From the NCBI GenBank assembly GCA_014800735.1, contig JAAVFP010000048.1:1-43704 (forward strand): a stretch of 43,704 nucleotides of DNA, in the 5' to 3' direction. Made by a program: the position numbers and the translations under genes. The notes under the pieces were generated by a model that saw only the letters and a list, made by a program, of their open reading frames with translations, searched no databases and had not been told where the DNA came from. Shown here in pieces: positions 1 to 43,704 of the stretch (its first letter is position 1; each line of letters opens with the position of its first letter). Source of the stretch: Bacteroidales bacterium (GTDB taxonomy: Bacteria > Bacteroidota > Bacteroidia > Bacteroidales > Muribaculaceae).

Positions 1-106
1 AGCCTTTCGTTCAGGCGCATAGCTCGCTATGCTTCTTCACTCAAGCCCCAAATCATCTCAAAAATAACTTCCTTTTATCTGTTCATTTATTTTTCTCACT
101 TACTTA
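1..106. repeat. Palindromic repeat element, copy 1 (right half only)
   Basis: The window opens inside a copy of the repeat found complete at 9252-9446 and 19176-19363. The central hairpin GCATAGC-TC-GCTATGC lies at 17-32 and the right terminus reads CACTTACTTA, ending at 106. The distance from hairpin centre to right end (about 82 bp) matches the other two copies. The hairpin stem differs from theirs (GCATAGC instead of GCTTAGC), but both sides have changed together, so pairing is kept. The left arm is outside the window. The element sits 26 bp upstream of the nucleoside phosphorylase start. Confidence 0.75.
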
Positions 107-132
107 CCCCAAAACTGCAAGCAACTGAACAA

Positions 133-1008
133 ATGGAACCTAAAATCATACCCCCCTCGGAGCTAATCATCAACCCTGACGGCTCAGTATTCCACCTGCA
201 TCTGCATCCCGAACAGCTCACGGACAAAATTGTGATGGTGGGCGACCCGGCCCGCGTGGACGTTGTGGCTTCGTTCTTCGACACACGCACCTTCGAAGTA
301 CGCTCGCGCGAATTTCACTCCATCGGTGGCACCTACAAGGGCCAGCCCATCATGTGCATAAGCCACGGCATCGGCCCGGACAATATCGACATTGTCATCA
401 CCGAGCTCGATGCGCTTGCCAACGTTGATTTCGCCACCCGCGAGGTGCGGCCCGAGCTCCGCAGCCTGGAAATTGTGCGCATCGGCACCTCGGGTGCCCT
501 CCAGCCCGAACTGATTTTGGGCACCGGCGTGATTGCCGAGAAATCCATCGGCTTCGACGGCGTGCTCAACTACTACGCCGGCCGCAACGATATTGCCGAT
601 CTTGAATTCGAAAAAGCGCTGTGCGACCACACCGGCTGGAACCCTCTGTGGGCTAAACCCTACGTTGTGGATGCCGACCCCGAACTGGTGGACCGCCTTG
701 CTGGCGACGACTTTGTGCGTGGCAACACAATCTCGGCTGTGGGTTTCTACGGTCCCCAGGGCCGCGAGGTGCGCCTGCCGCTTGCCAATCCGGACCTCAA
801 CCGCCGCATCGAGGAATTCGAGTTCCGCGGACGCCGCATCACCAACTACGAAATGGAGTCCGCCCCGCTGGCGGGCCTGGGCAAGCTGATGGGCCACCGC
901 TGTGTTACGGTGTGCGCCATCATCGCCAACCGCTTCAGCACCAAAGCTGCTCCGAACTACGCTCAGGGCATTCCGGCGTTCGTTGAAAAAGTGCTGCAGC
1001 GCTTCTGA
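133..1008 (+). CDS. Nucleoside phosphorylase (uridine phosphorylase-like, PNP/UDP family)
   Basis: This 291-residue protein looks like a complete member of the PNP/UDP phosphorylase superfamily, which cleaves nucleosides with phosphate to give a free base and ribose-1-phosphate in cytoplasmic salvage. Visible family features are the early segment VMVGDPARV (about 35-43), the glycine-rich SHGIGPDN (about 78-85), IGTSGALQ (about 117-124) and the nucleoside-binding EMESAPLAGL near 240, where the Met-Glu pair normally contacts the ribose. Length fits the family. The ATG at 133 is the first plausible start after the repeat. Its last 46 bp overlap the 3' end of the DAHP synthase gene on the opposite strand, with no terminator between them. 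Substrate preference (uridine or purine) cannot be fixed by eye; uridine is the better guess. Confidence 0.85.
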   Translation: MEPKIIPPSELIINPDGSVFHLHLHPEQLTDKIVMVGDPARVDVVASFFDTRTFEVRSREFHSIGGTYKGQPIMCISHGIGPDNIDIVITELDALANVDFATREVRPELRSLEIVRIGTSGALQPELILGTGVIAEKSIGFDGVLNYYAGRNDIADLEFEKALCDHTGWNPLWAKPYVVDADPELVDRLAGDDFVRGNTISAVGFYGPQGREVRLPLANPDLNRRIEEFEFRGRRITNYEMESAPLAGLGKLMGHRCVTVCAIIANRFSTKAAPNYAQGIPAFVEKVLQRF

Positions 1009-1769
1009 CAGTTCCGTTTCTCCGCCATAATCTTGCCGAGGTCGGCCGGTGTGAGCTGCTGAGCAGCATCGGTCCAGGCCTCGTCGGGTGTGGCGTGCGC
1101 TTCAATTATAAAGCCATCGTATCTCCGGCGCATTGCCTCCTGAACAAGCGGCCCCACCAGGTCGCGACGCCCGGCCATGTGCGAAGGGTCGCAGATTACG
1201 GGCAGCCCCGGAAGCACCTCGCGCAGCGCATCGGCTATTTCCCAGTGAGGTGTGTTGCGGTACACCGGGTCGGCCGCCGACTTAAAGCCGCGGTGGATTG
1301 CTCCCAGGCGTCGCAGCCCCCGCAGATAGAGTCGCTCAACGGCACCTATCCACAAATCCAGGTCGGCGCAGATAGGGTTCTTCACCAGCACGGGCACATC
1401 CGTTCCGGCCAGTGCCTCGGCAATCTCGTCCATAGCAAAGGGCGAGGCCGACGTGCGCGCGCCAATCCACAGAACATCCACCCCGGCCTGCAGTGCCAGC
1501 TCGGCATGGCGAGCACAGCCCACCTCGGTGGCGGTGAGCATGCCGAAGCGGTCCTTCACCTCGCGCAGCCATTGCAATGCTCTTTCGCCGCAGCCCTCGA
1601 AACCTCCGGGGCGTGTGCGCGGTTTCCACACTCCGGCGCGGAATATTTCCACACCGGCGGCGTGCAGGCCTGAAGCAGTGGCAAGCATCTGCCCGAGGTT
1701 TTCGGCCGAGCAGGGACCGGCAATGAGCATGGGTTCAATACTATTATGTATAGGCAGCAAATCGTTCAT
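963..1769 (-). CDS. 3-deoxy-7-phosphoheptulonate (DAHP) synthase, without chorismate mutase domain
   Basis: This 268-residue protein catalyses the first step of the shikimate pathway, condensing phosphoenolpyruvate with erythrose-4-phosphate. The TIM-barrel motifs are all present: AGPCSAE (about 17-23, with the metal-binding Cys), KPRTRP (about 49-54), WIGARTS, VLVKNP, GAIHRGF and CDPSHMAG. Among Bacteroidetes the closest enzymes I recall are about 350 residues, with a C-terminal AroQ-type chorismate mutase; here the frame stops soon after the barrel (AQQLTPADLGKIM), so that domain is missing. The ATG at 1769 overlaps the CcsBA stop as ATGA, so the genes are translationally coupled. The last codons lie antisense to the nucleoside phosphorylase gene. 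A single-base frameshift removing the mutase is unlikely, because the following DNA encodes the opposite gene. Confidence 0.88.
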   Translation of the reverse strand: MNDLLPIHNSIEPMLIAGPCSAENLGQMLATASGLHAAGVEIFRAGVWKPRTRPGGFEGCGERALQWLREVKDRFGMLTATEVGCARHAELALQAGVDVLWIGARTSASPFAMDEIAEALAGTDVPVLVKNPICADLDLWIGAVERLYLRGLRRLGAIHRGFKSAADPVYRNTPHWEIADALREVLPGLPVICDPSHMAGRRDLVGPLVQEAMRRRYDGFIIEAHATPDEAWTDAAQQLTPADLGKIMAEKRNCQKRCSTFSTNAGMP

Positions 1770-3622
1770 AGGTAGGAATGTAAGGATGGTAAATAATTGA
1801 CACCGACGTAGGTCATGAGAATTGACAGCGACGCAAGAGCCACATAAACATGAAAGGTGACGGGGCGGCTGCGCAGACCGAGCGAACGGTGCAGCGGGAT
1901 GGCATAAATCAGCAATGTGACCAATGCCCAGGTTTCCTTGGGGTCCCAGCCCCAGTAGCGCCCCCACGACACGTTGGCCCACATGGCGCCCACAAATATG
2001 CCCAGGCCAAGCAGGTAAGTGCCCGGTGCAAGGAGCGACAGACTCAGGCCTACATATCCGTGCCTGCGCCCGGGCATGACACACGCAGCCAGCGACACAG
2101 CCAGTGTGCTTCCGAGCACGGCATAGGCAAGCATCACAAGCGACACGTGGATGGCCAGCCAGGGCGACGCGAGTACCGGCATGAGCGGTGTGAGCGAAGG
2201 TTCGCGCGCCGACAGCCAGCCAACAAGGGCCAGGCACCCGGCCATAATCATCATTATGAAACCGGCCACGCGCGATTTGCGCCGCACAAGCACACACAGG
2301 CCGCACAGCATCACTGCGGTGAATTCGACTATTCCCGCCGAGGACGAGAAAGGCCAGTACCCGGCCACAGCCCGGTTCCACACAAATATTCCGATACCGA
2401 TGGCGAAGCACACCAGTTCGGCCACGGGGCGACGGAGGAAAACGGACAGCACGGCGGCGGTGAACACGAGCATAAAGTATATTTTCCACGGCTTCAGGTG
2501 TGTCCACAGCATGTGGGTGCGCGTTTGGGCAGGTGAAAGCTGCTCGGCTGCGGGAGTGAACAGCTCCCCGCTCCACAACTCGGACAGCAGTGCCATTTTT
2601 TCGTCCAGCTTCAGGATTTCTTCGTCAAGCCGACGCGATTTGCCGAACAGATCCTGCGGTATATACGTGCCGGAGGAAGTATAGAGCGAAGCCGGCGACA
2701 CGTATTTCCCTTCGGCGCCAAGATGCTTGCGCAGGTCGTCGCTCTTCACAAGCAGAAAAGGCACGTCGGCCCACTCCGTGGGGTAGACGAGCATCGAGGC
2801 CACGAAGCGCTCGGCTGTAAGTTCGCCCACCGATGTGCGACCTGTGAGTTTGCGCGTGAGTTCATCCGCCATTTCAGCATAAGGTACCGTACGACCGCGG
2901 AACACCACACTTTTTTCGGCCAAGGCCCGGCTGAGTGAATCGGGCACAGCAGGGGCGGCCGAGGCCGAGAGTGAAACCAGCAGCACCGATGCAGCAGCGA
3001 ATGAACGCCACAACCTGCGCGAGCACAGCATGGCCAGACCGCTGAGTGCAAACAGTGCGTAACCGGTATAGGTCACTCCTGTGCCCAGAGGGTCGTGGCT
3101 TACCAGCAACACTGAACCACCCTGACCGTCGAATGAGCCTTGATACAGACGCCAGCCGTCGATGCGGGCTATACGGTTCATCGAGATATGAAACGAACGG
3201 CCATCCGAGGTGGTGATGTGCGAGTGGAAGTCGCGCGGGAAGGTCATGCCGGGATAATATTCCGGGGTGAAAGAGTCAAGAGTGAGCGGCACAGGCAGCT
3301 CGGCCGCCTCACCGGCATCGGTGGTGAAATGCGCGGTTTCGGTGCCGGGCTGCAGGTGCACGCTGCCACGCACCGAGGTGAGTGCCGTAAGGCCCCCGCC
3401 GGCAAGAATCAGCAGCAGCGACAGATGCAGCCCGAAAACCGAAGGCCTGCGCCACAGGCGGCACTTGCAAATTGCAATGGCAATGCCAAGCGCCACCGTG
3501 GCCCAGAGCCAGAACCACCAATCCGAGGAGTAGACCGATGCGGGCATCAGAGCCGTGGCCCCCACAAGCAGTGCGAAGGCCACGCTCACCGTAAACAATA
3601 TGTATTCCTTAGAATTCAGCAT
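1766..3622 (-). CDS. System II cytochrome c synthase, fused CcsB(ResB)-CcsA
   Basis: This 618-residue polytopic membrane protein exports heme and attaches it to CxxCH motifs of apocytochromes c on the periplasmic side. The N-terminal half is ResB/CcsB-like, with three or four membrane spans and a periplasmic domain. The C-terminal half is CcsA-like: the tryptophan-rich heme-handling motif WGRYWGWDPKETWA is at about 553-566, flanked by the expected histidines in WLAIHVSLVMLAYA and GVNYLPSLHSYL at the extreme C-terminus. It is shorter than many fused CcsBA proteins, mostly in the ResB part. Its start overlaps the RidA-like gene by 14 bp and its stop overlaps the DAHP synthase start by 4 bp. Two multi-gene-upstream lipoproteins carry CxxCH sites and are the obvious clients. 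Confidence 0.9.
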   Translation of the reverse strand: MLNSKEYILFTVSVAFALLVGATALMPASVYSSDWWFWLWATVALGIAIAICKCRLWRRPSVFGLHLSLLLILAGGGLTALTSVRGSVHLQPGTETAHFTTDAGEAAELPVPLTLDSFTPEYYPGMTFPRDFHSHITTSDGRSFHISMNRIARIDGWRLYQGSFDGQGGSVLLVSHDPLGTGVTYTGYALFALSGLAMLCSRRLWRSFAAASVLLVSLSASAAPAVPDSLSRALAEKSVVFRGRTVPYAEMADELTRKLTGRTSVGELTAERFVASMLVYPTEWADVPFLLVKSDDLRKHLGAEGKYVSPASLYTSSGTYIPQDLFGKSRRLDEEILKLDEKMALLSELWSGELFTPAAEQLSPAQTRTHMLWTHLKPWKIYFMLVFTAAVLSVFLRRPVAELVCFAIGIGIFVWNRAVAGYWPFSSSAGIVEFTAVMLCGLCVLVRRKSRVAGFIMMIMAGCLALVGWLSAREPSLTPLMPVLASPWLAIHVSLVMLAYAVLGSTLAVSLAACVMPGRRHGYVGLSLSLLAPGTYLLGLGIFVGAMWANVSWGRYWGWDPKETWALVTLLIYAIPLHRSLGLRSRPVTFHVYVALASLSILMTYVGVNYLPSLHSYL

Positions 3623-4724
3623 ATTCGGGTTTGTGAGTATTGGCTATAGCCATACACTCAGTTTCGATAAGCCAGCCGGGACGGCACACCGGGGCCTGGA
3701 CAATGACTCGGGGAATCTGCGGCAGGCGCTCGTCGAAAATCGAGCGTACTACGGCATAGTCGGCCACATCGCGCAGGTACACAATCAGATGCGCAACATC
3801 CGTCCAGCGGCAACCGCCCTCGGCAAGGAGTACCTCGATGTTTTCAAGCATGCGGCCGGTCTGAGCGGCAATATCGCCCGGATGCACAATCTCACCGCGG
3901 TTGTCGATGCTCGCCGTACCCGAAATGTACATGTGGCGGCGGTCGGCATAGTCCACACAGGTGCCGCGCTCGAATGCAACGCCGTATTCGATTGTGGGAT
4001 TAAGGTGCGATGCGCCCTGCACAAAACTCATTTGCCCGGGGCACATACTCAGGTCGGCCAGGGCGTTGAACGCAACCGTATCGGCAGTATCGGCCGGACG
4101 GCCTTCAATGCCGGTGGAGGAAATGAAGTGGGTGGAGCGCGTCAGGCCGTGGCGGCCGAACACTTCGTTGCGGCCGCGCACCACTCCGGCATAGTTCACG
4201 TCCACATCACGCACAAGGAACCATGTGCGCACACAGTGGTCAAGCAGGTTGGCGCCGCGACTGTCAAGAATGTCGGCAAGCTTCTCCAGGAAATTCACGC
4301 TCATGGTGCAGGAATCGGCCGGTGTGTGTGCGGTATCGCCCATCCACAGGCGTCCGCGGCTGTTTTCCCACACACCATCGGCCGCGGGGCGATAGTCCGC
4401 ATCGCGTTCGAGAACCATCCACAATGCCACTTTCGAGCCATTGAGCGGTGCCTGCTGGATGACCGAGCAGGCACAGGGTTCATCTGCTGGCAACAACGAG
4501 GCCTGGTTGGAGGCATCGCTAAGAAAATAGCGCTTGAACACCGGATCCATTCCGGACACGGTCCGGAGCGCTCCGGCCGCTTCGAGAACCGATGCAAGTT
4601 GCACTGCGAAAGGTTCGCCGGCAAGAGTGGTGCTGATAATTGCGTGCGCCTCGCCACGTCCATTGCCCGTGAATACGGCCAGGTGTGCCTCGGCGCTACC
4701 GAAGGTCAGTTTATTGTAAATCAT
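3609..4724 (-). CDS. RidA-family protein with chorismatase (FkbO/Hyg5)-like N-terminal region
   Basis: This 371-residue protein ends in a YjgF/RidA domain (about 245-371; YISGTASI, PGDIAAQT, VAHLIVYLRD, PVCRPGWLIETEC). The preceding region (CVRTWFLVRDVDVNYAG, GRNEVFGRHG, FISSTGIEGR) resembles the N-terminal part of chorismatases and of long Bacteroides L-PSP-type proteins. RidA proteins hydrolyse reactive imines; chorismatases hydrolyse chorismate to hydroxybenzoates or a dihydrodiol. Which applies is not decidable here, but adjacency to a DAHP synthase makes an aromatic-pathway role worth considering. The ATG at 4724 is preferred to the adjacent TTG at 4727. It overlaps the heme lipoprotein upstream and CcsBA downstream by 14 bp each. 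No signal peptide is visible, so it is probably cytoplasmic. Confidence 0.75.
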   Translation of the reverse strand: MIYNKLTFGSAEAHLAVFTGNGRGEAHAIISTTLAGEPFAVQLASVLEAAGALRTVSGMDPVFKRYFLSDASNQASLLPADEPCACSVIQQAPLNGSKVALWMVLERDADYRPAADGVWENSRGRLWMGDTAHTPADSCTMSVNFLEKLADILDSRGANLLDHCVRTWFLVRDVDVNYAGVVRGRNEVFGRHGLTRSTHFISSTGIEGRPADTADTVAFNALADLSMCPGQMSFVQGASHLNPTIEYGVAFERGTCVDYADRRHMYISGTASIDNRGEIVHPGDIAAQTGRMLENIEVLLAEGGCRWTDVAHLIVYLRDVADYAVVRSIFDERLPQIPRVIVQAPVCRPGWLIETECMAIANTHKPEYAEF

Positions 4725-5412
4725 CAATCCAGTTCTTTATTAGTTCGAGGCGCTCCTGGGCCACAACCTCCACGGAGTGGTCGTAGGACCAGGCGGCTGA
4801 TTCGGTTGTTGACAGGATGCGGTACAAAACACTTGCGTCGCTCGCTCCGGGAGCCACACGCAGCATGCCGGGCTGCTTGGTGGATTCCACTCCGATGAGC
4901 TGGGTCATACTCTGCCCGGCGGTGAGGTTGAGGCCTGCGGCGGCAAAGCCGGAACCGCCGTGGCACTGAGTGCAGGTGGTGTTGAAAATTTCGCGCTGAA
5001 TGGCGCCTGACATGTGCAGGTCAACCGCGATATCCTCCAGGCGGATAGTATCGGCCGAGGGGTTGCACTGCACCGAGGCAAAGGAGGCCACACGGCGGCG
5101 CAGGCGGTCGATGGCGCACACCTCGACCGTGGATGCTTCCACCGGAATACCGGTGAGCACCACATCGCACAGGCCGTCAGCACCAATCTGGGCGTTTTTG
5201 CTGATGAGGGCGTACTCGTTGCCATCCGCAAATCCGGCCACTGCAATCGTGTAGTCTTTGGACCACGACTCGGCGCCTTCGGTGCTGACACGGACGTGGG
5301 CAGCCATGCCGTCGCGCGCGGTTTCAATCACCACGTCGGCAATCCGGCCCTCGTCGCAACCACAAAGGGCAGCCGCCAGCAGGGGGAGAGTGTATAGCTT
5401 CAGAAATTTCAT
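4711..5412 (-). CDS. Mono-heme c-type cytochrome lipoprotein
   Basis: This 233-residue protein has a lipoprotein signal peptide with the probable lipidated cysteine at C19 (LCGC). A beta-rich region follows (about 25-130), and then a single heme-c attachment motif, C147-TQ-C150-H151, in a stretch resembling cytochrome c-like domains of the planctomycete/Bacteroidetes lipoprotein type. A methionine such as M190 (GMLR) or M169 could be the distal ligand. It probably sits in the periplasm or on a membrane as an electron carrier. It lies 2 bp downstream of porin B and overlaps the RidA-like gene by 14 bp. Heme attachment would depend on CcsBA two genes further on. The N-terminal region is not recognised. 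Confidence 0.78.
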   Translation of the reverse strand: MKFLKLYTLPLLAAALCGCDEGRIADVVIETARDGMAAHVRVSTEGAESWSKDYTIAVAGFADGNEYALISKNAQIGADGLCDVVLTGIPVEASTVEVCAIDRLRRRVASFASVQCNPSADTIRLEDIAVDLHMSGAIQREIFNTTCTQCHGGSGFAAAGLNLTAGQSMTQLIGVESTKQPGMLRVAPGASDASVLYRILSTTESAAWSYDHSVEVVAQERLELIKNWIDDLQ

Positions 5413-5414
5413 TC

Positions 5415-6632
5415 TCAGAATGTGTATTGTGCCATAATCACAACAGAGCTTGTGGCCAGGCCGAGGTTGTCCTCGTCGCGGTCCATCTGACGGTCGTGGC
5501 CGGTTCGGCCGGTGTACTGGTACATGCCCTGAAGTTTCAGGTTGATACTGTCGATAAAATAATTCACACCCACAGCAGGCATGTTGAGCAAACCGCCCTT
5601 GCCGGTTGAGTTACGCTCAAAAATGTCGTAGCGCAGGGCGCCCTGCCAGTGACGGTTGAAGAAATAGCCCAGCTGGGCATAACCGCCGAAGTAATTGAAT
5701 GTCTGGTCGATTTTCTGGCGCTTGGTGAAGCCCACGTGCATATAATAGAACTCGGCCCCGAAGTACCAGCGGTTGTGAAGCCAGGAGAATTCGGCACCGG
5801 CGCGGAAATCGTTGGTGCTCTCGTTCTCGCTCTCGACGTTCATTGACGCCGACAGGCCCACGAGCATCTTGTTCTGGTTAAGTCGGCGAGGGTCGCCCTG
5901 CGAAGCGGGCATCACACCGAAAGGCTGCCATGTGAGGCGTGCGGCATAGAGCAACGAGGGGATGTGCCAGTCATCGCTCAGGGTCTTTGTGGCAAGGTTG
6001 ACGGAGGCTCCGGTGCCGTTGAACACGCCCACCTGGTAGCCGTACTTGCCGCCGAACATACCGTGCACCTCAACACCGAGGTCGAAGCCGGTGCCGATGT
6101 GTGGTGTGACTGCGTTGAGCGAATAAGGAAGGATGACCTGCGAGGTGAGTGAGGTGGGAAGCACAGGGAAAAGGGTTTCGCCCAGGGTGGTGAGGTAGGC
6201 GTGGGAGAACGGCGTTTTGAATTTGCCGACGCGCACACCGATGGCCTCCTTGGGGCGGATATCTGCCCAGGCCTGCTGCAACAGATTGCCACCGGAGGCA
6301 GCTGCGTTGATACTGAGGTTGAAAGTGACGATATTGAAAGCCTTGCCTGTGAAACCGAGCACTGCATAGGGAATTGCGAAGCCTGAGTTGGCCACATTGT
6401 CCTGATTGTAGGCAGGGTCAAGGCCGGCATCATCGTAATAATTATAGTTGGCCGAGGTCTGCACGAGCAGATAGGGCTTGAACTGGAAATCGCCTTTCTT
6501 GGTGGTGAAGGTGAAACCCCGGTGGTCGGCGATGGACACAACGCCGTTCTCGGTGTCGGCGTCGTACTGCGCGGCGGCCGGAATCACGGCGGCCAGCATA
6601 GCCAGTATGGTGGGTAAAATTCTTTTTCTCAT
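5415..6632 (-). CDS. Outer-membrane porin B (phosphate-selective porin O/P-like beta-barrel)
   Basis: This 405-residue protein has a type I signal peptide (MRKRILPTILAMLAAV, cleavage near AAA-Q) followed by alternating aromatic and hydrophobic strands typical of a 16-strand-like barrel. It includes GVRVGKFKTPFS, PFGVMPASQG and YYMHVGFTKRQK, and ends in the outer-membrane signature VIMAQYTF with terminal phenylalanine. The pattern fits the OprP/OprO-like porin family. The ligand is unknown. The frame could be extended upstream, but the signal peptide fixes the ATG at 6632. The 26-nt spacer to the upstream di-heme gene is an unusual ACC-repeat (see findings). Its placement between two heme lipoproteins suggests uptake of the operon's substrate, possibly an iron or other metal complex. 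Confidence 0.82.
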   Translation of the reverse strand: MRKRILPTILAMLAAVIPAAAQYDADTENGVVSIADHRGFTFTTKKGDFQFKPYLLVQTSANYNYYDDAGLDPAYNQDNVANSGFAIPYAVLGFTGKAFNIVTFNLSINAAASGGNLLQQAWADIRPKEAIGVRVGKFKTPFSHAYLTTLGETLFPVLPTSLTSQVILPYSLNAVTPHIGTGFDLGVEVHGMFGGKYGYQVGVFNGTGASVNLATKTLSDDWHIPSLLYAARLTWQPFGVMPASQGDPRRLNQNKMLVGLSASMNVESENESTNDFRAGAEFSWLHNRWYFGAEFYYMHVGFTKRQKIDQTFNYFGGYAQLGYFFNRHWQGALRYDIFERNSTGKGGLLNMPAVGVNYFIDSINLKLQGMYQYTGRTGHDRQMDRDEDNLGLATSSVVIMAQYTF

Positions 6633-6658
6633 CGGTTGGTGGTTGGTGGTGGTTGGTG
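6633..6658 (-). other. ACC/AACC-repeat spacer (G-rich on plus strand)
   Basis: The whole spacer between the di-heme oxidoreductase stop and the porin B start consists of repeated ACC and AACC units in the transcript; the plus strand carries about eight GG pairs at 6634-6656. The plus strand could form a two-tier G-quadruplex, whereas the mRNA itself is C-rich and unstructured. This is a direct observation of composition; any function is unknown. Confidence 0.6.
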
Positions 6659-8086
6659 TTACAGTGATTGCAGGAACCGCACCAGGGCGGCGCGGTCGTC
6701 GCGGGTCATGGAGGCGAATTTCTGGCGCGAGGCCCAGCCTTCGCCGCCGTGCCACATGATTGCTTCGGTGAAGTTGCGGGCGCGGCCGTCGTGCAGGAAG
6801 TATGTGTGGCCGTTCACTTTTTCCTGGAGCCCTATGCCCCACAGCGGCGTGGTGCGCCACTCATTGCCGCGGGCCAGGCCGCTGGGATAATTGTCGTTCA
6901 GGCCCACACCCATGATTTCGGAGCCCATGTCGTGGAGCAGAAAGTCGGAGTAAGGGTGCACGGTCTGACCGCCGAGCCATGGCAACGAGGTGCCTGCAAG
7001 CAGCACGGTGCCGCGCGGGCGGGTGTGGAGCGTGGTGACGTGGCACAGATGGCACCCGGCCTCGAAGAACACGGCTTCGCCGCGCTTCACAGTGGGGTCG
7101 TTGACATCGCGGCGCGCGGGCACGCCCAGCGACTGCATGTAGAGGTCCACGTTCTCCATATCCTCCGTGGACACGTCCAGGCGGTCGTAGCTCAGGCCCA
7201 TCATAGAACCTTGGTTCACCTGAATCTGGCCCTCGCATATTTCCTCGGGGTAGCGGCTGTTGGTCACGCCCATGTCGGACGAAAAGCCAAGCTCCACAGT
7301 GAGGTCGGCGTGCTGGGCTTTATTGCCCGACAGGCCCAGCGAGGTCACGCCGCGCTCGCTGATGTAGTTTGCGCGGCCGCTGATGCCCCACTCGGGGTAG
7401 TTGCTCTGGGCGGCAAGCTGCTCGATTTCACGGGTGTCGAGGGCCATAATCTGGCCCATACCCACATGGCGCAGCGGCACACGCACGGTGCAGAAAAGGT
7501 CCTCGGGGGCAATCTCGTCGGCATACCAGTCGGTGATGGTATACTCGGGCCGGGCCAGTTCGTAGGTGTCGCCGTCCGGGAAACTGAATGTTTCATAGTG
7601 CCAGTCCACTTTCAGCTTGCCCTCGGCCTGAACGCCGTAGATACTCTGGTCGTGGAGCACGCGGCCATACTGGCGGAAGAAAGCGCCGTTGCGGCGGGTG
7701 ATGTAGACCAGCATGGCCGAGAAACCGTAGTTGCCCGAGCCGTTGTCGCTCCACACGCCGGGGCGGGTGCGGCCGGCATTGCGGTGGCAGGAACCGCAGG
7801 AATAGCCGGCATAGACCGGGCCAAGGCCGCCGCCGTCGCCGTTGGTGGATGTGCGCACGTCGTCGTAAAGTTTGTCGCCGCGCACAAAACGGGTCAGGTA
7901 GTTTCCGCTCACCCAGGGAGCCTCGGAGTCGTAGGCCACGGACGAGTTGAGGAAAATTGTAGAAGTTCCGGCCGAAAGCTCGTAGCCGGCCGGAACCTCG
8001 ATGTCAAGCTCGTCGAGGCCGTCGCTGTCGCACGAGGCGATCAGCGAGGCACCGATGAGTAGAGTGAATATCTTCGTCAGATTCAT
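6659..8086 (-). CDS. Di-heme oxidoreductase lipoprotein (DHOR, putative di-heme peroxidase family)
   Basis: This 475-residue protein has a lipoprotein signal peptide with C19 as probable lipidated residue (LIASC). Two c-type heme motifs are present: C97-GS-C100-H101 and C345-HL-C348-H349. Other family-like features are PWLGG near 369, HDMGSEIMG near 385, RTTPLWGIGL at about 411-420 and LHDGRARNFTEAIMWHGGEG at about 431-450. Proteins of this family are often annotated as thiol oxidoreductases or CxxC-containing di-heme proteins, and in proteobacteria they are found beside imelysins in iron-regulated loci; their reaction is not established. It lies 5 bp after the imelysin gene. It should reside in the periplasm or on a membrane and needs CcsBA for maturation. 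Confidence 0.9.
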   Translation of the reverse strand: MNLTKIFTLLIGASLIASCDSDGLDELDIEVPAGYELSAGTSTIFLNSSVAYDSEAPWVSGNYLTRFVRGDKLYDDVRTSTNGDGGGLGPVYAGYSCGSCHRNAGRTRPGVWSDNGSGNYGFSAMLVYITRRNGAFFRQYGRVLHDQSIYGVQAEGKLKVDWHYETFSFPDGDTYELARPEYTITDWYADEIAPEDLFCTVRVPLRHVGMGQIMALDTREIEQLAAQSNYPEWGISGRANYISERGVTSLGLSGNKAQHADLTVELGFSSDMGVTNSRYPEEICEGQIQVNQGSMMGLSYDRLDVSTEDMENVDLYMQSLGVPARRDVNDPTVKRGEAVFFEAGCHLCHVTTLHTRPRGTVLLAGTSLPWLGGQTVHPYSDFLLHDMGSEIMGVGLNDNYPSGLARGNEWRTTPLWGIGLQEKVNGHTYFLHDGRARNFTEAIMWHGGEGWASRQKFASMTRDDRAALVRFLQSL

Positions 8087-8091
8087 ATTAT

Positions 8092-9249
8092 TCAGTTAAC
8101 CTTTCGGGGCTGGCCGTCCTTGAACAGGAGGAATTCGAGGGTGTGGAAACCGCGCACCGACTGAACAGCCTCAATCTTGTCGTCGTCGTCGCCGTCGGCC
8201 CAGTTCAGGTCGTCGTAGTTGCCGGAGTTAAGAATCTGCACGATGGCGTCCTGGTCCAGAGGCCAGCTGTCCATGTTGGGGTCCAGGCCAAGGGCATCCA
8301 CAGGGCCGAACAGGAATGCTTCCGAGCACTCCCAGGGTTCGCGGGCCACGAGCCATGCCTGGCAGGCTGCCGAGAATTTATCGTTGGAGGGATTGCTCTT
8401 GAAGGCCGCTACGGCGGTGTAGAGGTCGGCGTTTTTGGCGGCGAGGTCGGCATAAGTAGGAAGTACCACTACATCAACGTAGTTGTCCACGATGTCCTGG
8501 AGGCGGGCATCGCCGGCAAGAGCATCAACAGCGTTCTTGAGGTCCTTGGACAGGATTTCCTCAAGGTCGGCGCAGGCGCTCATGGCAGTGCGCGTCTCGG
8601 AGCTGGCAATGTTGTTGCGGAAAGGCTGGGGAATGGCAAGGATGGCCTTGGCAGCATCGTCGATGGCTTTCTTCACGCGGGAGTCGAGGTCGGGGTTCTC
8701 GGCAGCGATGAGTGCTGAGAGCGATTTCTCGGCCACAGTGCCATCAAGCGAGCAGTAGTAGCTGTTGCGGATTGAGTAGATGTTGTTGGTGTAGTCCTCG
8801 CGTGAGTGCCAGCTGTACCAGGACTCAACGGCGTAAAGGGCACGCTGAGTGTCGCCGGCAATGTAGAGTGCGTAGGGGTCGCCGATTTTGGCTGTGCCTA
8901 CTTCGTTGGCAATGTCGGCGCAGCCTTCAATAATCTGCTCGATGCAGCTCAGGGCGCTGGTGTAGTCGCCGCCGGTGTGGGCCTTGAACTGGTCGGCAAA
9001 CGCGGCACCGCCTTCGTAGGAGTCGGTCCATGCAGCGGCCAGGGCGTTGGCATCGTCGCGAAGCAGCGAGGCAACCTGAAGCATGTAGTTGCCCCAGCTC
9101 GCAGCGTTTGTTTTGCTGTAATCAAGCTCGGCAGCATTGTCCTGTGCGGGTTCGTCGGTTTCGTTGCCGGGTTTGGGGTCGTCGCTGCTGCATGCGCCCA
9201 GGGCGAGCGCGCAGGCTGCAAACATTGCGGGTAGAAATTTAATCTTCAT
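8092..9249 (-). CDS. Imelysin-family lipoprotein (peptidase M75-like, iron-regulated type)
   Basis: This 385-residue lipoprotein (lipobox LALGAC, probable C20) is an imelysin. The family motif GxHxxE is present as G367-F-H369-T-L-E372, with the flanking FLLF, and REPWECSEAFLFGP fits the conserved centre of the second helical half. Imelysins (IrpA, ICMP, EfeO relatives) are periplasmic or surface proteins linked to iron uptake; despite the peptidase name, proteolysis is doubtful for most. The mature N-terminus is rich in Asp, Glu and Asn, as common in Bacteroidetes lipoproteins exported to the surface. The start codon is only 2 bp from the end of palindromic repeat copy 2, so its transcription either passes through that element from the porin A promoter or starts inside it. 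Confidence 0.9.
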   Translation of the reverse strand: MKIKFLPAMFAACALALGACSSDDPKPGNETDEPAQDNAAELDYSKTNAASWGNYMLQVASLLRDDANALAAAWTDSYEGGAAFADQFKAHTGGDYTSALSCIEQIIEGCADIANEVGTAKIGDPYALYIAGDTQRALYAVESWYSWHSREDYTNNIYSIRNSYYCSLDGTVAEKSLSALIAAENPDLDSRVKKAIDDAAKAILAIPQPFRNNIASSETRTAMSACADLEEILSKDLKNAVDALAGDARLQDIVDNYVDVVVLPTYADLAAKNADLYTAVAAFKSNPSNDKFSAACQAWLVAREPWECSEAFLFGPVDALGLDPNMDSWPLDQDAIVQILNSGNYDDLNWADGDDDDKIEAVQSVRGFHTLEFLLFKDGQPRKVN

Positions 9250-9251
9250 CT

Positions 9252-9446
9252 TAAGTAACTCTTAAAAATTAGTTTATATTTTGACTTGTAAGTAAACCCT
9301 TCGGGCCAATATATCTTTGCTTGTCTTTGCGGTGCTTTTATTTCTTTCACTCAATCGCTTAGCTCGCTAAGCTCATTCGTTCAATAAATAAAATCCCTCG
9401 CAAATCCTTCGCAAATATATATTGTCTAATTTTTAAGGGTTACTTA
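9252..9446. repeat. Palindromic repeat element, copy 2 (complete)
   Basis: This 195-bp element has 21-bp terminal inverted repeats at 9252-9272 and 9426-9446 that differ at one position (TAAGTAAC...ATTAG). Inside, 9307-9343 and 9386-9424 are again complementary with some mismatches (CAATATAT, TTTGC, TTTGCG, TTTTATTT in the same order). The centre at 9357-9372 is the hairpin GCTTAGC-TC-GCTAAGC. It separates porin A from imelysin. TA dinucleotides at both ends could be a target-site duplication. No ORF is contained. It resembles a MITE or a large structured intergenic element. Confidence 0.82.
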
Positions 9447-9459
9447 TTTTTATTATTTA

Positions 9460-10782
9460 TTATTTGCGGATAAACCAGCCGATGTAGGCCACACCGATGC
9501 TGAACTCGTTTTCGGAATTATAGGAGCCTTTGCCGAACACTTTCTGAGTGCCGATTTGACGGGTGGTGTAGTCGGCCTTCACCACCAGATTGGGCAGTGC
9601 GAACCAGTTGATGCCGGCCTGCCACTGGCTCACTTCCAGGCGGCGGTCCATGGTTTGCTTGCCGTCGCCGCGGTACTGCGGGTTATAGTATTCGTAGCGG
9701 GCATAGGGGTAGATTGTGGGGAAGGGTGTGCGGACCACCGAAGCGATGTTGAAGCCCAGTTCGGCACCGTAGCTAAGTGTGTTTTTTGCTATGGGTATCA
9801 GGCGGCTGTAGGGCGACTTATTGGATAGCATACGGTTGATTTCGCCCAGAGGGCCGGCGTTGCCTACGTAGCCGTAGGTTAGATTGGCACGCGCCGTGAT
9901 GAAGCGGTTGCGGTACTGGGCGTCCCAGGTGCCGATGGCCACGGGTATACGGCCGATGGCGGAGTAGGTGTGCTCCTTGTCGGAGTTGCTGCCGGCGTCG
10001 CGGCAATAGTAGAAGGACACACCGGTGCGGAAGCCCTTCACACCCGAGTAATCCAGGCGAGCAACGTAGCCGGGCGATGTGAAGTTGTCGCTTTCAAATA
10101 CTCCCTCCTTACCTCCTATAATCCACTCGTTGCGGTCGAAGCCGTTGGCGTTGAGACCGGCAACAACCATCAGCTGATAGTCAAAACGGGTGGCACGGCG
10201 ACCGAAGGTGCCGAAAATTTCGATACCGTTCTCATGCCATGTGCTGGGCAGTAGCGATGTTTCGGCCTGGGGGCGCGAGGTGCCGAAGAAGTTGATGGGC
10301 TCGTGGTGGGCGTTGGTAAGGCCGACGGGAACAATCAGATGGCCTGCACGGACGTTGAATGCCGGAACTATCAGGCGGGTGATGTGGAACTGCTCCAGGG
10401 CCACCTCGCCGCCCTTTTCAATCTCGGTTTCATACTCGCCGTTCTCGCTGTTCTCCAGCTCCACGGCCGTGCCTACACCGCCGGCTTCGAACTCAATTTC
10501 GGCCCCGAGAATCCACTTCTGATTGAATTTGTAGTCGAACGCCAGCACAAAGCGTGGAATCTCGATTGTGTTGCGGTGTGTGCGGGAATTGCCGTTGGAT
10601 GTGCCGTCGAAACGATTGGCGCCGTAATCCTTGAAACTTGCAAGCATCTCGCCGTAGCCACCGAAGCGTAAACTGCGATAACCGGCCGTATCGGCCTGGG
10701 CAGCAGCCTGCTGCGGAGCCTGTGCCGAGGCCGCTAAGGCAAGGGCGAGCGAGGCAAGGGTGATAATGATACTTTTTCTCAT
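9460..10782 (-). CDS. Outer-membrane porin A (OprP/OprO-like beta-barrel)
   Basis: This 440-residue protein begins with a type I signal peptide (MRKSIIITLASLALALAASA, cleavage near ASA-Q). A beta-barrel pattern follows: LRFGGYGEMLASF near 38-50, RFVLAFDYKFNQKWILGAEIEFE near 77-100, VRAGHLIVPVGLTNAHHEPI near 143-162. These match phosphate-selective-porin-like proteins in which a strand pair with LIVPVG is typical. It is the first gene of the minus-strand run and is preceded by a good promoter at 10809-10816. Only 210 bp, nearly all repeat copy 2, separate it from imelysin. Porins of this type often accompany imelysin genes; substrate unknown. Confidence 0.8.
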   Translation of the reverse strand: MRKSIIITLASLALALAASAQAPQQAAAQADTAGYRSLRFGGYGEMLASFKDYGANRFDGTSNGNSRTHRNTIEIPRFVLAFDYKFNQKWILGAEIEFEAGGVGTAVELENSENGEYETEIEKGGEVALEQFHITRLIVPAFNVRAGHLIVPVGLTNAHHEPINFFGTSRPQAETSLLPSTWHENGIEIFGTFGRRATRFDYQLMVVAGLNANGFDRNEWIIGGKEGVFESDNFTSPGYVARLDYSGVKGFRTGVSFYYCRDAGSNSDKEHTYSAIGRIPVAIGTWDAQYRNRFITARANLTYGYVGNAGPLGEINRMLSNKSPYSRLIPIAKNTLSYGAELGFNIASVVRTPFPTIYPYARYEYYNPQYRGDGKQTMDRRLEVSQWQAGINWFALPNLVVKADYTTRQIGTQKVFGKGSYNSENEFSIGVAYIGWFIRK

Positions 10783-10808
10783 CGGTAGAAAGTCTGGTTT
10801 TCAGATTG

Positions 10809-10839
10809 CAAAATTACGCCGACTTTAATCCCTGCGAAA
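10809..10839 (-). promoter_or_regulatory. Promoter of porin A / imelysin operon
   Basis: On the minus strand TAATTTTG (10816-10809) matches the Bacteroidetes -7 box TAnnTTTG, and TTTC at 10839-10836 is one base from the -33 TTTG at 19-bp spacing. The expected start of transcription is near 10802, about 20 nt before the porin A ATG. Confidence 0.6.
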
Positions 10840-10940
10840 TACCCATATTTTAGTAATTATTCACACTGCTGAATTACTCAATTTTGAGGATTGTGCCGGT
10901 GCGGAAATACGGATACGCACCTATTGTCGAATGGTATATT

Positions 10941-10992
10941 CTGAATTCAATACCTCAAACCGGGTATTTATTCAATACCCTGAATTGAGGAA
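10941..10992. promoter_or_regulatory. Operator-like inverted and direct repeats between divergent promoters
   Basis: The sequence ATTCAATACC occurs at 10945-10954 and again at 10970-10979, 25 bp apart. GGGTATT (10962-10968) pairs with AATACCC (10974-10980), and CCTCAA (10953-10958) pairs with TTGAGG (10985-10990), giving a nested palindrome. It lies between the porin A promoter and the esterase promoter, so a regulator binding here could act on both. The regulator is not identified. Confidence 0.4.
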
Positions 10993-11039
10993 TGTCCATT
11001 TTTTAGGATAAAATGTGGGCCGGTTACAGATATTTTGAT

Positions 11040-11047
11040 TACCTTTG
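11040..11047 (+). promoter_or_regulatory. -7 box for esterase pair
   Basis: TACCTTTG matches TAnnTTTG exactly and lies 28 bp upstream of the ATG at 11076; no clear TTTG is seen at the -33 distance. It overlaps the upstream extension of the esterase reading frame (a frame open from 11013), which argues for the ATG at 11076 as the true start. Confidence 0.6.
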
Positions 11048-11075
11048 CGGTGTATCATACTTTTTTATCATTATC

Positions 11076-13348
<2,273 letters not shown>

Positions 13349-13372
13349 GTTTTCAGGCATTTTCCGCTATCG

Positions 13373-13420
13373 CCGGACTTTTCGGGCAGAGGCAGCTCTG
13401 TCGGAAAAGTCCGGTTCGTT
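13373..13420 (+). terminator. Rho-independent terminator of the esterase operon
   Basis: An 11-bp perfect stem (CCGGACTTTTC with GAAAAGTCCGG) surrounds a loop that itself holds the small hairpin CAGAG-GCAG-CTCTG, followed by TTCGTTTTT. Confidence 0.8.
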
Positions 13421-13509
13421 TTTCCTCGGGTCGCGAATTTTTTGTAACTTTACTGCGGCAACAAACTTTGACGGATTTTTTCCGTTAAACTTATAAAACA
13501 ATTTCGGAC

Positions 13510-14481
13510 ATGAAACACTCTATTATCATACTCGCTTTGGGTGCGTTGGCGCTGGGCGCCATGTCGTCGTCGTGCTCGGTGGTGGACCGCATCACCAACC
13601 ACGGCCCCAAGTCAGTGACCGTGACCAAAAGCGGCGACAAAGTGAAGGACGTGAAAATCGACAACAATAAAACCAAGGGCAAGAAGGGTTCGGCACTCAC
13701 TCCCCCGCCCTCGCAGGCACTGAGCAAAGGCACGCCCAAACAGCCCACAACCGAGGAACTGGTGGGCGGAAAATGGACGATTGCTTCAGTGCAGTCCGTA
13801 ACGGTGGAGGCCGAGGACGACGCTCCCTACATGCAGTTTGACACCAACGGACGTTTCTACGGCTCCAACGGCTGCAACATTCTCAACGGCAACTATGTGC
13901 TCCGCTCCGACGGCGTGATGGTGTTCAGCCAGGTGCTGACGTCTATGAACCTGTGTGCCGACGACCAGTACGGCTACCTGATTAACGGCGTTATCAACGA
14001 CGAGGTACGCCCTATCGTGGAGTGCCAGCGCATAGGCCAGGACACCTACCTGACTCTGATGGACGACAAAGGCAAAACCCTGATGACGCTGCGCCGCAAC
14101 AATATGGAATTTCTCAACGGCAACTGGCAGGTGACATCCATTGACGGGACTGCCATCGACGACCCGGAGGCCAACGTGTTCTTCGACGTGGCCGAACTGA
14201 GAGTGCACGGCAACACGGGCTGCAACTATTTCAACGGCGACATCTACTTTGACCCTCAGCGCAGCAATGCGTTCGACCTCAGCAACATGATTCTCACCCG
14301 AATGGCATGCCCCAAATCAGCGCAGGAAACAGCCATGATGGCTGCGCTGGAGGATGCCTCGACAGCCATTGCGGGGACCGACGCAAACACCGTGCTGCTG
14401 ATCAATGCCGCCGGCAAGCAGCTGATGACCCTGAAAAAATTACCTATCGACACCAACACCCGGAATAACGACGACGACTGA
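13510..14481 (+). CDS. Lipoprotein with two META (HslJ-like) domains
   Basis: This 323-residue lipoprotein has a signal peptide ending in SSSC (probable C22), then a linker rich in Lys and Pro (about 40-80). Two META domains follow, at about 85-190 and 200-312. Each shows the hallmark pair: GSNGCNILNGNY near 118-129 and HGNTGCNYFNGDI near 235-247, followed by a segment with SMNLC or TRMACP. META domains occur in HslJ and in other envelope stress proteins; no enzymatic activity is established. The stop TGA overlaps the nitroreductase ATG by one base (TGATG), so the two are probably co-translated. A possible promoter TAACTTTA at 13445-13452 is one base from consensus. Confidence 0.83.
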   Translation: MKHSIIILALGALALGAMSSSCSVVDRITNHGPKSVTVTKSGDKVKDVKIDNNKTKGKKGSALTPPPSQALSKGTPKQPTTEELVGGKWTIASVQSVTVEAEDDAPYMQFDTNGRFYGSNGCNILNGNYVLRSDGVMVFSQVLTSMNLCADDQYGYLINGVINDEVRPIVECQRIGQDTYLTLMDDKGKTLMTLRRNNMEFLNGNWQVTSIDGTAIDDPEANVFFDVAELRVHGNTGCNYFNGDIYFDPQRSNAFDLSNMILTRMACPKSAQETAMMAALEDASTAIAGTDANTVLLINAAGKQLMTLKKLPIDTNTRNNDDD

Positions 14482-15227
14482 TGAAAATCAATAACTTCGA
14501 CCCGCTGAGCCGAGGCTCGGTGCGCGCTTTCAGCAAGGATAAAATTCTTACCGACGAGATGCTCGACGAACTTCTGGAGGGCGCCGCCCAGGCTCCTACC
14601 ACAGGCAATATGCAGCTATATAGCGTGGTGGTGACCCGCCGCCCCGAGGCAATCGAGCGCATGGCCCGGCTGCACCTGGGCCAGCCGGCGGCTGTGAACT
14701 GCCAGGCCCTGCTGACGTTCTGTGCCGATAAATACCGCTTCGGCCGCTGGTGCCGGCTGCGCAAGGCACGCACGGGTTTCGAAAATCTGAGCGGCGACCT
14801 GCTGGCGATTGTGGATGCCACGATTTTTGCCGAACAGTTCACCCTGCTGGCCGAGGCCTCGGGCCTGGGGTGCTGCTATCTGGGCACCGTGACCTACGAC
14901 CTGGACGGCTTCTGCCGCGAGCTGAAACTGCCCCGCGGCGTGGTGCCCCTGTTCTCCATTGCCGTGGGATGGCCGGCCGAGGGTGCCGCACCGCGCCCCT
15001 GCGACCGCCTGCCCCTGCGGGCTGTGGTGCACCGCGAGGAATACCGCGACTATTCCGACGATGATATCGAGGAGATATACAGCGCCAAGGAGGCACTGCC
15101 CGAGTCGCCGCGCTTCATAGCGGAAAACGGCAAGGAAACGCTGGCACAGGTGTACGCAGAAGTGCGCTACCCCGAAGAGCTCAACCGTAAAATCAGCTCC
15201 GACCTCACCCGCTATCTCGACATTTAA
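14481..15227 (+). CDS. NfsA-type flavin nitroreductase
   Basis: This 248-residue protein resembles the NfsA/FRP branch of FMN-dependent nitroreductases: SRGSVRAFSKDKI near the start corresponds to the R-S-x-R-x-F flavin-binding segment, AAQAPTTGNMQLYSVV (about 35-50) to the S-P-S/T-x-x-N-x-Q region, and LAEASGLGCCYLGTV (about 122-136) to the conserved G-x-G-x-x-x-G strand. It should be a cytoplasmic NAD(P)H-dependent reductase of quinones or nitro compounds. It overlaps the META lipoprotein by one base and is followed immediately by the helicase GTG, so it sits in a three-gene run. The physiological substrate is unknown. Confidence 0.83.
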   Translation: MKINNFDPLSRGSVRAFSKDKILTDEMLDELLEGAAQAPTTGNMQLYSVVVTRRPEAIERMARLHLGQPAAVNCQALLTFCADKYRFGRWCRLRKARTGFENLSGDLLAIVDATIFAEQFTLLAEASGLGCCYLGTVTYDLDGFCRELKLPRGVVPLFSIAVGWPAEGAAPRPCDRLPLRAVVHREEYRDYSDDDIEEIYSAKEALPESPRFIAENGKETLAQVYAEVRYPEELNRKISSDLTRYLDI

Positions 15228-16841
15228 GTGGCGCGGAAAAAGAGGAAGCCCGAAAAGGAATATGCTGTGCCCGAAGCAGCCCCGACCGTTGTGGCCGAGG
15301 AGGCTCCGGCCTATGGCGCGGCGGCCCCCGAGGAAAAAATTGACCTTGACAACCCCGAGTTTCAGGCCCTGTGGAGCCTGGTGCGCGACACACGCCAGTC
15401 CGTTTTCCTCACCGGCAAGGCCGGCACAGGCAAATCCACCTTCCTGCGCTACATAATCAGCCACACCACCAAGCAACTTGCCGTGCTGGCCCCAACGGGC
15501 CTGGCGGCAATCAATGTGCGCGGCCAGACCATCCACTCCTTTTTCCACCTGCCGCTGCAACCCGTGCTGCCCGACGACCCCAACTTCGCCGCCGTGGCTC
15601 TGGGTAAGCGGCTGAACATTTCGCGCAAGATGATTGATGTGCTCCGCAGCCTGGAGCTGATTATCATCGACGAAATCTCGATGGTACGCGCCGACGTCAT
15701 TGACCTTATTGACAAAATTCTGCGGACTTTCGGGGGCGACCGCCGCAAGCCCTTCGGCGGCAAGCAGCTGCTGCTTGTGGGCGATGTGTTCCAGCTTGAG
15801 CCGGTTGTCACCGCAACCGACCGCGAAATTCTGCGCCACCACTACCCTCACTGCTTCTTTTTCAACGCCGATGTGTTCCGCGAGTTCGGCCTGACGTCCA
15901 TCGAGCTGCGGAAGGTGTACCGCCAGAAGGAGGGTGCTTTCATAAGCATTCTGGACCGCTGCCGCGCCGGGGTGCCCACCAGCGTCGATATTGCGGCCAT
16001 CAACAGCCGCTACGGTATTTTCGCCGACAGCGACGCCCAGGAAATGACCATGACCCTGACCGGCACGCGCAGCCTGGCCGACTCCATCAATGCCCGGCAC
16101 CTGGAGCAGCTCACCACGCCCGAAACCATCTTCGAGGGCTTCGTGCAGGGCGAATTTCCGGCCCAGTCATTCCCCACCGACCTGCAGCTGCACCTCAAGG
16201 TAGGCGCACAGGTGATACTGCTGCGCAACGACCCCCAGGGCCGCTGGGTGAACGGTTCGCTGGGCATTGTCACCTCCACCGTGAATGGCAAGCTCTACGT
16301 GCGCCTGGAGAACGGCAAAGAGCACGAGGTGGAACCGGTGCTGTGGGAGAACGTTGAGTTCGGCTACGAAAAGAAATCCAAGCGAGTGAAAGCCAATGTG
16401 AAAGGCTCATTCACCCAGCTGCCCGTGCGCGCCGCATGGGCAATCACCATCCACAAAAGCCAGGGGCAGACCTTTGAGCGCGTGGTGATTGACCTGGGCC
16501 AGAGCGGAGCCTTCAGCGGCGGACAAGTGTATGTGGCGCTCAGCCGCTGCACATCGCTCGAGGGCATACGCCTGCTGCGGCCTATCGACATCCGCGACGT
16601 GTACGTCAACTTCGAGGTTGAGCGCTTTGCCCGCTCCTTCAACGACCGCCGTGCCCAGGAGGAGGCGCTGCAACGCGAGAAATCCGACCGCCTGCTGACG
16701 GCAGCCGCCGAAGCCTTCGATGCCGGACGCATGACCGAGGCGGTCGAGGCTTTTTCGGCAGCCCTCAACCTCAACCCTCGCATCAACACCCCGGGCCTGC
16801 GGCGCCTGATTGCCGGCAAGCTCCACGCCATCAAAACATAA
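15228..16841 (+). CDS. Pif1/Dda-like SF1B helicase with C-terminal TPR-like tail
   Basis: This 537-residue ATPase has a lysine-rich N-terminus, Walker A GKAGTGKS (63-70), a motif Ia-like LAPTGLAAINVRGQTIHSFF (about 88-106), Walker B IIIDEISM (145-152) and VGDVFQLEPV. It also has the UvrD_C_2-type motif V/VI region AWAITIHKSQGQTFE and VYVALSRC, as in Pif1 and Dda. The last 60 residues (about 475-537) form helices of TPR type (LTAAAEAFDAGRMTEAVEAFSAALNLNP), perhaps a partner-binding module. It probably unwinds DNA 5' to 3' at replication or recombination structures. The GTG at 15228 follows the previous stop directly, and no better ATG exists before the Walker A motif. The terminator at 16840-16871 follows at once. 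Confidence 0.88.
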   Translation: MARKKRKPEKEYAVPEAAPTVVAEEAPAYGAAAPEEKIDLDNPEFQALWSLVRDTRQSVFLTGKAGTGKSTFLRYIISHTTKQLAVLAPTGLAAINVRGQTIHSFFHLPLQPVLPDDPNFAAVALGKRLNISRKMIDVLRSLELIIIDEISMVRADVIDLIDKILRTFGGDRRKPFGGKQLLLVGDVFQLEPVVTATDREILRHHYPHCFFFNADVFREFGLTSIELRKVYRQKEGAFISILDRCRAGVPTSVDIAAINSRYGIFADSDAQEMTMTLTGTRSLADSINARHLEQLTTPETIFEGFVQGEFPAQSFPTDLQLHLKVGAQVILLRNDPQGRWVNGSLGIVTSTVNGKLYVRLENGKEHEVEPVLWENVEFGYEKKSKRVKANVKGSFTQLPVRAAWAITIHKSQGQTFERVVIDLGQSGAFSGGQVYVALSRCTSLEGIRLLRPIDIRDVYVNFEVERFARSFNDRRAQEEALQREKSDRLLTAAAEAFDAGRMTEAVEAFSAALNLNPRINTPGLRRLIAGKLHAIKT

Positions 16842-16871
16842 TCGCCCGAACGCAGACGCATCCGGGCGATT
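16840..16871 (+). terminator. Rho-independent terminator of helicase gene
   Basis: A 9-bp perfect stem (AATCGCCCG with CGGGCGATT) begins within the helicase stop codon and is followed by TATATTTA. It can also serve the converging small gene at 16901-17116. Confidence 0.75.
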
Positions 16872-16900
16872 ATATTTATCAGAATCAGCTTAAGCCATCG

Positions 16901-17116
16901 TTAAGCCTGCACGAGCGATACGATAAATTCTTTGGGGTCTTCGGGGTCAACGTCGATGTTGATTTTGCCTTCGCGGGCAAGCCAGCCGATGGCGGTGAAG
17001 ACTTCCTTATCTTTCAGTTTGGTGATTTTTTTGAGCTGCTTGATGCCCAGTGCGTCGGTGCCGTTGAGTGCTACCCAGACAGTACCGGCATTAGTTCCGA
17101 TGATTTCAGTGTTCAT
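16901..17116 (-). CDS. Small winged-helix protein (DUF2582 family)
   Basis: This 71-residue protein fits the DUF2582 winged-helix family in length and pattern: GTVWVALNG, the helix-turn-helix-like IKQLKKITKLKDKEVFTAIGWLAREGKI (about 25-52), and a final beta wing ending EFIVSLV. These proteins have a DNA-binding fold, but no target is known. The gene stands alone, with a -7 box at 17178-17185 and the terminator at 16840-16871 beyond its 3' end. It diverges from the sensor kinase gene, and the about 230-bp AT-rich space between them could hold shared regulatory sites. Confidence 0.82.
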   Translation of the reverse strand: MNTEIIGTNAGTVWVALNGTDALGIKQLKKITKLKDKEVFTAIGWLAREGKINIDVDPEDPKEFIVSLVQA

Positions 17117-17177
17117 GTCGTGTTGAATTAAAAGTTAGACATTATCTTGGTTACTACACAGTTGGTTATCTACGCTG

Positions 17178-17185
17178 CAAATTTA
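17178..17185 (-). promoter_or_regulatory. -7 box for DUF2582 gene
   Basis: On the minus strand TAAATTTG matches TAnnTTTG. It lies about 62 bp upstream of the ATG at 17116. No clear -33 TTTG is seen at the right spacing. Confidence 0.45.
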
Positions 17186-17293
17186 ACATTATTTGCGTAA
17201 ATAATCACTATAAATATCAAACAATTATCCGCAGTAAATAGTTTATTTCGGCCAATATATTGATAATCAAACAATTTTTCCTTCACCGCTGCG

Positions 17294-17325
17294 TTTGTAT
17301 ATTACCGGTGAATTTGCTAATTTTG
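17294..17325 (+). promoter_or_regulatory. Promoter of the sensor kinase gene
   Basis: TTTG at 17294-17297 and TAATTTTG at 17318-17325 are separated by 20 bp, a near-perfect Bacteroidetes promoter. The expected transcription start (about 17332) lies downstream of the possible TTG start at 17295, so the GTG at 17349 is the likely start codon. Confidence 0.75.
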
Positions 17326-17348
17326 CTTTGTATCAGATAAATCAACAC

Positions 17349-18575
17349 GTGACAAATATATACGAACTGCGCCGTTATGGCAAACTGTCCTTCCTCATCG
17401 CCTCGGCGGCGGTGGTGGCTCTGTTTCTGTACTTTTCCAACAGCCTGATCAACGACCTTGCCGTGCAGGAACGCGAGCGCATGGAGATATGGGCCGACGC
17501 CACACGCGAGATAGTGTCCGCCACCACGATGCCCGAAAGTGACGAACCTTCGGCAGAAACCGACATCGACTTTCTGCTGCGCATCATCCAGAGCAACACC
17601 ACCATCCCGGTGCTTCTGACCGATGCCGAGGGCAACATCCTGCAACATCGCAATTTCAAATTCCCCGTGGCTGAGGACGAGGCTGATTTCGGCCTCCCGG
17701 CCGAGCCGCGCAATGTGGAGTTCATCAACCGCAAGCTTGCCACGCTTGCGCGGGGGGAGAATAAGATTGAAATACGCATTTCGCCCGAGGTGTGCCAATA
17801 CCTCTACTACGAGGATTCCACGCTGCTGAAACGCTTGAGCATATACCCCTACATCCAGTTGCTGGTGATGCTGGCATTTATCGCCGTGGTCTACTTCGCG
17901 GTGCTGTCCACCAAAAAGGCCGAGCAGAACAAGGTGTGGGTGGGACTGTCCAAGGAAACGGCTCACCAGCTGGGCACTCCAATCTCGTCGCTGATGGCGT
18001 GGATGGAACTGCTGCCGGACATGGGTGTGGATAAAGACACGCTTGTGGAAATGAACAAGGATGTGAACCGGCTGAGCACCATAGCCTCGCGCTTCTCCAA
18101 AATCGGGTCGGAACCGAAGATGACCGATGAGAACCTCAACACCGTTATCGGCGATGCCGTGGACTATATGACCACACGCATTTCGCCCCGCATCCGCCTG
18201 ACGTGGCAACCCGGCGCCGGAGCGATTCCGGTGAAAGCCTGCGTGCCGCTGCTGGAGTGGGTGATTGAAAATCTGATTAAAAACGCTGTGGATGCAATGG
18301 AGGGCTCGGGCTCAATCACCGTGACCTCGGGCAGCGGGCCGCTGAACGCATTTGTGGAGGTGGCCGACACGGGCAAGGGTATCAGTCGCAAGAATTTCAA
18401 GAATGTGTTCAACCCCGGCTACACCACCAAGAGCCGCGGCTGGGGCCTGGGCCTAACGCTGGCCAAGCGCATAGTGGAGCAGTACCACTCGGGGCATATC
18501 TTCGTGAAAACGAGCACGCCCGGCGAGGGTACTACTTTCCGGATTGAATTGCCTGTTGACAGGCACTTATTGTAG
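17349..18575 (+). CDS. Orphan membrane sensor histidine kinase
   Basis: This 408-residue kinase has two membrane helices (about 13-33 and 168-187) enclosing a periplasmic sensor of about 135 residues with the segment IIQSNTTIPVLLTDAEGNIL (about 79-98), which looks PAS- or PDC-like. The cytoplasmic part has H-box SKETAHQLGTPISSL with phospho-acceptor H206, N-box VIENLIKNAVDAM, G1 box DTGKGI and G2 region GWGLGLTLAKRIV. The same architecture is common in Bacteroidetes. No response regulator is adjacent, so its partner is elsewhere. The start is set by the promoter at 17294-17325. The last 9 bp overlap the convergent gene at 18567-19100. Confidence 0.88.
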   Translation: MTNIYELRRYGKLSFLIASAAVVALFLYFSNSLINDLAVQERERMEIWADATREIVSATTMPESDEPSAETDIDFLLRIIQSNTTIPVLLTDAEGNILQHRNFKFPVAEDEADFGLPAEPRNVEFINRKLATLARGENKIEIRISPEVCQYLYYEDSTLLKRLSIYPYIQLLVMLAFIAVVYFAVLSTKKAEQNKVWVGLSKETAHQLGTPISSLMAWMELLPDMGVDKDTLVEMNKDVNRLSTIASRFSKIGSEPKMTDENLNTVIGDAVDYMTTRISPRIRLTWQPGAGAIPVKACVPLLEWVIENLIKNAVDAMEGSGSITVTSGSGPLNAFVEVADTGKGISRKNFKNVFNPGYTTKSRGWGLGLTLAKRIVEQYHSGHIFVKTSTPGEGTTFRIELPVDRHLL

Positions 18576-19100
18576 CTGAGTCATGTGGTAGCCCAGGGCG
18601 TTGAGCTCCATGCCTATGCCCATCAGGTAGAGCTGGTGCAGGGCGGCAACGTAGAGTTTCATCGCCTCCTGAGTGCCGGGCTCCAGGCCTGATTTCATGA
18701 TGGCCGCATAGGTGCGCTGGGCACACTCGGCCACCACTTTCATTATCTCCTCGCCTTCTTTTTCGTCCACTCCCAGGACGTCCTGCAGAACGTAGTCGTC
18801 CAGGTTGTCGAACCCACGGGCATCGCGCAGCGAGGCATACACCACTGCTCCGCCCTCCTTGGAGAATTTCTCCCAGTCAACATCCCAATATTTTGCCAGG
18901 GCCATGCCCACGAACATAATCCAGCCAAGCGATGTGACGGGATAGTCCTTGAACTCGCGCAGGCCGTCGGGCAGATAGGCGCGTGCAACCGTCGGCCACC
19001 ATTCTTCCAGGTCGGGGCACTCGGGCAGGTGTTCGTCAATACGCGTTTGGCTCACAAGGTATTTGTGGAGGTCTTCCTTAATGTTCGATTCAAAATCCAT
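18567..19100 (-). CDS. Unrecognised protein of 177 residues
   Basis: I do not recognise this protein. It is acidic, soluble and predicted mostly helical, with no signal peptide. It contains a Trp-rich stretch (DLEEWWPTVARAYLPDGLREF, residues about 31-51 in part), then VTSLGWIMFVGMALAKYWDVDW in the middle and a helical C-terminus. The gene-like codon pattern, the clean ATG and the defined leader support it as real. The leader contains a perfect 14-bp hairpin (19117-19147) and, further upstream, a -7 box within repeat copy 3 (19188-19195). Its 3' end overlaps the sensor kinase gene by 9 bp in antisense. Confidence 0.75.
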   Translation of the reverse strand: MDFESNIKEDLHKYLVSQTRIDEHLPECPDLEEWWPTVARAYLPDGLREFKDYPVTSLGWIMFVGMALAKYWDVDWEKFSKEGGAVVYASLRDARGFDNLDDYVLQDVLGVDEKEGEEIMKVVAECAQRTYAAIMKSGLEPGTQEAMKLYVAALHQLYLMGIGMELNALGYHMTQLQ

Positions 19101-19116
19101 AGTTTATAATTTAATG

Positions 19117-19147
19117 ATGAAGGCTGCACACGGTGTGCAGCCTTCAT
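19117..19147 (-). promoter_or_regulatory. Perfect 14-bp hairpin in the leader of the 18567-19100 gene
   Basis: ATGAAGGCTGCACA at 19117-19130 is exactly complementary to 19134-19147 with a 3-nt loop. On the minus strand it ends 16 nt before the ATG and is not followed by a T-run, so it is not a standard terminator. It may be an lpxA-end structure or a translational control element. Confidence 0.6.
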
Positions 19148-19175
19148 TACAACAATCAACGAACAAAGTGGGTTT

Positions 19176-19363
19176 TAAGTAAGTATTCAAATTTAACCGA
19201 TTGTAAGTTATTCATAAATCTTTTATACTCTATGCGACTTCTTTTTTGCCAATTTCAGATTGTCGTTCAGTCGCTTAGCTCGCTAAGCTCCTTCGCTTCG
19301 CACTGAAATTGACTAAAAAAATAAGTTCGCATATAGCATAAATTAAATTTAAACACTTACTTA
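19176..19363. repeat. Palindromic repeat element, copy 3 (complete)
   Basis: This 188-bp element has 21-bp terminal inverted repeats at 19176-19196 and 19343-19363 with two mismatches (TAAGTAAGT...AATTTAA). Inner arms at 19231-19258 and 19303-19333 are complementary (TATGCGA, ACTT, TTTTTT, CAATTTCAG in the same order). The central hairpin GCTTAGC-TC-GCTAAGC is at 19273-19288. The terminal TTA at 19361-19363 is the stop codon of lpxA. A perfect -7 box TAAATTTG (minus strand, 19188-19195) with TTTA 19 bp upstream lies in the left terminus and points to the gene at 18567-19100. Confidence 0.82.
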
Positions 19364-20149
19364 TGCTCCCACGAATTTATGGCCGGCAATCACGAGTTCG
19401 CTCTTGCGGATGAAATCGAGAATATCGTCGCGCACCTGACTGGGATCCACGTCGGCCTCGATGCGCTTGAGGGCGTTGAACACCGAGGTCTGGGTCTGAT
19501 AGATGTGGCGATAGGCCTTGGCGATGTCCTCAATCTGCTCGCTGGTGAAGCCGGCATGCTTCTGAAGGATGACGGAGTTCACGCCGTAGTAGCTGACGGG
19601 ATTGTGAGCCATTATTACAAAGGGAGGCACGTTGGAGCTGATGCGGGTGCCACCCTTGACGAGGGTGAGCTTGCCGATGTGGCTGCCTTCGTGCACCACA
19701 ACGGCCGACGACAGAATCACACCGCAGTCAAGCTTCACGGCGCCGGCCAGCGCCACGTTGTTGCCCAGCACGCAGTGGTCACCCACGTCGGAGTCATGGC
19801 CGACGTGGCTGTTGGCAAACACGAAGCAGTCCGAGCCGATGCGTGTGCCTCCCTCGCACTGGATGCCACGGTTGATAATCACGTGCTCGCGAATCACGGT
19901 GTTGTCGCCCACCCAGCAGTAGGTGTCGCAGCCTTTCCAACGGAAGTCCTGGGGATCGGCGCCGACGATGGCGCCCTGATAAACTTTCACATTCTTGCCC
20001 AGCGTGGTGCCATGGATTATACTGGCATAGGGCATGATTTCGCAGTTGTCGCCAATCACGGTGTCGCGGTCAACGTAGGCGAAGGGATGAATTGTGACAT
20101 CGCGGCCGATTTTGGCAGCGGGGTCAACGTAAGCTAAGGGACTTATCAT
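19361..20149 (-). CDS. lpxA: UDP-N-acetylglucosamine O-acyltransferase LpxA
   Basis: This 262-residue protein has the hexapeptide-repeat left-handed beta-helix (repeated IG-x4 units over residues about 10-190) and a helical C-terminal domain. LpxA-specific features are ADPQDFRWKG (about 64-73), the catalytic-histidine segment HVGHD with H118, VVHEG corresponding to the second conserved histidine, PPFVIMAHNPVSYYGVN, and the C-terminal AYRHIYQTQTSVF. It transfers a 3-hydroxyacyl chain from ACP to UDP-GlcNAc, the first step of lipid A synthesis, in the cytoplasm. The ATG at 20149 begins the usual MISP sequence; an upstream in-frame extension runs through the promoter and is rejected. Here it stands alone rather than beside lpxC/fabZ, so a second copy elsewhere is possible. 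Its stop codon is the terminal TAA of repeat copy 3. Confidence 0.88.
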   Translation of the reverse strand: MISPLAYVDPAAKIGRDVTIHPFAYVDRDTVIGDNCEIMPYASIIHGTTLGKNVKVYQGAIVGADPQDFRWKGCDTYCWVGDNTVIREHVIINRGIQCEGGTRIGSDCFVFANSHVGHDSDVGDHCVLGNNVALAGAVKLDCGVILSSAVVVHEGSHIGKLTLVKGGTRISSNVPPFVIMAHNPVSYYGVNSVILQKHAGFTSEQIEDIAKAYRHIYQTQTSVFNALKRIEADVDPSQVRDDILDFIRKSELVIAGHKFVGA

Positions 20150-20214
20150 AGCTATATATTTTTTAGTTTTCAACGGTATTAAGGTGAACGGAGGCGCGCT
20201 CCGTACTCTATACG

Positions 20215-20222
20215 CAAATTTA
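20215..20222 (-). promoter_or_regulatory. -7 box for lpxA
   Basis: On the minus strand TAAATTTG matches TAnnTTTG and precedes the lpxA ATG by 65 bp. The -33 region is only weakly matched (TTTC near 20240). Confidence 0.5.
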
Positions 20223-20254
20223 GATATAAAATTCCGAAACATCAAGAAAGTTCG

Positions 20255-20300
20255 GAATAAAAAATCCGGGTTGCAGCTTCAAAAGCGCCGCAACCCGGAT
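20255..20300 (-). terminator. Rho-independent terminator of the RND efflux operon
   Basis: On the minus strand an 11-bp perfect stem (ATCCGGGTTGC with GCAACCCGGAT) is followed by TTTTTTATT. It lies 22 bp after the outer-membrane factor stop codon. Confidence 0.85.
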
Positions 20301-20322
20301 AAAAGTCAGTCAGCGTCAGGCA

Positions 20323-21702
20323 TCAGCGACCGCCGCCGAGAGCCTGGTAGAGGTTGATTACCGCACGGGCTTCGTTGAGCTTGGTGGTAATCTGGCTTAT
20401 CTGCGCACCCAGCAGCCCCTGCTGTGCGGTGAGCACTTCAAGGTAGTTGGTCGAACCGGTTGAGTACATCAGAAGGTCCTGGGTGTACTCGACGGACTTC
20501 TCCAGGTTTGCAACCTGCTCCACGAGGTAGGCCGATTTCTCGCGGCTCTTTTCGTAGACGGTGAGAGCGTCGCTAACCTCGGAGGCTGCGGACATCAGGG
20601 TGTACTCGAATGTATTGAGTGCCTGCTCCTGCTGCTTCTTGGAAGCCTTGAGGCGGGCAATGTTCTGACCGCGCGAGAAGATGGGAGCCACCAGCGAACC
20701 GGCAAGCTGATAGAACCATTTGCCGGGGTTCTTCACCATGGAGCCAAGCAGATTGGTGAAACCGCCGTTGGCAGTGATGGTGAGGCCGGGATAGAAGGCT
20801 GCGCGGGCCGATGCGGTGGTGTAGAAGGCTGCAGCGAGAGTCTGCTCGGCGGCCAGCACATCGGGGCGGGCAGCCAGCTCGGACATGGGCACACCGGCGC
20901 GTATAAGCTCGGGCACCTGCAGGTTGACCACATCGGTCACCTCCCACTCCTGCGGCAGGGTGTTGACGAGCAGCGACATGGTGTTGTTGAGCTGGTCAAG
21001 CGACACCTCGAGGTCCGTAATGGACGCGAGGATGCTGTAGTAGTTGGCCGTGGCCTGAACTACGGCAGCCTCGGTCACGCCACCGGCCTGCTTGAGGTTC
21101 TTCATTGTGGTTACTGTTTCGCTCCACAGCTGGGCAGTGTTGCGGCTCAGGTTGAGCTGCTGGCGCACGGCGGCGATAGCGTAGTAGGTGTTGGCCACGC
21201 CGGAGATAATCTGGCTGCGGACTGCCTGGGCATAGGCCTCGGATTTGTACACAGCCGCCTGGGCACCGCGCTTGCTGTTGAGCAGCTTGCCGAAAATGTC
21301 GATTTCCCAGCTGAGCTGCGCGGGCAAGGTGTAGCTCCACGACAGGTCGCTGCCGGCAAAGGAAGCGCCGGCGCCATTGGGAGCCAGAGCCAGCGAGGGC
21401 AGATAGCTCAGGCGTGCGCCCTGCAGGTTGGCCTGGGCAATCTCAACGTTGAGCTGAGCGTTGCGCAGATTGGTGTTGTTGGCCAGAGCCAGGTCGATGA
21501 GTTTCACCAGCATGGGATCGGTGAACACGTCCTCCCACAGCAGATTGCCGAAAGCAGCGGAATCCACGGGCATCTGGCGCGCCTCGGCATAGGCCTTTGT
21601 GAGCGCGGTGGAAGTGGGAGTTTCATATTTTTTGTAGATACCGCAGCTGGAAAGGCCCACAAGAGCCACCACTGCGAAAACTACCTTATATGCTAATTTC
21701 AT
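20323..21702 (-). CDS. TolC/OprM-family outer-membrane efflux lipoprotein
   Basis: This 459-residue outer-membrane factor of an RND pump is a lipoprotein (LVGLSSCG, probable C20). It shows the NodT/OprM signature: ALANNTNLRNAQLNVEIAQANLQGARLSYLPSL (a conserved early helix, about 75-107), ARPDVLAAEQTLAAAF (second half, about 276-291), and the paired C-terminal helices with LLMYSTGSTNYLEVLTAQQGLL. It forms the trimeric exit duct. It lies 20 bp after the inner-membrane pump and is the last gene of the operon, before the terminator at 20255-20300. Confidence 0.9.
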   Translation of the reverse strand: MKLAYKVVFAVVALVGLSSCGIYKKYETPTSTALTKAYAEARQMPVDSAAFGNLLWEDVFTDPMLVKLIDLALANNTNLRNAQLNVEIAQANLQGARLSYLPSLALAPNGAGASFAGSDLSWSYTLPAQLSWEIDIFGKLLNSKRGAQAAVYKSEAYAQAVRSQIISGVANTYYAIAAVRQQLNLSRNTAQLWSETVTTMKNLKQAGGVTEAAVVQATANYYSILASITDLEVSLDQLNNTMSLLVNTLPQEWEVTDVVNLQVPELIRAGVPMSELAARPDVLAAEQTLAAAFYTTASARAAFYPGLTITANGGFTNLLGSMVKNPGKWFYQLAGSLVAPIFSRGQNIARLKASKKQQEQALNTFEYTLMSAASEVSDALTVYEKSREKSAYLVEQVANLEKSVEYTQDLLMYSTGSTNYLEVLTAQQGLLGAQISQITTKLNEARAVINLYQALGGGR

Positions 21703-21722
21703 GTTGATTTCAGTTTTTGAGA

Positions 21723-24700
21723 TTACTTGGCGTACTGCTCGATTTCCTTGTTGATGGTTCCGCCCTTTTCCTCATCCTGCCAAACGATGGGCTTAATCTT
21801 CTCCTGGATGATTTCGAAAATCACGAAGAGCGCGGGCACCACGAAAATCTGGCAAATCATGCCGATGAGCATGCCGCCCACCGAACCGGCACCCAGCGCG
21901 CGGTTGCCGTTGGCGCCGACACCGCTGGCGAACATCATGGGCAGAAGGCCGATGACCATTGCGAACGATGTCATGAGGATGGGTCGCAGACGGTCGGCTG
22001 CACCGGCCATGGCAGCGTTGAAGATGCTCATGCCTGTCTTGCGGCGGTCAAGGGCGAACTCAACGATGAGGATGGCGTTCTTAGCCAGAAGACCGATCAG
22101 CATGATGAGCGCAATCTGAAGGTAGATGTTGTTGCTGATGCCGAACATGCGGGCGAAGATGAACGCACCGGCCAGACCGAAGGGAATTGAAAGAATCACG
22201 GCGAAGGGCAGTGAGTAGCTTTCGTACTGAGCCGACAGAAGCAGGTAGACGAACAGCAGACATAGGCCGAAAATCACGGCCGTGGTGGAGCCGGAACCAC
22301 TGCCGGCCTGCTCGCGGGTCATGCCGGAGAATTCGTAGCTGTAGCCCTGGGGCAGCGTCTGCTCAGCCACTCGCTGAATGGCTGCGATAGCGTCGCCGGA
22401 GGAGTAGCCTGCGGCGGGAGTACCGGTAACCGAGATGGAGGTGAACATATTGAAGCGGTTCATCAGGTCGGGGCCGTACACACGGGTCAGGGTCACGAAG
22501 TTGGAGATGGGGGCCATCTCGTTGCCGTTGCGGATTTTGACGCTGTTGAGCGTTTCGGTGTTGATTCGCGACTCGGGGTCGGCCTGCATCATCACACGGT
22601 AGATTTTACCGAAGCGGTTGAAGTTGGACACGTACATACCACCGTAGTAGCCCTGGAGCGTGCTCAGGATGGTTGCGGGGCTGATGCCGGCCTTTTTGGC
22701 TTTGGCGGCATCAATGTCGATCATATACTGAGGGAAGCTGGGGTTGAAGGTGGTGTAGGCCATGGCGATTTCGGGCTGCTGGTTGAGCTGACCCAGGAAG
22801 TTCTGCACCACGCCGAAGAACTGATTGATGTCGCCGCCGGTGCGGTCCTGCATCTTCATTTCGATACCGTTGGTCACGGAATAACCCGAAATCATAGGGG
22901 GTGCGAAGGCCATCACACGGCCATCCTTGATAGTGGCGTTGCAAGCGGCCATGAGGCGGCCGATGATAGCGGTGGAGCTTTCGGACTTGTCGCGGTCGGC
23001 CCAGTCATCGAGCTTGAGGATGAAGGTACCGTAGGTGGGACCCTGACCGGCAAGGAAGCTATAGCCGTTAATCATTGTACGCAGCTTGATGCCGGGGATA
23101 GTGGCGGCAATGGAGTCGACCTGCTTGAGAACCTCGCCGGTGCGTTCCTGCGATGTGCCGGCGGGCATATCCACCATGGCGAAAATAACGCCGGTGTCCT
23201 CGTCGGGCACAAGGGCCGACGGGGTGGTTGACATGAGCCACACGAGCACAGCCACTGCGGCTACCACGCTGGAGAATGTGATGACTTTGTGACGACCGAA
23301 CCAACCCACAGCCTTGCGGTACTTGGCCAGCATGCTGTTGAAGGCATTGTTGAATGCCACCTGGAAGCGCTTGCTGAACAGGCCGAGCACTGCCACGATA
23401 GCCACGGCCCAGGCAATGCAGCTGAGCAGGACATTGTGGAAGGAGTACCAGCCGAGCACCATGAAGGTGATGGTGGCAACCAGGAGCACGAAGGTGATGA
23501 CCGGGTTGAGGTTGAGGCCGAAAGTACGCTTGGCTTTCTTCACGGCGATTTCGCCCGCGGCCTTGTAGGCGGTTTTCATGCGGTCGGCCAGGCCGGGGGC
23601 TTCCTCGCCTTCCTCGGTGTGAGGCTTCAGGAAGATTGCGCAGAGCGCCGGCGACAGGGTGAGCGCGTTGACAGCCGAGAATGCGATGGCGATAGCCATA
23701 GTAAGACCGAACTGACGGTAGAACACACCCGAGGTACCCGGCATGAACGACACGGGAATGAACACGAGCATCATGACCAGAGTGATGGAAATCAGTGCAC
23801 CGGCAATTTCGTCCATAGCATCGATGGCAGCACTGGTGGCCGAGCGGTAGCCGCTGTCAAGCTTGGCATGCACGGCCTCGACAACCACAATGGCGTCGTC
23901 GACCACAATCGCAATTGCAAGCACAAGAGCCGAAAGGGTGATGAGGTTGATGGAGAAACCAATCAGGTTCATCACAAAGAAGGTACCGATCAGCGCCACA
24001 GGAATGGCGATGGCCGGGATGAGCGTGGAGCGCATGTCCTGAAGGAAGAGGAACACCACGAAGAACACCAGGATGAAGGCCTCGATAAGAGTGTGGACCA
24101 CATTATTGATCGAGGCGTAAAGGAAGTCGTTGTTGTTCATCGTAATTTCGTAGGCAGTGCCCTGGGGCAGGTCGCGCTTCATCTTATCAACCAGTGCGAG
24201 ACAGTTGTTGATAATCTGGGTAGCGTTGGAGCCGGGGGTCTGGAACACGATGCACATCGACGATGTTTTGCCGTTGAGCGCGTTGGCGAATCCGTAGGTC
24301 ACACGGCCAAGTTCGATTTCGGCAACGTCCTTCAGATAGAGTACCTCGCCGTTCTGGCCGGTGCGCACCACGATGTCGCCGAACTGCTCGGGGGTGGACA
24401 GACGGCCGCGGTAGCGCATGGTGTACTGGAACGACTGGTCGCCCTGCTCGCCGAACGAACCGGGAGCGGCCTCCACGTTCTGCTCAGCCAGAGCTGCCGA
24501 AACGTCGGAGGGCATCAGGTGGTACTGAGCCATCACCTCGGGCTTGAGCCAGATGCGCATGGAGTAGTCAGCACCGAAGGCCATAACGTCGCCCACACCC
24601 TGCACACGCTGGATTTCGGGGATAACGTTAATCTTCAGGTAGTTGTCAAGGAACTCCTGGCTGTAGATGCCGGCAGTGTCCACGATGGCGACACCGAGAA

Positions 24701-25112
24701 GCATCGAAGTCTGGCGTTTGCGGGTCTGGATACCCACCTGATTGACCTCGGAGGGCAGAAGATTGGCAGCGGCCGACACACGGTTCTGCACGTCCACAGC
24801 GGCCATGTTGGGGTCGAAGCCCTGCTCGAAGTAGACGTTGATGGTAGCACTGCCGGTGTTGGTGGCGGTGGACTCCATGTAGGTCATGCCCTCGGCACCG
24901 TTGATGGACTCCTCAAGAGGAGCGATAACGGAGTTGAGCACAGCGGCAGCGTTGGCACCGCTATAAGTTGTGGTCACCGATATCGTAGGAGGCGCGATAT
25001 CCGGAAACTGTGTGACCGGCAGTGAGAAAAGACCGATAAGACCCAGCAGCACGATGAAGATTGATATCACCGTGGAAAGCACAGGTCGGGTAATGAATCT
25101 GTCGAGTTTCAT
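21723..25112 (-). CDS. RND efflux pump permease (AcrB/HAE1 family) with extra two-helix insertion
   Basis: This 1129-residue inner-membrane pump expels hydrophobic compounds using the proton gradient. Family features include MKLDRFITRPVLSTVISIFI at the N-terminus, the proton-relay pair D405-D406 in LAIAIVVDDAIVVVEA, the PSALVPDEDTGVIF region near 632 and LLAKNAILIVEFALDRRKTG near the C-terminus (the Lys of TM10). Usual length is about 1040-1060. The excess comes from residues about 505-585, where a charged segment and two extra hydrophobic helices (about 537-556 and 560-580) lie between TM6 and the second porter half. No frameshift is seen. It is the middle gene of a three-gene operon, 38 bp after the adaptor. 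Confidence 0.9.
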   Translation of the reverse strand: MKLDRFITRPVLSTVISIFIVLLGLIGLFSLPVTQFPDIAPPTISVTTTYSGANAAAVLNSVIAPLEESINGAEGMTYMESTATNTGSATINVYFEQGFDPNMAAVDVQNRVSAAANLLPSEVNQVGIQTRKRQTSMLLGVAIVDTAGIYSQEFLDNYLKINVIPEIQRVQGVGDVMAFGADYSMRIWLKPEVMAQYHLMPSDVSAALAEQNVEAAPGSFGEQGDQSFQYTMRYRGRLSTPEQFGDIVVRTGQNGEVLYLKDVAEIELGRVTYGFANALNGKTSSMCIVFQTPGSNATQIINNCLALVDKMKRDLPQGTAYEITMNNNDFLYASINNVVHTLIEAFILVFFVVFLFLQDMRSTLIPAIAIPVALIGTFFVMNLIGFSINLITLSALVLAIAIVVDDAIVVVEAVHAKLDSGYRSATSAAIDAMDEIAGALISITLVMMLVFIPVSFMPGTSGVFYRQFGLTMAIAIAFSAVNALTLSPALCAIFLKPHTEEGEEAPGLADRMKTAYKAAGEIAVKKAKRTFGLNLNPVITFVLLVATITFMVLGWYSFHNVLLSCIAWAVAIVAVLGLFSKRFQVAFNNAFNSMLAKYRKAVGWFGRHKVITFSSVVAAVAVLVWLMSTTPSALVPDEDTGVIFAMVDMPAGTSQERTGEVLKQVDSIAATIPGIKLRTMINGYSFLAGQGPTYGTFILKLDDWADRDKSESSTAIIGRLMAACNATIKDGRVMAFAPPMISGYSVTNGIEMKMQDRTGGDINQFFGVVQNFLGQLNQQPEIAMAYTTFNPSFPQYMIDIDAAKAKKAGISPATILSTLQGYYGGMYVSNFNRFGKIYRVMMQADPESRINTETLNSVKIRNGNEMAPISNFVTLTRVYGPDLMNRFNMFTSISVTGTPAAGYSSGDAIAAIQRVAEQTLPQGYSYEFSGMTREQAGSGSGSTTAVIFGLCLLFVYLLLSAQYESYSLPFAVILSIPFGLAGAFIFARMFGISNNIYLQIALIMLIGLLAKNAILIVEFALDRRKTGMSIFNAAMAGAADRLRPILMTSFAMVIGLLPMMFASGVGANGNRALGAGSVGGMLIGMICQIFVVPALFVIFEIIQEKIKPIVWQDEEKGGTINKEIEQYAK

Positions 25113-25150
25113 TAGATTGTTAATGTAGAGTGTTTACCCGTTGGGAGCAA

Positions 25151-26293
25151 TTACTGAGCTTCCTGGGCTGTTTTGGGAGAAATAGTCACACCGTTGCGCA
25201 CAACATTGCCCACGCCTTCAACTGCGATGCGGTCGCCGGGCTGGAGGCCTGAGGTCACGACAAAGTTCTTGCCGTCGTTGTAGGGCTCGACGGTGATAGG
25301 ACGGGCCGACACCATGTTGGAATCGTTGAGCACATACACCACGCGCATGTCCTGGATTTCCTGAGTGGCCTTCTGGGGAATCACAATCACGTCGCTGCTG
25401 TTGCGGGGCACGATAATCTGGCCGGTGTTGCCGCTGCGGAGCACGCCCTGGGGGTTCTGGAAGAGAGCGCGTGCCGATGCAGCGCCGGTGGAATTGTCAA
25501 TCACGCCCGACACGGTGGCCACCTTGCCGGTGTAGGGGTAGATGGTGCCGTCGGCAAGTTCGAGCTTAACCTCAGGCATAGCGTCGATGCTGCTGTTCAC
25601 GGAGCTGCTGCCGCCGTTGGAGAGGTCGAGGAGTTCCTTCTCGGTGAGCGAGAAGTAGGCGTACACTTCGGAGTTATCGCTGATAGTGGTGAGCGCCTGG
25701 CCCGAAGGCGACACCAGTGCACCCTCGCGGTTGGGGATAACACCCACAACGCCGTCGCTGGGAGCGGTGACAACGGTGTAGGCCAGATTTTTCTGGGCGG
25801 TCACCAGCGCGGCCTGAGCCTGGGCAAGAGCGGCCTTGGCCTGAGCCACCTGATTGGCTGCCAGCTGCCAGTCGGTCTGGCTGATGATATTTTTGTCGAG
25901 GAGCATTTTCTTATTTTTCTCGGTGAGCTCGGCGGTGGACACTGCGGTCTGAGCGGAGTTCACGTTGGCACGGGCCTGATCAACGGCAGCCTGGAACTGA
26001 ACTTGGTCGATAGTGAAAAGAGTCTGGCCCTTACGCACGTGCTGACCTTCGTCAACATGCACCTTTGTGATGAAGCCCGACACCTGGGGACGGATGTCAA
26101 TATCCGTCTTACCCTTGATGGTTGCGGGATAGGAGTTCTGGAACTCAGCCGAGGAGGGTTCGACTGTGAGAACTGCGATTTCGGGGGCCGACATAGCACC
26201 ACCCTGGGGTGCTTTGCTGCCACAAGAAGCTGCCATCACGCCAAGCACGGCGGCGAAAGCGACTCTTGAAATTGTTAACGCTTGTTTCTTCAT
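25151..26293 (-). CDS. RND periplasmic adaptor (membrane fusion protein, AcrA-like)
   Basis: This 380-residue lipoprotein (VMAASCGS, probable C24) links the pump to the outer-membrane duct. Its layout is typical: lipoyl half-motif IDIRPQVSGFITKVHVDEGQHVRKGQ (about 65-90, in part), a helical hairpin rich in Ala and Gln (about 100-170, with QVAQAKAALAQAQAALVTAQ), a second lipoyl half (VVTAPSDGVVGVIPNREGALVSPS), a beta-barrel and a membrane-proximal domain with LRSGNTGQIIVPR. It is the first gene of the operon. A -7 box lies at 26403-26410 about 110 bp upstream; no TetR-type regulator is adjacent. Confidence 0.9.
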   Translation of the reverse strand: MKKQALTISRVAFAAVLGVMAASCGSKAPQGGAMSAPEIAVLTVEPSSAEFQNSYPATIKGKTDIDIRPQVSGFITKVHVDEGQHVRKGQTLFTIDQVQFQAAVDQARANVNSAQTAVSTAELTEKNKKMLLDKNIISQTDWQLAANQVAQAKAALAQAQAALVTAQKNLAYTVVTAPSDGVVGVIPNREGALVSPSGQALTTISDNSEVYAYFSLTEKELLDLSNGGSSSVNSSIDAMPEVKLELADGTIYPYTGKVATVSGVIDNSTGAASARALFQNPQGVLRSGNTGQIIVPRNSSDVIVIPQKATQEIQDMRVVYVLNDSNMVSARPITVEPYNDGKNFVVTSGLQPGDRIAVEGVGNVVRNGVTISPKTAQEAQ

Positions 26294-26402
26294 ATTCTAA
26301 AATGTAATCTTGCTATTCTACGTACCTAATTGAATATCAAACAATTCTACATAACTACACATTGACCTGGAGCCAATAGTGCGTACTTTTGGAAATTCTA
26401 TG

Positions 26403-26410
26403 CAAAATTA
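26403..26410 (-). promoter_or_regulatory. -7 box for the RND efflux operon
   Basis: On the minus strand TAATTTTG matches TAnnTTTG. The ATG of the adaptor gene is 110 bp downstream, giving a leader of about 100 nt. The -33 region is not clear. Confidence 0.45.
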
Positions 26411-26563
26411 CTAATAATATTGGTGCATAAATTCAGCCTAATCGCCAAAATGTTTGTCAAAACATCCACTTTGGCAAATTTAAGTGTTAAAAAATGCAAA
26501 CCGAGCAATTCACCCATACTAACTCCTCAAAATCAAAACAAAAGTGTATTTTTCAGTCTAAAA

Positions 26564-26594
26564 TTTGCAAATCGCGAATTTTTAGCTACTTTTG
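26564..26594 (+). promoter_or_regulatory. Promoter of DUF805 gene
   Basis: TTTG at 26564-26567 and TACTTTTG at 26587-26594 are separated by 19 bp, an exact match to the Bacteroidetes promoter. The ATG is at 26628. Confidence 0.78.
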
Positions 26595-26627
26595 CAGCAT
26601 TACTAACTCAATTAAACTTAAAACGTA

Positions 26628-27005
26628 ATGTTTCAACGTCAAGTAACCTTCGAACAGGCCGTACGCTCGGCCATCCAGCAGCACTACTGCGACTTCAACG
26701 GCCGTGCCTCGCGCTCGGAATACTGGTGGTATGTACTCTTTACCGTAATCCTCAGTGTCATCATCCAGGCGTTCGGCGTTATCAGCAGCGACGTGTCCCT
26801 CTATCTGGGCGCCATCGTGAACCTCGCACTTCTTCTTCCCGGCCTAAGTCTGAGCGTACGCCGTCTGCACGACATCAACAAATCCGGCTGGTTCATTCTG
26901 CTGGGCCTCATTCCCATTGTGGGTGCTATCATCCTGATTGTGTGGTTCTGCAAGGAAAGCGAAATGCAGCCCAACCAGTACGGCCCCGTGCCCAACGTTG
27001 ACTAA
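26628..27005 (+). CDS. DUF805 family inner-membrane protein
   Basis: This 125-residue membrane protein matches DUF805 (YhaH-like): the FNGRASRSEYWWYVLF segment (about 23-38) is the family signature, followed by three hydrophobic helices and the linker LSLSVRRLHDINKSGWFILLGLIP (about 72-95, in part), which contains the second signature RRLHDINKSGW. Function is unknown; members are small integral inner-membrane proteins. Transcription starts from the promoter at 26564-26594, and the hairpin at 27029-27064 lies beyond the stop. It is a single-gene unit that converges on the pseudouridine synthase gene. Confidence 0.88.
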   Translation: MFQRQVTFEQAVRSAIQQHYCDFNGRASRSEYWWYVLFTVILSVIIQAFGVISSDVSLYLGAIVNLALLLPGLSLSVRRLHDINKSGWFILLGLIPIVGAIILIVWFCKESEMQPNQYGPVPNVD

Positions 27006-27028
27006 TCCCCTCCCCTACTAAAACTACC

Positions 27029-27064
27029 CGGCCCGACCGCTGCCACCAAGGCACGGCCGGGCCG
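27029..27064. terminator. Probable bidirectional terminator
   Basis: An 11-bp stem (CGGCCCGACCG with CGGCCGGGCCG, one mismatch) lies between the convergent DUF805 and pseudouridine synthase genes. The plus strand continues AGTTAGTCTATTATTT; the minus strand continues TAGTTTTAGT. Confidence 0.55.
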
Positions 27065-27084
27065 AGTTAGTCTATTATTTCCTA

Positions 27085-28023
27085 TTATTTGCCCACGAGG
27101 CGGATGAAGCCTGCGGGGAGGGGCGAGGTAAAGTTCATGTCGCGGCGGGTGATGGGGTGCACAAAACGCAGTGTGGCGGCATGGAGGCACAGGCGGTGGA
27201 TGGGCGATGGCTTGGCACCGTAGCGGTGATCGCCGCTTATGGGGTGACCGGCATCCTTCATGTGCACGCGAATCTGATTTTTGCGGCCGGTGGCCAACTG
27301 AAGCTCCACAAGCGAATAGGGGGCACGCGTGCGGAGGGTTTTGTAGTAGGTGACAGCCAGCTGGCCCTCGCCGGGCTTGGTGGTGGAGTAAACCTCGTGG
27401 GCGGAGTTTTCGGCCAGATAGGAGCGGATTTCGCCCTCGGCGGGCTCTAGCGCGCCCTCCACCACGGCCACATATCGGCGTTCGAGCACCATGTTGTTCC
27501 AGTTGTGCTGCATGGTTTCCTTGGCCTCCATGCTCTTGGCAAACATAATCAGGCCGGTGGTGTCGCGGTCCAGACGATGGACAATGAACAGTTTGTTGCG
27601 CGGGTCCTTGCGCTTCACATATTCGCGGAGGATGGAATAGGCCGTACCCTCCTTCACCTTGTCGGTGCCCATGGACAGGAGGCCGTAGCCCTTGTCGGCC
27701 ACGATGATATCGTCGTCCTCGTAGACGAGCTTAAGGCGCGGATGCGAAAAGGTCTGGAACTCGCGGGTGGTGTTCACCTCCACCAGGTCGCCGGGTTTCA
27801 GGTCGGCATCGAAGCGGGTGGTCACGTTGCCGTTGATGCGCACCTGGTGGTGCTTCAGGTAGTCCTTTACGGTTGTGCGTTTGGCCTGGTTCATGGCCTC
27901 GAACAGGAATTCGAGGAGCTTGGCTGGCGAGGCCTCAGTGACCGGGAACCCTATGATGTTGTCGGGGCGGAACACACCGGGCTGGGTACCGGGCTTGGCG
28001 GAGAGTGATTTACGACGTGGCAT
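27085..28023 (-). CDS. RluA-family 23S rRNA/tRNA pseudouridine synthase
   Basis: This 312-residue protein converts uridine to pseudouridine in structured RNA, most likely 23S rRNA (RluD-like). It has an S4 RNA-binding domain (about 33-85, with VKDYLKHHQVRINGNV). The catalytic domain has motif HRLDRDTTGL (149-158) with the nucleophile D152, KLFIVHR preceding it, RKNQIRVH and GHPISGDHRYGAK. Length fits RluA-type enzymes with an S4 domain. It follows topA by 9 bp, so the two are probably co-transcribed from the topA promoter at 30391-30398. Exact target base is not decidable by eye. Confidence 0.88.
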   Translation of the reverse strand: MPRRKSLSAKPGTQPGVFRPDNIIGFPVTEASPAKLLEFLFEAMNQAKRTTVKDYLKHHQVRINGNVTTRFDADLKPGDLVEVNTTREFQTFSHPRLKLVYEDDDIIVADKGYGLLSMGTDKVKEGTAYSILREYVKRKDPRNKLFIVHRLDRDTTGLIMFAKSMEAKETMQHNWNNMVLERRYVAVVEGALEPAEGEIRSYLAENSAHEVYSTTKPGEGQLAVTYYKTLRTRAPYSLVELQLATGRKNQIRVHMKDAGHPISGDHRYGAKPSPIHRLCLHAATLRFVHPITRRDMNFTSPLPAGFIRLVGK

Positions 28024-28032
28024 AGTAGCAGT

Positions 28033-30357
28033 TTATTTCTTTCGGGCAGCGCGGCGGGGTTTGGCAGGAGCGGCGTCGGCAGCCTTGATGATTTCCAGGG
28101 CGTCCTCGAAAGTGAGCGCGCCGGGGTTCTCTACAGTCTTGGGAATCTTGTAGTTTTTCTTCTTGTAGCTAATGTAGGGACCATAACGGCCGTTGAGCAC
28201 ATGCAGCTCGGGGTCCTCGTCGAAAGTCTTGATGGTCTTTTCGGTTTCGGCCTTGCGCTTAGCTTCAATCAGCTCCACGGCCTGCTCCAGGGTGAGCTCG
28301 GCGGGGGCCATATCCTTGGGGATGGACACAAATTTGCCGTCGTGGCGCACGTAGGGGCCGAAGCGACCGATGGCCACGCTCACCTCCTTGTCCTCGAAAT
28401 CGCCCAGCACTCGGGGGAATTCGAACAGGCGCAGGGCTTCCTCAAGCGTGATTTCGGTGATGGACTGGCCCTTGAGCAGCGAAGCAAAGCGGGGTTTTTC
28501 CTCGGAGTCCGTGCCACCAATCTGCACCACGGGGCCGAAACGGCCGATTTTCACACTGACGGGCTGGCCTGTTCCGGGCTCCTCGCCCAGATGACGCTCG
28601 CCGAATTTGGGACCGCCGTTGATGGTGAGGGCCGAATCCACCGACGGGTGGAAAAGGTCGTAGAACTCGCCGATTACCTTGGCCCACTCGATGTTGCCGT
28701 TGGCAATGTCGTCGAATTTCTCCTCGATATTGGCCGTGAAGTTATAGTCGAGAATATTGGGGAAATATTCGGTGAGGAAGTCGTTGACGATGCAACCGAT
28801 ATCGGTGGGGATGAGCTTGCCCTTGTCCGAGCCGGTGGTTTCAGTGCGGGTCTGCTCGGTCACCTGGCCGTTTTCAAGGGTGATTACCTCGAAATCGCGG
28901 GGAGAGCCTTCGCGCTCGCCGCGCACCACGTAGTCGCGCTGCTGAATGGTTGAGATTGTGGGTGCGTAGGTGGACGGACGGCCAATGCCCAGGTCCTCCA
29001 TCTTCTTCACAAGCGAGGCCTCGGTGTAGCGTGGCGGGTGCTGTGTGAAGCGCTCGGTGGCCTCGATGCGGGTGTAGGCCAGCTCCTGACCGGCGGTCAT
29101 GCGCGGCAGGATGTTGTCGTCGGTCTCGGCAGGCTCGTCATCGTGGCTCTCGGCATAGACGCGCAGGAAGCCGTCGAACTTAATAACCTCGCCGATGGCA
29201 TGGAAGGGAGCAGCGGCGCCGTTGATTTCCACCGTGGTCTTTTCGATTTCGGCGTCGGCCATCTGCGATGCTATGGCGCGGCGGCGGATGAGGGTGTAGA
29301 GCTTGCGCTCCTGGGGCGTGGCGTCGTCAAGATTCTCGACGTCGATATATGTCGGGCGGATTGCCTCGTGGGCCTCCTGGGCACCCTTGCTCGAGGTGTG
29401 GTACTTGCGCACCTTGACATACTGTTCACCTAGTCGGGTGGTGATCTGCGAAGCGATGGCGGCCACAGCTTCCTCCGAGAGGTTAAGCGAGTCGGTACGC
29501 ATGTAGGTGATATGACCGTTCTCGTAGAGGCGCTGGGCAATCATCATGGTCTGGGCCACATTAAAGCCGAGCTTACGCGAAGCCTCCTGCTGGAGGGTAG
29601 ATGTTGTGAAGGGGGGTGCCGGACTTTTCTTGAGGGGTTTCACCGAAATATCGCCGACGGTGAAGCGCGCCTGGCGGCAACCGTCGATAAACGCGCGGGC
29701 CTCCGCAGCGGAGCCTATACGCTCAGGAACCGAAGCACGCACGGGGCGCCCGTCGGCAGCGAACACACCGGACACACGGAAGAAAGGCTCCGACACGAAA
29801 TTCTTGATTTCGTTCTCGCGCTCAACAATCAGGCGCACGGCCACTGACTGCACACGGCCGGCCGAGAGGGCCGGTTTGAGGCGCTTCCAGAGCACGGGCG
29901 AGAGTTCGAAACCCACGATGCGGTCAAGTACGCGGCGGGCCTGCTGCGCGTCCACACGGTCAATGTCGATCTCGCGCGGATGGGCGATGGCATTGAGGAT
30001 GGCCTTCTTGGTGATTTCGTGGAACACGATGCGGCGCGTGTTCTCGGGCTTGAGGCCCAAAACCTCGTAGAGGTGCCATGCGATGGCCTCTCCCTCGCGG
30101 TCCTCATCGGATGCGAGCCACACCATCTTGGCTTTGGCGGCAGCCTTGCGGAGGTCGTTCACAAGCTGCGATTTATCATCGGGAATTTCGTAGATGGGGT
30201 TGAAGTGGTCATCAACGTCGATGCTGAAACTTTTTTTCTTCAAATCGCGTATGTGACCGTACGACGACATCACTTTGTAGTCGTCGCCCAGAAATTTTTC
30301 GATAGTCTTAGCCTTGGCCGGTGACTCGACAATTACGAGATTTTTTGGCGTGCTCAT
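28033..30357 (-). CDS. topA: DNA topoisomerase I (type IA)
   Basis: This 774-residue enzyme relaxes negative supercoils by cutting one strand. The Toprim domain shows VIVESPAKAKTIEKFLG at the N-terminus and ASDEDREGEAIAWH (about 92-105) with the acidic metal site. The catalytic tyrosine is in YENGHITYMRTDS (near 300), and LGIGRPSTYAPTI is present. The C-terminal region has repeats of the IGRFGPxV type (four copies, about 560-745) and ends in a Lys/Arg-rich tail (AKPRRAARKK). The zinc-finger cysteines of the E. coli enzyme are absent, as usual for this clade. The ATG at 30357 gives the canonical MSTPKNLVIVESPAKA; the ORF extends further upstream but into the leader. Confidence 0.93.
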   Translation of the reverse strand: MSTPKNLVIVESPAKAKTIEKFLGDDYKVMSSYGHIRDLKKKSFSIDVDDHFNPIYEIPDDKSQLVNDLRKAAAKAKMVWLASDEDREGEAIAWHLYEVLGLKPENTRRIVFHEITKKAILNAIAHPREIDIDRVDAQQARRVLDRIVGFELSPVLWKRLKPALSAGRVQSVAVRLIVERENEIKNFVSEPFFRVSGVFAADGRPVRASVPERIGSAAEARAFIDGCRQARFTVGDISVKPLKKSPAPPFTTSTLQQEASRKLGFNVAQTMMIAQRLYENGHITYMRTDSLNLSEEAVAAIASQITTRLGEQYVKVRKYHTSSKGAQEAHEAIRPTYIDVENLDDATPQERKLYTLIRRRAIASQMADAEIEKTTVEINGAAAPFHAIGEVIKFDGFLRVYAESHDDEPAETDDNILPRMTAGQELAYTRIEATERFTQHPPRYTEASLVKKMEDLGIGRPSTYAPTISTIQQRDYVVRGEREGSPRDFEVITLENGQVTEQTRTETTGSDKGKLIPTDIGCIVNDFLTEYFPNILDYNFTANIEEKFDDIANGNIEWAKVIGEFYDLFHPSVDSALTINGGPKFGERHLGEEPGTGQPVSVKIGRFGPVVQIGGTDSEEKPRFASLLKGQSITEITLEEALRLFEFPRVLGDFEDKEVSVAIGRFGPYVRHDGKFVSIPKDMAPAELTLEQAVELIEAKRKAETEKTIKTFDEDPELHVLNGRYGPYISYKKKNYKIPKTVENPGALTFEDALEIIKAADAAPAKPRRAARKK

Positions 30358-30390
30358 ATATATTAATGTGTTCGGTTCTAATTTGAACGG

Positions 30391-30398
30391 CAAAATTA
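30391..30398 (-). promoter_or_regulatory. -7 box for topA
   Basis: On the minus strand TAATTTTG matches TAnnTTTG and lies 33 bp before the topA ATG. The -33 element is not clear. It starts right after the terminator of the preceding rng gene. Confidence 0.5.
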
Positions 30399-30420
30399 GT
30401 GGTTTTTCTGCAAAAGAAAA

Positions 30421-30465
30421 ATTAAAAAATCTAAAACAAAAGCCCGGCTCACCGAGTCGGACTTT
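30421..30465 (-). terminator. Rho-independent terminator of rng
   Basis: On the minus strand AAAGTCCGACTC pairs with GAGCCGGGCTTT (12 bp with two G-U pairs, 3-nt loop), followed by TGTTTTAGATTTTTTAAT. Confidence 0.75.
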
Positions 30466-30486
30466 CGTTGTGGGAATATAAGGATG

Positions 30487-32700
30487 TTATTCCTGTGGTT
30501 CAATGTCAGTTGTAATTTCCTGGCCATCAGGCTCGATGGCATCTGTTTCGGCGCCTTCGGCACCACCGCTTTTCTTGGGACGGCGACGGCGGCGACGGCG
30601 TTTTTTTGCCGGAGTGGCCTCAGTTCCGTCGGCATCGACATCGGTTTCGGGTCCGTCGTCCTCAGCGGCATCAGCAGGAAGCTGGTCGGCAGCGAAGTGC
30701 TCGGGGATAAGGGCCACGGGCGCCTCGGCAGGTTGCTCAGCACTGTCGGCTTCAGGCGCGTCGGGCTTGGGCTGAGGCTTTTTGCGTGCGCGCTTGGGCT
30801 TATCCGCAGCTTCAGGTGCAGGTGCCTCGGCCGCAGGTGCGCTTACCGGCGCATCAGGCTGTTCGGCGGCCTCCGCAGGTGCTTCGGCTTTCGGTTCAGG
30901 CTGTGTTTTGGGCTTAGCCTTGGTCTCCGGCTTGACGTCGGATTTAGGCTGCGGTTTGGGCTGCGGTTTGGGTGCCTCGGCAGTTTCAGCCTTGGCCTTG
31001 GCCGGTTGGGCCTTCTGAGCTTGTTTCTGGGTCTTCTGAGGCTGGGCGGCCTTGGCTGCGGGTTGTTCGTCGGCAGAATCGTTGCCACGGTTCTGAGCCT
31101 TGCTGTTGGTTTTTGTGGCCGAGCTTCGGCTCATGTCCTTTTCGTCGCGCAGTTTCACCTCGTTGCGGTCCTTGTCAAGCACGCGATATTGCAGATATGC
31201 CAGCGATTCATCCGGCATGACCTTGAAACAGCGCCCCAGGCGGCGACGCCACGTGCGGTACATGTTGGAAAGCAAGCCTTTCTTGATGTACGCGTCCACG
31301 TAGGGGTGGACGTACATGATGAAGTCGCGCAGGCCAAGGGTGTTGATAACGTACTCGAGCTTTTCGTAGAGCGTGTCGGTGAACAGAATCGAGGGGTGCA
31401 CATAGCCCTTGCCGAAGCACGAGGGGCACTCTTCGTCCACGGTGATATCGAGCACGGGGCGCACGCGCTGGCGCGTAATCTGCATCAGGCCGAATTTACT
31501 GAGCGGCAGGATGTTGTGACGGGCACGGTCGTTGGCCATCACCTCGCGCATGTGCTCGTACAGCTGCTGGCGGTGTTCGTTCTTGGCCATGTCGATGAAG
31601 TCTACCACGATGATGCCGCCCATGTCGCGCAGGCGCAGCTGGCGGGCAATCTCGTCGGCGGCACGCAGGTTCACCTCAAGGGCGTTGGTTTCCTGGTCGG
31701 AACCGGCCTTGGTGCGGTTGCCGGAGTTGACGTCGATGACGTGAAGGGCCTCGGTGTGCTCAATGATGATGTAGGCACCGGACTTGAACGAAACAGTTTT
31801 GCCGAACGACGATTTAATCTGGCGCGTGATGCTGAAAGTGTCGAAAATCGGCTCGGGACGCGAGTAGAGCTTCACGATGTCGCGGCGCTCGGGGGCTATC
31901 AGATTCACATATTTCTGAATCTGTGCGTGAATTTCAGGGTCGTTGACATGAATGTTTTCGAACGACGGGCTGAAAATGTCGCGCAACATGCCCACCACAC
32001 GGTTTTCTTCCTCGAACACCAGGGCTGGAGCTTCGGATTTCTGGGCCTTGGCGCAGGCATCCTCGAAGGACTGCAGCAGCGACTTGAGCTCGTGGTTGAG
32101 CTCGGCCACACGCTTGCCCTCGGCCGATGTGCGCACTATTACGCCGAAATTCTTGGGCTTGATGCTCTCGATGAGCTGACGCAGACGCGCTTTTTCTTCG
32201 GGTGATTTGATTTTCTGCGATATCGAAACCTTGTCGCAGAAGGGTGTGAGCACCATGTAGCGCCCGGTAAAGGAAAGTTCGGTGGTGAGTCGGGGGCCCT
32301 TGGATGAAATGGGCTCCTTGACAATCTGCACCAGCAGTTCCTGGCCGGGAGTCAGGGTGTTGGTGATTGAACCATGCTTGTCGATTTCAGGAAGGAGCTT
32401 CAGCTGAGGCACTTTGGGCAGCTTCTTGCGGTCGGCAAACAGTTGTTTGAGAAACTCGGCATAGGTTGTGAAGCGCGAACCTAAGTCGAGGTAGTGCAGG
32501 AACGCATCCTTATCATAGCCCACATTGACGAAGGCGGCATTCAGGCCGGGCATCAGTTTCTTGACTTTGGCCAGATAGATGTCGCCGACAGCATAAGCGA
32601 TGTTGCGCGCTTCCTTCTGGAGCGAGACGAGGCGGCCGTCCTCGAGGAGCGCAATGGACACCTCGCCGGGCTGTACGTCTACGATAAGTTCGCTTTTCAT
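30487..32700 (-). CDS. rng: Ribonuclease E/G with long charged C-terminal tail
   Basis: This 737-residue endoribonuclease cuts single-stranded RNA in rRNA maturation and mRNA decay. The S1 domain is at about 38-125 (VGDIYLAKVKKLMPGLNAAFV), the catalytic aspartates are D323 in VIDVNSGN and D367 in GIIVVDFIDM, and the Zn-link is C425-PS-C428. Residues about 1-520 match the usual 520-residue length. The rest (about 525-737) is unique: low complexity, rich in Ala, Pro, Lys and Glu, with basic clusters (KRARKKPQPKP, KKRRRRRRRPKK near 700) and an acidic end. This resembles, in composition only, the scaffold tail of RNase E. The gene follows the HU and COX24-type genes on the same strand. Confidence 0.92.
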   Translation of the reverse strand: MKSELIVDVQPGEVSIALLEDGRLVSLQKEARNIAYAVGDIYLAKVKKLMPGLNAAFVNVGYDKDAFLHYLDLGSRFTTYAEFLKQLFADRKKLPKVPQLKLLPEIDKHGSITNTLTPGQELLVQIVKEPISSKGPRLTTELSFTGRYMVLTPFCDKVSISQKIKSPEEKARLRQLIESIKPKNFGVIVRTSAEGKRVAELNHELKSLLQSFEDACAKAQKSEAPALVFEEENRVVGMLRDIFSPSFENIHVNDPEIHAQIQKYVNLIAPERRDIVKLYSRPEPIFDTFSITRQIKSSFGKTVSFKSGAYIIIEHTEALHVIDVNSGNRTKAGSDQETNALEVNLRAADEIARQLRLRDMGGIIVVDFIDMAKNEHRQQLYEHMREVMANDRARHNILPLSKFGLMQITRQRVRPVLDITVDEECPSCFGKGYVHPSILFTDTLYEKLEYVINTLGLRDFIMYVHPYVDAYIKKGLLSNMYRTWRRRLGRCFKVMPDESLAYLQYRVLDKDRNEVKLRDEKDMSRSSATKTNSKAQNRGNDSADEQPAAKAAQPQKTQKQAQKAQPAKAKAETAEAPKPQPKPQPKSDVKPETKAKPKTQPEPKAEAPAEAAEQPDAPVSAPAAEAPAPEAADKPKRARKKPQPKPDAPEADSAEQPAEAPVALIPEHFAADQLPADAAEDDGPETDVDADGTEATPAKKRRRRRRRPKKSGGAEGAETDAIEPDGQEITTDIEPQE

Positions 32701-32710
32701 GTCGGTATAA

Positions 32711-32725
32711 TAAGAGCTTGTTTAA
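32711..32725. repeat. 15-bp motif shared with 38873-38887
   Basis: TAAGAGCTTGTTTAA occurs here, 10 bp upstream of the rng start, and again at 38873-38887 upstream of psd; the orientation relative to the genes is opposite. Confidence 0.5.
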
Positions 32726-32760
32726 ATGTGATAAAAACGTGAGATTCTCAAAACAACAAA

Positions 32761-32817
32761 AAGAACAGAACCCCGGCGCAGTTGCTGAGTGAGCATCTGC
32801 GCCACAGGTTTGTTCTT
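32761..32817 (-). terminator. Long imperfect hairpin between the COX24-type gene and rng
   Basis: GGCGCAG (32775-32781) pairs with CTGCGCC (32797-32803), with an inner TGCT/AGCA pair and an outer extension AAGAACAGAACC (32761-32772) with GGTTTGTTCTT (32807-32817, one bulge). On the minus strand it is followed by TTTTTGTTGTTTT. It could terminate the HU/COX24 transcript or act as a processing site before rng. Confidence 0.5.
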
Positions 32818-32915
32818 ATATGTTGATTTGAGAAGACGTCACTAAGGAAGTGAGTGATAAAAGGGACCGGAGGGGCAGGACCGGACGGCCCGACCACACA
32901 GGTGCTCCGCCCTGC

Positions 32916-33005
32916 TTATTTCTTCTTGTGACGGTTCTTTCTCAGACGTTTTTTGCGCTTGTGAGTAGCCATCTTGTGGCCTTTTCTTTTCTTTCCGCTG
33001 GGCAT
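32916..33005 (-). CDS. AURKAIP1/COX24-type small basic protein (bS22/mS38-like)
   Basis: This 29-residue protein (MPSGKKRKGHKMATHKRKKR at the start, ending RLRKNRHKKK) is almost entirely basic. It has the K-M-x-x-H-K-R-K-K-R-x-R-K core of the AURKAIP1/COX24 family, which in mitochondria is ribosomal protein mS38 and in actinobacteria resembles bS22. The ribosomal role here is an inference from that similarity. The ATG at 33005 and TAA at 32916-32918 give a clean frame of gene-like length for the family. It lies between HU (90 bp upstream) and rng (215 bp downstream), a neighbourhood that I recall from other Bacteroidales. The start lacks a visible ribosome-binding site. Confidence 0.78.
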   Translation of the reverse strand: MPSGKKRKGHKMATHKRKKRLRKNRHKKK

Positions 33006-33095
33006 TGTTGATACGCTTTAGGAGGGTTATTAAATCGGGTTGATAATTTCATTTGTTTCCGGCATGGAGACCGGAGCGGGGGTGAAGTTGCCGAA

Positions 33096-33371
33096 TTACT
33101 TCTTTACTTCATCCATGAACACACGTGCGGGCTTGAAAGCGGGGATTTTGTGCTCGGGGATGATGATGGTGGTGTTCTTGGAGATGTTGCGGGCAGTCTT
33201 CTCCGAACGGGTCTTGATGATGAAGCTGCCAAAACCACGGAGGTAAACATTTTCACCGTTGGCGAGTGAATCTTTCACAACTTCCATGAAGTTTTCAATC
33301 ACTGTGAGGACGGCAGCTTTATCTACACCTGTGGTTTTGTAGATTTCGTTGACGATGTCGGCTTTAGTCAT
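33096..33371 (-). CDS. HU/IHF-family DNA-binding protein
   Basis: This 91-residue protein is a complete bacterial histone-like protein of the HU/IHF type: MTKADIVNEIYKTTGVDKAAV at the N-terminus, the dimer helix MEVVKDSLANGENVYLRGFGSF (about 29-50, in part) and the DNA-binding arm with TRSEKTARNISKN, followed by the strand IIIPEHKIPAFKP. Residues RNI and the conserved proline-containing arm tip fit family members that bend DNA. It acts as a nucleoid-shaping dimer. It is the first gene of the run that includes the COX24-type gene and rng. A hairpin at 33428-33446 (GGCGG/CCGCC) and a near-consensus -7 box (GATATTTG, 33458-33465) lie upstream. Confidence 0.88.
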   Translation of the reverse strand: MTKADIVNEIYKTTGVDKAAVLTVIENFMEVVKDSLANGENVYLRGFGSFIIKTRSEKTARNISKNTTIIIPEHKIPAFKPARVFMDEVKK

Positions 33372-33557
33372 TGGAAAATAACTTTTATACGTTTGAAAAT
33401 TAGTCTTTTTTGCAAGCGAAAACCAATCCGGCGGAGGGCCGCCCGGTTTTCGCGGTGCAAATATCGAAATTTTTTTTCAATCCAACGGCATAATCCGACT
33501 TATTTTTTGCGCTATCCGGGTGAAATTGTGGTATTTTCCCACTTGCGAAGCAATTTT

Positions 33558-34184
33558 TTACTCATTTTCGGCCTTGTCGGCACTTTCTTCGGCAGGCTTC
33601 TGAGGCTCGGCGCTTTCGGCCGTTTGCTTGCGCGCTATTGCCTTGCGCCCGGATTCCATGGCTATCAGTTCGACAATGGTGGCCAGGCCGAAAAGTGACA
33701 GCCCGATGCCGGTGGTCATCATGATTGAACGTTCGTCAACACCCGATTTAAGTGAGAATACATAAATCGCTCCGATAATCAGCAGCACGGGAACAATGTA
33801 GAACGCGCCGTTGAGCCGGGCCGGACGCGAACCGTAGACCAGCAGCACAAGCTGGAACAAGGCGCAGAACAGCAGCACAAAACCGAGCATAAAGCCGAAA
33901 AGCACCACAAAGGCACTGCTGAAAATGGCCATCGCCAGGCCAAGCACCACTGCCGCACCGCTCACAATCCAGCCGAAGGTTGTGCCGAAGGCACCCATGC
34001 GGGCCTCGCCGTTTTTGTCGCGCGAACCGAGGAAAACGGTCACATTGACCACGCCGGCAACAATACACATTATACCCACCCAGCGGATTATGGAGCCACT
34101 TGCAAGCGAATCGCGGTAGATTAACATCAGCACACCCGCCACCAGGGTGATGAGTGCCGTCAGTATCAGATTTTTCCCTTTCAT
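33558..34184 (-). CDS. DUF308 (HdeD-like) family membrane protein
   Basis: This 208-residue protein has five or six hydrophobic helices (the first at about 5-22, others near 34-52, 68-85, 90-115, 125-143 and 152-170) arranged like DUF308/HdeD proteins, with the short basic and glycine-rich loops between. The C-terminal 40 residues are hydrophilic and rich in Glu, Lys and Ala. HdeD is linked to acid resistance in enterobacteria, but no function is established for this version. The gene diverges from the DUF4199 gene at 34313. It is a single-gene unit with no terminator hairpin seen downstream. Confidence 0.65.
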   Translation of the reverse strand: MKGKNLILTALITLVAGVLMLIYRDSLASGSIIRWVGIMCIVAGVVNVTVFLGSRDKNGEARMGAFGTTFGWIVSGAAVVLGLAMAIFSSAFVVLFGFMLGFVLLFCALFQLVLLVYGSRPARLNGAFYIVPVLLIIGAIYVFSLKSGVDERSIMMTTGIGLSLFGLATIVELIAMESGRKAIARKQTAESAEPQKPAEESADKAENE

Positions 34185-34300
34185 AGTTGAAACATATTTT
34201 TTGTTATTAATAATCTTGTACGGGCGCGCATTACGCGCAACTTTTATCCATTATAACAAAAGCACCCTGAAATTGGTGCGAATTTACGATATTTTTTTCA

Positions 34301-34308
34301 TAACTTTG
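34301..34308 (+). promoter_or_regulatory. -7 box directly before the DUF4199 start codon
   Basis: TAACTTTG matches TAnnTTTG exactly. The ATG is at 34313, only 4 bp after the box, so transcription would begin at or very near the start codon. A hairpin GCACC/GGTGC (34262-34279) lies just upstream. Confidence 0.6.
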
Positions 34309-34312
34309 CGAA

Positions 34313-34900
34313 ATGAATCAGACAGAACCTCAACTACCACCGCGCTCGTCGCTGGCCAGGGCGGCCAACAACGGGCTTTTTCTGGCTGCCTACTTCACCG
34401 TTCTGGTGGTGGCGAGCGGCCTGAGCATGTACGGACTCTCGGCCGCCGCCATACTGGTGTGGGCCAGCGTGCTGTATATGCCCTTCTTTGCCTACAGGCT
34501 GATGCGCACCGGCCTTGCCGAGTGCCACTTTGAGCTGAGTTTTCTCGAACTCATGGTGGAGGGAATGGCGTCGTTCTTTCTTGGCGGTCTGATGCCCACG
34601 CTGATAACTTATCTGGCGCTTCGCTATCTGTGCCCCGACCTTATTGCCAACACCTACGACCAGACCATAAGCCTGCTTCGTGAAGCCGGAACGCCCGACA
34701 CCGACCACCTGGCCGACACTTTCGACTACATCCGCAAGACCTACGGCATCCCCACTCCCGTGAAGGTGGCCGCACAGACCCTGTGGATGATTCTGATGGG
34801 TGGCACAATTCTCTCCCTGCTGGAAACTATCTGGCTGAAGATACGCTTTGCCTCGCCTGCCAGCCGCGAGCGCTATTATTCGTCGCACCCTCAAAACTGA
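34313..34900 (+). CDS. DUF4199 family membrane protein
   Basis: This 195-residue protein has four hydrophobic segments (about 22-43, 45-63, 80-105 and 150-172), with a larger periplasmic or cytoplasmic loop containing LRYLCPDLIANTYDQ. The arrangement fits DUF4199, a membrane family seen mostly in Bacteroidetes. In several genomes it precedes a GtrB-type glycosyltransferase, as here. The next in-frame methionine (residue about 39) is inside a membrane segment, so the ATG at 34313 is the likely start even though it sits only 4 bp after the -7 box. The gene is 10 bp from the next, which is in the same direction. Confidence 0.72.
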   Translation: MNQTEPQLPPRSSLARAANNGLFLAAYFTVLVVASGLSMYGLSAAAILVWASVLYMPFFAYRLMRTGLAECHFELSFLELMVEGMASFFLGGLMPTLITYLALRYLCPDLIANTYDQTISLLREAGTPDTDHLADTFDYIRKTYGIPTPVKVAAQTLWMILMGGTILSLLETIWLKIRFASPASRERYYSSHPQN

Positions 34901-34910
34901 AAAAATCACG

Positions 34911-35870
34911 ATGGATATATCAGTAGTCATACCGCTGTTCAACGAGGAGGAGTCGCTCCCCGAACTGAAGCAATGGATTTCGCGGGTGATGGACGCCAAC
35001 GGTTTCTCCTACGAAGTTATTTTCGTGGACGATGGTTCGACGGACCGTTCGTGGCAGGTTATCCGCGAGCTCAAGGAGGCCGATCCGGAGCATGTGCGCG
35101 CAGCATCCTTCCGCCGCAACTATGGCAAGAGCCCTGCGCTGAACACCGGCTTCAACATGGCCCGCGGCAAGGTGGTGATTACCATGGATGCCGACCTGCA
35201 GGACAGTCCGGATGAAATTCCGGAGCTCTACCGCATGATTACGGCCGAGGGCTTCGACCTGGTGTCGGGCTACAAAAAGAAGCGCTACGACCCGCTTTCG
35301 AAAACCATACCCACCAAGCTTTTCAATGCCACGGCGCGCCGGGTGAGCGGCATCAGGAATCTGCATGATTTCAACTGCGGCCTCAAGGCCTACCGCGCCG
35401 ATGTGGTGAAGCACATCGAGGTGTACGGCGACATGCACCGCTACATCCCCTATCTGGCCAAGCTGGCCGGCTTCAACCGTATTGGCGAGAAAGTGGTGCA
35501 GCATCAGGCACGCAAGTATGGCAAGACAAAGTTCGGGCTGGACCGCTTTGTGAACGGCTATCTGGATTTGCTCACACTGTGGTTCACAGGCCGTTTCGGC
35601 AAAAAACCGATGCATCTGTTCGGACTGCTGGGCAGCCTGATGTTTTTCTTCGGTCTGCTGGCCGTGATTGCCGTGGGTGCCACCAAGCTCTACCACATGC
35701 ACGCCGGGCACCCATATATTCTTGTGACCGACTCACCGTATTTCTACATATCGCTCGTGCTCATGCTACTGGGTTCGCAGCTGTTCCTGGCCGGCTTTGT
35801 CGGCGAACTGGTGGTGCGCAACTCGCCCAAGCGCAATGAGTACGAAATAAAAGATACTATCGAACAATGA
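34911..35870 (+). CDS. GtrB/DPM-type membrane glycosyltransferase (family GT2)
   Basis: This 319-residue protein has a GT-A domain (MDISVVIPLFNEEESLPEL, VIFVDDGSTDRSW near 40-52, MDADLQDSPDEIP near 98-110) with the DxD-type metal motif, and two C-terminal membrane helices (about 238-260 and 275-300). It is likely to transfer a sugar to polyprenyl phosphate at the inner face of the inner membrane for later use in cell-envelope glycans; the sugar is unknown. The ATG at 34911 follows DUF4199 by 10 bp; a longer frame begins inside that gene and is rejected. The stop overlaps the following nitroreductase start as ATGA. Confidence 0.88.
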   Translation: MDISVVIPLFNEEESLPELKQWISRVMDANGFSYEVIFVDDGSTDRSWQVIRELKEADPEHVRAASFRRNYGKSPALNTGFNMARGKVVITMDADLQDSPDEIPELYRMITAEGFDLVSGYKKKRYDPLSKTIPTKLFNATARRVSGIRNLHDFNCGLKAYRADVVKHIEVYGDMHRYIPYLAKLAGFNRIGEKVVQHQARKYGKTKFGLDRFVNGYLDLLTLWFTGRFGKKPMHLFGLLGSLMFFFGLLAVIAVGATKLYHMHAGHPYILVTDSPYFYISLVLMLLGSQLFLAGFVGELVVRNSPKRNEYEIKDTIEQ

Positions 35871-36376
35871 ACAGCTTCAATTCGCTGGCGGCACTGAGAT
35901 ATTCGTGCCGCTCATATAAGCCCGATGCAGTTGGCGAGGCTGAAATAAACCAGCTGCTTGAGGCTGCCCGCCTGGCTCCCTCGGCCTGCAACCGACAGCC
36001 GTGGCGTTTCATGGTAATCGGGCCGGACAATGCCCAGGGGCGCGCGGCCGTAAGTGCCGCATACCCGCGCGAGTGGGTTGGCACGGCGCCATGCTATATA
36101 GTGGTGTGCGGCGTGCCCGCAGAAGCATGGGTGCGCCCGGCCGACGGCCACAACCACGTGGACGTGGACATTGCCATCGCAACCGAGCATATCTGTCTGG
36201 CAGCCACCGCAATGAGCCTGGCCACATGCTGGATTTGCAACTTTGACCCCGCTGTGCTGAAAGAGAAACTGGCGCTGCCTGAGGGCGTGGAGCCTATGGT
36301 GATTCTGCCCGTAGGCCACCCGGCCGACACGGAGCCCGAAAAGCGCCGCAAGAACCTTGCTGATATTCTGCTTTGA
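35867..36376 (+). CDS. Small nitroreductase-family flavoprotein
   Basis: This 169-residue protein is a short nitroreductase: RYSCRSYKPDAV (about 11-22), the FMN-binding PSACNRQPWRF (about 39-49), and the region IATEHICLAATAMSLATCW (about 104-122, corresponding to the G-x-G region in larger members). It should bind FMN and use NAD(P)H. The gene is coupled to the glycosyltransferase by a 4-bp overlap and to the next lipoprotein through TTGA. Substrate is unknown. Confidence 0.85.
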   Translation: MNSFNSLAALRYSCRSYKPDAVGEAEINQLLEAARLAPSACNRQPWRFMVIGPDNAQGRAAVSAAYPREWVGTAPCYIVVCGVPAEAWVRPADGHNHVDVDIAIATEHICLAATAMSLATCWICNFDPAVLKEKLALPEGVEPMVILPVGHPADTEPEKRRKNLADILL

Positions 36377-36966
36377 AATTATCGCTCAAAATATTACCAG
36401 TGGCAGTTTCGGCAGCAGTGTTGCTGGCCGCGGCCGCTGCGTGCTCGTCATCGGGTTGCCTTGAGAATCACAGCGCTATCCCCCGCGCCGAACTCTGCGA
36501 TGCCGAAACGGGCAAGGCTCAGGCATTCAACGGCCTTGAAATCAGCGGTGTGGGGGCGCCCAACGATTCGCTGCTGGTTACACGCACCCAGAGTGTGACC
36601 AACTTCTACCTGCCCATGCGTTCGTCGCACACTTCGACTGAGTGGTGCATCCACTACGTGCGCGAAGGTATCAGCACCCCTGAGTTCAACGACACCATCC
36701 TGTTTGAATACACGTCGCAGCCCTACTTTGCTTCGGAGGACTGCGGAGCCATGTACACTTACCGCATCAACCGCATGCGCTACACCACCCATGTGCTTGA
36801 CTCCGTTGCAATAACCGATTCGCTCATCACTAATGTGGACATTGTGCGCATCCGGATTTTCATGCCCGAGCTTCCACCGGTGGAAACCGCTGCCCCTGAC
36901 GAACCCGAGAATCCCGACGAACCCGATGAGGACAACAGTGGGGACAACCCTGACGTAAACGAATAA
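36373..36966 (+). CDS. DUF6452-like lipoprotein
   Basis: This 197-residue protein starts with a lipoprotein signal peptide (LLAAAAAC, probable C24) and has a cysteine cluster (CSSSGC, about C24 and C29) and a central beta-rich domain (about 55-165). It resembles the DUF6452 lipoproteins that precede DUF6048 proteins in Bacteroidales. The C-terminus is an acidic, proline-rich tail (about 170-197). A TTG start overlapping the previous stop (TTGA) is required, as no ATG exists before the lipobox. It is 6 bp from the next gene. Confidence 0.65.
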   Translation: MKLSLKILPVAVSAAVLLAAAAACSSSGCLENHSAIPRAELCDAETGKAQAFNGLEISGVGAPNDSLLVTRTQSVTNFYLPMRSSHTSTEWCIHYVREGISTPEFNDTILFEYTSQPYFASEDCGAMYTYRINRMRYTTHVLDSVAITDSLITNVDIVRIRIFMPELPPVETAAPDEPENPDEPDEDNSGDNPDVNE

Positions 36967-36972
36967 GTTACT

Positions 36973-37983
36973 ATGGGCAAACGCATTACAATAGCACTTA
37001 TTTTTGCCGCGATACTCACCACGATTGTCGCGCCCGAGCTTTGCGCCCGCCGGCGGATAACACCTGTCGAAACACCTGCCACAGGCACTCAGGCTATCAA
37101 CGAAACGCGAAATGACACCTCGCGCATCAATGCCAAGCGCCGCGAAGGCTCGGTGGCTATCGTGAACGAGCGTGGCCTGCTGGTGTACATCGACACCATA
37201 TCGGGCGAGGAGTGGGTGGACTCAATGGCGCTTTTTCAGGGGCGGCCGATCCCCAAAATGGAATACCCCTTGCTGCAGGCTCTCACCGTGGGTGTGAACG
37301 TGTGGGACCCTATAATGCGCGCTTTCGGGCAAAAGTATGGCCTGGCCGATGCATGGGTGCAGCTGTCGCTCCACAATCGCTACAAACCGATTGTGGAAGT
37401 GGGCCTGGGCAAGGCCGACAACACGCCGCCGAACATGAATTTCACCTATCGCTCGCCCATGAGTGTGTATTTCAAAATCGGTGCCGACTATAATTTCTTC
37501 TATAACTCAAATCCGGACTACTCGCTCAACGCTGGTCTGCGCTACGGCTTCGCGCCGTTCTCGTTCAAGCTCGACGATGTGACACTCGACTCGCCTTACT
37601 GGGACGAAACGACGGCCATCGCATTCCCCTCGCAGAGCATGACAGCCGGTTGGCTGGAAGTGGTTTTCGGACTTCAGGTGAAAATCTGGGGACCGATTTC
37701 GGCCGGATGGTCGTTCCGCTATAAGACCAAGCTTCACGAGAGCAAATCAGCCATCGGCAGCCCGTGGTACATACCTGGCTATGGTTCGCGCAACACATCG
37801 ATTTCCGGCTCGTTCTCAATAGCATATACCCTGCCGCTGACTCACTTGAACAAGTCGCGCTCCAAGTCCGTTATAACAGATGAAAGCGACAGCCCGAGCC
37901 CATATACCGAACCGGTGGTACCCGACTCAGCGGCTGCGTCCCAAACTACTGTTATCAACGAAATCAGCGCAACTGAAGAATGA
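36973..37983 (+). CDS. DUF6048-like outer-membrane protein
   Basis: This 336-residue protein has a type I signal peptide and, from about 95 onward, beta-strand-like segments with aromatic ends (YPLLQALTVGVNVWDPIMRAFG, FNFFYNSN-like strands, SAGWSFRYKTKL), which fit a DUF6048 outer-membrane barrel. The order DUF6452-DUF6048 is what I recall from Bacteroides genomes. The C-terminal 30 residues are an acidic linker with no terminal aromatic residue. Function is unknown. The stop overlaps the following short-chain dehydrogenase start as ATGA. Confidence 0.65.
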   Translation: MGKRITIALIFAAILTTIVAPELCARRRITPVETPATGTQAINETRNDTSRINAKRREGSVAIVNERGLLVYIDTISGEEWVDSMALFQGRPIPKMEYPLLQALTVGVNVWDPIMRAFGQKYGLADAWVQLSLHNRYKPIVEVGLGKADNTPPNMNFTYRSPMSVYFKIGADYNFFYNSNPDYSLNAGLRYGFAPFSFKLDDVTLDSPYWDETTAIAFPSQSMTAGWLEVVFGLQVKIWGPISAGWSFRYKTKLHESKSAIGSPWYIPGYGSRNTSISGSFSIAYTLPLTHLNKSRSKSVITDESDSPSPYTEPVVPDSAAASQTTVINEISATEE

Positions 37984-38717
37984 AAAAGATTGTAATAATA
38001 GGTGCATCCAGCGGCATCGGCGCACGTGTGGCCACCGATTTTGCCCGCATGGGCTGGCGTGTAGGCATCGCCGCCCGCCGCGAAGATATGCTCAAGGAAA
38101 TCAAGGCCCTCTACCCCGACCGAATTGAGTATATGGCTTTCGACGTGACGGCCCCCGACGCGGCCGACCGTTTCTACGACCTCATCGAGCTTATCGACGG
38201 CATGGACTATCTGTTGTTTGCCGCCGGCTGCGGATGGCAGAACCCCGACCTGGATTCAACCAAGGATACCCGCACGGTGGAAACCAATGTGATGGGCTTC
38301 ACACGCATTGTGACCGCGGCCTACAAATACTTCAAAGAAACGGCAAACAACACTCCGGGACATATAGCCGCAATTACTTCGGTTGCAGGCACCAAGGGTA
38401 TCGGTGTGTCAGCGGCTTACTCGGCCTCCAAACGCTATCAGTGGACTTTCCTCCAAGCACTCGACCAACTGGCTCACCAGCAGCACGTCAATGTGAAAAT
38501 CACCGACATCCGCCCCGGCTTTGTGGACACTCCGCTGCTTGACGGCTCACGGACCTACCCGATGGAAATGAGCATCGACTATGTGGCTCCGCGCATAGAA
38601 ATGGCCATGCTCAAGGACCGCCGTGTGGCCGTGATTGATTCGCGCTGGGCTGTGGTGACGGCACTGTGGAAGCTAATCCCCGACGTGCTGTGGCGTCATC
38701 TGGCTCTCAGTCTTTAA
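37980..38717 (+). CDS. Short-chain dehydrogenase/reductase (SDR)
   Basis: This 245-residue oxidoreductase has the SDR cofactor motif GASSGIGARVA (8-18), the NNAG-equivalent AAGCGW, the catalytic residues S of ITSVAG and YSASK (Y and K of the YxxxK motif), and PGFVDT. An N-terminal IAARRED segment suggests an NADP(H) preference. It is a classical cytoplasmic reductase; the substrate is unknown. It is coupled to the DUF6048 gene by a 4-bp overlap and is the last gene before the terminator at 38743-38770. Confidence 0.9.
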   Translation: MKKIVIIGASSGIGARVATDFARMGWRVGIAARREDMLKEIKALYPDRIEYMAFDVTAPDAADRFYDLIELIDGMDYLLFAAGCGWQNPDLDSTKDTRTVETNVMGFTRIVTAAYKYFKETANNTPGHIAAITSVAGTKGIGVSAAYSASKRYQWTFLQALDQLAHQQHVNVKITDIRPGFVDTPLLDGSRTYPMEMSIDYVAPRIEMAMLKDRRVAVIDSRWAVVTALWKLIPDVLWRHLALSL

Positions 38718-38742
38718 TTTACGCAAACTGTTTACGAATTGG

Positions 38743-38770
38743 AAATCGGGCTCAGCGGCCCGATTTTTCG
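38743..38770 (+). terminator. Rho-independent terminator after the SDR gene
   Basis: A 9-bp perfect stem (AAATCGGGC with GCCCGATTT, 6-nt loop) is followed by TTCG. Confidence 0.8.
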
Positions 38771-38839
38771 TATTTTTGCCAAAATTATATAAATATTCAC
38801 GCGCGCGAGGGTTGGATGATAATATTTTTCGTATCTTTG
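38771..38839 (+). promoter_or_regulatory. Promoter region of the psd-pssA operon
   Basis: Two exact TAnnTTTG boxes are present: TATTTTTG at 38771-38778 and TATCTTTG at 38832-38839. The second is nearer to the ATG at 38927 and is preferred. The -33 elements are not clear. The 15-bp motif shared with 32711-32725 lies in the leader. Confidence 0.5.
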
Positions 38840-38872
38840 CATTTGCAATATACTATTGCATTCGCAGATAAC

Positions 38873-38887
38873 TAAGAGCTTGTTTAA
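38873..38887. repeat. 15-bp motif shared with 32711-32725
   Basis: TAAGAGCTTGTTTAA is identical to the copy upstream of rng. It lies between the psd promoter and the psd start codon. Confidence 0.5.
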
Positions 38888-38926
38888 CAACAATCAGTGA
38901 AACCAAGCTCAACGAAAACTAAAATA

Positions 38927-39610
38927 ATGAGAGTAAAGATACACCATGAAGGCACCGGTATTCTCATAGGCCTGGCTGCCATATTGCTGATTATCAACAT
39001 ACCGCTCTGGCTTTGGGTCACTCCCATAGCCTGGGCTATCGGCGTGACCGTTGTGAGCGCAGTGTTCTATATTGCCGCCGTCAACTTTTTCCGCTCACCC
39101 CGACGCACATTCACGGGTAATCCCAAGAATGTTGTCGTAGCGTCGGCCGACGGTAAGGTAGTGGCACTCGAAGAAACCTTCGAGGACGAGTACCTGCACT
39201 GCCGCTGCATCCAGCTGTCGATTTTCATGAGCATCGTCGATGTGCATGCCAACTGGTTCTCGGTGGATGGCGAAGTGGTGTACGTGAAGCATCACTCCGG
39301 CCGTTTCATGGCTGCATATCTGCCCAAATCGAGCACCGAGAACGAGCGCTCCACCGTGGTAATCCGCACTCCCGAGGGCCAGCTGGTGCTCATGCGCCAG
39401 ATTGCCGGTGCAATGGCACGCCGAATCGTGACCTACGCCCGCCCCGGCGACGAAGCCTCGATTGAGGACCACATGGGATTCATCAAATTCGGCTCGAGGG
39501 TCGATGTTTTCCTGCCGCTCGGCACTGAAACTTACGTCAAAATCGGCGACCGCACTGTGGGCGGCATCACCGAGGTGGCCCGACTTCACCCCGAAAAAAA
39601 CTCAAAATGA
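38927..39610 (+). CDS. psd: Phosphatidylserine decarboxylase (short type)
   Basis: This 227-residue enzyme makes phosphatidylethanolamine from phosphatidylserine. It is a short prokaryotic type with an N-terminal membrane helix (about 12-50, two adjacent spans), the IFMSIVDVHANWF segment with the conserved histidine, and the self-cleavage site FGSRVDVFLP (G-S, near 187-196), where the serine becomes the pyruvoyl cofactor. The ATG at 38927 is preferred to the GTG at 38897 because the hydrophobic start fits the family. Its stop overlaps the next gene, a phosphatidylserine synthase, by 4 bp, so substrate and product enzymes are translated together. Confidence 0.88.
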   Translation: MRVKIHHEGTGILIGLAAILLIINIPLWLWVTPIAWAIGVTVVSAVFYIAAVNFFRSPRRTFTGNPKNVVVASADGKVVALEETFEDEYLHCRCIQLSIFMSIVDVHANWFSVDGEVVYVKHHSGRFMAAYLPKSSTENERSTVVIRTPEGQLVLMRQIAGAMARRIVTYARPGDEASIEDHMGFIKFGSRVDVFLPLGTETYVKIGDRTVGGITEVARLHPEKNSK

Positions 39611-40305
39611 AAAAAATCACCCACTATATTCCCAACACAGTCACATGCATGAACCTGTTGTCAGGTTGCGTGGCAATCTACATGGCGTTCAACATCGGTA
39701 CTGCTTTCGGAGGGCTTGATGCCGCTTTCTGGTGCATAATCGCAATTGCAGCTGCGGCGGTGTTCGATTTTATGGATGGTGCTCTGTCGCGACTGCTCAA
39801 GGCGTTCTCGCCCCTGGGTGCCGACCTGGATTCGCTGTCGGACCTCGTGAGCTTCGGTGTGGCTCCGGCCATGCTGGTGCTGAACACCATGCTGCTCTAC
39901 TCCGCCACTCCATGGCTATGCTTCGCCGCACTGCTGATTCCCGTGTGCGGCGCTATCCGCCTGGCCAAGTTCAACGTCAGCACCGACCAGACTACAGTGT
40001 TCCGAGGGCTGCCCATCCCGGCCAATGCCATTTTCTGGATTGGCATGTTCGGATGGATATACACCTACGGCTATCCGGGCACGGCAATCATGGTGATTCT
40101 CATCGTGCTCGTGTCGCTGTCCATGGTGGGTAACTTCAAAATGTTTTCGCTTAAGTTCAAAAACTTCGACTGGCGCGACAATTTCACGCGCTACGTCATA
40201 ATTGTAGCCGCTGTCCTGTTCGTTATTTTCTACGGCCTGGCAGGTCTGGCATGGACCATCCTGCTTTACTTCTTCCTGTCCATAGTTCAGCAGAAGCACA
40301 TCTGA
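39607..40305 (+). CDS. pssA: Phosphatidylserine synthase (CDP-alcohol phosphotransferase)
   Basis: This 232-residue membrane enzyme joins serine to CDP-diacylglycerol. The CDP-alcohol phosphotransferase motif is present as DGALSRLLKAFSPLGADLDSLSD (residues about 58-80, in part), with the family's D-G-x2-A-R appearing as D-G-A-L-S-R, one residue from the usual pattern. About seven or eight hydrophobic helices follow. The 4-bp overlap with psd and identical direction place it in the same pathway. The hydrophobic C-terminus (LYFFLSIVQQKHI) is normal. Confidence 0.9.
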   Translation: MKKITHYIPNTVTCMNLLSGCVAIYMAFNIGTAFGGLDAAFWCIIAIAAAAVFDFMDGALSRLLKAFSPLGADLDSLSDLVSFGVAPAMLVLNTMLLYSATPWLCFAALLIPVCGAIRLAKFNVSTDQTTVFRGLPIPANAIFWIGMFGWIYTYGYPGTAIMVILIVLVSLSMVGNFKMFSLKFKNFDWRDNFTRYVIIVAAVLFVIFYGLAGLAWTILLYFFLSIVQQKHI

Positions 40306-40349
40306 TCGGGTCCACGCCTGTGGCAACCATTTTATCGCTATAATCTACA

Positions 40350-40736
40350 ATGTTTGCATTATTTCTTATCGTAATACTCGGCATAATCCTGTGGCCTGCA
40401 ATCAAAGCGGGCTACAAAGTGTGGAGCAATATGCGCTCCATGCAACGGTTCATGCAGGACCCCGTGGGCGAAATGGAACGCCGCGCGCGCGAGGAGGCTC
40501 GCCGACAGCAGCGCCAGAACCGCCGCGAGGAACGCGAGGCTTCACGCCGTGCCGCCGCCGACCCCAATATTTACGCTCAGGGCACCACGCTGCGCAAGAA
40601 GAAAATTCCCGGCGACGTGGGCGAATATGTTTCATTTACCGAGGTGGACGCTGTTGAAGTGAACTCATGCGATGTGCCGCCCGTCACAGTCACCGAGCAA
40701 CAGGTGGTGGACATCGAGTGGGAGGATATCAAATAG
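40350..40736 (+). CDS. DUF4834 family small membrane protein
   Basis: This 128-residue protein has one N-terminal membrane helix (about 3-22), an Arg/Glu/Gln-rich helical region likely to be coiled-coil (about 40-72), and an acidic C-terminus ending VDIEWEDIK. The pattern fits DUF4834, a Bacteroidales-specific family. The gene starts 44 bp after pssA and ends 11 bp before the next gene. Function is unknown. Confidence 0.75.
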   Translation: MFALFLIVILGIILWPAIKAGYKVWSNMRSMQRFMQDPVGEMERRAREEARRQQRQNRREEREASRRAAADPNIYAQGTTLRKKKIPGDVGEYVSFTEVDAVEVNSCDVPPVTVTEQQVVDIEWEDIK

Positions 40737-40747
40737 GACAATGCGCT

Positions 40748-41407
40748 ATGAAAGAGTTATACGAATTTCTCGACGAGCTTGCCGCGAACAATAACCGCGA
40801 GTGGTTCGCAGCCAATAAAAGCCGCTACGATGCCCTGCGCGAACGGTGGATTGCCGACATCCAGAAGCTTATCGACACGATGGCTCAGTGGGATCCGGCT
40901 CTGACCCATGTGCAGGCTCGCGATTGCCTTTACCGCATCTATCGCGACACGCGTTTTTCCACCGACAAGACTCCCTATAAAACCTACTTTTCGGTGCTGA
41001 TTTCGCCCTGGGGCCGAAAAACCGAGAAGGCCTCCTACTATTTCCACGTCGGGGTGGATGAAACCGCCCTCTACGGCGGTGTGTGGTGTCCGCCATCGCC
41101 CATGCTCAAAAAGCTCAGGAAAGCGATTGTGGATAATATCGACGAATTCCGCGAAATTTTAGCCGAACCCCGCCTTGAAAAGCTGTATCCCGGCTGGTGG
41201 GGACCGCAGCTGAAAACCGCCCCCAAGGGCTACGACCGCAACCACCCGGACATCGACCTGCTGCGCCTGACGGAGTATGGCAAGTGCCACAATCTAACCC
41301 GCGCCGACCTTGAGCGCCCTGACTGGATTGAGCGTGTGTCGGACCTTTTCTCGGTGCTCAAACCAATGGTGGATTTCCTCAACTATTCAATCGACGAGGA
41401 GGTATGA
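40748..41407 (+). CDS. DUF2461 (TIGR02453) family protein
   Basis: This 219-residue protein belongs to the DUF2461 family: NNNREWFAANKSRYDAL (about 13-29), YRIYRDTRFSTDKTPYKTYF (about 62-81, in part), YYFHVGVDETALYGGVWCP and a C-terminal helix. It is soluble and probably cytoplasmic; no function is known. The ATG at 40748 fits the usual MKELYEFLDEL beginning, and a longer frame running back into DUF4834 is rejected. It lies 31 bp before the next gene. Confidence 0.88.
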   Translation: MKELYEFLDELAANNNREWFAANKSRYDALRERWIADIQKLIDTMAQWDPALTHVQARDCLYRIYRDTRFSTDKTPYKTYFSVLISPWGRKTEKASYYFHVGVDETALYGGVWCPPSPMLKKLRKAIVDNIDEFREILAEPRLEKLYPGWWGPQLKTAPKGYDRNHPDIDLLRLTEYGKCHNLTRADLERPDWIERVSDLFSVLKPMVDFLNYSIDEEV

Positions 41408-41438
41408 TTTACTAACACGCGCAAACAACTGAAGTATA

Positions 41439-42206
41439 ATGTCAGATATTCAAGCTACACACCGGGCAGATGCCGTTGTAATAATCCCGATGTACAACGA
41501 GTGCGAAAACGCAAGCGCCATAATCGACGCTGTCATCGCCCTTCCCGTGCCTTTCGATGTTCTCGTCATAGACGATAATTCGCCCGACGGCACCGCGGCC
41601 ATCGTGCGACAGAAGATGGAGGAATACCCCGGCCGGGTGCAGCTGATTGAGCGCGCCGGCAAGCTGGGCCTCGGCACGGCCTACATCACCGGGTTCAAGC
41701 ACGCGCTGACACAGGGCTACGAATTCATCTGCGAGATGGACGCTGACTTTTCGCACAACCCCTCCGACCTGCTGCGTCTGCGCAGTACGGCAATCGACGA
41801 TGCCGCCGATGTAGTTATCGGCTCGCGCTATGTGACGGGAGTGAACGTTGTGAACTGGCCCATGGGACGCGTGCTGATGAGCTACTACGCTTCGAAGTAC
41901 GTGCGCATGATAACCCGGATGCCTGTGCACGACACTACGGCGGGCTTCGTATGCTACCGCCGTCGTGTGCTGGAGGCGCTTCCGCTCGACAACATCAAGT
42001 TCAAGGGCTACGCTTTCCAGATTGAAATGAAATTTACGGCCTACAAGTACGGTTTCAAGGTTGTGGAGGTACCCATCATCTTTGTGAACCGCGTGCTCGG
42101 CACAAGCAAAATGAATTCCGGAATTTTCGGCGAGGCTGTGTTCGGCGTGATACGTCTGAAGTGGAACAGCTTCTTCTCCAAGTTCCCCGACTATTCGAAA
42201 AAATAA
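41439..42206 (+). CDS. Polyprenol-phosphate mannosyltransferase-like glycosyltransferase (GT2)
   Basis: This 255-residue enzyme is a soluble GT-A glycosyltransferase of the DPM1/polyprenol monophosphomannose synthase type: PMYNECENASAIIDAV (about 18-33), VIDDNSPDGTAAIV (about 45-58), KLGLGTAYITGFKHAL, CEMDADFSHNPSDLL with the DxD, and TTAGFVCYRR. It lacks the C-terminal membrane helices of the second GT2 gene at 34911. It probably loads mannose or another hexose on polyprenyl phosphate at the inner membrane for envelope or glycoprotein glycosylation. It is 1 bp from pyrC. Confidence 0.88.
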   Translation: MSDIQATHRADAVVIIPMYNECENASAIIDAVIALPVPFDVLVIDDNSPDGTAAIVRQKMEEYPGRVQLIERAGKLGLGTAYITGFKHALTQGYEFICEMDADFSHNPSDLLRLRSTAIDDAADVVIGSRYVTGVNVVNWPMGRVLMSYYASKYVRMITRMPVHDTTAGFVCYRRRVLEALPLDNIKFKGYAFQIEMKFTAYKYGFKVVEVPIIFVNRVLGTSKMNSGIFGEAVFGVIRLKWNSFFSKFPDYSKK

Positions 42207-42207
42207 T

Positions 42208-43482
42208 ATGGCTACAAAACTCATTATCAACGCCGACCTCGTCTTTCCAGATAAAGTTGAGGCCGGCTGGCTTTTTATTGACGGTTCGACAATAGGCGCT
42301 ATCGGCACGGAGGCCGACGCTCATCCGGAGGCCGACGAAATTATCGACGCCGAGGGAGCATATCTGTTCCCCGGCCTTATCGACACACACGTGCACTTCC
42401 GTGAACCTGGAATGACGCACAAAGGCAACATTGCCTCGGAAAGCCTCGCAGCGCGTGCCGGCGGCGTAACGACAGTGATGGATATGCCCAACACCAAGCC
42501 ACTGACCTCCACGGCCGCCCTGCTGCGTGAAAAGCTGGAGTTAGGCCGGAACACCTCTGCCGTGGACTATCACGCTTACATCGCCGCAACTCCGGGAATC
42601 GTAAAGGAATTGCGCGAAAATCCCGACCTCGACATCCACGCCGTTAAGCTATTCCTGGGTGCGACGACCGGCAGCAGCGGTATGCCGGAGCCTGAGGAGC
42701 TTGAGGAATTGTTCAAGCTGTGCGCCGAGCGCCGCCTGCCTATCGTGGTTCATGCAGAGGACAATGACATCATCGCACGCAACACCGAGGCCGCAATCGC
42801 TCGCTACGGCTCCCGCGAGGCAGTTCCTGTTGGCATGCACCCCGCTATCCGCAGCCGCGAAGCGTGCTACAACGCGTCGCGTGAAATTGTTGACTATGCA
42901 CGCAAATATGGCACGCGTCTGCATCTGGCGCACCTTACTACTGCCGACGAGATTGCATTGCTCGAAAACGGTCCGCTGGAGGAAAAGCTGATTACTTCGG
43001 AAACCTCGCCACTTTACCTCACCACTGCCGAATTCTACGGTGTGCGTGATCTGAACCGTATCAAGGTTAATCCTGCTGTTAAAGGCGACGACGACGCGCT
43101 TGCCCTGCGCCGCGCCCTGCGTGAGGGCCTGATTGACACCGTAGCGACTGACCATGCCCCTCACACACTCGAAGAGAAGGCCGGTAGCGCACTTACAGCG
43201 GCCTCCGGTGCGCCGCACATACAATTCGCACTGCCCGTGCTTCTGAACTTGCTGGAGCCGCAGGAAATCGCGCGTGTAATGGCAAAGAATCCTGCCCTAC
43301 TGTTCAATTTCCCCGACCGCGGCGAGCTGGCTCCGGGCAAACGCGCCGACCTGGTGTTAGTGAAAAAAGTAGCACCCTACTTCATCACGGATGCAGATGT
43401 AATTTCACCTTGCGGTTGGACCCCGTACTGCGGACACACAGCCTCCCACCGAGTGCTGCGCACATTCCTTGCAGGAGAATAA
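42208..43482 (+). CDS. pyrC: Dihydroorotase (pyrimidine synthesis)
   Basis: This 424-residue amidohydrolase closes carbamoyl-aspartate to dihydroorotate. The metal-binding and active-site residues are visible: DTHVHFREPGMTHKGN (about 59-74, with the two His of HxH), MDMPNT, KLFLGATTGSSG (with the conserved Lys), HAEDND, HLAHLTT and ATDHAPHT with the catalytic Asp. Length fits the class I bacterial type. It is the last gene of the psd operon-like run, ended by the terminator at 43502-43532. A second pyrC copy elsewhere cannot be excluded. Confidence 0.92.
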   Translation: MATKLIINADLVFPDKVEAGWLFIDGSTIGAIGTEADAHPEADEIIDAEGAYLFPGLIDTHVHFREPGMTHKGNIASESLAARAGGVTTVMDMPNTKPLTSTAALLREKLELGRNTSAVDYHAYIAATPGIVKELRENPDLDIHAVKLFLGATTGSSGMPEPEELEELFKLCAERRLPIVVHAEDNDIIARNTEAAIARYGSREAVPVGMHPAIRSREACYNASREIVDYARKYGTRLHLAHLTTADEIALLENGPLEEKLITSETSPLYLTTAEFYGVRDLNRIKVNPAVKGDDDALALRRALREGLIDTVATDHAPHTLEEKAGSALTAASGAPHIQFALPVLLNLLEPQEIARVMAKNPALLFNFPDRGELAPGKRADLVLVKKVAPYFITDADVISPCGWTPYCGHTASHRVLRTFLAGE

Positions 43483-43497
43483 CGCCCACACAAGCAC

Positions 43498-43535
43498 AAA
43501 AAAAGCGCGGCTTCCACAGGGAGTCGCGCTTTATT
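43498..43535 (+). terminator. Rho-independent terminator of pyrC
   Basis: An 11-bp stem (AAAGCGCGGCT with AGTCGCGCTTT, one G-U pair) is followed by ATTATTA. Confidence 0.8.
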
Positions 43536-43541
43536 ATTAGG

Positions 43542-43583
43542 CTAATTAGACCAATAAGTCTAATTTGACTAATTAGACCAATA
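43542..43583. repeat. 27-bp-spaced direct repeat with hairpin
   Basis: CTAATTAGACCAATA occurs at 43542-43556 and 43569-43583. AATTAGAC (43544-43551) also pairs with GTCTAATT (43558-43565). It lies between the pyrC terminator and the 5S terminator. Confidence 0.55.
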
Positions 43584-43590
43584 TGACTAA

Positions 43591-43626
43591 TAAAAAAAGC
43601 CCTGACGGCTTGTGGCCATCAGGGCT
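43591..43626 (-). terminator. Rho-independent terminator of the rRNA operon
   Basis: On the minus strand an 11-bp stem (AGCCCTGATGG with CCGTCAGGGCT, one wobble pair) is followed by TTTTTTTA. It follows the 5S end directly. Confidence 0.85.
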
Positions 43627-43629
43627 GAG

Positions 43630-43704
43630 AGGGGGCGGTTACCTACTTTTCCACTTTCGCAGTATCATCGGCGTGACGAGGTTTAACTTCTCTGTTCGGA
43701 ATGG
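43630..43704 (-). rRNA. 5S ribosomal RNA, 3' portion (truncated by window edge)
   Basis: The minus strand reads CCATTCCGAACAGAGAAGTT at the edge, the classic 5S loop B/helix III signature, followed by AAACCTCGTCACGCCGATGA and later AAGTAGGTAACCGCC. The 5' portion is beyond the window, so an rRNA operon probably lies just outside. Confidence 0.9.

Follow-up and report, generated by a model that had tools for sequence, protein, structure and literature searches.

MITEs are usually viewed as passive debris defined by their ends. REP/BIME sequences, which go with RAYT (Y1) transposases, are repeated intergenic palindromes arranged in inverted pairs. MITEs linked to IS630 and palindromes that fold as RNA are also known: in the portion of PMC2229807 covered here, RUP of Streptococcus pneumoniae, a MITE of IS630-Spn1, is short and intergenic with IS630-like terminal inverted repeats (TIRs) and a TA target, and ERIC and Correia/NEMIS elements are about 100-200 bp long, have TA ends and give transcripts with stable stem-loops. 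Structure in the mRNA at the transposase gene has been described for ISPpu9 and for IS200 transposase leaders (PMC8450116, partial text). Palindromic structured-RNA candidates from gut Bacteroidetes are listed in the available part of PMC8040213, and that of PMC2864571 names motifs including Transposase-resistance and GUCCY-hairpin.

The palindromes studied here were found in a stretch of 43,704 nucleotides (the window), which is contig C48 of a Bacteroidales (Muribaculaceae) genome of 2.6 Mb in 58 contigs, 85.7% complete. They form a multi-copy family of about 165-225 bp with ends reading TAAGTAA...TTACTTA. Likened by description in the covered portion of PMC2229807, they resemble RUP in being short and intergenic, with IS630-family TIRs and a putative TA target, but the centre of the palindrome is a one-strand conserved structure common to IS5-family elements, and the host group is another. 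Their size, TA ends and stem-loop folding recall ERIC and Correia/NEMIS, a likeness drawn from description; those elements are reported, in the text covered, to act on neighboring mRNA, whereas our palindromes show no firm gene-orientation bias. Unlike REP/BIME, they are longer, have other ends and do not track Y1 genes. IS5-family elements and their MITEs have the same core but are not the family of the window copies, and in contrast to the ISPpu9 and IS200 leaders, the core also occurs in MITEs without a transposase gene, often at both ends. The PMC8040213 candidates are likewise palindromic, structured and from Bacteroidetes, but are not tied to insertion sequences in the text covered; a partial prior sighting of the core among them or among the PMC2864571 motifs is possible. 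The literature searched, which included few subscription papers, holds no description of the core or of inward structured cores at the ends of IS5-family elements, and we know of none of the latter. The first-pass annotation had recognized no named family, and we found none either in that literature or in Rfam at the gathering cut-off, where the window gave no match and 16 loci gave two tRNAs only; a further Rfam comparison gave three weak matches far below the cut-off (E at least 0.36).

The first-pass annotation had described two complete copies and one half copy in the window, all of which are present (Table 1), with ends reading TAAGTAAC or TAAGTAAG. The constant distance from hairpin center to right end that it reported is about 82-83 bp by count in all three copies. 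The central hairpin GCTTAGC-TC-GCTAAGC was correctly read in copies 1 and 2, but the paired change attributed to copy 1 (GCATAGC/GCTATGC) belongs to the half copy. Folding, which had been proposed as a check, gave z-scores of -8.2 for copy 1 and -5.6 for copy 2, and none of 200 dinucleotide shuffles was as good in either case. As to their placement in gaps, both complete copies sit between open reading frames, and the half copy occupies the end of the contig, a short distance upstream of a gene start; the neighboring genes include imelysin-like, lpxA-like and phosphorylase genes.

Table 1. Palindromic elements, cores and terminal repeats in the window.
Feature	Position	Strand	Remarks
Complete IS630-type MITE, subfamily A (copy 1)	9252..9446	-	motif (folded) strand minus
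Structured one-strand core of copy 1	9322..9408	-	model R1, 83.1 bits, E 4.3e-18
Left terminal inverted repeat of copy 1, TAAGTAACTCTTAAAAATTAGTTTATATT	9252..9280	+	other species have the same repeat
Right terminal inverted repeat of copy 1	9427..9446	-	plus strand reads TAATTTTTAAGGGTTACTTA
Complete IS630-type MITE, subfamily B (copy 2)	19176..19363	-	motif strand minus
Conserved core of copy 2	19238..19324	-	model R1, 83.2 bits, E 3.9e-18
Partial MITE, subfamily C (half copy), cut by contig end	1..106	-	
Truncated core of half copy	1..68	-	R1 positions 1-68, 42.1 bits, E 8.8e-08

A simple pattern scan for an intrinsic terminator (a GC-rich stem followed by a T run) found none inside copies 1 and 2, and the sole terminator-like site (9479-9497) falls outside copy 1. 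A promoter of their own was rejected, the single promoter-like match, in copy 2, being at chance level with nothing more inside the complete copies. The hammerhead-like look of the motifs CUGAUGA and GAA was also set aside, since the strand order does not suit a hammerhead and Rfam gave no match. The end TAAGTAA provides a TAA stop, and co-directional genes terminate within its first three bases at window 19357-19363 (the lpxA-like gene) and at loci L026, L074, L167, L180, L197 and L218; an element that inserts at a stop codon may therefore do no harm. Elsewhere in the window, two adjacent open frames at 11013-13348, whose repeats are 72-79% alike at the DNA level, are probably tandem paralogues.

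The proposal required further copies, and matches of at least 68 bases to copy 1 occur at 20 places in the genome, the window copy included. TAGCTCGCTA occurs 25 times, against once for a reversed control. Many of these copies are 94-97% identical to copy 1, and the genome copies fall into three subfamilies, A (copy 1), B (copy 2) and C (the half copy). Three contigs begin within a subfamily C copy (window 1-106, L034 and L036), so the assembly breaks at the repeats and copy numbers are probably underestimated. Palindrome families are largely species-specific. The TAAGTAA end pattern (up to 2 mismatches) was found in 11 of 49 genomes of the genus, with 0 control matches in all genomes, and in at least 119 stretches of named genomes. 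Among the 80 matches listed, 66 titles name Bacteroidales or a subgroup and 4 give Bacteroidetes without further detail; the other 10 name something else and may in part be chance matches. Two IMG/VR viral contigs carry a TAAGTAA element with the core (L285 12938-13120 and L286 11423-11605). Longer variants, with extra insertions in an arm or the apical hairpin that in some cases replace part of the core stem, are located at L010 1501-1725, L017 1501-1757, and L095 and L097 1501-1720. In longer elements (e.g., L024, L167 and L179), visual inspection shows the end tip repeated (CTTACTA, CCTACTGA) within the right end; this second copy is seemingly missing from the 166-bp families and is possibly an additional transposase site.

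In four loci (L225, L258, L246 and L253) the ends are paired 1.11-1.12 kb apart, with overlapping or broken transposase frames between them. Two 1.12 kb elements with the same ends match the NCBIfam model transpos_IS630 (NF033545) at 108.9 and 120.9 bits (cut-off 100), and Pfam DDE_3 matched in three of the four full elements of about 1.1 kb. The check for an autonomous transposase between such ends, suggested in the first-pass annotation, thus led to one of the IS630 family. The palindromes share TIRs with this full-length element and are dispersed as many short copies lacking a transposase gene; the shared ends and the transposase make them MITEs with IS630-type ends, and sequence comparison supports reading them as non-autonomous elements that carry the ends of IS630-family insertion sequences. 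TA forms part of both ends in the listed complete copies of the window's genome, and at L244 an empty paralogous stretch of 95% identity is consistent with a TA duplication except at one base. The earlier picture, a mobile element with TA as its target, retained structure and compensatory changes, agrees with our results, a TA duplication being suggested by this single case. We infer that an IS630-type transposase moves the palindromes into TA sites. A Y1 (IS200/REP) transposase was considered as partner and rejected: PF01797 does not track the elements, and two draft genomes (G001 and G018) have the ends and no PF01797 match, which also sets the palindromes apart from REP/BIME with RAYT. At L122 136-474, a Y1 (IS200-type) transposase gene with hairpin-like ends of its own lies close to a palindrome, probably by coincidence.

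We extracted 109 end-bounded elements of 80-340 bp. The 98 that measure 150-300 bp fall into 24 families at 75% identity, 17 of which have the central motif (GAAGGAG-stem-GACTGA) used for orientation. In an alignment of thirty diverse elements oriented by this motif (A1), 95.0% of 1276 cells at 43 pairs are paired, versus 74.9% in shuffled and 38-50% in slid controls. Double changes amount to 238 cells (64.7 shuffled, at most 64 slid) and are spread over 29 pairs, and the covariation score is 0.518 (0.145 shuffled, at most 0.110 slid), figures to be read with the structure having been derived from the same alignment and with relatedness inflating double-change counts. The slid control retains the relatedness and yet is far lower. 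At pair 76-93, G-C occurs 18 times, G-U 12 times and A-C never. The claim that the arms change between copies while their pairing is kept is thus upheld between families, by the compensatory changes it called for. The close similarity of many genome copies is what would be expected of an ordinary decaying MITE whose pairing was inherited from a recent perfect palindrome, but that account is contradicted by the covariation, with compensatory changes between families as distinct as the 24 found here, 17 of them with the motif, and we consider it hardly credible.

The two strands are not equivalent. Among elements whose motif is clear, the motif strand gives the better fold of the two in 71 of 71 (one place, L003 and L023, is counted twice), and with the center swapped for a neutral hairpin it is still better in 16 of 17 family representatives and in 68 of the 71 elements. 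Arm mismatches were counted once per family under strand-neutral arm pairing, the strand being chosen by the center alone and the center excluded from the count. Among the 17 representatives there are 88 A.G versus 3 C.T mismatches and 54 G.U versus 20 A.C, as well as 16 A.A versus 7 T.T and 3 G.G versus 1 C.C. The A.G mismatches are concentrated at distances of about 1-2, 13-14, 25 and 35-36 nt from the motif. Outside TAAGTAA elements, 29 representatives of 83 cores show the same asymmetry (A.G 92 versus C.T 0; G.U 39 versus A.C 14; in 24 of 29 the arms fold better when read on the motif strand). These cores were found with the core model and so are not an unbiased sample; seven of the 83 are from other Bacteroidales families and have other or undetermined ends. 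The remaining 27 of the 98 elements show no clear motif (score below 6) and were omitted from the strand counts except for L061; in 9 of them the strand chosen by score folds worse, and some may be old, other or wrongly bounded. From the A.G/C.T and G.U/A.C skew, a single strand, as RNA or single-stranded DNA (ssDNA), appears to be selected.

Changes private to single copies were analyzed across nine copy families, using 91 of 99 copies. Where two such changes fall on one pair, pairing is preserved in 11 cases and broken in 3, and L480 has a paired TIR change in a single copy, which would also be seen if template switching or gene conversion in the hairpin held the arms complementary with no selection at all. 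Such correction is blind to strand and would not give A.G 88 versus C.T 3, or 92 versus 0, nor would it conserve one core across elements of the IS5 and IS630 types. Palindrome correction alone hardly explains the asymmetry, which contradicts it as the sole cause; as such we hold it to be very improbable. The first-pass annotation had offered a selected fold and gene conversion or replication of variants as alternatives, and both appear to act: covariation and strand asymmetry across families argue for selection on one folded strand, and the private double changes that retain pairing suggest arm-to-arm correction or template switching.

The core is not confined to TAAGTAA elements. Searches with a covariance model (R1) built on the central 87 nt located it in 36 of 49 genomes of the genus, in 90 of 149 genomes of the family (21 of 30 genera) and in 6 of 198 genomes of the order, 4 of them outside the family, under the stricter filters applied to more than 40 genomes. 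Many cores lie within elements having other ends (such as GAGCTTGTTTAATAATAAATGTTA, GACCCCGTTCCCCAATATTTGTTA and GAGTGTGTTTGAATTTAA, the last with one core); in those seen at both ends, the flanking bases are mostly TTA or TAA. One such element, in L351, sits inside a TAAGTAA element and has TAA to either side, a 3-bp duplication. Two others, L417 (about 1.06 kb) and L436 (about 1.14 kb), have IS5-family transposase sequence and a core inside each end; the IS5 transposase model NF033580 matches L417 at 171.2 bits (cut-off 110) and L436 in two pieces below the cut-off. The two-core elements are assigned to the IS5 family by a full element that shares their ends and contains an IS5 transposase, and by the TNA duplication at L351. 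Adjacent core pairs less than 1.1 kb apart, compiled by hand from core-match tables, number 48, of which 40 face inward, 4 outward and 4 the same way, and at least 4 of the 8 non-inward pairs (L013, L055, L244 and L351) join cores of two separate elements. In L417 and L422 the core's folding strand precedes the transposase frame on the strand of that frame. Five loci with IS630-type full elements gave no R1 match. These data support a conserved, one-strand-selected core with recurrent G.A mismatches, common to IS630-type MITEs and IS5-family elements, and the presence of the fold in two unrelated transposon classes suggests that the fold itself helps elements to spread. It could be a structured nucleic-acid module that acts as one strand and depends on no single transposase, a shared domain of RNA or ssDNA, selfish or insulating, that IS5- and IS630-type transposons carry because it boosts their propagation, both in many genomes of the family to which the window belongs and in some further Bacteroidales; we hold this tentatively, at somewhat short of an even chance.

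Resident copies decay almost neutrally, and spreading lineages keep the structure. Single private changes at paired sites comprise 26 G.U versus 13 A.C (P = 0.053), 8 A.G versus 6 C.T, 15 T.T and 8 A.A. Against this spectrum the long-term excess of G.U is modest, and the strong signal is G.A. Orientation relative to co-directional host genes, called with a simple longest-ORF script, was examined three times. The first analysis (n = 85) gave 31 sense versus 25 antisense (P = 0.50). The second (65 of 107 elements, at overlapping loci and with a stricter strand call) leans to sense, with 28 versus 15 (P = 0.066), or 22 versus 10 where both gaps are below 200 (P = 0.050). The third, in 46 of 60 newly fetched loci, gave 14 versus 11 (P = 0.69), or 9 versus 9 with gaps below 200. 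Convergent sites are rare (10 of 111 in the second and third analyses). We do not find a host-gene orientation bias convincing. The mostly intergenic position of the copies and the sense trend of the second analysis would suit resident copies that the host retains to regulate mRNA, in the manner of ERIC or NEMIS, but the new loci, the near-neutral private changes and the largely species-specific families make this improbable. Given the weakly biased private changes and the lack of a clear bias in insertion orientation, selection seems to act on propagation.

We favor the view that the palindromes are IS630-type MITEs whose one-strand core works as an insulating RNA that aids propagation, an explanation to which, as a whole, we give a probability of about 0.5. 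The core would work as RNA: transcription entering from outside would make the inward-reading strand, which would fold at once, and the fold would insulate the element by blocking, slowing or destabilizing the entering transcripts. Insulated in this way, an element would retain usable ends and, if it is an autonomous copy of the IS5 type, a low level of transposase; elements retaining the fold would propagate better, and arm-to-arm correction would further help palindromy. RNA is favored because the folding strand of IS5-type ends points inward and lies before the transposase frame in L417 and L422. Fold-back protection in IS10 and IS50 and the transposase leaders named above offer precedents for structured transposase mRNAs. 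Since single-core MITEs face one way, their insulation would be one-sided. DNA, too, forms stable G.A and G.T pairs, so the working form may also be ssDNA. The motif strand might instead fold as ssDNA during replication or excision, its hairpin promoting transposition, as strand-specific hairpins do work in integron attC sites and IS200/IS605. This would fit with selection that appears stronger on propagation than on resident copies, with the absence of gene-orientation bias in the new loci, with the tolerance of DNA for G.T and G.A, and with the inward cores at both ends, by which each strand has one well-folding core near its 5' end. The transposases found are, however, of the IS630 and IS5 families, which use double-stranded DNA; Y1 transposases do not track the elements, as G001 and G018 illustrate; and the 11-12 nt spacing of mismatches fits an RNA helix at least equally well. 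A working ssDNA form is in our judgment unlikely, though well within reason.

Beyond the first-pass annotation, then, come the strand asymmetry, the IS630 partner and the core common to IS5-family elements. Here the interior of a MITE is conserved, on one strand only, and two transposase systems that are unrelated have it in common across many gut species. If the explanation as an insulating or otherwise working domain is true, it would mean that a functional domain of RNA or ssDNA is carried by short DNA transposons, and the palindromes would offer a system in which the control of bacterial transposition by transcription or by DNA folding can be tested.
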